DNA of 47,375 nt from an uncultured Bacilli bacterium (GTDB taxonomy: Bacteria; Bacillota_I; Bacilli_A; RF39; UBA660), in the NCBI GenBank assembly GCA_944332635.1, contig CALVKI010000046.1, positions 1-47,375 on the forward strand, written 5' to 3'. The notes beneath the pieces were generated by a model. That model did no database searches. It was not told where the DNA came from and saw only the letters and a program-made list of their open reading frames with translations. Shown piece after piece: positions 1 through 47,375 of this stretch (positions within the stretch are counted from its first letter, which is position 1; every line of letters starts with the position of its first letter). The translations under genes were made by a program, and so were the position numbers.

Positions 1-105
1 TCCACTTCGATAACACGTGCAATGTCCTTAAGTTTATAATTTTCTCTTAATAATTATTCAATTAACATTCTATCTTCAATAGTAAGTCTTGCTTTTTTTT
101 ATTGT
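1..105 (-). pseudogene. IS30-type transposase, N-terminal remnant (cut by window edge)
   Basis: The minus strand reads KARLTIEDRMLIE, a TAA stop, then LLRENYKLKDIARVIEV. This is the N-terminal helix-turn-helix region of IS30-family transposases (typically LT.EER..IE.L......I...L). The in-frame TAA, and another TAA just before this stretch, show that it is dead. The rest of the gene would lie to the left of the window. It may belong with the IS30 remnant at 1089-1544, but the orientation is opposite. Confidence 0.6.
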
Positions 106-245
106 TTTACTTTCTTTCCAAACACCAATAAGAAAACAATTGATAGGTAGTTATTAAATACTATTAAAAGACTAAATACAAGTTCTAAAAAAATAATAAA
201 ATTAATTGCATTTAACTCTTTAACTAATAACAATTTGATAAAAGG

Positions 246-274
246 TTGACTTTTTTTTTGAATTGTGTTATAAT
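246..274 (+). promoter_or_regulatory. Sigma-A-type promoter for the 336-758 gene
   Basis: TTGACT (246-251) and TATAAT (269-274) are separated by exactly 17 bases. A start near 281 would give a leader of about 55 bases ending in the GGGAGG ribosome site at 322-327. Confidence 0.75.
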
Positions 275-335
275 GTGTTTACTTCGAGGATAGAGGGGTT
301 CTAACTGGAGTATTGTAACTAGGGAGGTTGAATAT

Positions 336-758
336 ATGGAAATTAGGAGTTATATATTTGAATATTTAGATGAGAATGATTTTAGGAAGAAAGAGCGTTC
401 TGTTCGTAAGTATAATATGCTTGCTTATAAAAAATTAACTTTTTCTTATTATCCTGAACTTCGAAAAGGTAATTTTTTAGGAAAAGAAGTAGGTAGTGAT
501 GATAAAATGAAAACAGTGACTTATGAATTGAAATTACCTACTGATGAGTTATTTGCTAAAGTGCATGGTGAAATTATGTTGCATTATACAGTATATTTAG
601 AAAAACGTATTATTTTATTAACAAATATCACACCAGAAGAAATTTTGGATGAAGGACATCGTGCTGAGCTGTCTACATATAAGGGTGTTATGATTTCTAA
701 AACTCACCCAGAAAAAGATATGTTTAAAATTAATTTACTTAATATGTTAGGAAAATAA
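336..758 (+). CDS. Hypothetical protein, 140 aa
   Basis: I do not recognise this protein. It is soluble, has no signal peptide or membrane segment, and is rich in charged residues and Tyr. ATG at 336 follows GGGAGG at 322-327 with good spacing, and a near-consensus promoter lies at 246-274, so the gene looks expressed. The frame is intact although it sits between two dead IS30 remnants, which suggests selection. The second half (about residues 55-120) alternates hydrophobic and charged residues as beta strands do. No function is proposed. Confidence 0.75.
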   Translation: MEIRSYIFEYLDENDFRKKERSVRKYNMLAYKKLTFSYYPELRKGNFLGKEVGSDDKMKTVTYELKLPTDELFAKVHGEIMLHYTVYLEKRIILLTNITPEEILDEGHRAELSTYKGVMISKTHPEKDMFKINLLNMLGK

Positions 759-1088
759 AAGATATAGTTGTTTTTAGTATAAGTATATTATATATCGTTT
801 ATAGAGTGTGAATTTAATTCAAAATGTTGGGGGCATTTATATATCTTTTAAATAGGGGATTGTAATCTGTAAATTATAGATGCAACTCCTTTTGTTTTTT
901 TGTTTATTGATTTGTTATCTTTATCATATGTTTTTGCAGTAAGAATCATTCCTTTTTAAAATTTATTATCTGCATTGCTTTTTATTGTATAATATTGAAA
1001 AGTTAAGTGTCCCAAAAGGACATAAAAAAGACACATATTGTTACCTATGATACAATGTAAGTGTGAACAAACATTGGAGGTAGTAAAT
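759..1088. other. Gene-free stretch between the 336 gene and an IS30 remnant
   Basis: No reading frame of note. A G-rich patch near 828-834 and a C-containing patch near 882-890 followed by a T-rich run (890-905) could pair as a weak terminator for the upstream gene, but the pairing is imperfect. From about 1006 the sequence looks like the left end of the IS30 remnant. Confidence 0.4.
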
Positions 1089-1544
1089 ATGTGTCTTTTA
1101 AATTATAACAAAAATATAACACTTAACTTATATAGAAAGAACAATAAGAAGGAAAATAAACCGTGGAAAAGTAATTATTAGAGGTTATTTGTGGGAAGAA
1201 GTAGAAGAATACTGTGCAGGAGTAGATTAAGATATTAATTTAGTTAAATATATTGAAAGAGAAATAATTGAGAATAAAAAATTACCAGAAGTAATAGTCT
1301 GTCAATTAAAAGATTTAAATATTACTAGTCGAATGATAAGAAATGCAATCAAAGTAGGGAGTATCTTTTAAGAAATAGATACAAAGAGAATAATAATAGA
1401 TTAATAAGAAGATGGATACCGAAAGGAACATTAATGGATGACATTTCAAAAGATTTTATAAAGAAAATAGAAAATTGGATAAATAATTATCCAAGAGCAA
1501 TGTTTGACTATAAAAGTTCAAACATGAGATTATCAAATATATAA
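1089..1544 (+). pseudogene. Decayed IS30-family transposase
   Basis: Fragments in different frames match IS30-type transposases in order. An ATG at 1089 follows a GGAGG. A middle piece contains KLPEVIVCQLK. The C-terminal piece contains RRWIPKGTLMDDIS and then WINNYPRAMFDYKSSN, the family's characteristic ending (usually INNYPRK...YK.P). Several stops and frame changes lie between them, and the total length is far below a full transposase of about 300-350 aa, so it is internally deleted and inactive. Confidence 0.75.
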
Positions 1545-1621
1545 AAGCTTACATTTAGGTAATAAAATGTGTGAACACTTAATATTTCAATTTATATCAT
1601 TTATAAAAAGATATTTTTATC

Positions 1622-1650
1622 TTGTCAAAAAATTTTTTTTATGGTATATT
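1622..1650 (+). promoter_or_regulatory. Promoter for tRNA-Glu
   Basis: TTGTCA (1622-1627) and TATATT (1645-1650) are 17 bases apart. The start would fall about 10 bases before the tRNA. Confidence 0.5.
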
Positions 1651-1669
1651 TATGATGTTGTTTATGTAT

Positions 1670-1746
1670 GGCCTGTTGGTGAAGTGGCTTAACACACTGC
1701 CCTCTCAAGGCAGCATTCACGGATTCGAATTCCGTACAGGCTACCA
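1670..1746 (+). tRNA. tRNA-Glu (anticodon CTC)
   Basis: The cloverleaf folds by hand. The acceptor GGCCTGT pairs with ACAGGCT (one G-T), followed by discriminator A and an encoded CCA. The D stem is GTG/CAC. The anticodon stem CTGCC/GGCAG encloses the loop CTCTCAA, giving anticodon CTC, which reads GAG. The T stem ACGGA/TCCGT encloses TTCGAAT. The body (GGCC.GTTGGTGAAGTGG) is typical of bacterial tRNA-Glu. The D loop has one extra base compared with the usual form. It stands alone, with IS debris on both sides. Confidence 0.9.
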
Positions 1747-1810
1747 TTTGGAAATTTGCTCAATTTTTGTTTGAGTTTTAAGATAAAGCAATGTTGTTTA
1801 TTAAATAGTT

Positions 1811-2026
1811 TTGGTAAACAAAACAAAAAAATTGATAAATCAATTGGTTGTTAGGAGTGAGAAAATTCACTCTTTTATAATACCTTTAATTGAGAATGTT
1901 TTAGCTATTAAGTGTTTGATTAAATTATTAGTAGTTTTAATAATTGTATTATTTATATCATATTTAAAGGAGTTGTTAATATATTCAAGGTTGTTTTTAT
2001 ATAATTTTAAGGATTTTTTTGGATGA
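1811..2026 (+). CDS. Doubtful small membrane protein, 71 aa
   Basis: This frame begins with TTG and has no clear ribosome site. It encodes a basic N-terminus and one long hydrophobic stretch (about residues 29-52). In such AT-rich DNA a frame of this length can occur by chance, and the surroundings are decayed mobile DNA. It is listed only because the predicted membrane helix is clean. It may well not be a gene. Confidence 0.2.
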   Translation: MVNKTKKLINQLVVRSEKIHSFIIPLIENVLAIKCLIKLLVVLIIVLFISYLKELLIYSRLFLYNFKDFFG

Positions 2027-2039
2027 TAGATTTTGATCT

Positions 2040-2590
2040 TGGTGGTGGTTTACAATATTTTTAAATATATTAAATTTTTTCTCTTTGATAGAATTAATAA
2101 TATCTTGATGACGTTTATATTTAGCTTTTAATTTTTTTTGTATTAATGATAAGGTGAAGTATATTTTTTAGAGAAATCATTTCTATTTTTTTCTAATTAA
2201 TGTCTATAAATCTTTTAGTTTATTATAATTAGGATTATCTTTCTTACATATATTAACCACACAACTATCTAAAGCAATATAAACCTGTGTAATAATGTGT
2301 AATCTATCTATAACAATATTAAAATTTATAATATTGTTTTCTAGATGAATGTGACTAAAATAAAAGGCTATGGATATTAGTTGAACTTCACATTTAGGGT
2401 ATCTTCTAAAATATTTTTCTAGATCTTTAGATTTTCTAGAATTATTAACATCAAATATGTTATTGTTGTCATTATTGGTAATAATAAAATTGAAGCTTTC
2501 AATTCATCTGATATAAGTTTGCAATTTTCATTGTCGCATTTCATTAATTATGTTGTATCAAATTTATGCTTTTTTTACTTTGTACTTTCA
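2040..2590 (-). pseudogene. Decayed ISL3-family transposase
   Basis: Read on the minus strand, the clearest piece is NFNIVIDRLHIITQVYIALD, which matches the ISL3 DDE-domain block (..N.KIVIDRFHI.....RAL). Just after it comes NYNKLKDL, a stop, then TLIRKK, matching the family's YKKLK.YWKLILKK. Upstream, YPKCEVQLISIAF and a segment with CDNENCK fit the earlier parts of the protein. Stops and frameshifts interrupt it throughout, and the C-terminal half is short. It is a dead element. Confidence 0.6.
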
Positions 2591-2640
2591 CATTGTACTT
2601 GTTATATGGAATTATAAAAAAATTAACTTTTAAACTATAA

Positions 2641-2988
2641 AAAAACAGAGTTGATTGTCATAGAAGGGAATCTGAAACACTTGTTATAATTTATCTATAC
2701 TTAAGTGGAGTATTTATTCATTTTGTAAAAGGAGTAAATAATATAGTAAATATTAAACATATCGAAGTTACTATTCAGTTAAATAGTAATTTAGAATTAG
2801 AAGTCATTTTTAATGAAGATACCAATAAATTAGTTCTTTTTTACAGTGAAGTTAATTATCTTAAAGCTGGTTATTACTTAATTTTTACAGTGGAAAAACA
2901 TAATCTTTGTCTTTTAGGGGTTGTAATTGGTGAAATGCAAAGTGGTATAAGAAGTAAATACGTAAAAGAAAAGTCGATTACGAAGTGA
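2641..2988 (+). pseudogene. Open frame of about 115 codons without a start codon
   Basis: The frame stays open from about 2641 to the TGA at 2986-2988. The part after 2743 (81 codons) looks protein-like: alternating strands, then a hydrophobic stretch YLKAGYYLIFTV and a basic tail. AAAGGAG at 2728-2734 is well spaced, but ATA stands at 2743 where a start would be expected, so an ancestral ATG may have been lost. There are no clear relatives. It is probably a remnant rather than a working gene. Confidence 0.35.
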
Positions 2989-4008
2989 AAATAGGAAAGT
3001 TAAAAGCATTATTAAAATTGTGGTATAAATTATAAGTTTTAATTATCTAAGAAGACAATAATAAAACTAGAGAAGTTGACATAACCGTGTGGAAGATGAT
3101 GAAAAAGCTATAACAAATCTTATAGATATCGTAGTAGGAAATATCGTGTTTTCATAAAGAAGATGTACGTTTTTTTATATACTATGATTATGTTTTGGTT
3201 ATATTATCTTTTATTAATTGACATCTTAAATTCATGATTTTCTTATAAAGAAAATGATATTATGATGAGATACTTGTAATAAGGTTACCAATTTAATGAA
3301 ACAGATTAAAACTTTACTGTAGCATTTATATATAACCAATTTGTATATGATTTTTTGTTCTTGATTAATTTTGGCATATAGGGTAGGTGTTTTTTTTTCA
3401 TCGGAGTATATGATTAGAAATGAGAATGGATGTTAACCCTAAAACCAAATATTTTATATGGCTGTTACCTTAATTGGTTTTCTTGGTATTAAATATGGGG
3501 AAACTGTTACATAAGTTTTTTGAAGGAACTGATGTTAGTAGATATGATTTATTATATGCAATATTTGATTATATGTTATATCACAACTTAGCTATCATTG
3601 TATATTAGTAGCATTAGAAGGATAGTGGGGTTTAGAAAAAAATACTGGTGTTGAGGTAAATATTGAGGTAAAATGAAAGTATAAAAAAGTTTGATAATGT
3701 AATATAATTTTAGATAAATTTGATGCTAATCAAAAGTTATCAATAATATTTACAATAGTATATATAGAATGTTACAGATATAAATTTAATTGGATGTAAT
3801 ATATTTGATAGAATTATAAAAAAAGTAGAAAGTATTTAATAATGTTTGATTTTTTCTTAAATACTAATAGAACTTTCTTAATGTAATGTTTAAAATTTTA
3901 TATTCTATAGATATAGAATATAAAAGAAAAATGGTAACAAATTTTATGGTCAAGATGTTAAAGAAAATAAAATATGATAAATAAGTAAAAATAATGAAGG
4001 TGATGTAA
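2989..4008. other. Degraded gene-free stretch
   Basis: About 1 kb with stops in all frames and no promoter-gene unit that I can defend. Short protein-like fragments occur (for example around 3460-3500, reading LIGFLGIKYGETVT), so this is probably decayed coding DNA. I could not assign it to a family. Confidence 0.5.
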
Positions 4009-4674
4009 GTGATTAATTATTTAATTGTGATAAAAATTTTTATGTTTATTATAATTATTTTTGATACGATTATATTTATTATTAAAATAAAGACTAGTAA
4101 CAAAAAAATTAACATGATAAAAAAAGAAAAAATCACATCATACTATACTAGTAATTCCAGAATATATGTAATGAATAAAAATAAAGAAATATTGTCATTT
4201 ATACGTCATGGTAATAACGAATTTTTAGAGTTTTTAAAAAATAATTATAAAGAAATATTTTTGATAAGAGGTGATGAAATATCTTCATTAATCTATAGAA
4301 TATTTGGATATGCTATTGTTATTATAGCTCCTTTAGATATAACAATTGCACTATATAGTATTGTTATTGGTGGAGGTGTATTTTTATTAGGCTTAAATGA
4401 ATCAAAAAAAAGATTCTTTCAAATAAATGAAAAATTTATTTATAAAAATTTAATAATGACAAAATCTATAAGTTTTAGAGATATTACTAATATAACATAT
4501 GAAATGTTTAAGTGGTATGGAAAATATGGATACATGGGTCCAATTACATATATTATAAAAATATATAAAAACGATAAATGCTATATTAAAATAAAAGTAA
4601 TGAATAAAGAACAATTGGATTTATTAAAAAAAATATCAACAACACACAAGATAAAAATGAGAAAAATTAATTGA
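4009..4674 (+). CDS. Unknown membrane protein with possible PH-like C-terminal domain, 221 aa
   Basis: Residues 4-25 form a hydrophobic N-terminal helix. Residues 96-130 hold a second long hydrophobic region that could be a two-helix hairpin. A soluble stretch of about 70 residues lies between them, and the basic C-terminal part (about 145-221) has the alternating strands of bacterial PH-like (bPH2-type) domains. That resemblance is weak. The start is GTG at 4009 behind AAGGTGATG. It is very Lys/Ile/Asn-rich, even for this window, and lies next to the degraded mobile region. No function is proposed. Confidence 0.6.
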   Translation: MINYLIVIKIFMFIIIIFDTIIFIIKIKTSNKKINMIKKEKITSYYTSNSRIYVMNKNKEILSFIRHGNNEFLEFLKNNYKEIFLIRGDEISSLIYRIFGYAIVIIAPLDITIALYSIVIGGGVFLLGLNESKKRFFQINEKFIYKNLIMTKSISFRDITNITYEMFKWYGKYGYMGPITYIIKIYKNDKCYIKIKVMNKEQLDLLKKISTTHKIKMRKIN

Positions 4675-4747
4675 CAAACGTTTTTATTCATTTGAAAATG
4701 TAAATAGAGAGTGTAAAAAATTGTTTAAATGATACATTTCCATGATA

Positions 4748-4776
4748 GAAGCAATATAATATTTTGCTTCTTTATG
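4748..4776 (+). terminator. Weak hairpin after the 4009 gene
   Basis: GAAGCA (4748-4753) pairs with TGCTTC (4765-4770), followed by a moderately T-rich tail. Confidence 0.4.
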
Positions 4777-5066
4777 TTATTTAGATAATAAAATATATTT
4801 TTAAATTGTCAAAGAACTTGGATTCTACTTTCAAACATAATCGATAACTACCCGATAATCAAATGCTAATTACGATATCTTCCATTCCGTTTTTTTGGTA
4901 ATATTCAAAGTCGCTAAATAAAGGCATTTTATTAAAGTTTCATTAGAGGGAAATACGGATCTTGTTTTGTATATTTACGATAAAAACGATTTAAATTCTC
5001 AATTTACTATTCAGTATTATGCATGTTATTATAATATATAATGTTGTATATTGTTTTGGAGGTTTT
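4777..5066. other. Intergenic stretch upstream of dedA
   Basis: No gene is seen. The base composition between about 4840 and 4990 is less extreme than in its flanks and short open runs occur, which suggests decayed coding DNA. The last part contains the dedA leader and the TTGGAGG ribosome site. Confidence 0.4.
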
Positions 5067-5687
5067 ATGGAAGAATTTATTGTTTCATTTATGAATCAGT
5101 ATGGATATTTTGGGATTTTCTTTTTGATTTTTGTGGAAAATGTGTTTCCTCCTATTCCATCTGAAGTTGTTCTTTTGTTTGGAGGATTTATGACAACATA
5201 TTCAAAACTTAATGTGTCCTTTATGATTTTATTTTCTACACTAGGTTCTGTATTTGGAGCGATTGTTTTATATTATGTTGGTAAACTTTTAAATAAAGAA
5301 AGACTTAAGAAATTTGTTTCTGGTAGAGTTGGTACTATTTTGAGATTAAATGATAGCGATATTGAAAAGGCAGATTCTTGGTTTGATAGAAAGGGAAATA
5401 AAACAGTATTCTTTTGTCGTTTTATTCCCGTTGTTAGAAGCTTAATTTCTATTCCAGCTGGTATGAGTGAAATGGCTATAGGCAAATTCTTAATATATAC
5501 TATTTCTGGATCTGCTATTTGGAATACTATTTTGTTGGTCATTGGTAATCGATTGGGCAAAAAATGGAAGGATTTTCTAAATATTATTGATCAATATTCA
5601 CATATTATTTTTATTGTATTTATCTTGTTATTCATTGCTTTTGTTATATATTTTTATTTTCATGGTAATCAAAAGAACAAAAAATAA
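5067..5687 (+). CDS. DedA-family (SNARE-associated/VTT domain) membrane protein, 206 aa
   Basis: DedA proteins are inner-membrane proteins needed for normal envelope physiology; several are undecaprenyl-phosphate or phospholipid flippases. The family signature is present: ENVFPPIPSE near residue 25, then GSVFGAIVLYYVGK, and later FFCRFIPVVRSLISIPAG with the conserved R..P..R...S.PAG pattern. Four to five membrane segments are visible, and the length is typical. ATG at 5067 is chosen because TTGGAGG lies 7 bases before it; the 16 codons upstream have no ribosome site. It appears to be a single-gene unit. Confidence 0.9.
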   Translation: MEEFIVSFMNQYGYFGIFFLIFVENVFPPIPSEVVLLFGGFMTTYSKLNVSFMILFSTLGSVFGAIVLYYVGKLLNKERLKKFVSGRVGTILRLNDSDIEKADSWFDRKGNKTVFFCRFIPVVRSLISIPAGMSEMAIGKFLIYTISGSAIWNTILLVIGNRLGKKWKDFLNIIDQYSHIIFIVFILLFIAFVIYFYFHGNQKNKK

Positions 5688-5833
5688 ACTTGAAATATTT
5701 CAATTGATTTGGTTAAAGTTTTTGCATAAAATTTTATCTTCTTTATTATAATTTATGAGGACTGTCATTTAAACTTTTTCAGTTAATATTGTGATAATAA
5801 ATTAGAAAGTAATATATCTTTTTTGAATTTGTA

Positions 5834-5862
5834 TTGACAAATGACAGGTTGCCACTTACAAT
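5834..5862 (+). promoter_or_regulatory. Promoter of the tetR-ABC exporter operon
   Basis: TTGACA (5834-5839) and TACAAT (5857-5862) lie 17 bases apart. Transcription should start at about 5869-5870, directly before the palindrome at 5871-5889. Confidence 0.8.
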
Positions 5863-5870
5863 ATTTAATT

Positions 5871-5889
5871 GTATGACACCTTGTCATAC
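5871..5889. promoter_or_regulatory. Palindromic operator, likely bound by the TetR protein
   Basis: GTATGAC (5871-5877), a 5-base spacer, and GTCATAC (5883-5889) form a perfect inverted repeat. It sits on the predicted transcription start and 24 bases before the regulator's ATG. Its position fits autorepression by the TetR-family protein that follows. Confidence 0.75.
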
Positions 5890-5913
5890 GACGAGTGTTT
5901 AGAGGTGATAGAT

Positions 5914-6504
5914 ATGCCTAGTCAAACTTTTTTTAACTTGGATATAAGTAAACAAAATAAGTTGTTAGAGGCGGCAAAAAGAGAGTTTTATACTGTTCCA
6001 TATACAGAAGTTTCTATCAATAAAATTATTCAGATTGCTGAAATTTCTAGGGGAAGTTTCTATACATATTTTATTGATAAAAATGATTTGTTTTCATATA
6101 TTTTGGAGTTAAATAAAAAGGTATTAAATGAAATGACTAGGGAAGTTATTGTTGCTTGTTATGGAGATATAAGGGAATCTTTTTTGAAACTTTTTGATCT
6201 TTTTGTAAAAGAAATAGAAGAGTATCAATTGTCACGGTTTTTAAAAAATATCTTTTTCTATTTTTCTATTTATAAAGAAAAATTTGAGAGTCCGGGACAT
6301 GATTTGTTTTTGTATGTGAAAGATGTAATTTCATTAGAAAAATTAAAATCTGCTGATTTAGAATTTGTCTTTCATTTATTTATGCATAATTTATTGTTTG
6401 GAATTACAGAGGCTGTAAAATCTGAAAATATTTCTTTGATTAGGGAGCAATATAGGGGTAAAGTTGATATATTGTGTTACGGAATTTATAAGGAGGAAAA
6501 ATAA
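5914..6504 (+). CDS. TetR/AcrR-family transcriptional regulator, 196 aa
   Basis: The N-terminal helix-turn-helix follows the family pattern: KQNKLLEAAKREF, then ISRGSFYTYFIDKNDLF, the recognition-helix and F.YF..K..L motif, at about residues 15-60. The remainder is the all-helical ligand-binding domain, of typical length. ATG at 5914 is chosen because AGAGGTG precedes it; an upstream in-frame start at 5869 would put the operator inside the gene. Its stop overlaps the ATG of the first ABC subunit by one base, so it most likely represses its own exporter operon through the palindrome at 5871-5889. The inducer is unknown. Confidence 0.9.
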   Translation: MPSQTFFNLDISKQNKLLEAAKREFYTVPYTEVSINKIIQIAEISRGSFYTYFIDKNDLFSYILELNKKVLNEMTREVIVACYGDIRESFLKLFDLFVKEIEEYQLSRFLKNIFFYFSIYKEKFESPGHDLFLYVKDVISLEKLKSADLEFVFHLFMHNLLFGITEAVKSENISLIREQYRGKVDILCYGIYKEEK

Positions 6505-8678
6505 TGTTAAAAGTTTTTAAGTATTTGAAGAGTTCTATTTTTTCAGTTTTGGCAATTATTTTGCTATTGTTTGTGCAAGCATATTTAGATTTAACGTTAC
6601 CAGATTATACATCTAAGATTGTCAATGTTGGTGTACAACAAGGTGGTATTGAAAATGCTGCAATTGAAAAAATTGGTGAAGATACCCTTGATACTTTGAT
6701 TTTGCTTATGGATAAGAATGATCAAAAGTATATTATTAATCATTATGAAAAAGTGGATACATATAAGGGTGAAAAAATTTATGAGTTAAAAGAAGACAGT
6801 GATGTGAATAAGATTAGTTCTATTATGGCTAAACCTATGATGATTTTATCTTATGCTTCACAAGAAAGTACTTCTAGTTCTAATAGTTCTGTTTCTTTTG
6901 ATTTGCCAGAGGGAATGACTTTTTCTCAAGCACTTGGTGTTATGAGTGATACGGAACGTAGTCATATGTTAAAACAAGTTGATAAAAAAATAAAAGATAT
7001 TCCAGATACTATTATTGATCAAGCTGCTGTCAGTTATGTTAAATCTGAGTATGAAAGAATTGGTGTTGATACAGATCATATTCAAACTATGTATATTTTA
7101 AAAGTTGGACTTATTATGTTAGGTATTGCCTTTACAGCTATGGCGATAGGTATTTTAATTGTGTTTATTGGGTCTCGTATGGCAGCAAGACTTGCCAAAA
7201 CGCTTAGACATAAGGTGTTTACTAAAGTTGTAGGTTTTTCTAAAAATGAGGTTAAGGCTTATGGACAATCTTCGTTAATTACTAGAACAACAAATGATGT
7301 TCAGCAAGTGCAAATGGTTGTTGTATTTTTACTTAGAGTTGTTTTTTATGCACCAATTATTGGTATTGGTGGTGTTATGAAAGCTATGAACACTAATGCG
7401 GATATGACTTATATTATTGGGGTTGCAGTTGCAGCAATATTAACCGTTGTAATTACTTTATTTGCTGTTGCCATGCCTAAATTTAATAGAGTACAAAAAT
7501 TAATTGATAAGTTAAACCTTGTGACGCGTGAAATTTTATCTGGACTTCCAGTTATTCGTGCATTTTCTAATGAAAAGCATGAAGAAGAAAGATTTGAAGA
7601 AGCAAATAAGAGACTTACTAAAGTTAATTTATTTATTAATAGAGCAATGAGTTTTATGATGCCTGTTATGATGTTAATTATGAATTTTGTATGTTTAGTA
7701 ATTGTATATCAAGGAGCTAAAGGTGTAGATACTGGTGCTATGCAAGTAGGAGACATCATGGCTTATATTCAATATACAATGCAAATTATTATGGCTTTTT
7801 TGATGATTTCTATGATGTCTATTATGTTACCACGTGCTAACGTGTCTGCTAAACGTATTATGGAAATTATAGAAACTCCAGATACTATTTATAATAGTAA
7901 ACATCTAGTAGAATTTAAATCTGAAGCCAGGGGGAAAGTAGAATTTAAAAATGTAAGTTTTCGATATCCGGATGCAGATTATGATGTTATTACTGATATT
8001 AATTTGATTGCTAATCCGGGAGAAACAACAGCGTTTATTGGTTCTACAGGCAGTGGTAAATCTACGTTGATTAATTTAATACCAAGATTTTATGATGTAA
8101 CTGATGGGGAACTTTTAGTTGATGGTGTTAATGTAAAAGAGGTTGATTTGCATGAACTTCGTGATAAAATAGGTTTTGTTCCACAAAAGGGAGTATTATT
8201 TACAGGAACAATTAGAGATAATATAAGATATGGCAACGAGCGTATTACTGATGATGATATTAGCAAAGCATTAGATGTTAGTCAGGCCACTGAGTTCGTT
8301 TCTAAATTAAAAGGTGGAATTGATTATGATATTAGTCAGGGTGGTACTAATGTTTCTGGTGGGCAAAAACAACGTTTATCTATAGCTAGAGCGATTGCTA
8401 AAAATCCAGACATTTATGTTTTTGATGATAGTTTTTCAGCTTTAGATTTTAAAACAGATGCAAAGTTACGTGGTGAGCTTGCAAAAATTACTAAGGATAA
8501 AACTGTCTTAATAGTTGCACAACGTATTTCTACTATAATGAATGCAGACAAAATTGTTGTTTTGGATGAGGGACGTGTTGTTGGTATTGGAACTCATAAG
8601 GAGTTAATGAAAAATTGTAATGTGTATAAAGAAATTGCTTTATCACAATTAAGTAAGGAGGAGTTAGAAAATGCCTAG
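6504..8678 (+). CDS. ABC exporter subunit with degenerate ATP site, 724 aa
   Basis: This is a transmembrane-domain/nucleotide-binding-domain half transporter of the multidrug exporter type. Between helix 1 (about 12-32) and helix 2 (about 195-220) lies an insert of about 150 residues, probably outside the cell, with a Ser-rich patch near residue 125. The nucleotide-binding domain has Walker A GSTGSGKST and signature VSGGQKQR. The Walker B end is FDDSFSALD, with Asp where catalytic Glu is expected, and the switch loop is VAQRIST, with Gln for His. Both changes are the mark of the non-hydrolytic site in heterodimeric exporters. AAGGAGG precedes ATG 6504. The partner gene follows with an 8-base overlap. 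Confidence 0.9.
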   Translation: MLKVFKYLKSSIFSVLAIILLLFVQAYLDLTLPDYTSKIVNVGVQQGGIENAAIEKIGEDTLDTLILLMDKNDQKYIINHYEKVDTYKGEKIYELKEDSDVNKISSIMAKPMMILSYASQESTSSSNSSVSFDLPEGMTFSQALGVMSDTERSHMLKQVDKKIKDIPDTIIDQAAVSYVKSEYERIGVDTDHIQTMYILKVGLIMLGIAFTAMAIGILIVFIGSRMAARLAKTLRHKVFTKVVGFSKNEVKAYGQSSLITRTTNDVQQVQMVVVFLLRVVFYAPIIGIGGVMKAMNTNADMTYIIGVAVAAILTVVITLFAVAMPKFNRVQKLIDKLNLVTREILSGLPVIRAFSNEKHEEERFEEANKRLTKVNLFINRAMSFMMPVMMLIMNFVCLVIVYQGAKGVDTGAMQVGDIMAYIQYTMQIIMAFLMISMMSIMLPRANVSAKRIMEIIETPDTIYNSKHLVEFKSEARGKVEFKNVSFRYPDADYDVITDINLIANPGETTAFIGSTGSGKSTLINLIPRFYDVTDGELLVDGVNVKEVDLHELRDKIGFVPQKGVLFTGTIRDNIRYGNERITDDDISKALDVSQATEFVSKLKGGIDYDISQGGTNVSGGQKQRLSIARAIAKNPDIYVFDDSFSALDFKTDAKLRGELAKITKDKTVLIVAQRISTIMNADKIVVLDEGRVVGIGTHKELMKNCNVYKEIALSQLSKEELENA

Positions 8679-10491
8679 TTTTGGTCATGGAGGTCCTGGT
8701 GGTAGTGGTGCACCTGAGAAAGCAAAGAACTTTGGAAAAACATTAAAAAAACTACTATCTTATTTAAAAGATTACAAGCTTTCAATGTTTTTTGTTATTA
8801 TATTTGCCATCGGTTCTACTGTTCTTACTATTGTTGGACCTAAGATTTTGGGTAATATTACAACGGAAATATTTAATGGGTTGATGAAAAAAATTTCTAA
8901 TACTGGTGGTATTAATTTTACGTTTATTAATCATACGGTTATTATTTTAATTGGATTATATATTATTAGTGCTCTATTTTCAAGTATTCAAGGAATTATA
9001 ATGGCTGGAATATCTAATGATATATCTTATCGATTACGTAATTCGTTAAGTGAAAAAATTAATAAGCTCCCTATGAAATATTTTGATACTAAAACGCATG
9101 GAGAAGTTCTTTCTATTGTTACTAATGATATTGATACTTTATCACAAGCTTTAAATCAGTCTATTACTACTATTATTACTAGTATTGCAACAATTATTGG
9201 AATTTTTATTATGATGCTTTCTATTAATGTTCCTATGACGGTTGCAGCTGTATTAATTGTCCCTATTTGTATGTTTGTTTTAAATGGAGTTGTTAAACGG
9301 AGTCAAAAATATTTTGCTATACAGCAAGATTATTTAGGACACATTAATGGTCATGCTGAAGAAGTTTATGGTGGTCATGATATTGTGAAGGCTTTTAATG
9401 GGGAAGAGAAAGCTATTAAGAAGTTTGATGAAATCAATAAAACATTGTATCAAAGTGCTTGGAAGAGTCAATTTTTGTCTACCACTATGCATCCCATTAT
9501 GCAGTTTATTGGAAATTTAGGATATGTTGTTATTTCTATATTGGGTGGATATATGGTTATTAAAGATCGTATTGAAGTAGGAGATATTTTATCTTTCACT
9601 CAATATGTTCGAAATTTTACGCAACAGATTAATCAATTGTCTCAAGTTATGAATACTGTTCAATCAGCTGTTGCTGCAAGTGAGAGAGTATTTGATTTCT
9701 TAGAATTAAAAGAAGAAGTGCAAACTATAAATAATCCATTATCTACTGAAGGATTAGATGGTAATATAGAATTCGATCATGTAACTTTTGGATATAATAA
9801 AAATAAGATTATTATTCATGATTTTTGTGCTAAAGTTAAAGATGGTCAAAAGATTGCAATTGTCGGTCCTACTGGTGCAGGTAAAACAACCATCGTTAAA
9901 TTACTTATGAGATTTTATGAATTAAATGATGGACGTATTTTAATAGATGGTAAAGATATGACTAAATTTAATCGTAGTGATATTCGACGGATGTTCGGTA
10001 TGGTGTTACAGGATACTTGGTTATTTAATGGAACAATTAAAGAAAATGTTAAGTATGGTAAGTTAGATGCTACAGATGCTGAAGTTAAGGAAGCATGCCA
10101 TACTGCTTGTGTTGATCATTTCATTAAAACTTTACCAGATGGGTATAATATGGTTTTGAATGAAGAAGCTGATAACGTTAGTGGAGGTCAAAAACAATTA
10201 CTAACAATTGCTCGTGTTATATTAGCTAATCCTAAAATATTAATTTTAGATGAAGCTACAAGTAGTGTTGATACTCGTACTGAAGAGTTAATTCAAAAAG
10301 CCATGGACAATTTAATGGAAGGTAGAACTAGTTTTATTATTGCTCATCGTTTAAGTACTATTAAGAATGCTGATTTAATTCTAGTCATGAATGATGGAGA
10401 TATTGTAGAACAGGGAACTCATGAAGAGTTGCTTAGAAAAAATGGCTTTTATGCTAATCTTTATAATTCACAATTTGAAGGAGGAGAGTAG
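8671..10491 (+). CDS. ABC exporter subunit with canonical ATP site, 606 aa
   Basis: This is the partner of the preceding subunit. A Gly-rich N-terminus (GHGGPGGSG) is followed by six membrane segments (about 35-330) and a nucleotide-binding domain. That domain has Walker A GPTGAGKTT, signature VSGGQKQL, Walker B ILILDEATSSVD with the catalytic Glu, and the H-loop IAHRLST. One canonical and one degenerate site imply an obligate heterodimer, as in the BmrCD/LmrCD/TM287-288 class. The substrate cannot be told from sequence; drugs, lipids or peptides are all possible. GGAG lies before ATG 8671 inside the upstream gene, consistent with translational coupling. Confidence 0.92.
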   Translation: MPSFGHGGPGGSGAPEKAKNFGKTLKKLLSYLKDYKLSMFFVIIFAIGSTVLTIVGPKILGNITTEIFNGLMKKISNTGGINFTFINHTVIILIGLYIISALFSSIQGIIMAGISNDISYRLRNSLSEKINKLPMKYFDTKTHGEVLSIVTNDIDTLSQALNQSITTIITSIATIIGIFIMMLSINVPMTVAAVLIVPICMFVLNGVVKRSQKYFAIQQDYLGHINGHAEEVYGGHDIVKAFNGEEKAIKKFDEINKTLYQSAWKSQFLSTTMHPIMQFIGNLGYVVISILGGYMVIKDRIEVGDILSFTQYVRNFTQQINQLSQVMNTVQSAVAASERVFDFLELKEEVQTINNPLSTEGLDGNIEFDHVTFGYNKNKIIIHDFCAKVKDGQKIAIVGPTGAGKTTIVKLLMRFYELNDGRILIDGKDMTKFNRSDIRRMFGMVLQDTWLFNGTIKENVKYGKLDATDAEVKEACHTACVDHFIKTLPDGYNMVLNEEADNVSGGQKQLLTIARVILANPKILILDEATSSVDTRTEELIQKAMDNLMEGRTSFIIAHRLSTIKNADLILVMNDGDIVEQGTHEELLRKNGFYANLYNSQFEGGE

Positions 10492-10527
10492 TATTCCTTT
10501 TTCTTTTTTGTTTTTTTTGTTTTTGTA

Positions 10528-10556
10528 TTGAGGGATTTTTAAATTCGGTATATAAT
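10528..10556 (+). promoter_or_regulatory. Promoter of the yitT-family gene
   Basis: TTGAGG (10528-10533) and TATAAT (10551-10556) are 17 bases apart and follow the T-rich end of the ABC operon. Confidence 0.7.
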
Positions 10557-10579
10557 TATGTAAAATAGGAGTGGTGAAT

Positions 10580-11473
10580 TTGTTAAAGATGAGAACACAA
10601 AAGTCCAAGAGAATAGTTTCTTTTATTATGCTTACTTGTGGATCTATTTTGGCGGCATTTTCTTTAGAAACTTTTTTAATACCAAATACTATTTTGGACG
10701 GTGGGGTTACGGGTATTTCTATTATTATTTCAAAATTAACAACATTACCAGTTAGTTTACTTGTTTTGATTTTTAATGTTCCTTTTGTATATATTGGTTA
10801 TAAAAATTTGGGACGTGGCTTTTTAGTTAGAGCTGTTTATAGCATGATCTTATTTTCATGTAGTTTATCTGTTTTTCAGTATGTTGAAGCTATTACAGAA
10901 CAAATGTTATTAGCTACTGTTTATGGTGGAGTTTTATTGGGTGTCGGAGTTGGACTTGTTATCCATTCTGGTGGGTGTGTTGACGGTACTGAATCTGTTG
11001 CTCTTGTTATTAGTAAGAAAACTTCTCTTTCTGTTGGACAGGTTGTTTTGCTTTTTAATTTAGTTATATATGGTATTGCTGGTCTTATTTTTGGACTTGA
11101 TAGGGCTATGTATTCATTACTTACTTATTTTATAACTTTTAAGGTTATTGATTTTGTTTCTGAAGGATTTGAACAGTTGAAAGCGGCTCTTATTGTGACT
11201 GAAAAAGGTACCGATATGGCTAAGGAGATTTATAGGAGGTTAGGGCGAACTGTTACTACTATTCGTGGTAAAGGTTTAATTAGTGGCGATAAGGAAGTTA
11301 TGTATTGTGTCCTTACTAGAATTGAAATTTATGAACTTCGGCATATTGCAGAGGAAATGGATGAAAGTGCTTTTATAACCATTTTAGATGTTTCAGATAT
11401 TATAGGTAATCATATTAAGTCTACGCAGCACATAGGACGTAAAAAATTAGGACTATTAAAGAAGGGAAGATAA
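10580..11473 (+). CDS. YitT-family membrane protein (DUF161 plus DUF2179), 297 aa
   Basis: The N-terminal two thirds have five to six hydrophobic helices with family motifs: FLIPNTILDGGVTGISII near residue 35 and SGGCVDGTE near 135. The last 90 or so residues form the soluble DUF2179 domain (GTDMAKEIYRRLGRTVTTI, then a strand-rich part ending in DVSDIIG.H). The biochemical role of the family is not established. TTG 10580 is favoured because AGGAG (10566-10570) is 9 bases upstream; GTG at 10571 or 10574 would be too close, and ATG at 10589 too far. Confidence 0.88.
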   Translation: MLKMRTQKSKRIVSFIMLTCGSILAAFSLETFLIPNTILDGGVTGISIIISKLTTLPVSLLVLIFNVPFVYIGYKNLGRGFLVRAVYSMILFSCSLSVFQYVEAITEQMLLATVYGGVLLGVGVGLVIHSGGCVDGTESVALVISKKTSLSVGQVVLLFNLVIYGIAGLIFGLDRAMYSLLTYFITFKVIDFVSEGFEQLKAALIVTEKGTDMAKEIYRRLGRTVTTIRGKGLISGDKEVMYCVLTRIEIYELRHIAEEMDESAFITILDVSDIIGNHIKSTQHIGRKKLGLLKKGR

Positions 11474-11476
11474 TTC

Positions 11477-12550
11477 ATGAATCAAGAACAAAATACAAAT
11501 TTTCAAGTTAATGCAACTAATACTACTTCAACGGCTAATACTACGGTGCCTTCTAATAATGATAACATGTTGGTTGGTAGTCCTGGTATTGTAATTGCAC
11601 CAGTAACGGAAGGCCCAAGAGATGCAACAGCAGCTGATAAGGGTCGAGTTAATGGTGGAACTAGTACTCCATTAGTAAAATCTATGCCTCAATCGACAGT
11701 ATCTGTTATTAATCCAACTGTTGTTTCTCCTAAGGTAGAAATGTCTTCTAGTACGGTTGTAACGCCTCCGCCTATTGTAGAAGGACCTGCATCAGTTGTA
11801 AATGGGAATGCAAAACAAAAAAAATCACATAGGAGTGGATGGTTAATATTTGTTCTTTTTTTAATTATTGCTTTGATGGGAACTTATATTTATATAGATT
11901 ATCAAAATGATTTAGCACGTGGAGAATGTAGTCCATTAGTTGTTGGTGATAGTAGTTTAAGAGAATTGAATGTACAATCTTCTATAGTTCAAGAGTTGTA
12001 CGATAAAGTAAAAACTACTGTTCGTGAAGATTTAGCTTATGATACTTTTAATGATACCTTTAAGTTGTATTTAGCTTTTAGGCAAATACCACATTCTGAA
12101 ATGTATGAGTCTAATTGTAATTTATTTAATGAAAGTTCTATGTCTAATTTTTCTTGTTCCAAAGCTATTAATTTTACACCAATGGCTTTTTCTGAGGAGA
12201 CATTACAAAAAGAAGTTAAGAAGTTATTTGGTGAAAGTGTCAGTATTCCTAATCAAAATATTGTATTAGGTAATAGTTGTTTTGGTGGATATCAGTATAT
12301 TGAGGAACGAGGTGAGTATGTTGAAGGATACTGTGGTCAAGTTCCTACTACTATTTATAATGCGGATAAGCAACTAATTTCTGCTTCTGTACAAGGAGAT
12401 ACGATTGTACTAAGAGAAAAGGTGCGTTATTATAGTGCTCAAGGTATTAGTGCAGAAAAGTTAAAAAATGGGGTATATGTTTATACTTTTAAGTTGGATA
12501 ATCACTATCACTATGCTTATGTTGGGCGTGCTATTGAAGAATTGTCATAA
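11477..12550 (+). CDS. Single-pass membrane protein with large external domain, 357 aa
   Basis: I do not recognise the family. Residues 1-118 are low-complexity, rich in Thr, Ser, Asn, Pro and Val, and probably disordered in the cytoplasm. A basic stretch (KQKKSHR) precedes one membrane helix at about 122-141 (GWLIFVLFLIIALMGTYIYI). The remaining 215 residues would lie outside. They contain several Cys (for example near ECSPL, ESNCNLF, FSCSK, NSCFG, GYCGQ) that could form disulfides. The gene starts three bases after yitT's stop, with GAAGGGAAGA upstream, so it is likely cotranscribed with yitT. Confidence 0.75.
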   Translation: MNQEQNTNFQVNATNTTSTANTTVPSNNDNMLVGSPGIVIAPVTEGPRDATAADKGRVNGGTSTPLVKSMPQSTVSVINPTVVSPKVEMSSSTVVTPPPIVEGPASVVNGNAKQKKSHRSGWLIFVLFLIIALMGTYIYIDYQNDLARGECSPLVVGDSSLRELNVQSSIVQELYDKVKTTVREDLAYDTFNDTFKLYLAFRQIPHSEMYESNCNLFNESSMSNFSCSKAINFTPMAFSEETLQKEVKKLFGESVSIPNQNIVLGNSCFGGYQYIEERGEYVEGYCGQVPTTIYNADKQLISASVQGDTIVLREKVRYYSAQGISAEKLKNGVYVYTFKLDNHYHYAYVGRAIEELS

Positions 12551-12579
12551 TTATGTTATATTAAAATAGGTGATTAATA

Positions 12580-13104
12580 ATGGAAATAGAAAAAATTGTA
12601 ACGGGAATGCTTGATGAAAATTGTTATGTTATAAAGAAAAATAATTCTTGTTTAGTTGTAGATCCTGGCGATGACTATCAAAAGATAAAAAATGTTGTTG
12701 GTAATGCCAAAGTGGTAGCTGTTTTGCTTACTCATTCTCATTTTGATCATATAGGTGCACTTCGTAATTTTTTAACTAAAAGAGGCGTTAAGATTTTTAA
12801 GAAAAGTAGTGTAGAAGAAGGAAATGTTGTTATAGGAGATTTTAGTTTTCAAGTGATTTTTACCCCTGGTCATTCTAAAGACTCTATTAGTTTTTATTTT
12901 CCGGAAGAAAAATTAATGTTTGTAGGAGACTTTATTTTTCATGAGTCGATTGGTCGATGTGATTTGCCTGGTGGTAGTGTTTCTGAAATGAAAAGCAGCT
13001 TAGAAAAGTTGAGAAAGTATTCTAGAGAAATTACTATATATCCAGGACATGGTGAGACTACAACTTTGGATTATGAATTTTCTCATAATTCATATTTAAG
13101 TTAG
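12580..13104 (+). CDS. Metallo-beta-lactamase-fold hydrolase (glyoxalase II-like), 174 aa
   Basis: The metal motif THSHFDHIG (near residue 50) is the HxHxDH signature. Further ligands are FTPGHSKDS, FVGDFIFH and YPGHGETT, in the order and spacing of the small glyoxalase II-like (YqgX/YcbL) group. The length is shorter than true glyoxalase II, which has an extra C-terminal helical domain, so the substrate is open: a small thioester is likely but unproven. AGGTGAT precedes ATG 12580. Confidence 0.88.
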   Translation: MEIEKIVTGMLDENCYVIKKNNSCLVVDPGDDYQKIKNVVGNAKVVAVLLTHSHFDHIGALRNFLTKRGVKIFKKSSVEEGNVVIGDFSFQVIFTPGHSKDSISFYFPEEKLMFVGDFIFHESIGRCDLPGGSVSEMKSSLEKLRKYSREITIYPGHGETTTLDYEFSHNSYLS

Positions 13105-13115
13105 GAGTGTTTTTT

Positions 13116-13430
13116 ATGTATATAGATGTTATTGTTTTAGTTATTTTAATTGTTATTGTAATTATGTTTTTTAAACGATTTTCTTCTTTTGTTTTTTTTA
13201 TGGCTATTGTAGATATCTTACTTAGAATTCTAACTTTTATTAAAAATAATATAGGTTTACCAGACGTTAGTGCTTTGATTGGAAAGTATGTACCGGCTAG
13301 TATATCTGCAATTATTGATAAATATTGTAATGGTATTATAAATACTATTTTGCAGTGGGCTTTTGTTTTTTTGATGTGTATTTTTTTAAGTTACATTATA
13401 AAAATATTTATTCATAAGAAAAAAATTTGA
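13116..13430 (+). CDS. Small membrane protein, 104 aa
   Basis: Hydrophobic helices lie at about residues 2-18, 23-38 and 78-98. A short soluble loop (KNNIGLPDVSALIGKYVP) lies between them. ATG 13116 is chosen because GGAG (13104-13107) is 8 bases upstream; the in-frame GTG at 13107 overlaps that site. The gene follows the hydrolase by 11 bases and precedes a strong terminator and then spoIIGA. The family is not recognised; the spacing suggests cotranscription with the hydrolase. Confidence 0.7.
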   Translation: MYIDVIVLVILIVIVIMFFKRFSSFVFFMAIVDILLRILTFIKNNIGLPDVSALIGKYVPASISAIIDKYCNGIINTILQWAFVFLMCIFLSYIIKIFIHKKKI

Positions 13431-13440
13431 TTTATATTCA

Positions 13441-13472
13441 AGAAATGACAAGTTTAGTCATTTCTTTTTTTT
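13441..13472 (+). terminator. Rho-independent terminator before spoIIGA
   Basis: AGAAATGAC (13441-13449) pairs with GTCATTTCT (13457-13465), followed by a run of T. It separates the upstream genes from the sporulation pair. Confidence 0.85.
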
Positions 13473-13493
13473 ATACTTAATTTGGTGATAGAG

Positions 13494-14264
13494 ATGAAAG
13501 TATATTTAGATTTAGTCTTTTTCATTAATTTTTTCTTTGATTTCTTAATTTTATATGCAACAAAAACAATTTTAAAAGAAACTACTTCTTGTAGTAGAAT
13601 TATTTTAGGGAGCTTATTTGGTAGTTTTACTATTTTTCTTTTATTTCTATCACTGTCTAATTATTTACTTCTTTTATTTAAATTGATTATCAGTATATTG
13701 ATGATTTTAATTACCTTTGGGAGAAAAAATTTTTTATCTGATATTTTATATTTTTATTTGATAAGTATAATTTTAGGTGGTTTTTTATATTTACTTGATA
13801 TTAATTTTACTTATCAAAATCGAGGAGCTTTATTTTATGGAGCAGGGTTGGGTCTTAATTTTTTTGTTACTATAGTTCTTAGTCCTATATTTTTGTATTT
13901 TTATACAAAAAATTATAAGAAAAGTAAGTTTAAAACATCATTGATGTATACTGTTCAAATTTATGTTGATAAAAAGGTTTATCATTTAAAAGGAATGTTG
14001 GATACTGGTAATCAACTGAGGGATCCTACTACCGGTAAAAGTGTAATTTTATTGAACTCTAATGTAGATATTCCAGTTTCTAATTACTTTTTTGTTCCTT
14101 ACAAAGCGTTAAATACTGAAGGTGTTATTCGCTGTTCTAAAGTGGAACGTGTAAAAATTTGTGATGTTGAATTTTCAAAATGTTTGATTGGTTTTAGTAA
14201 AACTTCTTTTACATTAGGAAATGTAGATTGTATTTTACCAAGTATATTTAAGGAGGAATTATGA
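13494..14264 (+). CDS. spoIIGA: SpoIIGA, sporulation pro-sigma-E aspartic protease, 256 aa
   Basis: SpoIIGA is the membrane aspartic protease that cleaves pro-sigma-E in the mother cell after septation, on a SpoIIR signal. The N-terminal half here has about five membrane helices (KVYLDLVFFINFFFDF at the start is typical). The C-terminal half has the protease motif LDTGNQLRDP, with catalytic Asp170. It is shorter than Bacillus SpoIIGA (about 309 aa), with a reduced C-terminus. ATG 13494 follows GGTGATAG; an in-frame TTG at 13482 is less likely. Its stop overlaps the sigE start (ATGA), the classic pairing. Confidence 0.93.
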   Translation: MKVYLDLVFFINFFFDFLILYATKTILKETTSCSRIILGSLFGSFTIFLLFLSLSNYLLLLFKLIISILMILITFGRKNFLSDILYFYLISIILGGFLYLLDINFTYQNRGALFYGAGLGLNFFVTIVLSPIFLYFYTKNYKKSKFKTSLMYTVQIYVDKKVYHLKGMLDTGNQLRDPTTGKSVILLNSNVDIPVSNYFFVPYKALNTEGVIRCSKVERVKICDVEFSKCLIGFSKTSFTLGNVDCILPSIFKEEL

Positions 14265-14953
14265 ATAAAATTATTTTATGGTTTAAATCTTTATTTTATA
14301 GGGTTACTAGTATCTTTTATGTTGGTGCTACTGATATGCTTCCAGAACCTTTGTCTAAGGAAATGGAAGAGTTGTATATTGAAAAAATGCAACATGGTGA
14401 TGTTATAGCTAAGGATATGTTAATTGAGCATAATTTAAGATTGGTAGTTTTTTTGGCTAAAAAATATGAAAATACAGGTGTTGATTTAGAAGATTTGGTA
14501 AGTATTGGAACTATTGGTCTTATTAAAGGAATTCAAACGTTTCAAAGTGGCAAGAATATAAAACTTGCCACATATGCATCTAGGTGTATTGATAATGAGA
14601 TTTTGATGCATTTAAGAAAAAATAAAAAAACTAAAACAGAAGTTAGTATTGATGCTTCATTATCTTTGGATGGTGAGGGGAATGAGTTACATCTTGAAGA
14701 TGTTTTAGGTACTGATCCTGATATTGTTACTAGAGAAATAGAAGAAGCGAGTGATAAGAAGATAATGCTTCAAGAAGTAATGAAATTAAAACCGAGAGAT
14801 AGAGATATTATTGTTCTTAGATATGGTCTTTTAGGAAATGATGAATTAACACAAAAAGAAGTAGCTGAAAAATTAGGAATTTCTCAATCCTATATTTCTA
14901 GAATAGAGAAAAAGGTGATTAAACGTTTGCAAATGGTTGTTGGTAATTTTTAA
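14261..14953 (+). CDS. sigE: Sporulation sigma factor sigma-E (as pro-sigma-E), 230 aa
   Basis: This is the mother-cell sigma factor. The first 25 or so residues (MNKIILWFKSLFYRVTSIFY) form the amphipathic pro-sequence. The following VGATDMLPEPLSKEM matches the processing region of Bacillus pro-sigma-E. Region 2 carries LIEHNLRLVVFLAKKYENTG and SIGTIGLIKG, then KLATYASRCIDNEILMHLR. Region 4 ends with the helix-turn-helix GISQSYISRIEKKVIKRL. The similarity runs along the full length. AGGAGG precedes ATG 14261 inside the end of spoIIGA. No sigG follows, unlike in Bacillus. Confidence 0.95.
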   Translation: MNKIILWFKSLFYRVTSIFYVGATDMLPEPLSKEMEELYIEKMQHGDVIAKDMLIEHNLRLVVFLAKKYENTGVDLEDLVSIGTIGLIKGIQTFQSGKNIKLATYASRCIDNEILMHLRKNKKTKTEVSIDASLSLDGEGNELHLEDVLGTDPDIVTREIEEASDKKIMLQEVMKLKPRDRDIIVLRYGLLGNDELTQKEVAEKLGISQSYISRIEKKVIKRLQMVVGNF

Positions 14954-15041
14954 GTATCTTTTTTGTATAGTGTGCTGATTACAATATAGCAGAAGTGCAC
15001 AGTATAAAAAGTTATTAGTAATATTTAGTTTGTTAAAAAAT

Positions 15042-15075
15042 AAAAAGCTGACAAAGTTCTATTTTTCAGTTTTTT
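15042..15075 (+). terminator. Probable terminator after sigE
   Basis: AAAAAGCTGA (15042-15051) pairs imperfectly with TCAGTTTTTT (15066-15075). The T run follows on the plus strand. Confidence 0.5.
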
Positions 15076-15134
15076 AATTGTTTTATAATTTGTTTCATAT
15101 AGGAAATGTTAGCGTGATATTTATTAATAAATAT

Positions 15135-15710
15135 CTAACTTTTTTCTATATAAGTATTTTCCAATTTTTCTATGTTTTTTTGTTTTAATAGTGGAGATGT
15201 CGTTTCTAATTTTACAAGATATGTAATGTTTTCTAGGTATTTTTTTGTTACTATGTTTTCTTCTTTTATTTCATTTTTTATGTTTTGCTCTTTAGCGTAG
15301 GGAAAAGTAATTCTACATAGTATTGCTGGTACTAATTCTTTTTTAGTTATATTATTTAATGTTTCTTTTACTGATTTTGTATATGCTCTTACTAAACCTC
15401 CAGTACCGAGTTTGATACCACCAAAGTAACGGACTACAATAACTAGAATATTTGTAATATCTTCTTTATCTAGTACATTTAGTATTGGAATACCAGCAGT
15501 TCCACTTGGTTCTTTATCATCTGATGCTTTTTTTATTATTTCACCTATTTTGTAAGCATAGCAGTAATGTGAGGCTTTTGGGTAATCTATTTTGCTTTCC
15601 TTTAATTTTTGATTGATTTCTTCTATAGTATTTATTTTCATTAGTAATGTTATAAATCTCGAGTTTTTAATAATTATTTCATGTCTTGTATTTTCATTAA
15701 TTGTGTACAT
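15135..15710 (-). CDS. YigZ/IMPACT-family protein (UPF0029), 191 aa
   Basis: The N-terminal domain has the family hallmarks: FITLLMKINTIEE, SHYCYAYKIG, then DDKEPSGTAGIPIL and VVRYFGGIKLGTGGLVRAY, the signature of UPF0029. The remainder is the short ferredoxin-like C-terminal domain. Eukaryotic IMPACT regulates Gcn1/Gcn2; the bacterial role is not established. ATG at 15710 is chosen because AAAGGTG lies 6 bases before it; 12 upstream codons lack a ribosome site. It converges on sigE. Confidence 0.9.
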   Translation of the reverse strand: MYTINENTRHEIIIKNSRFITLLMKINTIEEINQKLKESKIDYPKASHYCYAYKIGEIIKKASDDKEPSGTAGIPILNVLDKEDITNILVIVVRYFGGIKLGTGGLVRAYTKSVKETLNNITKKELVPAILCRITFPYAKEQNIKNEIKEENIVTKKYLENITYLVKLETTSPLLKQKNIEKLENTYIEKS

Positions 15711-15920
15711 TTTTTTCACCTTTTTTATTATACCAGATATTAGCAAGAATAGTGTTAATTAAATTTAAACTATTGCGTGCTTTTCTAAACTTTAGAAAGA
15801 ATCTAGTAAAGAGTAAGTGAGTTTATTTATATAAAGAAGTTTGCACAATAAGTTTTATTATATGGGTGAATGTATATATATAAATATACTTTATTTTCTT
15901 GTTGTCAATATAGTTAGTAA

Positions 15921-15948
15921 TTGACAATTTTAGAGGTTATGGTATAAT
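15921..15948 (+). promoter_or_regulatory. Promoter of the lipoprotein gene
   Basis: TTGACA (15921-15926) and TATAAT (15943-15948) with a 16-base spacer. GGAG at 15971-15974 serves the gene. Confidence 0.75.
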
Positions 15949-15982
15949 CTACTTATTTCAAAGAAGAAAAGGAGAAGTGTTT

Positions 15983-16663
15983 ATGAATATATTGAGCATT
16001 GGTAAGCGTATTGTGCCTTGTTTATTGTCTTTTGTAATCGCTGGTAGTATTAGTGGATGTCAAGTTGAGAAAAAGCAATCACAGGATGATGGCCAATCAT
16101 CTGATTTTATTCAGAAGCTGATAAATAATGAATCTGAAGGATACATATCTTTGGGAGATAGTGATAATCCCTTGAAGTTTTTGTATGTAGAAAAAGAAAA
16201 AGAAGGGGATATAGAGTTTGCTGTTGGTTTTGGATATTTTAGGTGGGATTATAAAAGAAACTCTGAGTCTGATACATGCGAATCAATAGGTTTTGATTCT
16301 GAATCTGGAACATTTGATAATTCTACGGAGGCTGAATTATTTGATTTATGGTTTGATAATGTAGTAACAGGAGAAAGTATAAATTTAAGCCAAATAGAAT
16401 CTACAGCGGCTGAGGAAGTTAGATTTTATTTTACTGAAGCTGGAAATTATTTTTCTTTGCAATCAGTTATTGATAATACAGTATCTCGCACTGAGTTAGA
16501 GGAGTTTATTGACAGCTGTACTAGTGATGCACTCAATACATATGATTATTATATGCCAATGTATCGTGAGGTATATGTTAATCGATTTTCAGTGGATGTT
16601 GCAGCACAAGAAGAAGATTTAAATGCTGTTATTGATGATAAGTCTCTAGTCAAGATTAAGTAA
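15983..16663 (+). CDS. Predicted lipoprotein, 226 aa
   Basis: A signal peptide with a basic start (SIGKRIV) and hydrophobic core ends in SISGC, a lipobox, so Cys near residue 26 would be lipid-modified and the protein anchored outside the membrane. The mature part is acidic and rich in Ser, Asp and Glu. I see no known domain. ATG 15983 is favoured over GTG 15977 because GGAG (15971-15974) is 8 bases away. It has its own strong promoter and no clear operon partner. Confidence 0.8.
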   Translation: MNILSIGKRIVPCLLSFVIAGSISGCQVEKKQSQDDGQSSDFIQKLINNESEGYISLGDSDNPLKFLYVEKEKEGDIEFAVGFGYFRWDYKRNSESDTCESIGFDSESGTFDNSTEAELFDLWFDNVVTGESINLSQIESTAAEEVRFYFTEAGNYFSLQSVIDNTVSRTELEEFIDSCTSDALNTYDYYMPMYREVYVNRFSVDVAAQEEDLNAVIDDKSLVKIK

Positions 16664-16822
16664 TAAGTATGGGTTTCTATACTTTTTTTTGTAGGAATAG
16701 ATAGCTATTAGTAAAAAGACTAGTTTGTTAATATTTTAGAAAATAGCTTTCTTTTTTCTTCTTTTTTATGGAATTGTGTTATACTATAGTTAGTATATGG
16801 TAGTAGTTAGGAGATGAATTTT

Positions 16823-17989
16823 ATGTTGTTTCGAAAACGCAAAGACAAAGAAATAGATATTAATAGTTTAAATGATATTTTATTTATTGGCAAAAAGTTA
16901 ATGCAAATAGGTTATGTTATGACGATTATTGCTTTGATATTATTAGCTACTTATTTAATCAAGGAATGGCAGGTATTGAATTTTATTGGTCAATTCTTAA
17001 CTGTTATTTCTCCAATTTTTATAGGTTTGATTATTGCTTGGTTGTTAGATCCATTAGTTAAAATTTTGCAGGGTAAAAAAGTACCTAGAATTATTGCTTG
17101 TATTATTGTTTATTTATTATTTATTACTGTTTTGTTTTTAATTGTGGCTTTACTTATTCCGACTATGGGTAGCCAAGTTAAGGATTTTATAGGAAATATT
17201 CCTACGTTAGTTAATGATTTTAAAGATTTTTTTAATAAAGTTATTGTTGATTTATCGCATGCTTTTGACTATGACTTTTCTGAAATAAAAAATCGATTAT
17301 ACCATACAGTTGAAACTTTTGGGGTTAATCTATCTACTCAGATTCCTGATATGGCAATTAATTTTGTATCTGGTATTGTTAGTGGAGGAGTGTCTTTTTT
17401 CTTGGGACTTATGATAGGTTTTTATATGTTGTTTGATTTTGATAAAATTAATCGGTCTTTGATTTCTTTTCTTCCTAGGAGATGGAGAAAAGGTGCAGGG
17501 GAACTTTCTGTCCGGTTAAATGAGTCTTTGCGTAGTTATGTTCAAGGTGTTTTACTGGTTATGACTTTAGTTTTTATTACTCAAGCGATAGGACTTTCAC
17601 TTAGTGGTTTGCAGGCACCTTTAGTTTTTGCATTTTTTTGTGCTTTGACTGATATTATTCTATATTTTGGACCATATATAGGTGCTATTCCAGTATTGTT
17701 GGTAGGATTTATGACAAGTCCTGTTGTAGGTATTTGTTGTGTTATATCTATTGTGGTTGTTCAACTTTTAGAAAATAATTTTTATCAGCCATTAATTATG
17801 GGTCATACTATGAAACTTCATCCTGTAACAATTATGCTTGGACTATTGATTTTTCAGCATTTCTTTGGTATTATAGGTATGATTGTTGCAACACCAGTGA
17901 TAGCGGCATTAAAAATTATTGTAACATTCATTGATGAAAAAATTGATGTTGTTGGTAAATTTGCTGGTGAAGAAATTAAACAAAAATAA
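16823..17989 (+). CDS. AI-2E-family transporter (UPF0118), 388 aa
   Basis: This is a multi-pass membrane protein of the AI-2 exporter/TqsA-YdbI-YtvI superfamily. Helices lie near residues 30-50, 55-80 and 90-115, then a soluble stretch (about 120-200) is followed by paired C-terminal helices. Family features include PIFIGLIIAWLLDPLV near 65, FYMLFDFDKI, and PVLLVGFMTSP. The conserved end QPLIMGHTMKLHPVTIML is very clear. The substrate is unknown; some members are ion antiporters. ATG 16823 is chosen since GGAG (16810-16813) touches the earlier ATG at 16814. Confidence 0.9.
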   Translation: MLFRKRKDKEIDINSLNDILFIGKKLMQIGYVMTIIALILLATYLIKEWQVLNFIGQFLTVISPIFIGLIIAWLLDPLVKILQGKKVPRIIACIIVYLLFITVLFLIVALLIPTMGSQVKDFIGNIPTLVNDFKDFFNKVIVDLSHAFDYDFSEIKNRLYHTVETFGVNLSTQIPDMAINFVSGIVSGGVSFFLGLMIGFYMLFDFDKINRSLISFLPRRWRKGAGELSVRLNESLRSYVQGVLLVMTLVFITQAIGLSLSGLQAPLVFAFFCALTDIILYFGPYIGAIPVLLVGFMTSPVVGICCVISIVVVQLLENNFYQPLIMGHTMKLHPVTIMLGLLIFQHFFGIIGMIVATPVIAALKIIVTFIDEKIDVVGKFAGEEIKQK

Positions 17990-17990
17990 A

Positions 17991-18176
17991 ACGAAGAGTA
18001 AAGATGAGTATTAAAGAGTTTAAACATTTAGAGAAATCATGGTTGGTGAAAATGGTTTGTTTTGCCTTTAAGAAGCTACTTTATGAGTTTTGTCGGTCAT
18101 GCCGTTATTGTAATTAAGACCAAATTAGGATGGTACCGTGCTTGTTGCACTCCTAGTTAGGTCTTTTATTTGTATT
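17991..18176 (+). promoter_or_regulatory. T-box riboswitch, alanine-specific, leader of the alaS operon
   Basis: Stem I elements are present: GAAGAGTAAAGATGA, then AGAGAAATCATGGTTGGTG (distal-loop motif). The specifier region GAAGCTACTTTATGAG has GCT (18075-18077), an alanine codon. The T-box AGGATGGTACCGTG (about 18127-18140) has TGGT, able to pair with ACCA of tRNA-Ala. A competing terminator forms from AAGACC/GGTCTT and TTAGGA/TCCTAG (about 18116-18174), ending in a T run. Uncharged tRNA-Ala should allow readthrough into the kinases, alaS and holA. Confidence 0.92.
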
Positions 18177-18187
18177 AAGGAGGATTT

Positions 18188-18742
18188 ATGAAAATATATT
18201 TGTTAGCTGGTAAGGCGGGGTCAGGTAAGGATTTAATGGGTAGATATATGAAAACACAGTATGACTTTTCGGGACATAATACTTGTATTTTACATATTAC
18301 TACTCCTTTGTACGAATATGCAAAAAATTATTTTAGTTGGAATGGAAATATGTCTGAAAAACCACGTCAGTTTCTTCAAGAAATGGGTATTGAAGTGATT
18401 CAGAAGAAGTTGGGTAAGAAATTTTTTTTACTGGATCGACTTTGTGAGGATATTGATATTTTAAAAAATTTTTTTGATGTTTTTATTATTACTGATGGCA
18501 GACTTTTGTTTGAATTTGAAGAATTAAAATGCAGATTTCCTGAAATTAAGATTATACATGTTATTCGTGAAAATTATGATAATCAACTAAGTGAAAATGA
18601 GAAACAACATATCACAGAGGTAGAGATGGATAAGTATAAGAATTACGATTATATTGTTCGCAATACATCTAAAGAAAGATTATTTTCTGAGGTAAATAAA
18701 ATTATAGCATTAGAAAACGAACAGGAAGGGGAAATTATATGA
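18188..18742 (+). CDS. P-loop nucleoside/nucleotide kinase-like protein, 184 aa
   Basis: Walker A is AGKAGSGKD at residues 7-15, typical of (d)NMP kinases and dephospho-CoA-kinase-like proteins. FIITDGRLLFEFEEL supplies a Walker-B-like D with an Arg, and an HVIREN segment follows. This layout resembles phage-type deoxynucleoside monophosphate kinases (FLQEMGIEVI...). It is the first gene after the alanine T-box. Its stop overlaps the next ATG (ATGA). AAGGAGG precedes ATG 18188. The substrate is unknown. Confidence 0.75.
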   Translation: MKIYLLAGKAGSGKDLMGRYMKTQYDFSGHNTCILHITTPLYEYAKNYFSWNGNMSEKPRQFLQEMGIEVIQKKLGKKFFLLDRLCEDIDILKNFFDVFIITDGRLLFEFEELKCRFPEIKIIHVIRENYDNQLSENEKQHITEVEMDKYKNYDYIVRNTSKERLFSEVNKIIALENEQEGEII

Positions 18743-19290
18743 ATAAATTAGTTGCTGTTGTTGGAATGAGTGGTAGTGGTAAAAGTATTGCTACTGATTA
18801 TTTAGAAGGAGAAGGTTGGACTAAGTTATATTTTGGTGGGATTACTTATAAACTTATGGCTGAAGCTGGTATTGAAAGAACGTCAGATGGTAAAAGTGAA
18901 AAAGAATTTCGAGAAAAGTTAAGACGTGAACATGGTCCTGAATGTTATGCTAAATTTTTAGAACCAGATATAAGAGAAGCTTTAATAAAAGGTAATGTTG
19001 TTTTAGATGGATTATATTCTTGGTATGAGTATAAATATTTAATTGAACGTTTCCCTGAACTTAAACTTATTTGTGTGGTTGTTGATAAAGAGTTGCGCTA
19101 TGAACGTGTTGGCAGTAGAGTAGAAAGACCTTTTTCTCGAGAAGATATTATTTATCGAGATGTCACCGAAATTGAAAATTTGGCTAAAGGTGGACCTATT
19201 GCTTATGCCGATTATTTCTTATTTAATAATGGGAGTTTAAAAAAATATAAAACGAGATTGATGGAAATACTAGAAGATATTGATAAATGA
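18739..19290 (+). CDS. P-loop kinase-like protein (dephospho-CoA-kinase-like fold), 183 aa
   Basis: Walker A is GMSGSGKS at residues 9-16. GNVVLDGLYSWYEYKYL provides the Walker-B-like D in an NMP-kinase-type core. CVVVDKELRYERV and SREDIIYRD form the lid-like region. The layout recalls the UPF0200/dephospho-CoA-kinase-like group, often annotated only as AAA family ATPase. It overlaps the upstream kinase by 4 bases and ends 16 bases before alaS, so all three are cotranscribed under alanine T-box control. The substrate is unknown. Confidence 0.75.
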   Translation: MNKLVAVVGMSGSGKSIATDYLEGEGWTKLYFGGITYKLMAEAGIERTSDGKSEKEFREKLRREHGPECYAKFLEPDIREALIKGNVVLDGLYSWYEYKYLIERFPELKLICVVVDKELRYERVGSRVERPFSREDIIYRDVTEIENLAKGGPIAYADYFLFNNGSLKKYKTRLMEILEDIDK

Positions 19291-19306
19291 GAAGGAGAGA
19301 AGTAAT

Positions 19307-22000
19307 ATGAAATATATGAGTCATGATGATATTCGAAATACATGGTTTCGTTTCTTTGAAAACAAAGGACATAAAAAAGTGGAAAGTGCATCTCTTGTTC
19401 CGATTAATGACGATAGTTTATTGTGGATTAATGCAGGAGTTACACCTTTAAAGAAATATTTTGATGGAAGAGAGGTTCCTGAATGTCGTAGACTTGTTAA
19501 TATTCAAAAATGTATTCGTACTAATGATATCGAAAATGTAGGTATTACGAAACGACATCAAACTTTTTTTGAGATGATGGGTAATTTCTCTGTTGGAGAT
19601 TATTTTAAGAATGAAGCAATCGAATTTGCATATGAATTATTAACTGGTAATGAATGGTTTGCCATTCCAAAAGATTTGCTTTATGTTACTGTTTATCCAG
19701 ATGATCATGAAGCATATCAAAAATGGATTGAAGTTGGGTTAGATGAAGATCATTTAATAAAATTGAAAGAGAATTTTTGGGAGATTGGCGAAGGCCCTTG
19801 TGGACCAGACTCTGAAATATTTTTTGATCGTGGTGAGAAATATGATCCTAATCATGATGCTTTAGAAAAGTTTAAAAAGGATGAAGACCAAGAAAGATTT
19901 GTTGAGATTTGGAATAATGTTTTTAGTCAGTACAATTCTAAGGCTGGAGTTCCTAGAAATGAATATAAGGAATTACCAAGTAAAAATATAGATACTGGTG
20001 CTGGCCTTGAAAGATGGTGCTGTATGTTTCAAAATGTAGATAGTAATTTTGAAACAGATTTATTTCAACCGATCATTAAGCATATTGAACAGTTAGTTGG
20101 TTTTGATTATGATGGACAAAAAGAGTTCAAGATTATTGCTGATCATATTAGAGCTATTACTTTTGCATTAGCTGACGGGGCTTTTTTTGATAATAATGGT
20201 CGTGGTTATGTACTTCGTAGACTTTTACGTCGTAGTGTTCGCTATGGTAAAAATTTGGGATTAGAAGGGCCTTTTCTATATAAGTTGGTTTCTGAAGTTG
20301 TTGAAACTATGAAAGAGGCTTATCCTTATTTAACGGAAAAATGGGTTATTGTTGAGACTTTGGTTTTAGAAGAAGAAAAATTATTCTTAAAAACATTGGA
20401 AGCTGGGGAACGACGTTTGAAAGAGTTAGTTGCAGAGTCTCTTGATGGAACTATTAGTGGAGAAGATGCGTTTAAGTTATATGATACTTATGGCTTTCCG
20501 TTTGAACTTACTGAGGAATATTTGACTGAACTGGGATATAATGTTTCTAAAGAAGAATTTAATAAATATATGAATATGCAAAAAGAACTTGCTAAAAAGA
20601 ATGCTAAAAATAAATCTGCTATGGCTAGTCAAAAGAAAGTATTGTTAGATTTTAAAGAAGAAAGTCAGTTTGTCTATGGAATTTATCGTTTAAAGACTAA
20701 TGTTTTAGCAATATTTTCTAAGGATAGTATTGTTGATAGAGTTGATCATGATTGTTATATTGCTTTGAAGAGAACTTGTTGTTATGCCGAATCTGGTGGT
20801 CAAGTCAGTGATACTGGCATGGTTATTGGTAAAAATTTTAAGGCACGATTACTGGATTGTTTTAAAGCTCCTAACGGTCAACATATTCATAAAGTAAAAC
20901 TACTTGATGGATATATTAGTGCTAATGATGAATGTGAAATTGTTCTTGATAAAGATCGTCGTAAACGTACTGAAAGTAATCACTCTAGCGTTCACATGTT
21001 ACAATATGCGTTGCAACAATGTGTATCTAGTCAGATAAGACAAGCTGGAAGTTATGTTGACGGGGATAAACTTCGTTTTGATTTTACATATTCTGGCAAA
21101 CTTACTGATAATAAAATTATTGAAGTTGAAAATTTTGTTAATGATATGATTAATAGACATATTATTATCTCTACAGAAGTTATGCCTATTGATAAAGCAA
21201 AACAGATTGGAGCAATGGCTTTATTTAATGAAAAATATGGTGACATTGTGAGAGTTGTTAAAATAGGAAAATCTATTGAACTTTGTGGTGGTACTCATGC
21301 TGCCAATACTAAGGATATTGGAAGGTTTGCTATTTATTCTTATGAATCAAAAGGAAGTAATTTATATAGAATTGAAGCAACAACTGATGGTAAGATAGAA
21401 GATACCTTATTTGCTATTATTAAACCTTATAATGATGAGATGATTAAATTGCTCATTAAAGCAAAAGAAATTATTGATGAAGCTAAAGAAGTTGGTATTC
21501 AATTAGAATTTGATGTAGATATTAATCATGATAAGCCAGAATCTTATAGAGACATTATTTTTAATCGTAATGAATTACAATATGTACAGCAAGAAGTTAG
21601 AGATTTAGAAAAAAAATATCGTCAGCTGAGAGAAAAACAAGTTCTTTCTAATTTAGATATTTATCGTGAACATATTAGGGATTATAATGGTACATTTGGA
21701 CTTCTTATGACAGTTGAAAATAAAGATATTAGTTTACTTAAGAGTGTTGCTGATGCAATGATTGATGAAATGGGTACTGGATTTGTTTTCTTTGCAAACA
21801 TTAAAGAAGATGGAAGTATTAATTTCTTATCTCGTAGTAATTGTCATGTTAACAGTGGATTGATTGTTAAAGATGCAGCTGTGTCTTCTTTGGGTAATGG
21901 AGGAGGTAGTCCAACATTTGCTCAAGGTGGAGGAAAAACTAAAGATGCTTTACCAAAGATTTATAATCATATTGAGAAAGTGTTAAGAAATGAAGAATAA
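19307..22000 (+). CDS. alaS: Alanyl-tRNA synthetase, 897 aa
   Basis: This enzyme charges tRNA-Ala. The class II catalytic core begins with IRNTWFRFFENKGHKKV and includes RHQTFFEMMGNFSVGDYF and GRGYVLRRLLRR. The editing domain has NHSSVHM (HxxxH, slightly divergent from NHTATH) and CGGTHAANT (CxxxH), the zinc and editing residues. The C-Ala domain ends with GNGGGSPTFAQGGG. The length is near the usual 870-900. ATG 19307 follows AAGGAGAG; nine upstream codons (from 19280) overlap the previous gene and lack a site. Control by the upstream T-box (specifier GCT) confirms the assignment. Confidence 0.97.
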   Translation: MKYMSHDDIRNTWFRFFENKGHKKVESASLVPINDDSLLWINAGVTPLKKYFDGREVPECRRLVNIQKCIRTNDIENVGITKRHQTFFEMMGNFSVGDYFKNEAIEFAYELLTGNEWFAIPKDLLYVTVYPDDHEAYQKWIEVGLDEDHLIKLKENFWEIGEGPCGPDSEIFFDRGEKYDPNHDALEKFKKDEDQERFVEIWNNVFSQYNSKAGVPRNEYKELPSKNIDTGAGLERWCCMFQNVDSNFETDLFQPIIKHIEQLVGFDYDGQKEFKIIADHIRAITFALADGAFFDNNGRGYVLRRLLRRSVRYGKNLGLEGPFLYKLVSEVVETMKEAYPYLTEKWVIVETLVLEEEKLFLKTLEAGERRLKELVAESLDGTISGEDAFKLYDTYGFPFELTEEYLTELGYNVSKEEFNKYMNMQKELAKKNAKNKSAMASQKKVLLDFKEESQFVYGIYRLKTNVLAIFSKDSIVDRVDHDCYIALKRTCCYAESGGQVSDTGMVIGKNFKARLLDCFKAPNGQHIHKVKLLDGYISANDECEIVLDKDRRKRTESNHSSVHMLQYALQQCVSSQIRQAGSYVDGDKLRFDFTYSGKLTDNKIIEVENFVNDMINRHIIISTEVMPIDKAKQIGAMALFNEKYGDIVRVVKIGKSIELCGGTHAANTKDIGRFAIYSYESKGSNLYRIEATTDGKIEDTLFAIIKPYNDEMIKLLIKAKEIIDEAKEVGIQLEFDVDINHDKPESYRDIIFNRNELQYVQQEVRDLEKKYRQLREKQVLSNLDIYREHIRDYNGTFGLLMTVENKDISLLKSVADAMIDEMGTGFVFFANIKEDGSINFLSRSNCHVNSGLIVKDAAVSSLGNGGGSPTFAQGGGKTKDALPKIYNHIEKVLRNEE

Positions 22001-22928
22001 TTATTTACTAGAAAGTGAAGATAATTATTTAGTTTCTGTGAAGATTGAGGAACTAATTGATAAATGTTTTTTTAAAGATTCTCCAATTCATTCTTATGAT
22101 ATGGAGGAAGTTCCTCTATCAAATGCTTTAGAAGATTTAGATACTTATGGATTGTTTTCAGAAAAGAAAGTTATTGTTATTTCTAATATTGAGTCTTTAG
22201 TTTCTGAAGGTAACGAAAAAGACATTGAACATTTTTTTAGATATTTAAAAAATTCTTTGGATACAATTTTAGTTATAGTGATAGCTAGAAAATTGAATAA
22301 TACAAAAAAAATTACTAAGGAATTAAAAAAGAGTTTAGAATATATTAGTCTTACTACTAATGCAGTAGATTTTACAAAAAAAGAATTGCAGGGGTATACA
22401 TTAGAAAATGGTGTTGTTAGAGCCCTTGTTAGTTATACTTTAGAAGATATGGGTAGACTTCATCAAGAGTGTGAAAAGTTAAAATTATATCGAATGGATA
22501 CGAGAAAGATTTCTCTTCGAGATGTGGATGAATTAGTTATTAAAAAGCTAGGTGATTCTAGAGATTTAACATTTGAATTTGTTAGGGCTCTTGCTGCAAA
22601 AGATAAAAAAGAAGCTTTAGAAAAATATCATGAATTAGAAAAATATTCTATTGATGCAATACCTTTGATTGGATTACTTGCTAGTCAATTTTTGATTATG
22701 TATCAAGTTAAAATACTTGAAAAAAGAACTAATTTAAATCAAGAGATTGCTGATATTTTAGGAGAAAAACCATATAGAATTCAAAAGACTAGGGAGCTTA
22801 CTAGATACTATAGTGAGCGAGAATTGCGTGATGTATTAAGAAAACTTGCTGATATGGATTTAAAAATTAAATCTAGTGATGTTGATGGTAATTTTTTAGT
22901 TGAATTATTTATTTTAGAAAATGCATAA
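21990..22928 (+). CDS. holA: DNA polymerase III delta subunit, 312 aa
   Basis: The clamp-loader delta subunit opens the beta clamp. The protein has the family's ATPase-like N-terminal domain without a working P-loop (NNYLLESEDNYLV at the start; FSEKKVIVISNIESL near residue 55). A middle helical part follows, and a C-terminal collar domain has RVRALVSY-like and PLIGLLASQFLIMYQVK segments typical of HolA. It overlaps alaS by 11 bases, so it is coupled to it. A strong terminator follows. Confidence 0.85.
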   Translation: MKNNYLLESEDNYLVSVKIEELIDKCFFKDSPIHSYDMEEVPLSNALEDLDTYGLFSEKKVIVISNIESLVSEGNEKDIEHFFRYLKNSLDTILVIVIARKLNNTKKITKELKKSLEYISLTTNAVDFTKKELQGYTLENGVVRALVSYTLEDMGRLHQECEKLKLYRMDTRKISLRDVDELVIKKLGDSRDLTFEFVRALAAKDKKEALEKYHELEKYSIDAIPLIGLLASQFLIMYQVKILEKRTNLNQEIADILGEKPYRIQKTRELTRYYSERELRDVLRKLADMDLKIKSSDVDGNFLVELFILENA

Positions 22929-22958
22929 AAAATCAAGGACTAGTTTCCTTGATTTTTT
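22927..22958. terminator. Bidirectional terminator between holA and rarA
   Basis: AAAAAATCAAGGA pairs with TTCCTTGATTTTTT around a short loop. It serves holA on the plus strand. On the minus strand its arm is part of the last codons of rarA. Confidence 0.85.
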
Positions 22959-24160
22959 AATTTCTCTAAACGTTCATAAATTTCTTTTATGTTTTTTTCA
23001 TATCCAATATCTTTTGGGTGATAATACTTTTTATTTTTTAATTTATCTGGTAGATATTGTTGTACTACATAGGCTCCTTTATAATCGTGAGGATATTTGT
23101 AATCAGGTGAATTTGTTTTTATATGTTTTGGTATGGTTCCTACATTGCCTTTCTCTATATCGGCGATTGCTTCATCAAAAGCGATATGAGCAGTATTACT
23201 TTTTGGTGATAGAGCCATTTCTGCAACAATAGTTCCCAATGGAATTCTAGCTTCAGGTAATCCTGTTCTTTCTGCGGCGTTAATGGCTGCATCTAACCTT
23301 GGACCTATTGCTGGATTTGCTAAACCTATATCTTCGTAAGCGATAACAGATAATCTTCTGTAGATGGAATCTAAGTCTCCTTCTACTACTAGTCTAGCTA
23401 GATAATGTAGAGCAGCATTTACATCACTTCCACGAATTGATTTTTGTAAGCCACTTAATACATCAAAGTGTCCTTCCTCATTTTTGTCTGAAAAAAATAC
23501 AGGCTTATTATTTATTTTTCTTATTTTTTCTTCTGTGATTTTTTTATCATCGGTAGAGTAGTAGGCTACTTCTAATAGATTGTAAGCATATCTTAAGTCG
23601 TTTCCAGAGAGTTTTGCAATAAGCTCAATACTTTTATCATCAATTTCTATTCCTTTTAAATCGGGGTGTTTTATGGCCTTTTTAAGGCCTTCTTTAATAT
23701 CATCTATTTCTAACTCTTTTAACTCAAATAGTTGACATCTACTACGAATAGCTGGGTTAATTGCATGATAAGGGTTTGAGGTAGTCATACCAATTAAAGT
23801 GATTAACCCACTTTCTAATTGTGGTAGTAAGATATCTTGTTTATCTTTATTTAATCTATGAATTTCATCCATAATTAGAATCATTCCGTCATACATTTTA
23901 GCTTCTTCAATTACTATATCTAAGTCTTTTTTTGTATTTACTTTGGCATTTAAAAAACGATATCTTTCTCCTAAATTTTTAGCAATAGCATTTGCAATTG
24001 ATGTTTTTCCTATTCCTGGTTTCCCATATAATATCATAGAAAATAATTTTTTATTTTTTACTAGGTTTGTTAATATTTTACTTTCACCTAGAAGATGCTT
24101 TTGGCCTATTACTTCAGATAATGTTGTAGGAGCCAATTTTTGAGCTAAAGGTTTGTTCAT
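22940..24160 (-). CDS. rarA: Replication-associated recombination protein A (MgsA/RarA), 406 aa
   Basis: This is a AAA+ ATPase acting at stalled forks, related to the clamp-loader gamma subunit. The N-terminus LAQKLAPTTLSEVIGQKHLLG is characteristic. Walker A is GKPGIGKTS (about residue 45), Walker B LIMDEIHRLNK, and sensor 1 GMTTSNPYHAINPAIRSRCQ. The C-terminal MgsA domain has SDVNAALHYLARLVVEGD and YEDIGLANP, then YPHDYKGAYVVQQYLPD. Length and order are typical. GGTGAT precedes the ATG. It is divergent from xerD. Confidence 0.95.
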   Translation of the reverse strand: MNKPLAQKLAPTTLSEVIGQKHLLGESKILTNLVKNKKLFSMILYGKPGIGKTSIANAIAKNLGERYRFLNAKVNTKKDLDIVIEEAKMYDGMILIMDEIHRLNKDKQDILLPQLESGLITLIGMTTSNPYHAINPAIRSRCQLFELKELEIDDIKEGLKKAIKHPDLKGIEIDDKSIELIAKLSGNDLRYAYNLLEVAYYSTDDKKITEEKIRKINNKPVFFSDKNEEGHFDVLSGLQKSIRGSDVNAALHYLARLVVEGDLDSIYRRLSVIAYEDIGLANPAIGPRLDAAINAAERTGLPEARIPLGTIVAEMALSPKSNTAHIAFDEAIADIEKGNVGTIPKHIKTNSPDYKYPHDYKGAYVVQQYLPDKLKNKKYYHPKDIGYEKNIKEIYERLEKLKNQGN

Positions 24161-24297
24161 TTTATCACCAGCTTTATTTTTATATTATTACAGATTTAAT
24201 AATTGCTTAATTATTATATAATAAATTTTGCTTATTTTCAAATAGCCTTGGTTGTCTTTTTTTACTCTTTAGCTTATACTTATTATTAGGTGGTACT

Positions 24298-25206
24298 ATG
24301 AAGATAGAAGATGCTATTACAGATTTTATACAGTTTTCTCTTTTTGAAAAGGGACTTACTGATCAAACTGTTAAATCTTATAAAAATGATTTGGATATTT
24401 ATTTTCTGTTTTTAAGATCTAAAGGAATTAATAGTGTAAAAGAGATTAGTAGTGATAATATAAAAGAGTTCTTAAAAAAGCGTGCACAAAGTGAAAGTAC
24501 TAGTACTATTGCTCATAATTTAACTGTAATTAAAAATTTTCATAGATATTTAATAAAGGAAAATATTGTTAAAGATGATGTTAGCTTATTTATTTCTCGT
24601 CCTAAACTACAAAAAAGACTTCCCCGTACTTTAAATGTTCAGGAAGTAGACTTACTTCTTAATATTTCTCTTGTTACGCCATTTGACTATCGCAATAAAG
24701 CTATGTTAGAATTGATGTATGGCGCAGGACTTCGAGTGAGTGAGTTAGTGAGTCTTAATATGAATCAGATAGATTTAGAAAATGGATTGATTCGTATTAT
24801 GGGAAAAGGTAGAAAAGAAAGAGAGATTCCAATTGGTGAGTATGGAATTTATTATTTAAAGTTGTATTTGGAACATCGTGGATTATTAATTAAAAATAAT
24901 CGGCAAGTGGATAGTTTGTTTTTAAATAATCACGGAAAACAGATAACTAGACAAGGCTTTTTTAAAATATTAAAGCAATTACTTTTGGATAAAGGATTAA
25001 ACCCTGATGTTTCTCCGCATACATTGCGACATAGTTTTGCAACTCATTTATTAAGCCGTGGCGCTGATTTAAGAAGTATTCAAGAAATGTTAGGACATTC
25101 TGATATTTCTACTACTAAGATTTATACACATGTTAGTGATGAAAAAGTTGAAGCAGATTATAAGAAATATCATCCTAGAGAGCATAAAGGAGATTGGAAA
25201 GAATGA
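24298..25206 (+). CDS. xerD: Tyrosine recombinase XerD, 302 aa
   Basis: This enzyme resolves chromosome dimers at dif with a XerC-type partner. The N-terminal SAM-like domain (residues 1-90) binds the core. The catalytic domain has Arg in GAGLRVSELV, HTLRHSFATHLL (HxxR), LGHSDISTTKIYTH (His and the nucleophile Tyr), and the C-terminal tail DYKKYHPREH. ATG 24298 follows GGTGGT. Overlap with deoB matches the Bacillus order (xerD/ripX next to the phosphopentomutase gene), which favours XerD over XerC. Confidence 0.92.
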   Translation: MKIEDAITDFIQFSLFEKGLTDQTVKSYKNDLDIYFLFLRSKGINSVKEISSDNIKEFLKKRAQSESTSTIAHNLTVIKNFHRYLIKENIVKDDVSLFISRPKLQKRLPRTLNVQEVDLLLNISLVTPFDYRNKAMLELMYGAGLRVSELVSLNMNQIDLENGLIRIMGKGRKEREIPIGEYGIYYLKLYLEHRGLLIKNNRQVDSLFLNNHGKQITRQGFFKILKQLLLDKGLNPDVSPHTLRHSFATHLLSRGADLRSIQEMLGHSDISTTKIYTHVSDEKVEADYKKYHPREHKGDWKE

Positions 25207-26369
25207 AATTTAAACGTATATTTTTAATGGTTTTAGATTCTTTAGGTGTTGGAGAAGCAATTGATGCAATTAATTATGGTGATACTGGCGCTAATACATT
25301 AGGTCATGTAAAGGAAAAATATGATTTATTTATTCCTAATTTAAAAAAGATAGGATTTTTAGATACTTTAAATATGAATGATAATCCTGATGTTGATGCT
25401 TATTATACTATTGCGAAACCTACAAATGCTGGTAAAGATAGTTTAAATGGGCATTATGAGATGCTGGGAATTGTTAATAATATTCCGTTTAAGACATTTA
25501 ATCAAGGATTTACTTTTGATATTTTAAATGGAATTGAACAAGTAACTGGGCGTAGAGTTATTGGCAATAAATGTTGTCAAGATGATTCTATTTTACAGGA
25601 ACTTGGGGAACGTCAACAGAATTATGGTGCTTTGATTATTTATACTTCTGCTGATTCTGATTTGCAGGTGGCTGCACATGAGGACTGTATTCCTGTTTCT
25701 ATGTTATATGAATATTGTGAAAGAATTCGAGCATTAACACTTAAAGATGAGTGGAGAGTTGGTAGGGTTATTGCTAGACCATTTACTGGAACGCCTGGTC
25801 ATTATAAATTCGTTAATAGTGGTAGACGTGATTATTCTGTAAAGCCACCTGAAAAAAGTGTTTTAGATAGTTTACTTGAAAATAAATATAATGTTATTGG
25901 AATTGGTAAAATAAACGATATATTTGATGGTCAAGGGATTAATAAACAGATGAAGGCTAACAATAATATAGAGGCTATTAATAAATTTACTGATATAATT
26001 GATAAAAACTTTACTGGGCTTTGTATGGTTAATTTATCAGATTTTGATAGTATGTATGGTCATACTAGAGATGTTGAAGGTTATGGTAGAGCTTTAGAGG
26101 AATTAGATGTAGAAATTCCTATTATTTTAAATAAATTGGATATGGGAGATTTATTAATTATTACAGCTGATCATGGTAATGATCCTACATTTCCTGGTAC
26201 GGATCATACTAGAGAAAATGTTCCTGTTATTATGTATAGCAGAGATTTTTTGAATCCTAAGAGATTGGAAGTTTTTGATACTTTAGCTGATATTGGAGCT
26301 ACAATTGCTGATAATTTTGAAGTTGAGATGCCTCCTATTGGTAAAAGTTGTTTAGATGAGTTGGAGTAA
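25203..26369 (+). CDS. deoB: Phosphopentomutase, 388 aa
   Basis: It interconverts ribose/deoxyribose 1- and 5-phosphates in nucleoside salvage. It belongs to the alkaline-phosphatase-like superfamily. The start KRIFLMVLDSLGVGEA, the cap region with KDSLNGHYEMLG, and the metal site LLIITADHGNDPTFPGTDH are diagnostic, and the length is standard. ATG 25203 overlaps the xerD TGA, with AAAGGAG at about 25187-25192. An in-frame TTG at 25194 is too close to that site. Confidence 0.96.
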   Translation: MKFKRIFLMVLDSLGVGEAIDAINYGDTGANTLGHVKEKYDLFIPNLKKIGFLDTLNMNDNPDVDAYYTIAKPTNAGKDSLNGHYEMLGIVNNIPFKTFNQGFTFDILNGIEQVTGRRVIGNKCCQDDSILQELGERQQNYGALIIYTSADSDLQVAAHEDCIPVSMLYEYCERIRALTLKDEWRVGRVIARPFTGTPGHYKFVNSGRRDYSVKPPEKSVLDSLLENKYNVIGIGKINDIFDGQGINKQMKANNNIEAINKFTDIIDKNFTGLCMVNLSDFDSMYGHTRDVEGYGRALEELDVEIPIILNKLDMGDLLIITADHGNDPTFPGTDHTRENVPVIMYSRDFLNPKRLEVFDTLADIGATIADNFEVEMPPIGKSCLDELE

Positions 26370-26503
26370 TGTTATATGGATTTTTTTCTAAAGTTTATGT
26401 TTTAGATTTAGAATTCTCTTTAGAATATACTATAATACTGAAGGGGATTTTTAAAATTAATTTATTATGATTATTACAATATTATTGTGGAGTAGTAGTT
26501 GTG

Positions 26504-26658
26504 AATGGTTGGGAAGGGGAGAAATATAGTTCAAAAGTTACTAAAAATGCTCATCAAGGAACTTTAAATTATCTATTCTATTATCTTGTATGAATAGTCG
26601 AGATGTTCATGAGGATTATATTGGAATAGTTCAAGAGGTTATAGAGAGTTTTCATTAG
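26504..26658 (+). pseudogene. Probable gene remnant between deoB and DUF1540
   Basis: Two short protein-like pieces in different frames are visible. GTG at about 26500 starts NGWEGEKYSSKVTKNAHQG and stops near 26590. ATG at 26590 starts NSRDVHEDYIGIVQEVIESFH and ends with TAG at 26656-26658. They look like the ends of a decayed coding region. I cannot name a family. The terminator at 26692-26725 would have served it. Confidence 0.3.
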
Positions 26659-26691
26659 CAATATTGCTTTTTAGAGAAGGGGAAGTGTATT

Positions 26692-26725
26692 AAAAAAACT
26701 ATGGAATTAAATCCATAGTTTTTTT
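26692..26725. terminator. Bidirectional terminator
   Basis: AAAAAAACTATGGA pairs with TCCATAGTTTTTTT around an 8-base loop. It is symmetrical enough to end both the plus-strand unit and the minus-strand DUF1540 gene. Confidence 0.85.
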
Positions 26726-26736
26726 CTTGTATCCCC

Positions 26737-26901
26737 CTACTTTGCTTTTTTAAAGCTTTGGCAGATTGTTTCTTCTGTTTTTTTGCAACAATTGTTATTG
26801 CATGTACAACTTATTTTTACTTCATCTAATTCACAGCAGCCATTTTCACAATTATTATGTTTACATGTTTCTACATCACATTTTATTGTTCCTTTATTCA
26901 T
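26737..26901 (-). CDS. DUF1540 small Cys-rich protein, 54 aa
   Basis: Ten Cys sit in a spaced pattern: IKCDVETCKHNNCENGCC, then ISCTCNNNCCKKTEETIC. The opening I.C....C......C is the DUF1540 pattern, probably metal binding. Members are common in spore-forming Bacillota and of unknown function. Start ATG at 26901 follows AGGAGG with 6 bases of spacing; six codons upstream have no site. It forms a single-gene unit. Confidence 0.85.
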   Translation of the reverse strand: MNKGTIKCDVETCKHNNCENGCCELDEVKISCTCNNNCCKKTEETICQSFKKAK

Positions 26902-27009
26902 ATTTTTCCTCCTATACACTTAGTATTTTCAGATAATTAATGTTTATACACGTATATTGAAAATTTATTAAATAGATTATATTAATAATTATAAATCTCA
27001 AATTTAAAA

Positions 27010-27073
27010 TGCTCTTAAATAAATCGAGCCGTATAATTATCCATCTTTTGATATTTCGATTTAAATTAGAGCA
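27010..27073. repeat. Imperfect 18-base inverted repeat with 28-base loop
   Basis: TGCTCTTAAATAAATCGA (27010-27027) and TCGATTTAAATTAGAGCA (27056-27073) pair except for three positions near the middle. The enclosed 28 bases are slightly richer in C and G than the surroundings. Confidence 0.6.
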
Positions 27074-27102
27074 CCCTATTTTTATTATTAAAATAGTAGG
27101 GT
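27073..27102. repeat. Second hairpin abutting the first
   Basis: ACCCTATTTT (27073-27082) pairs with AAAATAGTAGGGT (27090-27102), with a three-base bulge. No T run follows on either side, so it is not a normal terminator. Confidence 0.5.
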
Positions 27103-27388
27103 AAATAACTATCTATTATACATGGTATATATAGTATCTATAATAGTATAATAATATTAGTATCAATTATTTATAGTTAATATATTATTATAGATGATTA
27201 TGGTAATTAATTGATGATAATTAATTTAGATTAAAACTAAAAATAAGCTTATATATTATTATATAATATAAATTTTATTTAAATATTTATAAAATAAAAA
27301 ACATGTTTAATATATAAAATATATAGTGAAAGTTTTATGTGTTTTAAATTTATTTATTATTATTTAACTTCCTATAATTGATATTATG

Positions 27389-27937
27389 TTAACTTCTTGT
27401 TACGGATATATCGTTTTCATTTGTATCATATTTAGATAATTGTTTTGTATTAATGTTTATTTCTTTTAGTATTCTACTTATTACATAGTTTTCTTCATTT
27501 GGATAATTTGTATAAAAAGTTATAATTGGGATATCTGCATTTTTACAAATTTCTTGGACTTTAATATCTCTGCGTTTTCTTTTTGGTTGTTGATGAGTTT
27601 GATCATTTAGTTCAATTAATAATAACAATTGAAAATCGTTTGTAAATATTCCATAATCAATGTTTCTATAAAGTTCTGTGTGGTATTTTGTATTATTTAT
27701 TTTATTCACTATTGTGCTTAGATTAATTTGTGGAATTATTTTGTATTGTGGTTCTAATTTTTTTAGTTTCTTGTAGAAGTTTTTTTCTGTAGGTGTTAAA
27801 TAATCTTTCTTTGTGTATATTTTTTCATTGTTTTCAATTTTTTTTGATGTATTTAATTTATTTCTTTCAAATAATATTTGATTTATTTTTCCTCCTATTA
27901 ATCCTATTATGAAAAAAAGTATTATATATTTAATCAT
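27389..27937 (-). CDS. Membrane-anchored DUF2726 (nuclease-fold) protein, 182 aa
   Basis: One N-terminal membrane helix (MIKYIILFFIIGLIGG) is followed by a linker. A DUF2726 domain at about residues 55-165 starts LTPTEKNFYKKL, with IIPQINLSTIV, then NIDYGIFTND and LLLLIELNDQTHQQ, then KRKRRDIKVQEICKNADIPIITF. DUF2726 resembles the PD-(D/E)xK endonuclease fold; here D, E and K/Q-H positions are kept. Whether it cuts nucleic acid is unproven. ATG 27937 follows AGGAG at a rather long distance. Upstream frames lack a start with a site. Confidence 0.8.
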   Translation of the reverse strand: MIKYIILFFIIGLIGGKINQILFERNKLNTSKKIENNEKIYTKKDYLTPTEKNFYKKLKKLEPQYKIIPQINLSTIVNKINNTKYHTELYRNIDYGIFTNDFQLLLLIELNDQTHQQPKRKRRDIKVQEICKNADIPIITFYTNYPNEENYVISRILKEININTKQLSKYDTNENDISVTRS

Positions 27938-27965
27938 CTTTATATCATCTCCTACTCTCTTTATA

Positions 27966-27991
27966 TATAAAAAGATTCCCTTCAGGAATCT
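27966..27991 (-). terminator. Terminator after the HTH gene
   Basis: On the minus strand AGATTCC, a 5-base loop, GGAATCT, then TTTT. It overlaps the stop codon of the regulator. Confidence 0.7.
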
Positions 27992-28757
27992 ATACTTTTC
28001 TTGATTGAATTTCTGCAATTTTTTCAAATACTTCTTTAGCATTGTCTTCATTAATTTCAGTATATCCTAGTTCTGCTAATGCCTGAACTTTTGCAGAATT
28101 TAATTCTTGGGTTCTTGATAATTTTTCTTCCTTCTTATGTTCTATATCTTGTACAAAACGTTTATGAGTTTCACTGATTTTATTTTTTGATGCTCCTCCA
28201 TTATTATATAGCGTCATCGCACTAAACATGATACTTTCAAAAATAAGTTGCTTATCACTGTTGAATACAAATTCCATTGGATCTGTAAATCCTAAAGATT
28301 TAGACATATACGCTAAAATATATTTTAATTCTTCTGTTGTTTCCATAGATTGTAAGAAGTGATGTAAATATAAATAAGTATTATAGGTATCTTTTGTTTT
28401 ATCTGTTGCTAGTTTTTCTTTTAATAGGTTAATAATATCTGATAATAGCTCTTGTTCTTTTTTATTAAAACCTTTTAAATCAGCAATTACTTCTTTATTA
28501 GAAGAATCTTTTACGCCTTCTTTTAATCTAGTTTCTACTTTAATAATATATTCTCCATTAATTTTTATATTTTTCAATTCTTCAATATTTTCTATATTCA
28601 ATAAACTTAGTAATTTTGCTGCTTTTTCTTTTGGCCAATCATTTAAGTTTTCTATTGCTAAATAGTTGTATAACATTTGTCTTGAAACTCCTAAATACTT
28701 GGCTAATCTGACTTTGCTAATTCCTAGTTCTGTTAATACTACGTTTAATTCTTTCAT
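27990..28757 (-). CDS. Helix-turn-helix protein with long helical C-terminus, 255 aa
   Basis: Residues 1-55 form an XRE/Cro-like helix-turn-helix (LGISKVRLAKYLGVSRQMLYNYLA). The rest (about 60-255) is charged and mostly helical with no domain that I recognise; the final third (HKKEEKLSRTQELNSAKVQALAELG and on) could coil. It is probably a DNA-binding regulator. AGGAGG precedes ATG 28757. Its own promoter (28781-28809) and a palindrome just upstream (28810-28823) suggest autoregulation. A terminator separates it from the DUF2726 gene, though readthrough is possible. Confidence 0.75.
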   Translation of the reverse strand: MKELNVVLTELGISKVRLAKYLGVSRQMLYNYLAIENLNDWPKEKAAKLLSLLNIENIEELKNIKINGEYIIKVETRLKEGVKDSSNKEVIADLKGFNKKEQELLSDIINLLKEKLATDKTKDTYNTYLYLHHFLQSMETTEELKYILAYMSKSLGFTDPMEFVFNSDKQLIFESIMFSAMTLYNNGGASKNKISETHKRFVQDIEHKKEEKLSRTQELNSAKVQALAELGYTEINEDNAKEVFEKIAEIQSRKV

Positions 28758-28780
28758 CTTTCTTTTACCCTCCTAATATA

Positions 28781-28809
28781 ATTATAGACATATTGAAAAT
28801 AATAATCAA
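28781..28809 (-). promoter_or_regulatory. Promoter of the HTH gene
   Basis: On the minus strand TTGATT (28809-28804) and TATAAT (28786-28781) are 17 bases apart. Confidence 0.7.
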
Positions 28810-28823
28810 GTGTAAATTGACAC
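28810..28823. promoter_or_regulatory. Palindrome next to the -35 box of the HTH gene
   Basis: GTGTAAATTGACAC is a 14-base palindrome with one mismatched pair (GTGT.AATT.ACAC). It abuts the -35 box and is a candidate binding site for the HTH protein. Confidence 0.45.
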
Positions 28824-28849
28824 GTTTTTTAATTACGTATCTGTCTAAT

Positions 28850-29884
28850 TTACTTTTCAATATATGCTCCACCTAGACATTCTTTTTTTTCGTTATAGAA
28901 GACTATTAGTTGTCCTGGGGTAATTGCTCGTATTTTGTTTTTAAACCTAACTTTTAATTTGTTTTTTTCTTCAACAATACTATCTATTTCTTCTAAATTT
29001 CCTCGTGAACGTATTTTGGCAAAAAGTTTATTTTCATAAAATTCATCTTTTTCTATTAAGTAATTCATATCAATAGCTGTTAGTTCTTGATTATACAGTT
29101 TGTCATTAGTACCAACAATTAGATTGTTATTTTTCATATCTAAATTTATTACATATAAGGGTTCTTTATATGATATGTTTAAACCTTTTCTTTGACCAAT
29201 CGTATAATTGAATAGTCCAGTATGAGTTCCTAATATGGTTCCGTTTGTTAAGATTATATTACCTTTTATTTCCTTTTGACCATTTTTCTTTATGAAAGTC
29301 TTGTAATCATCATTTGGAATAAAACATATTTCTTGGCTGTCTTTTTTCTCACTAATTGGTAATTGGTATTTTCTTGCAAGTTGACGAATTTGCTCTTTAT
29401 TTTCAAATTTGTTTAAAGGAAATAATATGTTAGGTAGTATTTCTTTTTTTATTTGGCATAGGAAGTAGGATTGATCTTTATCATCTGCTAGACTCATCAT
29501 TAAATGATTATTTTTTATTCTAGCATAGTGACCTGTTGCGATATAATCAGCATTTAGTTCTTGTGCTTTCTTGTAAAGAAAATCAAATTTAAATAATTTA
29601 TTGCATAAAACACAGGGATTAGGTGTTCTTCCTTGCTGATAGGCAGTAATAAAAGTTTGTATAATTTCTTTTTTAAATTCTTTTTTTAAATCATATGTGT
29701 AGTGTTGAATGTTTATCTTTTGACATATTTTTTTTGCATCTTTTATTGCTTTTGCTGTTTCTTCATTGTTTAATAACTCAAGAGTTACACCAATTATATT
29801 ATATCCTTTATCTTTTAATATACATGCTGCAACAGCGGAATCTACTCCTCCACTCATTCCTATAATAACTGTCTTTTTTTTCAT
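28850..29884 (-). CDS. mnmA: tRNA-specific 2-thiouridylase MnmA, 344 aa
   Basis: It makes s2U34 in tRNA-Lys, -Glu and -Gln. The N-terminal PP-loop is GMSGGVDSAV. The catalytic Cys motif is TPNPCVLCNKLFKF (near residue 100), and the second Cys is in KKDSQEICFIPN (near 195). FNYTIGQRKGL and the C-terminal beta-barrel ending in PGQLIVFY complete the family layout. The start at 29884 follows AAGGTG; an in-frame GTG at 29896 overlaps that site. Confidence 0.96.
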   Translation of the reverse strand: MKKKTVIIGMSGGVDSAVAACILKDKGYNIIGVTLELLNNEETAKAIKDAKKICQKINIQHYTYDLKKEFKKEIIQTFITAYQQGRTPNPCVLCNKLFKFDFLYKKAQELNADYIATGHYARIKNNHLMMSLADDKDQSYFLCQIKKEILPNILFPLNKFENKEQIRQLARKYQLPISEKKDSQEICFIPNDDYKTFIKKNGQKEIKGNIILTNGTILGTHTGLFNYTIGQRKGLNISYKEPLYVINLDMKNNNLIVGTNDKLYNQELTAIDMNYLIEKDEFYENKLFAKIRSRGNLEEIDSIVEEKNKLKVRFKNKIRAITPGQLIVFYNEKKECLGGAYIEK

Positions 29885-29929
29885 ATATAAACTCACCTTG
29901 TTTTATTATATCGCAGTTTTTAAAAAGAA

Positions 29930-29952
29930 AAAAGATAAATAAATTATCTTTT
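29930..29952 (-). terminator. Terminator after spoIIM
   Basis: AAAAGATAA (29930-29938) pairs with TTATCTTTT (29944-29952); on the minus strand a T-rich tail follows. It separates spoIIM from mnmA. Confidence 0.7.
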
Positions 29953-30547
29953 AAAATAATGTTAATAAATTAGGGATAATGCAACTTTCTATGATTGATA
30001 TAATAATTGCATATAGTATAAAAAATACTCCTAGTTTTAGGTATTGTCGAGTTATTGTGTGCCAGTTTTTCATTTCTTTTTTGAAAATACATTTATATAT
30101 AGTACTAGAAAATGATATTGCATAATAGCTTAATAACCAGCTTCCTAATATATTTAAAATATTTGGGATATTATAGATAAAAGCTATTATACTACCTTTT
30201 ATTCCATAAGTAATAAAAATGCTTGTAATTGAGAAACCGGTGATAAAACATTTAAATATATGAATAAATAAAACTATAGGAATGCCTATTAATGATAATC
30301 CTAATGTCCATGAAATAATTGTTATTAAAATATTATTGGAAGAACTAGAAATTAATCCTTGAATATAATTTATTTCTTTTTTGTCAATTTTATTTATAAA
30401 TTCTGTTATGTTACTTTTTATTAAGTCTTTATTATTTTCGGATAAAATAGCAGGAAATAGTGCTCCAATTATGATAAAGATGATTGCTAGTATAATTAAT
30501 AGTAATAATAGTTTATTTTGCTTTATTTCTTTTGTTATTTTTTTCAT
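29951..30547 (-). CDS. spoIIM: Stage II sporulation protein M, 198 aa
   Basis: SpoIIM is part of the SpoIIDMP complex that degrades septal peptidoglycan and drives engulfment. The protein is membrane-embedded with about five helices. The N-terminal KLLLLLIILAIIFIIIGALFPA is followed by an external loop, then SWTLGLSLIGIPIVLFIHIFKCFITGF, a block characteristic of SpoIIM. The length is typical (about 200 aa). CAAAGGAG precedes the ATG. No spoIID or spoIIP lies beside it. Confidence 0.85.
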   Translation of the reverse strand: MKKITKEIKQNKLLLLLIILAIIFIIIGALFPAILSENNKDLIKSNITEFINKIDKKEINYIQGLISSSSNNILITIISWTLGLSLIGIPIVLFIHIFKCFITGFSITSIFITYGIKGSIIAFIYNIPNILNILGSWLLSYYAISFSSTIYKCIFKKEMKNWHTITRQYLKLGVFFILYAIIISIIESCIIPNLLTLF

Positions 30548-30653
30548 AGTGGCTCCTTTGTATATTTTTATTCTTACATCATTGCTGCTATGAAAAAAAT
30601 CATTTTACTTTTTTCGCTATTTATTTTATAATTAACAGTGAGGTGCTTTTATG

Positions 30654-30740
30654 ATGAATAAAAAAGTTGTTAAAATAGTATCAATTATCCTAGTTCTTGC
30701 AATGGTTATATCTTTTTTAAGTGTCTTATTATATTTATAA
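30654..30740 (+). CDS. Very small membrane protein, 28 aa
   Basis: GAGGTG (30640-30645) is well placed for ATG 30654 (ATG 30651 is also possible). It encodes MNKKVVKIVSIILVLAMVIS and a further eight residues: a basic start and one membrane helix. The architecture recalls short single-helix proteins such as Prli42 or DUF4044 of Firmicutes, but the match is only in layout. A terminator-like hairpin follows at 30818. It is divergent from spoIIM and seems to be its own unit. Confidence 0.6.
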   Translation: MNKKVVKIVSIILVLAMVISFLSVLLYL

Positions 30741-30817
30741 AAGACTATTTTGAATTTGTGTTAAATGATAATTGTAAGATTTTAATTTATTATTCAATTT
30801 TTAATATATTTTCTTAA

Positions 30818-30850
30818 GGATATGCTTTTGGTATATCCTATTTTTATTTT
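30818..30850 (+). terminator. Terminator downstream of the 28-aa gene
   Basis: GGATAT (30818-30823) pairs with ATATCC (30833-30838), followed by TATTTTTATTTT. Confidence 0.6.
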
Positions 30851-30915
30851 CTTTATATATTTTTTAATAAATATTTATATTTAGTATGAAATTTAATGGT
30901 TTAATAATTTTGGGA

Positions 30916-31218
30916 TTATTTTTCAAGATAACCTTCTAATTCTGGTATAATTTCTTGAACTATTTCATCTGAAATATTATATTTATTCACAATATCGTTG
31001 ATTCTTTTTGTATCTTTTGCTAAATATAGCATTAGAATGCCAGCAATTCTATTAGCTGTATATTGATCTAGAATTTTTCTATCTTCAGGATTTATTTGAT
31101 ATTTTCTAGTGATGTCTACAATTGGTCCATATCGGTATATGTAGTTTGTCAATGATTTAGCGATTAATTCAACATCTTTATTTTTATCTGTTAGTTTTAC
31201 GTTTGTCCATATTTTCAT
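30916..31218 (-). CDS. Hypothetical helical protein, 100 aa
   Basis: I do not recognise this protein. It is soluble and mostly helical, with no signal. Two blocks can be seen: KDVELIAKSLTNYIYRYGPIV and, later, TANRIAGILMLYLAKDTKRI, then a helical end. GGGGATGG precedes ATG at 31218. It sits just after spoIVB on the same strand, separated by a terminator, so it may have its own promoter. Confidence 0.7.
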   Translation of the reverse strand: MKIWTNVKLTDKNKDVELIAKSLTNYIYRYGPIVDITRKYQINPEDRKILDQYTANRIAGILMLYLAKDTKRINDIVNKYNISDEIVQEIIPELEGYLEK

Positions 31219-31263
31219 ATTTCCATCCCCTATCTGGTCATATATTTTAACATAATTTGATTT

Positions 31264-31295
31264 AAAAATAAAGAGACTGATGCCTCTTTATTTTT
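31264..31295 (-). terminator. Terminator after spoIVB
   Basis: AATAAAGAG (31267-31275) pairs with CTCTTTATT (31284-31292), with T-rich sequence after it on the minus strand. The hairpin includes the stop of spoIVB. Confidence 0.75.
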
Positions 31296-32274
31296 CTCCT
31301 TCTTCTAACATTGTGGTAATAAAGATTCCATATCCTTTTTTTGTATCATTAACAATAACATAATTAACTGCACCAATTATTTTGTTATTTTGGATGATTG
31401 GTGATCCACTCATTCCTTGTACTACACCACCAGTCTTATTTAATAATCGGTCATCAGTTATTTCGAAAAGTATATTTTTTGTCTTGCTATTTGGGTCTAT
31501 CGCTATTATATTAATATTAAATTCCTCTACCTGATTATTTTCTATTACTGTTTTTATGGTTGCTTTACCAATTTTTATATTATCTTTTGTCCCTACTTCT
31601 AAAGTCTCCATATTATTTATTTCTTCTTGATATGTTCCGTATATTCCTGTAATATCATTATTATCAATTTCTCCTTCTGATGTTGCTTTGTCGTATGTGG
31701 CGTTTTTTTCTCCTGCTTGACCATCTCTACTTTTTTTGATGTTTGAAACATTCGCCTCGAATATTTTTCCTTCTTTGATTTCGAATTTTTGAGCAGTTGT
31801 TGTTTCAATTATTTCGTGGCCTAAAGCTCCAAATCGTTTAGTTTCTGGGTCTATATATGTTAGTGTACCAATTCCATTTATTTGATCTTTTACATATAAT
31901 CCAGTTTTTAAAATTTTATTTTCATCTTCTTTTAATTGCATTTTTACTGTTTTTTCTTTGTTATTTCTTTTAATGATAAATTCAGTATAAGATGATGTAT
32001 TTTGCTTAAGTGCTTCTACCATTTCTGAAATAGAATTTACATATGTCTGATTAATCTGAATAATTTTATCACCAATTTCAAAACCAGCTTCCTTTGCCAT
32101 ATATACGTCATTTACTTGATAAAATCCAACAACTAAAACACCTTTTGAATTAACTTCTATTCCTATTGTTTTTCCAGAAGCTATTATATAGTTAGAATAA
32201 GCAAATGTGTTTATGGGAACAATAGATATTGTTAAAAGAAGTATTGTTAGTAGTAATTTATTTTTAATTTTCAA
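31288..32274 (-). CDS. spoIVB: SpoIVB-type sporulation signal peptidase (S55), 328 aa
   Basis: SpoIVB is made in the forespore and signals across to activate pro-sigma-K processing. The N-terminal signal/anchor helix is residues 5-25. A PDZ domain spans about 40-115 (KEAGFEIGDKIIQIN). The S55 peptidase domain has His153 in ALGHEI and Ser289 in QGMSGSP, the expected catalytic positions. It is shorter than the Bacillus protein (about 425 aa). TTG at 32274 is chosen because GAGGTG lies 8 bases upstream of it. The in-frame GTG at 32283 is part of that ribosome site. Confidence 0.92.
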   Translation of the reverse strand: MKIKNKLLLTILLLTISIVPINTFAYSNYIIASGKTIGIEVNSKGVLVVGFYQVNDVYMAKEAGFEIGDKIIQINQTYVNSISEMVEALKQNTSSYTEFIIKRNNKEKTVKMQLKEDENKILKTGLYVKDQINGIGTLTYIDPETKRFGALGHEIIETTTAQKFEIKEGKIFEANVSNIKKSRDGQAGEKNATYDKATSEGEIDNNDITGIYGTYQEEINNMETLEVGTKDNIKIGKATIKTVIENNQVEEFNINIIAIDPNSKTKNILFEITDDRLLNKTGGVVQGMSGSPIIQNNKIIGAVNYVIVNDTKKGYGIFITTMLEEGEK

Positions 32275-32419
32275 AAAAATCACCTCTTTTCTTTACTACA
32301 TTAATAGTTTTGTTTTTATTTTTTTTATTATGTTAATTAGTTTTTACCATTTATACTAAATATTTACAATTTTTTTGTATTTTTAATTATTATTTGTTAT
32401 AGTTATACTAGAGGTGAAT

Positions 32420-33187
32420 ATGGATATGGAATATGATAATGATGATCGTTTAGGAATTCCTAATTTTATGCAAAAGACATCTACTTATAGGAACTTTTCA
32501 GTGTATGGTAAACGTCAATCATCTGCAATTAGTGATGATAAGTCTATTAATATGGCTAGAAGAAATTCTTTAGATTCTAGAAGAATTCAAGCAACTAGGT
32601 GTAAGAAAGCAGTTGATAATAGTTTATCTGGTGTTTTGAAAAAACATTGGAGAGGTTTAGTTGTTACTATGGGAATAGGTGCTGTTACTTTATCTGGAGT
32701 TCAAACTTTAAGTAATATGTATTACAATGTTGATATGGTTAGTAAAAATCCCGTTGTTGCTGCTACTTCTGCTGTGGTAGATCAACATAAATCTATAACT
32801 AGTGATTTTAGGAATTGGCAATTGGATGCTGCAGCAGTTGCAGATGATATAAATACTATTTTGAAAAATGGTGCAGATTCATTAATTGTTTTAGGAACAT
32901 TAGGTAATAGCTTAAATGAGCCATATACACAGGATGAGTTATCTACTATCGTCAAAAGTTCTTTTGGGGAAGATCCAGATATTTTAGTTCGTAGTTTAAA
33001 TCCAGAAAGATATGATCAAGGTATACAAGATCCGGATTTTAAAGAAGATGTTAGAAATTATATTGTTAAACAGACAGAAGCTGATATAGCTAGAGCAAGT
33101 ATAGATGCTAATTCAGAACTTAAAGCTATGTTTAGTGAAACTTCTACGAATGTTAATTCTGATATGAAAGGTATGGGTGGTAAGTAG
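32420..33187 (+). CDS. Unknown single-pass membrane protein, 255 aa
   Basis: I do not recognise the family. Residues 1-75 are polar, charged and basic (several Arg pairs). One membrane helix lies at about 78-97 (GLVVTMGIGAVTLSGVQTL). The remaining 155 residues are mainly helical and acidic and would lie on the other side. GAGGTG (32411-32416) is close to ATG 32420; ATG 32426 is an alternative. It is divergent from spoIVB and its stop overlaps the next start, so it forms a two-gene unit. Confidence 0.7.
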   Translation: MDMEYDNDDRLGIPNFMQKTSTYRNFSVYGKRQSSAISDDKSINMARRNSLDSRRIQATRCKKAVDNSLSGVLKKHWRGLVVTMGIGAVTLSGVQTLSNMYYNVDMVSKNPVVAATSAVVDQHKSITSDFRNWQLDAAAVADDINTILKNGADSLIVLGTLGNSLNEPYTQDELSTIVKSSFGEDPDILVRSLNPERYDQGIQDPDFKEDVRNYIVKQTEADIARASIDANSELKAMFSETSTNVNSDMKGMGGK

Positions 33188-33411
33188 TGAAAGAAGTAGA
33201 GATTTATTCTTTTGATAACAAAGATTATGTTTTAGTTACAAAAATTGGTTCTTACTTATATCTTTCTAATGAAAAAGATGCTCGTGATATGATGATTCGT
33301 AAGGAAGATATTAATAATCCAGATTTATTACTTCCTTTAGAAGATGAAGAAGAATTTGAAAATGCTTTATTGTTGCTTACAAAAATGAAATTAGAAACTG
33401 AAGAAAGTTAA
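33187..33411 (+). CDS. Small acidic protein, DUF1292-like, 74 aa
   Basis: It starts with GTG at 33187 inside the stop of the previous gene (TAGTG). The layout, VEIYSFDNKDYVLVTKIGSYLYL at the front and LLPLEDEEEFENALLLL at the end, resembles DUF1292 (YrzB-type) proteins, which are small and acidic with unknown function. The similarity is moderate. A strong terminator follows 12 bases later. Confidence 0.65.
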   Translation: MKEVEIYSFDNKDYVLVTKIGSYLYLSNEKDARDMMIRKEDINNPDLLLPLEDEEEFENALLLLTKMKLETEES

Positions 33412-33423
33412 ATTTAATAGTAC

Positions 33424-33458
33424 AAAAAAGCAAATCAGTTATTTGATTTGCTTTTTTT
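33424..33458 (+). terminator. Rho-independent terminator
   Basis: GCAAATCA (33430-33437) pairs with TGATTTGC (33444-33451), with A6 before and T7 after. It ends the 32420-33411 unit. Confidence 0.9.
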
Positions 33459-33587
33459 GTATTCCTTTTATATTATGTAAAGAATGTTCATTGTAAATGC
33501 GATAATATTCGTTGTTTGGATATATAGTGTGAGAAGTATAATCTCAATTATATTTTTCTATACTTGGTTAAAAATATTCTATCATAT

Positions 33588-33911
33588 TTATGGAAGACTA
33601 ATTATAGGTTTTTCATTTTTTAACTCATAAATGGCTTGAGTTAACAAGTCTCTTATTATATTTTCATTTAGAAAGTTTGGTGAAATGTCAATATAGTTAA
33701 TTTGATCTACCATTGAATTAGTTTCAAAATCAATCCATCCTACTACTCTATTTTTACTAATGGTTGCAATTGCATTTCTACCATCTTGATATGTACTTGG
33801 AATATTAAGACTGGGAAAAGTTTTCTTTGCTTTTTCTTTAATTTTACTTATCTTTTTTTGTGGTATACCATAAAGTGTTGCTTCTGCAAGATTTATATAA
33901 TTGATTTCCAT
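33588..33911 (-). CDS. Hypothetical protein after xseB, 107 aa
   Basis: I do not recognise this protein. It is soluble, with a helical N-terminal half and a strand-like stretch (AIATISKNRVVGWIDFET) in the middle, then helical again. It follows xseB by 21 bases on the same strand, so it is probably the last gene of the mutS-nusB-xseAB unit. The ribosome site is weak (GAAAG). The frame is intact and codon use matches its neighbours. Confidence 0.65.
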   Translation of the reverse strand: MEINYINLAEATLYGIPQKKISKIKEKAKKTFPSLNIPSTYQDGRNAIATISKNRVVGWIDFETNSMVDQINYIDISPNFLNENIIRDLLTQAIYELKNEKPIISLP

Positions 33912-33932
33912 ATGTTTTTATACTTTCTATTT

Positions 33933-34166
33933 TTATTCTTCTACATTAAAGTTGGATAGTGATCCATCATCTGCTACAATTTTGGTAATAGCTTCTTCAG
34001 CAGATTTTAATTTTTCATCACAGCTTTTAGCAAGTTTCATAGCTGTATTAAATTCATTAATAGCGTCATCTAATGGAACTTCTCCACTTTCTAGTTTCTT
34101 TACAATATTTTCTAATTTTTCTAAACTTTCTTCAAAAGTTAATTCTTTTTCTTCTGTCTTTGCCAT
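33933..34166 (-). CDS. xseB: Exodeoxyribonuclease VII small subunit, 77 aa
   Basis: It binds XseA to form the exonuclease VII complex on single-stranded DNA. LTFEESLEKLENIVKKLESGEVPLD is the textbook XseB start (quoted in parts: LTFEESLEKLE, then IVKKLESGEVPLD). A helical hairpin completes it. AAGGAG precedes the ATG. It lies 16 bases after xseA. Confidence 0.95.
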   Translation of the reverse strand: MAKTEEKELTFEESLEKLENIVKKLESGEVPLDDAINEFNTAMKLAKSCDEKLKSAEEAITKIVADDGSLSNFNVEE

Positions 34167-34182
34167 TTTTATTTCTCCTTCT

Positions 34183-35436
34183 TTAAATTACTTCTGCATT
34201 GATGGTTCCATCTTTTAGAGTGAGTTCTATTTTATCTTTTGATTTTAATTCTTTTGTACTAGTTATTACTTTACCATTCTTTTTTGTCATAGAATATCCT
34301 CTTTGGATTGTTAGTAATGGACTTAGTGTTTCTAATTTTGAAATTAGTTGTAAATATTTGTTTTGTTTTATTTCTGTTAGTTTTTTAGGATTTTGAAAAA
34401 TATAAGAACTCATAATAGATATATATTTCTTTTCTTTTTGAGCTATTATATTTTTGCCAGTATATTTTAATCTATCTAAGATGCTATCAAATTGTAATTC
34501 TTTTGCTTGATAGATTGCAATTGGATTTTGAAAAATATATCTACTTTTTATTTCTTCTAATTTTTGAGTGTTAATATTAATTTTATGTTGCATAGCTTTA
34601 TTTAATCGTATTTTCAATTGATTTAAATAGTTTTCAACATCTGTTTTTTGTGGGACAGCTAATTCTGCTGCACCTGTAGGTGTTGGTGCTCGTAAGTCGG
34701 CAACGAAATCAGCAATTGTAAAGTCGATTTCATGCCCTACAGCACTTATTATAGGTATGTCACATGCAAATATACTTCTAGCAACAATTTCCTCGTTAAA
34801 TGGCCATAAGTCTTCGATTGAACCTCCACCACGACCTACTATCAATGTATCTAAATCATAGTCTTTTGCTCTTTCAATTTGTTTTACTATATCTTCTTTA
34901 GCGTTTTCTCCTTGTACAAGTGATGGGAAAAGAATAACTTCGGCCATTGGCCATCTTCTTTTTATAGTTGAAATGATATCTTTGATAGCTGCTCCAGTTG
35001 GTGCTGTTACTACCCCTATTCTAGTTGGTATTTTGGGGATAATTTTTTTGTACTCTTTTTTGAATAATCCTTCTTGCTCTAATTTCTTTTTTAATTGCTC
35101 AAAAGCTATATATAAATTTCCTACTCCGTCTTCTAACATGTCATTTACATAAATTTGATAACCACCATTGGCTTCAAAAACACTTATTTTTCCTGTTACT
35201 AATACTTTCATTCCATCTTGAGGGGTAAATTTGATTTTTTTTGTGTTTGATGAAAACATAATAGCATTTATTCTTGATGATTCATCTTTTAAAGTGAAGT
35301 AGAAATGTCCCCTACTATGTGCTTTAAAATTAGATATTTCTCCTTTTAAAAATACTTCATTTAAGTTAACATCATTATCTATTTTATATTTAATATATCG
35401 TGTTAATTGAGTTACTGTGATATATTTATTGTTCAT
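34183..35436 (-). CDS. xseA: Exodeoxyribonuclease VII large subunit, 417 aa
   Basis: The N-terminal OB-fold (about 5-100) contains LTRYIKYKIDND and LKGEISNFKAHSRGHFYFTLKD. The catalytic domain has RIGVVTAPTGAAIKDI, then YDLDTLIVGRGGGSIEDLWPF and PIISAVGHEIDFTIADFVADLRAPTP. The last is the family's most conserved block. A coiled-coil region and the C-terminal QRGYSMTKKNGKVI follow. GAGGTAAAT precedes the ATG. Confidence 0.96.
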   Translation of the reverse strand: MNNKYITVTQLTRYIKYKIDNDVNLNEVFLKGEISNFKAHSRGHFYFTLKDESSRINAIMFSSNTKKIKFTPQDGMKVLVTGKISVFEANGGYQIYVNDMLEDGVGNLYIAFEQLKKKLEQEGLFKKEYKKIIPKIPTRIGVVTAPTGAAIKDIISTIKRRWPMAEVILFPSLVQGENAKEDIVKQIERAKDYDLDTLIVGRGGGSIEDLWPFNEEIVARSIFACDIPIISAVGHEIDFTIADFVADLRAPTPTGAAELAVPQKTDVENYLNQLKIRLNKAMQHKININTQKLEEIKSRYIFQNPIAIYQAKELQFDSILDRLKYTGKNIIAQKEKKYISIMSSYIFQNPKKLTEIKQNKYLQLISKLETLSPLLTIQRGYSMTKKNGKVITSTKELKSKDKIELTLKDGTINAEVI

Positions 35437-35446
35437 ATTTACCTCT

Positions 35447-35848
35447 TTATCTTTCTTCTTCGTGATATATTTTGTCTAAAATACCATTTATCATCTTAGT
35501 TACTGCATCTTCAGAATATTTTTTTGAAAGTTCGATTGATTCATTGATTGCTACTATACTTGGTGTGTCTGTATAGATAAGTTCATATATTCCTAGGGAA
35601 ATGATAGCTTGGTCGACTTTGTTTAAGCGGTCGATAGTCCAATTGTTCATGTATTTATTTGCTAATTCATTTATCTCTTTTTGTTTTTTTATAATTCCTT
35701 TTACGCAATTGTTTACATATTCATTTTTTACTTCTAGTTGTTCTTTTATGAGATTATCAATATCATAATCATTTTTAGTTTTATCTAATATATATGTTTG
35801 ATAAATTACTTTCATTATAATTTCTCTTAATTCGCTTCTGTTTTTCAT
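35447..35848 (-). CDS. nusB: Transcription antitermination factor NusB, 133 aa
   Basis: NusB binds boxA RNA with NusE (S10) in rRNA antitermination. The start NRSELREIIMKVIYQTYI and the C-terminal half (NNWTIDRLNKVDQAIISLGIYEL; quoted by parts: WTIDRLNKVDQAIISLGIYEL is longer than the limit, key residues are W, R, D) match the all-helical NusB fold, ending in SEDAVTKMINGILDKI. AAAGGA precedes the ATG. It lies 4 bases after mutS and 10 before xseA, the usual nusB-xseA order. Confidence 0.93.
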   Translation of the reverse strand: MKNRSELREIIMKVIYQTYILDKTKNDYDIDNLIKEQLEVKNEYVNNCVKGIIKKQKEINELANKYMNNWTIDRLNKVDQAIISLGIYELIYTDTPSIVAINESIELSKKYSEDAVTKMINGILDKIYHEEER

Positions 35849-35852
35849 ATAT

Positions 35853-38405
35853 TTATTCCTTTCGATTTACTTTTTTTTTCAATTCATACAAATAATTTAA
35901 TGCTTCCATAGGAGTCATTTCTAATGGGTTGATTTCTTTTATTTTTTCTTCAATTTCGTTTTTCTTTGGTTCAATCTCATTTTCAGTTAATTCAAATAAT
36001 GAAGTTTGAGTAAATGTTTCTTTCTTTATATTTTTTTTCTCATATATATTTAATATTTCATCTGCTCTTTTAATTAATGATTCAGGTAAATGCGCAAGAC
36101 TAGCAACATGAATACCATAACTTTTATCAACTGCTCCATTTTTTATTTTATGTAAAAATGTAATTTGTCCTTCTTTCTCAATTGCTGATACATGTACATT
36201 TTTTAAATGTTTTAAATCTTTTTCTAAAGCTGTTAGTTCATGGTAATGTGTTGAAAACATTGTCTTTGCTTTAATTTTATCATGAATGTATTCTAATATT
36301 GCTTGTGCTAGGCTCATCCCATCATAAGTTGCGGTTCCTCGTCCTAATTCGTCAAATAGGATTAGACTGTGTTCGGTTGCTTCACTAATTGCAGTATTAG
36401 CTTCTTTCATTTCTATCATGAATGTGGATTCGCCACTTACTAAGTCATCACTTGCTCCGATTCTTGTAAATATCTTATCAAAAATAGGCATTATGCAGCT
36501 TTTGCAAGGAACAAAACAACCTATTTGAGCCATGATTACGGTAATTGCACATTGGCGCATATAAGTTGATTTTCCTGCCATATTTGGTCCTGTGATTAAT
36601 AGAATATCAGTTGTTTTATCCATGATTATATCATTTGGGATATATTTATCTTTCATGACTTGTTCTACAACTGGATGACGACACTCGATCATTTTTATCA
36701 TTTTGTCTTCTGTTAATGTTGGGCGTACAAACTTATATTGGTCACTTATGATAGAAAATGCTTGTAGCATATCTATTTCGCTGATAATTTTAGATGCTTT
36801 CTGAAGTTTAGAGATGTATCTTTTTACTACTTCTCTAATATCCATAAATATTTTATATTCTAAGTTAATAATTTTTTCTTCTGCTCCTAAAATAATGTTT
36901 TCTTTTTCTTTTAGTGATGAAGTTGTATATCTTTCACAGTTTGCTAGAGTTTGTTTTCTATCATAGCCAAATTCATCTTTTATTAAATGTTTTTGTCCTT
37001 TTGATACTTCTATATAATATCCAAATACTTTATTAAAACCAACTTTTAAATTTTTTATACCAGTACGATCTCTTTCTTTTTGTTCTAGTTCTAAAATGAA
37101 GTCTTTAGAACCACTACTTATTTTCTTTAATTCGTCTAACTCTTTATTGTATCCTGGCTTAATTAGATGTCCTTCGTGTAAAGAAAAAGGTGCATCTTCT
37201 AATATTGTTCTATCAAGTAGTTCATATAATTCATCTAATGTTTCTATTTTTTTATCATACTTTAGTTCTTCTAGAATTTCTTTGATTTTTGGAAATGATT
37301 TTAATGAGTTTTTTAATTGTAATAAATCTTTAGCATTTAAATTGCCATAACTAATTCTTCCAGCTAGCCTTTCTAAATCATATACATTTGCTAATTCTTT
37401 AGTTAAATCATCTCGTAATATAAATTCAGTTGATAGTTTTTCTATCATGTTATAACGTCTTTCTATAGCTATTCTATTGGTTAGTGGGTTTTCAATGTTG
37501 TATTTTAAATATCTTGAGCCCATAGCTGTTTTATTTTTGTCTAACAACCATAATAAACTATATTGACGTTCTCTATTTCTTAATGTTTCTGTCAATTCAA
37601 GATTTCTCTTTGTATTGTTATCAAATTCTAAGTATTCACTATTCTTTATAATTCTACATTTTTGGAGATGGTGTAAATCTCCTTTTTTTGTATCTAATAT
37701 GTAATATAGTAAATGTTTTAATGTAGATATGAATCTTATATCTTCAATATTTTTATATATATATTCATAGTTTTTGTCATCTGACTCTTCTTTCGTGATT
37801 GTTACTAAAACATTATAGTTACTTCTTAATATTTCTATTATTTCTCGATTGGTATTGTTATTTACTATAACTTCTTTAAATCCGTGCTTTGCAATTTCTT
37901 TTATTACTTTTTCTTTTTCTCCTTCTACTAGCATAGCATAAACTTCTCCAGTAGAAATATCAGCAAAACTAATTCCATAGCAATAGTCAAAGCTATATAT
38001 ATTAGCAATGTAATTGTTACTTTTAGAATCTATATTTTCATCTATTCTAGTTCCTTTGGTAACTACTTGTATTACATCTCTTTTTACCATTCCTTTAGTA
38101 AGTTTTGGATCTTCTAGTTGCTCACAGATAGCTACTTTGTAGCCTTTTTCTATTAGTTCATCAACATATCCAACATATGCGTGATGTGGTATGCCACACA
38201 TAGGAACTCGCTCTTCTAACCCTGCTTGTTTCCCTGTTAATGTTAACTCTAAAACGCGGGAAGCTATTATTGCATCATCAAAAAACATTTCATAGAAGTC
38301 ACCGAGGCGAAAAAAGATAATACAGTCTTCGTATTTATCTTTTATTTCCATATATTGTTGCATCATAGGACTTAATTTATCTCTTTGTACTTCACTACGT
38401 TTCAT
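35853..38405 (-). CDS. mutS: DNA mismatch repair protein MutS, 850 aa
   Basis: The N-terminal mismatch domain starts with LSPMMQQYMEIKDKYED and contains FFRLGDFYEMFFDDA, with the Phe-x-Glu wedge. The connector, core and clamp domains follow. The ATPase has Walker A TGPNMAGKSTYMRQ, then SGESTFMIEM, Walker B LILFDELGRGTATYDG, and FSTHYHELT. The C-terminus is short, as in other low-GC MutS. ATG at 38405 is chosen over the frame's first Leu codon (38426); the ribosome site is weak (GTGGTGA). No mutL lies in the window. Confidence 0.96.
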   Translation of the reverse strand: MKRSEVQRDKLSPMMQQYMEIKDKYEDCIIFFRLGDFYEMFFDDAIIASRVLELTLTGKQAGLEERVPMCGIPHHAYVGYVDELIEKGYKVAICEQLEDPKLTKGMVKRDVIQVVTKGTRIDENIDSKSNNYIANIYSFDYCYGISFADISTGEVYAMLVEGEKEKVIKEIAKHGFKEVIVNNNTNREIIEILRSNYNVLVTITKEESDDKNYEYIYKNIEDIRFISTLKHLLYYILDTKKGDLHHLQKCRIIKNSEYLEFDNNTKRNLELTETLRNRERQYSLLWLLDKNKTAMGSRYLKYNIENPLTNRIAIERRYNMIEKLSTEFILRDDLTKELANVYDLERLAGRISYGNLNAKDLLQLKNSLKSFPKIKEILEELKYDKKIETLDELYELLDRTILEDAPFSLHEGHLIKPGYNKELDELKKISSGSKDFILELEQKERDRTGIKNLKVGFNKVFGYYIEVSKGQKHLIKDEFGYDRKQTLANCERYTTSSLKEKENIILGAEEKIINLEYKIFMDIREVVKRYISKLQKASKIISEIDMLQAFSIISDQYKFVRPTLTEDKMIKMIECRHPVVEQVMKDKYIPNDIIMDKTTDILLITGPNMAGKSTYMRQCAITVIMAQIGCFVPCKSCIMPIFDKIFTRIGASDDLVSGESTFMIEMKEANTAISEATEHSLILFDELGRGTATYDGMSLAQAILEYIHDKIKAKTMFSTHYHELTALEKDLKHLKNVHVSAIEKEGQITFLHKIKNGAVDKSYGIHVASLAHLPESLIKRADEILNIYEKKNIKKETFTQTSLFELTENEIEPKKNEIEEKIKEINPLEMTPMEALNYLYELKKKVNRKE

Positions 38406-38467
38406 TTTTTTCACCACTAGTAACATTATAGCAAAATTTAATATTATTTCATAGTAAAACAGTAATT

Positions 38468-39472
38468 TTATGTATGCAAAAATGTTATTTTTTTATGTAT
38501 AATGTATAATAACTCTTTCTTTTTATTTAATAGGTTCATAAAATTTATTTTGAATTCACTTTTTGTTTTCAAGATTGTATAAGTGCTTTTTTTTCTTTTA
38601 GTTATCTTACTAAAGGATATTGCTAGTTTTTCGATAGGGATAAATAAATTGGCTTGTTTTTTATATGTATTTAATACAGAATTCATTAAAGTTATATAGG
38701 AGTTAGTTTCTGTTTCTAATTTGATAGTAATTATGTCTTTTGGAATGATATTATTTGCATATTTTATATATAAATATATTTTTTTTGTATAAAGACCGTT
38801 TTCTCTAAGCTTTAAAATATTAAAATCTAATAAATTTACTAATTCCTGTTGGCTTTCTTTTCTTGTTTTAATGGTTTTAAAGTTTGTACAAGCAGAAACT
38901 GTTCTTGGAATATTATTTTCTTTTAATTCTTTTAATGTAGTACTTTCTATTCCTAGAGAATGATTAATTAAATATTCAGCATTATATCCAAATTCTTCAT
39001 AAAGTTTTTTGTATGAATAATTTCTAATGTCTTCCATAGTGCATATTTTTAGTTTTTTTAGTTTTAACATCATGCTGTTACTAATCTGCCAAAAGTCGCT
39101 TAATGGTTTGTATGTCGAGCAAGTTAAAATGTATTTTTTTTCGTCTAAATATGCAATTTCTAGTTTTTTTATATTGGTTATGATATCACATGCTGTTTTT
39201 GCTAGGAATAGATTGGTACCTACTCCTATTTTTACTTTTAAATGATATTTATTTTTTAAGTTTTCTTTTATATTGTTTGCTAATTGGTATGTAGATTTTT
39301 TGTATAATTCTTCATAGTTTGTAATATCTATAAAGTATTCTTTGTTATTATACATAAAAATATCTTCATAAAAAAACATATCTGTAAGTTCTTCATATAA
39401 TTCTTCTTCTAGTTTTTTATTTATAGTAGCTTTTTCAGATTTGATTTGTAGTACTAAGTATTTTTTTTTCAT
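38468..39472 (-). CDS. Y-family DNA polymerase homologue lacking catalytic aspartates, 334 aa
   Basis: The palm's second half, thumb and little finger align with UvrX/PolY-type polymerases: KIGVGTNLFLAKTACD, PLSDFWQISN, then YKKLYEEFGYNAEYLINHSLGIE. The N-terminus VLQIKS stands where polymerases have (V/I)D.K(S/A): Q9 replaces the first metal Asp. MYNNKEYFIDIT stands where YSIDES(F/V)(I/L)D is expected: K44 replaces the second Asp, while E45 and D49 remain. About 60 residues between these motifs (most of the fingers) are missing. It is probably not a polymerase. The frame is intact, with GGGAGG before ATG 39472. Confidence 0.8.
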   Translation of the reverse strand: MKKKYLVLQIKSEKATINKKLEEELYEELTDMFFYEDIFMYNNKEYFIDITNYEELYKKSTYQLANNIKENLKNKYHLKVKIGVGTNLFLAKTACDIITNIKKLEIAYLDEKKYILTCSTYKPLSDFWQISNSMMLKLKKLKICTMEDIRNYSYKKLYEEFGYNAEYLINHSLGIESTTLKELKENNIPRTVSACTNFKTIKTRKESQQELVNLLDFNILKLRENGLYTKKIYLYIKYANNIIPKDIITIKLETETNSYITLMNSVLNTYKKQANLFIPIEKLAISFSKITKRKKSTYTILKTKSEFKINFMNLLNKKKELLYIIHKKITFLHT

Positions 39473-39502
39473 ATTTTTTCCTCCCTTTTATTATCTGTTT
39501 CT

Positions 39503-39532
39503 ATTATAGTACAATTGTTCGACCGAAAACAA
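39503..39532 (-). promoter_or_regulatory. Promoter of the Y-family homologue
   Basis: On the minus strand TTGTTT (39532-39527) and TATAAT (39508-39503) are 18 bases apart. The gene starts 31 bases after the -10 box. Confidence 0.6.
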
Positions 39533-39540
39533 TCGAACAA
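39515..39540. promoter_or_regulatory. Perfect inverted repeat over the -35 and spacer region
   Basis: TTGTTCGA (39515-39522) and TCGAACAA (39533-39540) are perfect complements with a 10-base spacer, covering the -35 box of the Y-family homologue. On the minus strand CGAACAATTGTAC also comes close to the Gram-positive LexA site (CGAAC....GTTCG), with mismatches. It is a candidate operator. Confidence 0.55.
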
Positions 39541-39572
39541 ATAAAAAAACTCGAAAAAAATTTCGAGAAAAT

Positions 39573-39595
39573 AAAAAAAGAGGTTTCTCCTCTTT
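39573..39595 (-). terminator. Terminator after murC
   Basis: On the minus strand AAAGAGG, a 5-base loop, CCTCTTT, then more T. A second hairpin (CTCGAAA/TTTCGAG, 39550-39567) lies just beyond it. Confidence 0.85.
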
Positions 39596-40898
39596 ATTTT
39601 ATCAAGTTTTTAAAACTGTCAATTAATTTGTCAACATATGCACAGCTCATAAAACATACAACAGAATTTTTTTCATCTTTTAATTTTTCAATAGTATCTA
39701 AGCTGATCATTTCTCCATTTTTTAGTTTATCTGTAATAATATGAGAAGTAACTCCTGGATAATCTTCTTGACGTTCTCTGTTACAATCGATCTCTGTTAA
39801 ATAAGTTTTATCAGCAATACTAAATGCTTCAATAAATTCATCTTTAAAATCTTTTGTCCTAGAATAAGTGTTTGGAACGAAAACTACTACTAAACGTTTA
39901 TTAGGATATTTTTGCTTAACTGCTTCTAATGTTACTTTTATTTCTGTTGGATGATGTGCATAATCATCAATAATTACACAGTTATTTATTTTTGTTTCTG
40001 CAAAGCGTCTTTTAGCATTTTGAAAGGTTTTTAATAGACTGTGAATTTGTTCCATAGTTAATCCTAATTCTTTTGCGATAGTAATTGCTGCTGTGGCATT
40101 AGCAACCATATGTTTTCCGTATAATGGAATATCAAAATGACCAAATAATTCGTTATTTATGTATAAATCGAATACAGAACCAGTTTCTAGTAGTTCCATG
40201 TTTTTAATTACTACATCATTATTTTCTTTAAATCCATAAAATAATACTTTGGTTTTATAGTTGATTTTCCTAACCTCTTCATTATCTCCATTAGCAACTA
40301 CTAATTTTTTTGTTTGATTTGCAAAAATTTCAAAAGTATTTCTGATATCATCAATATCTTTATAACATTCTAGATGTTCTGCTTCGATATTAGTGATGAT
40401 TGAATATGCAGGATGATAATCTGTAAAATGACGATTGAATTCATCACTTTCTACAACGAAATATTTGTTTTTCTTATCTGCATAACCATCTCCGGCACCA
40501 ATAAAGTAATTACAACCGGTAGTCTCTTCTAAAAGGTGTCTAATTAGTGATGAAGTAGTTGTTTTTCCATGAGTACCACTTACACCGATAGTTTCAAACA
40601 TATCAATAACGTCTCCCATTAATTCACTGTATTTTTTTACAGTTAATCCTAAGCTTCTAACTCTTTTCATTTCTTCATGATCTTCTTTAAAGGCTACACT
40701 ATATGTTACAATTGTATCCTTATCTATTCCGTGGTCATGATCATAATAAATTGGAATATTTCTTTTTTCTAGACCATCTTGCGTAAATTTGTGTCCTCTT
40801 GCGTCATCATATCCACTTACTTCATTTCCTAAATCATAAAGTATTTGAGCAAGGGTTGACATTCCTGTTCCTTTTATTCCTATGCAGTAATATTTCAT
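39594..40898 (-). CDS. murC: UDP-N-acetylmuramate--L-alanine ligase, 434 aa
   Basis: MurC adds the first residue, L-Ala, to the peptidoglycan stem peptide. Domain 1 begins YCIGIKGTGMSTLAQIL. The Mur ligase ATP motif is GVSGTHGKTTTSS (near residue 110). The central domain includes ESDEFNRHF and TNIEAEHLECY, then NAKRRFAE. The C-terminal domain starts at IIDDYAHHPTEIK. GAGGAG precedes the ATG. It shows that the cell has a peptidoglycan wall. Confidence 0.95.
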   Translation of the reverse strand: MKYYCIGIKGTGMSTLAQILYDLGNEVSGYDDARGHKFTQDGLEKRNIPIYYDHDHGIDKDTIVTYSVAFKEDHEEMKRVRSLGLTVKKYSELMGDVIDMFETIGVSGTHGKTTTSSLIRHLLEETTGCNYFIGAGDGYADKKNKYFVVESDEFNRHFTDYHPAYSIITNIEAEHLECYKDIDDIRNTFEIFANQTKKLVVANGDNEEVRKINYKTKVLFYGFKENNDVVIKNMELLETGSVFDLYINNELFGHFDIPLYGKHMVANATAAITIAKELGLTMEQIHSLLKTFQNAKRRFAETKINNCVIIDDYAHHPTEIKVTLEAVKQKYPNKRLVVVFVPNTYSRTKDFKDEFIEAFSIADKTYLTEIDCNRERQEDYPGVTSHIITDKLKNGEMISLDTIEKLKDEKNSVVCFMSCAYVDKLIDSFKNLIK

Positions 40899-40964
40899 AT
40901 TTTCACTCCTCTTCTTTGTATTTAGTATACGCTAGTTTTTACTTCTAGTAAAGTTTACTTTATT

Positions 40965-41585
40965 TTATGATAAATGTTCTAATTTTGTTAGTTCATGTTC
41001 TTTTTTTGAATAAATACACCCACAATAATCTTGCCTATATAAACCATATTCTTTGGATAATTCAATACTTCGTTTATAGCCATTTTTCTTCTTAAAGTCA
41101 GCATATAAATAAGTTGGTGTATATTCTTTATTTAAGTTTTCACCTATTTCATTGAGCCACTTACTGTTTTTGTATGGACTAATACTTAAGGTTGTTGTAA
41201 AGTAGTCAAAATTTAATTCTTCTGCTACTTTGGCTGTTTCTTTTAATCTTAATTCATAGCATTTGTAGCAACGCTTTCCTCGTTCTTTTTCTTTTTCTAA
41301 CCCTGCTGATATATCAAAGAATTCTTTTGGGTTATATCTTCCTCTTAGTACTTTTATATTTTTTATGTTTAGCTTTTTAACAAAGTTTTCGATTTCGTTT
41401 AATCTTTTTTCATATTCTTCTGGTTCAGTAATATTTGGATTATAGTATAAAATGGTGATATCAAAATATTTAGAAATACGCTCTAATACAGCTGAAGAAC
41501 AGGGGGCACAACAAGCGTGTAATAATAATTTATTTTTTGTGGAAATATTTTTGATTTGATTTTCCATCTCTAAATCATAATTCAT
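40965..41585 (-). CDS. queH: Epoxyqueuosine reductase QueH, 206 aa
   Basis: QueH (formerly DUF208) performs the last step of queuosine tRNA modification and replaces QueG in many Bacillota. The Cys motifs are HACCAPCSS at the N-terminus, RCYKCYELRL in the middle, and DYCGCIYS near the end. Together they would hold an iron-sulfur cluster and further metal. FDYFTTTLSISPYKNS is also family-typical. GAGGTGAT precedes the ATG. Confidence 0.93.
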   Translation of the reverse strand: MNYDLEMENQIKNISTKNKLLLHACCAPCSSAVLERISKYFDITILYYNPNITEPEEYEKRLNEIENFVKKLNIKNIKVLRGRYNPKEFFDISAGLEKEKERGKRCYKCYELRLKETAKVAEELNFDYFTTTLSISPYKNSKWLNEIGENLNKEYTPTYLYADFKKKNGYKRSIELSKEYGLYRQDYCGCIYSKKEHELTKLEHLS

Positions 41586-41653
41586 TCTATCACCTCTATT
41601 CCTGTATTATATCATAGATTATTATTCTATGTTATACTTTTCTTGGTGATGAT

Positions 41654-42535
41654 ATGAAAAAGATAGAATATATTATTCTTGGACATCTAAATCCTGATGT
41701 AGATAGTATTGTTAGTGGGGTTTTGTTAGAGAGATATTTAAATCGTTTAGGTTATTCCGCTAAATTTGTTATACCGGATTTAGAAGTAGATAGTGAAAAT
41801 ATTGATATTTGTTGTAGATATGGTATTAATCTGAGAGATTATAAAGACAGTTTACCTGATGATAAGGAACAAAAATATATTTTGGTGGATCATTTTGAAA
41901 GGACTGTTGATGGTCAAGTTGTAGGGGTTATTGATCATCATCCTACTGGGAAAGAATTATCATATCCATATTATAGAAATGAAAGAGCTAGTTCTACGGC
42001 GAGTATGATTGTTAAAGGACGTGAGAAACAGTTTACAACAGAAGAGATTTGTCTTGCAGTTCTTGCTACGATGGTCGATACTGTATCTTTTCATTCTAGC
42101 AAAACACTTCCAGAAGATGTTGTTTGGGTTAAAGATATGGTGAATTCTTATAATCTTTCTTATTCACAGTTATGTAAAGAAGGACTTTGCTTAACTAATA
42201 TTTGTAAAGCAGATGATTTTTTATGGCATGGGTTAAAAGAATATCAATTTGACGATAAAAAGCTAGCATCTTCTTCTGTTTTGGTACTGAATCCAAATAA
42301 TTATAAAGAAATGCTTTCCAATGCATTTTTACTTATTCAAGATTATGTTTCTAACCATAGTTTAGAGTTATTTGCTTTACTTATTCATGATATGACTAAA
42401 TTCCAATCAGATGTTTATTATATTAGTTCTCATAAAGTTGAGAAAGAAGAATTTGATCATTTTGTATCGCGGGGAAGTGAAGTTATACCGGAATTAGAGA
42501 AAAAATTATATATAAAAAAATTAAACATTATTTAG
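41654..42535 (+). CDS. DHH-family phosphoesterase, inorganic-pyrophosphatase (PpaC)-like, 293 aa
   Basis: The N-terminal motif GHLNPDVDSIVS matches the GH.NPD.D...S start of manganese-dependent (class II) inorganic pyrophosphatases. VDHFERT and GVIDHHPTG supply the metal-binding Asp and DHH, and TMVDTVSFHS the last ligand. The C-terminal DHHA2 domain is shorter and more divergent. A pyrophosphatase role is likely, but a related phosphoesterase is possible. GGTGATG precedes ATG 41654. It is divergent from queH. Confidence 0.8.
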   Translation: MKKIEYIILGHLNPDVDSIVSGVLLERYLNRLGYSAKFVIPDLEVDSENIDICCRYGINLRDYKDSLPDDKEQKYILVDHFERTVDGQVVGVIDHHPTGKELSYPYYRNERASSTASMIVKGREKQFTTEEICLAVLATMVDTVSFHSSKTLPEDVVWVKDMVNSYNLSYSQLCKEGLCLTNICKADDFLWHGLKEYQFDDKKLASSSVLVLNPNNYKEMLSNAFLLIQDYVSNHSLELFALLIHDMTKFQSDVYYISSHKVEKEEFDHFVSRGSEVIPELEKKLYIKKLNII

Positions 42536-42568
42536 TATTGTTTACTTTTTTTATTCATATAATTTGGT

Positions 42569-43318
42569 ATGGATTCTATTATTATTAGTTTTTTTATTAC
42601 AATGTTTGCTGGATTATCTACTATGTTTGGAATATTTCCTATTTTTTTATCTAATTATAAAGAAGAAAAGATACTTCCAGCTGCTTTGTTATTTGCTAGT
42701 GGTGTTATGCTTACTATTTCTTTTTTGTCATTAATTCCTGAGGGATTTACTTTGTTTTTTCAAAACGCACTTATTGTACCTAGTATTTTGTTTACTGCTA
42801 TTTTTGTAGTGTTTGGAATTGTTTTTTCTGCTAGAATATCAAGAAAAATAGAAGAAAAGATTTCGTCTAATTATTTGTATCGTTTAGGTATTATTACTGT
42901 TATAGCATTAATATTTCATAATATACCTGAGGGAATTACTACATTTCTTTCTAGTCGTCATGATTTATCTTTAGGAGTTACTTTATCATTTGGAATAGCT
43001 CTGCATAATATACCAGAAGGAATCAGCGTTGCAATCCCTATTTATTATGCTACTAAAAGTCGGATCAAAGCTACTTTATTTACTTTTATTTCTGGATTTT
43101 CTGAGGTTGTTGGAGCAATTATTGCCTATTTATTTTTGGCACCGTTTATTACTGATTTTATTTTAGGTTGCATTCTTTCTATAGCAGCTGGAATTATGAT
43201 TCATATTTCTATTTGTGAGCTAATCCCTACTTCTTTTAAATATCCCTTGAGTATAAAGGTTTTGTTATTTTTTGTTTTTGGTATTTTAATTATGTTTTTA
43301 TGTCATTTTTTTATTTAA
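42569..43318 (+). CDS. ZIP-family metal transporter, 249 aa
   Basis: About eight membrane helices are visible. Metal-site motifs are FHNIPEGITTF (helix 4, near residue 115) and ALHNIPEGISVAIPIYY (helix 5), the ZIP (ZupT-like) signature for zinc and other divalent ions. GVMLTISFLSLIPEGF gives the earlier conserved block. No ribosome site precedes ATG 42569; instead TATAAT at 42558-42563 ends 5 bases before it, so the mRNA could be leaderless. It overlaps the convergent DUF2752 gene by 8 bases. Confidence 0.9.
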   Translation: MDSIIISFFITMFAGLSTMFGIFPIFLSNYKEEKILPAALLFASGVMLTISFLSLIPEGFTLFFQNALIVPSILFTAIFVVFGIVFSARISRKIEEKISSNYLYRLGIITVIALIFHNIPEGITTFLSSRHDLSLGVTLSFGIALHNIPEGISVAIPIYYATKSRIKATLFTFISGFSEVVGAIIAYLFLAPFITDFILGCILSIAAGIMIHISICELIPTSFKYPLSIKVLLFFVFGILIMFLCHFFI

Positions 43319-43694
43319 TTATTGTGGGTGCTAAAAAGTCAAAAAAAGGAATGTTTCTTAATATACCATAAAAAATAAATGTTATGATAATTATTACTAG
43401 TAGTTTAGTTGGGATTTTATTATATAAAGGTTCTTTTTTAGTTATAATATCTTCTAGCATAAAGAATATAAAAAATGGCAAAGAAATAAAAAGCAAAGGA
43501 TTAAATCTGAAGGCTTGATATAAATCTAAGCGTAAAATAGCTTGAAACATTCTAGTGATACCACATCCGGGGCAATATAGTCCGGTTATTTTTTTTATTG
43601 GACAATCTATATAGATATTAAATATGTTTCCTAAATAGAGGTAAGATATTAACAGAATAATAACAATTGTGGTAATGATTATCTTTTTTTGCAT
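43311..43694 (-). CDS. DUF2752 membrane protein, 127 aa
   Basis: The motif GLYCPGCGITRMFQAI (near residue 42) is the DUF2752 signature CPxCGxTR. It is flanked by an N-terminal helix (5-25) and two further helices. The function of the family is not known. It follows the DUF4234 gene by 17 bases on the same strand; such neighbours are often found together. The ribosome site is weak. Confidence 0.85.
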   Translation of the reverse strand: MQKKIIITTIVIILLISYLYLGNIFNIYIDCPIKKITGLYCPGCGITRMFQAILRLDLYQAFRFNPLLFISLPFFIFFMLEDIITKKEPLYNKIPTKLLVIIIITFIFYGILRNIPFFDFLAPTIIK

Positions 43695-43711
43695 AGAAAG
43701 AAAAAAAAGCT

Positions 43712-44074
43712 TTACGCTCTTACTCCTGCCTCTTTTCCTGCAAGTTGATTTAATTCATTTTGCATTAGGGCATAATTGATTATTCCAAGACCAAATAATT
43801 GAAGTATTAAATATAATACTGAATTATCCTCTGCTTGAATATTTGCTTTTTGTTTTGCCATGACAAGTGTTTTACCCATCTTATATGCCCAGTAAATTCC
43901 ATAAATACCACAAGTTACTAGGGTTAACAAGAATGCTATTCCTCCTGATGGAGCTTTAGTATCTCCACTTGCCAATCTTGCATCATCCGTAAGAACAATA
44001 AACCAGTAGATTCCATAGATTCCACAAGTTACAAGTGTTAAGATGATTGCAACTGCAATATTTCTTTCTCTCAT
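43712..44074 (-). CDS. DUF4234-type membrane protein with internal repeat, 120 aa
   Basis: The sequence LTLVTCGIYGIYW occurs twice (near residues 13 and 50), so the protein is an internal duplication of one helix unit. A third helix (LYLILQLFGLGIINYAL) follows. The pattern is that of DUF4234. Its function is unknown. AGAGGTGAG precedes the ATG. It heads a two-gene unit with DUF2752. Confidence 0.82.
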   Translation of the reverse strand: MRERNIAVAIILTLVTCGIYGIYWFIVLTDDARLASGDTKAPSGGIAFLLTLVTCGIYGIYWAYKMGKTLVMAKQKANIQAEDNSVLYLILQLFGLGIINYALMQNELNQLAGKEAGVRA

Positions 44075-44194
44075 TTTCTCACCTCTTATAATGAAAGATT
44101 ATCATAAATTAAAAATTTTTACTAGTGTTTTAATTAAAGATATATGTTGAATAATGTAAAGATTATTAAAATATATTATTATGGGAGGAGTTAC

Positions 44195-44737
44195 ATGAAT
44201 CATTCTAAATTAATAAAATTTGAAATTTTTTCTTTGATATTTGTTTTTGCTTTTGGTACTCTACTTCATTTTACTTATCAACTATCGAGAAATAATTTAT
44301 TTGTAGGATTGTTTAGTGCTGTTAATGAAAGTACGTGGGAACATTTAAAACTTCTATTTTTTCCTATGTTGTTTATGAGTTTTTTAGGATATTTTGTTTT
44401 TAAGAAAAGTTATTATAACTATTTATGCATAAAGGTAAAAAGTATTGTTTTAGGATTAATTTTTATAGTTGTTTTCTTTTATACATATACGGGTATTATA
44501 GGTACTAATTTTGCAATACTTGATATTGGGAGTTTTTTTGCTGCTGGATTTTTAAGTTATTATTATAGTTATAAAAATATAATAACCACAAAATATAAAA
44601 GAAACTGTTTTTTATTTACTATTTTAAGTATTGTAATACTTTTTAGTAGTTTTATTTTATTTACACTTGTTCCTCCAAAAATAGGAATATTTAATGATCC
44701 AATAACTAATACTTATGGTATTTTTAAATTAAAATAA
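44195..44737 (+). CDS. DUF6512-type membrane protein, 180 aa
   Basis: Five hydrophobic helices are visible. The motif FSAVNESTWEHLKLLFFP near residue 40 is highly characteristic of this family, which is known only as uncharacterised membrane proteins of Bacillota. ATG 44195 is chosen because GGGAGGAG precedes it; the 17 codons upstream lack a site. It is divergent from the DUF4234 gene. Confidence 0.82.
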   Translation: MNHSKLIKFEIFSLIFVFAFGTLLHFTYQLSRNNLFVGLFSAVNESTWEHLKLLFFPMLFMSFLGYFVFKKSYYNYLCIKVKSIVLGLIFIVVFFYTYTGIIGTNFAILDIGSFFAAGFLSYYYSYKNIITTKYKRNCFLFTILSIVILFSSFILFTLVPPKIGIFNDPITNTYGIFKLK

Positions 44738-44766
44738 ATACTAAGATTTTAGTATTTATTTTTTCT
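44733..44766. terminator. Bidirectional terminator
   Basis: AATAAATACTAA pairs with TTTAGTATTTATT around GAT, with a T run on the plus strand. It ends the DUF6512 gene and lies at the 3' end of the convergent IMPase gene. Confidence 0.8.
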
Positions 44767-45538
44767 TTATATATTTTTTTATAGTATTAATGATTTCACT
44801 ATGAACTTTTGAATTACTAATTACAGCACCATTTATACTTTTGTCATATCTTTGCTCTTCTCCAAATAAATTTGTGACTTTTCCACCTGCTTCTTCAACA
44901 ATAACTTTAACTGCCGCTATATCGCAATTTTTATGAGTAGTACCAGGAAATATTGCAAATGTAAATTCTCCGTTAGCAACGCAAGAACATGCTCTAATTA
45001 TACTTCCTAACCCTATAAAATAGGTCTTCTTTCCTAATTCTTGAATTATAGGAAAAAGATTGTATTCTGCAGAAGGCCACATATCAAAATGAGCTACACT
45101 TTTTATATCTTCTAAATTATAATCATTAACTTGTATTTTTGTATCATTTTGATATGCTCCTTGCCCTTTAATTGCGGAATATAAATTTTCAGTAAATGGA
45201 TCATATATTACACCTACAGTAGAAACTCCATCTATAACTAAAGCTAGAGAAAATACGGCTACTGGAATATCTCGTGCATACATTGCTGTTCCATCAATTG
45301 GATCACATACCCAAACATATTTACTTTTACCAAATTGTTCTTCTTCTCCGTCTACTGAATGTTCTGGAAATTTTTCTTTAACCTGTTTTATTAAAAGTGA
45401 ATTTATTTCTTTATCAGCTAAAGTAACAATAGTTTTATCTCCTTTATATGAAGAAATATCTTTTTTTGAAAAATATTTTTTCATAATATTACCTGCCTCT
45501 AATGCTATTTTTTTTGCAAATTCTAAATATTCGTTCAT
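44756..45538 (-). CDS. Inositol-monophosphatase-family phosphatase, 260 aa
   Basis: Metal motifs of the family are present in order: DGEEEQFG (near residue 65), WVCDPIDGTAMYARDIP (DPIDGT, near 85), and NCDIAAVKVIVEEAGGKV. The last has Cys in place of the usual Trp of WD.AA. VIYDPFTENLYSAIKGQGA is also typical. The family includes inositol, histidinol and adenosine-bisphosphate phosphatases. The substrate is not decidable here. AAAGGAGG precedes the ATG. Confidence 0.9.
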   Translation of the reverse strand: MNEYLEFAKKIALEAGNIMKKYFSKKDISSYKGDKTIVTLADKEINSLLIKQVKEKFPEHSVDGEEEQFGKSKYVWVCDPIDGTAMYARDIPVAVFSLALVIDGVSTVGVIYDPFTENLYSAIKGQGAYQNDTKIQVNDYNLEDIKSVAHFDMWPSAEYNLFPIIQELGKKTYFIGLGSIIRACSCVANGEFTFAIFPGTTHKNCDIAAVKVIVEEAGGKVTNLFGEEQRYDKSINGAVISNSKVHSEIINTIKKYIKKK

Positions 45539-45592
45539 AACTGTTCCTCCTTTATTGCTTTTACTATTTTTTTATATTTCCTATTGTATAAT

Positions 45593-46366
45593 TTATTTTT
45601 TGGTAATTGTTCTTTCTTTATTACTTAAAATTTGATTAATATATTCAAAACCTTCGTTTATTTTTTCTTCAATTGAAATGTCTGTACTATAAATTTTTCT
45701 TAAATTATCCATTACTTTACATCCATTATCATCAATTTCATAAAAGCTATCATATCCTCTTTTGCTAAAAGAAAACATATCTGAAAATGGTTTGTTATTT
45801 AAAATTGGATCTGTTACCATTTCACTATATTGCCAAACTAAGTATGGTGAATCATATTCTCTTCTTTTTGTTTCTGGATGAATTTTTTTCCATTTTTCAA
45901 ACCATAAAAAGTGCAATGTTTCGTGTGCACATACTTCGAATAACTTTAATTCGTCAACACCTATACTAACAGAAAAAGAAAAACTATCTAAATACATTGG
46001 AAAAACAGGAATTAATCCTACTGTTGCTACAATTTCTTTTACATCTTTAGGCCATTCAACATTAAGATATGAAGATAGTGTTTCAAAATATTTATCATTG
46101 TAATTTTTCCATAATAAATTATATCTTTAAGTTTCGTTAATTATTCTATCTTTATATTTATTATAATCATTAGTAACTACATCTTCTATTGCTTTATAAA
46201 CTTTTTCCTGAGATAAATTTGAATCCAAATTAGCTAGTTCAGGAAAATATTGAATAGTAAAATCATGAACACTTAATGCTCCATTGTCTTCAAAGTATGC
46301 CCATTTTACAACATCTATATTTTCTTTTAGCGTCATTTCTCTAAATTTTATGGTTGGTATAGACAT
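45593..46366 (-). pseudogene. HExxH metallopeptidase-like gene with an in-frame TAA
   Basis: From ATG 46366 (behind AAGGAG) the frame runs 79 codons to TAA at 46127-46129. It then continues without any shift through RYNLLWKNYNDKYFET to a second TAA at 45593. Without the first stop it would be 257 aa. The second half holds HETLHFLWFEKW, an HExxH zinc motif, and a Glu 30 residues later in YSEMVTD that could be a third ligand. The second half is about 90 percent identical to the copy at 47014-47375. Either it is freshly dead or a base is misread. Confidence 0.8.
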
Positions 46367-46408
46367 AAAATCATCTCCTTTATTTATTCTTCTTTATTTT
46401 ACACAAAA

Positions 46409-46789
46409 TTAAATTTGTAGTATAACGTCTAATTCAATTTTAATGTTTTCTGAGATAGAATCTACAAACAAATTTATTTTAAATATATTGTTTTCTAGTT
46501 TTGTAATATAACAATTATGTTTTTCTATTATTAATGAAATCCAACCGTTTTTATCTTCATATGTAATATCAGTTAAATATTTTTGCATATCAATTTTTGT
46601 ATAAGATTCTGTACTTTCCCACATTTCTTTTGAATATACAAATTCTAATCCTATAATAATTTTATCTTCTATATTAAAACTAATAAATGGAGCAATACCT
46701 GTTCTTTTTTCGGGCAAATTAACATAAAAATTCCCCCATGTTATTTTATTAGTGAAATTGTTATAATTTATATCGTTTATTTTTATCAT
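46409..46789 (-). CDS. Unknown protein between the two HExxH copies, 126 aa
   Basis: I do not recognise this protein. It is soluble and mostly beta-strand-like (alternating hydrophobic residues), acidic, with several aromatic residues: GNFYVNLPEKRTGIAPFISF and later NGWISLIIEKHNCYITKL. It lies between the two copies of the HExxH gene, on the same strand, 42 bases before the broken copy. ATG 46789 is preferred, but its ribosome site is poor; GTG at 46798 is the alternative. Confidence 0.65.
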   Translation of the reverse strand: MIKINDINYNNFTNKITWGNFYVNLPEKRTGIAPFISFNIEDKIIIGLEFVYSKEMWESTESYTKIDMQKYLTDITYEDKNGWISLIIEKHNCYITKLENNIFKINLFVDSISENIKIELDVILQI

Positions 46790-47013
46790 TATTATCACTT
46801 CACTTTTATATAGGTTTACTAGATGCTAACGTAATCTTAGTAAGCTTAGACATTCAACGTGCATTGTTTTTATATTATGATTAGTTTATTTTGATATGTA
46901 TTAGTGTGACTGACTACTTCATAATACTCATTTTAATATACTAAAATAAGCGTTATCGATAATTTATCTTTCCATTGCTATTTTAACTCTAAATTATTGT
47001 AAAATCTAATAAT

Positions 47014-47375
47014 TTACTTTTTTGAAAATCTTATACTTTCTTTATTTTTTAAAATTTTATTAATATATTCAAATCCTTCGTTTATTTTTTCTTCAATGGA
47101 AATATCTTTACTATAAATTTTTCTCAAATTATCCATTGCTTTACATCCATTATCATCGATTTCACAAAAACTATCATATCCTCTTTCATTAAAATCAAAC
47201 ATATCTGAAAATGGTTTGTTATTTAAAATAGGATCTGTTACCATTTCACTATATTGCCAAACTAAATATGGTGAATCAAATTCTCGTCTTTTAGTTTCAG
47301 GATGAATTTTTTTCCACTTTTCAAACCATAAGAAATGTAACGTTTCATGTGCACATACCTCTGATAAATGTAATT
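47014..47375 (-). CDS. HExxH metallopeptidase-like protein, C-terminal part (continues past window)
   Basis: The frame is open from the window edge to TAA at 47014-47016. It reads LSEVCAHETLHFLWFEKW, then DSPYLVWQYSEMVTDPIL and a helical end (ISIEEKINEGFEYINKIL). It is the paralogue of 45593-46366, differing at roughly ten positions over the shared part before the tail. The HExxH motif and the distant Glu are kept. The start and N-terminal half lie outside the window. The family is not recognised; a zinc-dependent protease is inferred from the motif only. Confidence 0.7.
   Translation of the reverse strand, partial: LHLSEVCAHETLHFLWFEKWKKIHPETKRREFDSPYLVWQYSEMVTDPILNNKPFSDMFDFNERGYDSFCEIDDNGCKAMDNLRKIYSKDISIEEKINEGFEYINKILKNKESIRFSKK

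Follow-up and report, generated by a model that had tools for sequence, protein, structure and literature searches.

UvrX-type polymerases are the gram-positive counterparts of Pol V, and ImuB is a dead Y-family subunit that is made upon DNA damage and organizes an active polymerase. The inactive Y-family proteins known so far are mostly components of DnaE2 mutasomes. According to the main texts of published surveys (PMC6511836, PMC12926913), the inactive PolY groups (ImuB1, ImuB2, scDinB2-like, gbDinB2-like and the Kyrpidia type) are associated with DnaE2, every PolY group but DinP has clamp motifs, and most groups, active and inactive, have RecA-NT motifs. Ungrouped inactive members, which are 'dispersed or form diffuse groups', were also reported, and the main texts of these papers describe no protein that is without fingers and without both docking motifs; single proteins of this type may sit unnamed in the data of those surveys.

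Here, we analyzed a 47,375-nucleotide stretch of DNA (the window) that encodes a short Y-family protein. This protein shares with UvrX the palm, thumb and little finger and a LexA-type control, and the UvrX branch is its direct ancestor branch. However, UvrX has the catalytic Asp residues, the fingers, the QLxLF clamp motif, a recognizable RecA-NT motif and the conserved YolD-binding GGHNAE tail, none of which was found in the short protein. ImuB is likewise a non-catalytic Y-family protein under LexA-type control (here inferred from the box), which makes it a functional analogue and the nearest model for how the short protein may work. Unlike ImuB, the short protein has its fingers deleted, and its tail of ~40 residues leaves no room for an ImuB-C domain; because DnaE2 was not found across the genus and the clamp and RecA-NT motifs were not detectable, ImuB serves as an analogy and not as a class to which the short protein belongs. 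The other inactive PolY proteins also have a disrupted active site and diverge faster, but the surveys' main texts tie them to DnaE2 and report that they keep RecA-NT (PMC6511836, PMC12926913). Finally, the YqjH-type PolY of the same genomes (~408 aa) has the Y-family fold but, unlike the short protein, has intact active-site motifs, a QMTLF clamp motif and a KFGKS RecA-NT-like tail.

Fold and catalytic centre of the short protein

The minus-strand reading frame is intact and starts with ATG (Table 1). Its product scored above Pfam's cut-offs for both IMS and IMS_C, with the IMS match confined to the C-terminal half of that profile (positions 76-148 of 148), and NCBIfam PolIV models matched it from profile position ~103 onward. 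Identity to family relatives was ~31% over the common part. An AlphaFold2 model based on a 14-row genus alignment had a pLDDT of 79, and a Foldseek search with this model ranked Rev1 and Dpo4 first (E 2.5e-20; TM 0.4-0.45); the low global TM values probably reflect a different domain orientation in the model. Homology of the palm, thumb and little finger in the Pfam and Foldseek results thus places the protein within the Y-family fold. Together with an alignment to UvrX-type relatives, these results confirmed the claim of an earlier note that the intact 334-residue frame aligns with UvrX/PolY, and they supplied the comparison of predicted and known polymerase structures that it had proposed.

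Table 1. Features of the short Y-family locus and their positions in the window
Feature	Position	Strand	Basis or conservation
Short non-catalytic Y-family protein CDS (334 aa)	38468..39472	-	ORF, Pfam, PolIV models, AlphaFold2, Foldseek
Codon 9 (Gln), site of first metal-binding Asp	39446..39448	-	never Asp in 15 genomes
Codon 44 (Lys), site of SIDE-motif Asp	39341..39343	-	Asp in 32/32 UvrX, never in 15 genomes
Codons 131-133, Ser-x-Ser for thumb helix-hairpin-helix Gly-x-Gly	39074..39082	-	15/15 copies
Codons 281-282, Glu-Lys in little finger	38627..38632	-	invariant 15/15; UvrX Arg/Lys-Arg/Lys
C-terminal hexapeptide ITFLHT	38471..38488	-	[MILV]-[TSNPA]-[FVIY]-L-[HNQR]-[TILS]-COOH in 15/15
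Ribosome-binding site GGGAGG	39480..39485	-	read from sequence; conserved
-10 hexamer TATAAT, abuts LexA-type box	39503..39508	-	sequence, alignment of copies
LexA-type box CGAACAATTGTAC in promoter spacer	39509..39521	-	genome-wide motif sites, conservation
Likely -35 hexamer TTGTTT	39527..39532	-	sequence; consensus promoter scan did not report it
Invariant TGTTCGATTG element	39530..39539	-	conserved in all aligned copies
Intrinsic terminator between murC and short gene, parting transcription units	39550..39567	-	fold -7.4 kcal/mol, z -2.65
Extended -10 (TGCTATAAT) of separate mutS promoter in gap	38425..38433	-	conserved; promoter scan

For the residue comparison, we aligned 15 copies of the protein from the genus to 32 UvrX-type relatives. 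Asp was found at neither catalytic position in any of the 15 copies: position 9 was Gln in ten, Lys in three, Asn in one and Glu in one, and position 44 was Lys in five, Asn in four, Glu in two and Arg, Gly, Thr or Cys in one each. The conserved feature is the absence of Asp, not Q9 or K44 themselves. The earlier reading of the first metal Asp as Gln and the SIDE Asp as Lys was therefore right for the window, and its suggestion that these residues and the fingers deletion might be conserved in a clade held for the loss of Asp and the short form, but not for the identities of the replacing residues. The first 15 residues are the weakest-aligned part, and a global profile alignment gives them another, ambiguous register; the register with Q9 is favoured by a predicted strand at residues 5-12 of the AlphaFold2 model and by the likeness of KKYLVLQIKSEKA to KIYLCIDLKTFYA.

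The Asp-to-Asp span was 35 residues in the short protein versus 98 in a UvrX-type relative (L008), and in this alignment the fingers are short by 63 residues, close to the ~60 estimated previously. A tblastn search found no separate fingers segment within the window, and only 121 bp separate murC from the gene. This ruled out fingers concealed upstream of the gene or at another place in the window, as well as an upstream start that would restore them. Because two-metal catalysis requires both of the absent Asp residues, the polymerase reaction is excluded, and the proposal that this is a non-polymerase is backed by 15 of 15 genus copies that lack both residues and are kept as a clade under purifying selection; none of these copies has the normal catalytic Asp residues.

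Distribution, descent and selection across the genus

The genus was represented by 16 species genomes, and all those with a stated origin are metagenome-assembled. Fifteen of them carry the short gene, with 14 copies found using the IMS model and the fifteenth (G300) using a profile. The sixteenth genome, G291, had neither the short gene nor a mutS match, and the locus is probably missing from that assembly. Gene order (murC, short gene, mutS) was the same in 14 of 14 loci compared, i.e., the window and 13 others, and protein identity among the genus copies was as low as 56%. In a search of 385 genomes of the order, the genus copies scored 548-576 bits, versus 213 bits or less for all other matches, which had frames of at least 418 aa. 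A family search (291 genomes) agreed with this result: the few shorter frames were cut at contig ends or came from this genus, and the best matches outside the genus were full length. A 307-aa frame in G169 was considered as a second short form in the family and rejected, since it is cut by a contig end. We also rejected a viral short form; none was found in viral contigs, and the two best phage matches were full-length with SIDE intact.

In the gene tree, the 15 copies grouped as a single clade (SH-aLRT 100), with a stem of 2.16 substitutions per site, within a branch that is labelled UvrX for its likeness to published UvrX tails (RecA-NT, GGHN) rather than for its place in a tree that includes B. 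subtilis UvrX. Pairwise dN/dS of the short gene was 0.08-0.16, near that of active uvrX in the same genomes (0.085-0.109) and above that of the YqjH-type gene (0.04-0.07) and of murC, mutS, nusB and xseA (~0.01-0.07); by this measure its rate of evolution exceeds that of the neighbouring genes 2-5 times. Several pairs had dS above 1, and the low-dS pairs weigh most (window/G269, dS 0.37, ratio 0.087; G302/G293, dS 0.64, ratio 0.135). Isolated decay was rejected, given retention in 15 of 16 genomes with these ratios. The gene is not a lone copy mutated under relaxed selection, and the earlier view that it is not decayed was upheld by the open frame in 15 species, the dN/dS values across relatives and the conserved promoter and ribosome site. 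In the history that we propose, a UvrX-type translesion polymerase would have lost both metal-binding Asp residues, the fingers and its clamp, RecA and YolD docking signals once, on the genus stem.

Promoter and LexA-type box

The promoter and ribosome site claimed in the earlier note were found again (GGGAGG, TATAAT and the likely TTGTTT) and are conserved. The LexA-type box, the gene order across the genus and the conserved C-terminal peptide were not part of that note. We read the promoter from sequence and conservation, and it was not among the promoters reported by a simple scan; its -35/-10 spacer is 18 in the window and 17 in several relatives. CGAAC-N4-GTA is kept in every aligned copy, as is TGTTCGATTG upstream of the box, and the two elements form an outward-facing repeat, TTGTTCG-N-CGAACAA.

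The motif CGAACAAWTGTWY occurs only four times in this genome, before recA, uvrA, lexA and the short Y-family gene. In seven further genomes, it occurred 35 times versus 0 for a reversed control, and 21 of the 30 sites examined there precede recA (six), lexA (five), uvrA (four) or the short gene (six). The remaining nine lie elsewhere, at least four of them at TnpB-like elements. The genome encodes a LexA protein, and the right half of the box before the short gene is imperfect (GTAC, not GTTC), as is that of lexA's own box (GTAT). A B. subtilis-style CGAAC-N4-GTTYG search gave no site in the genome; the lineage's operator, as read from these sites, is therefore a variant of the B. subtilis type, and the local pattern was used. 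The predicted LexA-type operator over the promoter, with a motif common to recA, uvrA and lexA, suggests that the short gene is under SOS-type (LexA) control. Upon DNA damage, LexA would be cleaved and the short protein would be made together with RecA and UvrA.

TnpB-like genes (IS200/IS605 type, by eye) in L166, L172, L159 and L175, from several genomes of the genus, have CGAACAAATGTAT ~40 bp upstream, and the element itself may bring this LexA-like box with it. Furthermore, a small ORF (L100:1467-1721; 60-84 aa, with one hydrophobic stretch) lies divergent from lexA and before polA, just downstream of lexA's LexA-type box, and is conserved in other genus genomes. Its position makes it a candidate for an SOS-induced membrane peptide, with a likeness to YneA only in where it lies.

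Possible partners and roles

The short protein retains the palm GxGTN..LAK stretch (with K92 in 14 of 15 copies), D49, the thumb FG.NAE.LI.H..G region and the little-finger strands. It is basic (pI 9.1-9.7) and has a Lys-rich tail. Position 281 is Glu in all 15 genus copies versus Arg or Lys in 32 of 32 UvrX proteins; in our own alignment to Dpo4, this replacement presumably falls at the position beside R332. In Dpo4, R332 has a lesion-reading role (PMC7641752). With a RecA-NT profile of UvrX tails, real RecA scored 41 and most genus copies scored no better than shuffles, and we therefore rejected a RecA-NT in the tail; in G300 and G294, the C-terminal peptide lies at the RecA-NT strand register, not significantly. 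This hexapeptide (MTFLHT type) follows a hypervariable Lys-rich linker, and its Leu is invariant in 15 of 15 copies. Four copies read QM[TSN][FY]L there, comparable to the YqjH-type QMTLF, but as a clamp motif the peptide is a weak candidate because the Gln is not conserved.

Across the genus, uvrX is patchy and the short gene nearly universal. A uvrX gene (~495 aa) was found in 11 other genus genomes, and none was found in G269, G174 and G040, each of which is >90% complete and carries the short gene; UvrX is therefore disfavoured as an obligate partner. A YqjH-type gene was found in 14 of the 16 genomes, and only one PolC and one DnaE were found across the genus. Given that UvrX is not obligate and that the docking motifs are missing, we favour an SOS accessory that would make protein contacts with a partner present throughout.

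Loss of the catalytic centre, a single origin, purifying selection, a fixed locus and a LexA-type promoter are established at the level of sequence. A dead paralogue under SOS regulation is well supported, and the choice of its partner is what we infer. With middling confidence, we propose a genus-specific, SOS-regulated, non-catalytic Y-family accessory that acts by protein contacts. Its palm-thumb-little-finger platform and conserved C-terminal peptide would act on the damage response through such contacts, most plausibly by steering or restraining an always-present polymerase (the YqjH-type PolY, or DnaE/PolC), in a role that would resemble that of ImuB in other bacteria, with different contacts.

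The main rival is a DNA-end or template decoy, in which the thumb and little finger would hold a lesion-bearing primer-template without extension and block or protect it. Both domains are still present, with a predicted fold, and the charge of the protein, its Lys-rich tail and the kept palm stretch agree with such a role. However, the hairpin glycines of the thumb are invariant serines (131 and 133), the invariant E281 replaces a basic little-finger residue (presumably beside Dpo4 R332 in our alignment) and the QLxLF motif is gone. The earlier suggestion of a clamp-binding or template-binding decoy is weakened by this loss of contact residues, and we consider it somewhat unlikely. A true ImuB-like mutasome subunit that links a DnaE-type polymerase to RecA or the clamp would share with ImuB a dead Y-family protein under LexA-type control, and the register of the peptide in G300 and G294 would suit it, although not significantly. 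Against this, only one PolC and one DnaE and no DnaE2 were found across the genus, most copies lack a RecA-NT score above shuffles and the QxxLF motif is missing, whereas in the surveys' main texts RecA-NT is kept by the inactive PolYs of DnaE2 systems (PMC6511836, PMC12926913), which leaves such a subunit unlikely. A slowly decaying, pseudogene-like remnant kept by chance would account for the higher dN/dS relative to the neighbours and the many functional sites lost, but it is strongly disfavoured and very improbable in view of open frames in 15 species that diverge to 56% identity at dN/dS of 0.08-0.16, and of a promoter, box, ribosome site and C-terminal peptide that are all conserved.

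An SOS accessory acting by protein contacts could, more tentatively, represent a new class of SOS effector: a Y-family fold without catalysis, fingers or known docking motifs that would work, in bacteria lacking DnaE2, via a new interface made of the little finger and the conserved C-terminal peptide. The short protein occurs in a lineage with PolC and DnaE, has lost the recognized docking motifs and has been kept genus-long under an SOS-type promoter. If the proposal is true, a Y-family fold can contribute to the damage response through an undescribed interface, and the protein is a natural test case for the function of a polymerase fold that does not polymerize.

The neighbouring mutS gene raises the alternative of a mismatch-repair modulator that works with MutS. 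The pair is fixed in 14 of 14 loci, with a gap of ~40-60 bp, and no terminator was found between the two genes in the window. However, the gap holds a separate, conserved extended -10 promoter for mutS, which need not depend on the short-gene promoter, mutS in sister genera stands without a short Y-family gene, and gene order alone may reflect a frozen neighbourhood; we regard this alternative as quite unlikely. The first codon of the longest mutS ORF, at 38426, falls within the gene's own -10 hexamer, and the ATG that opens MKRSEVQ, at ~38405, is probably the conserved mutS start.
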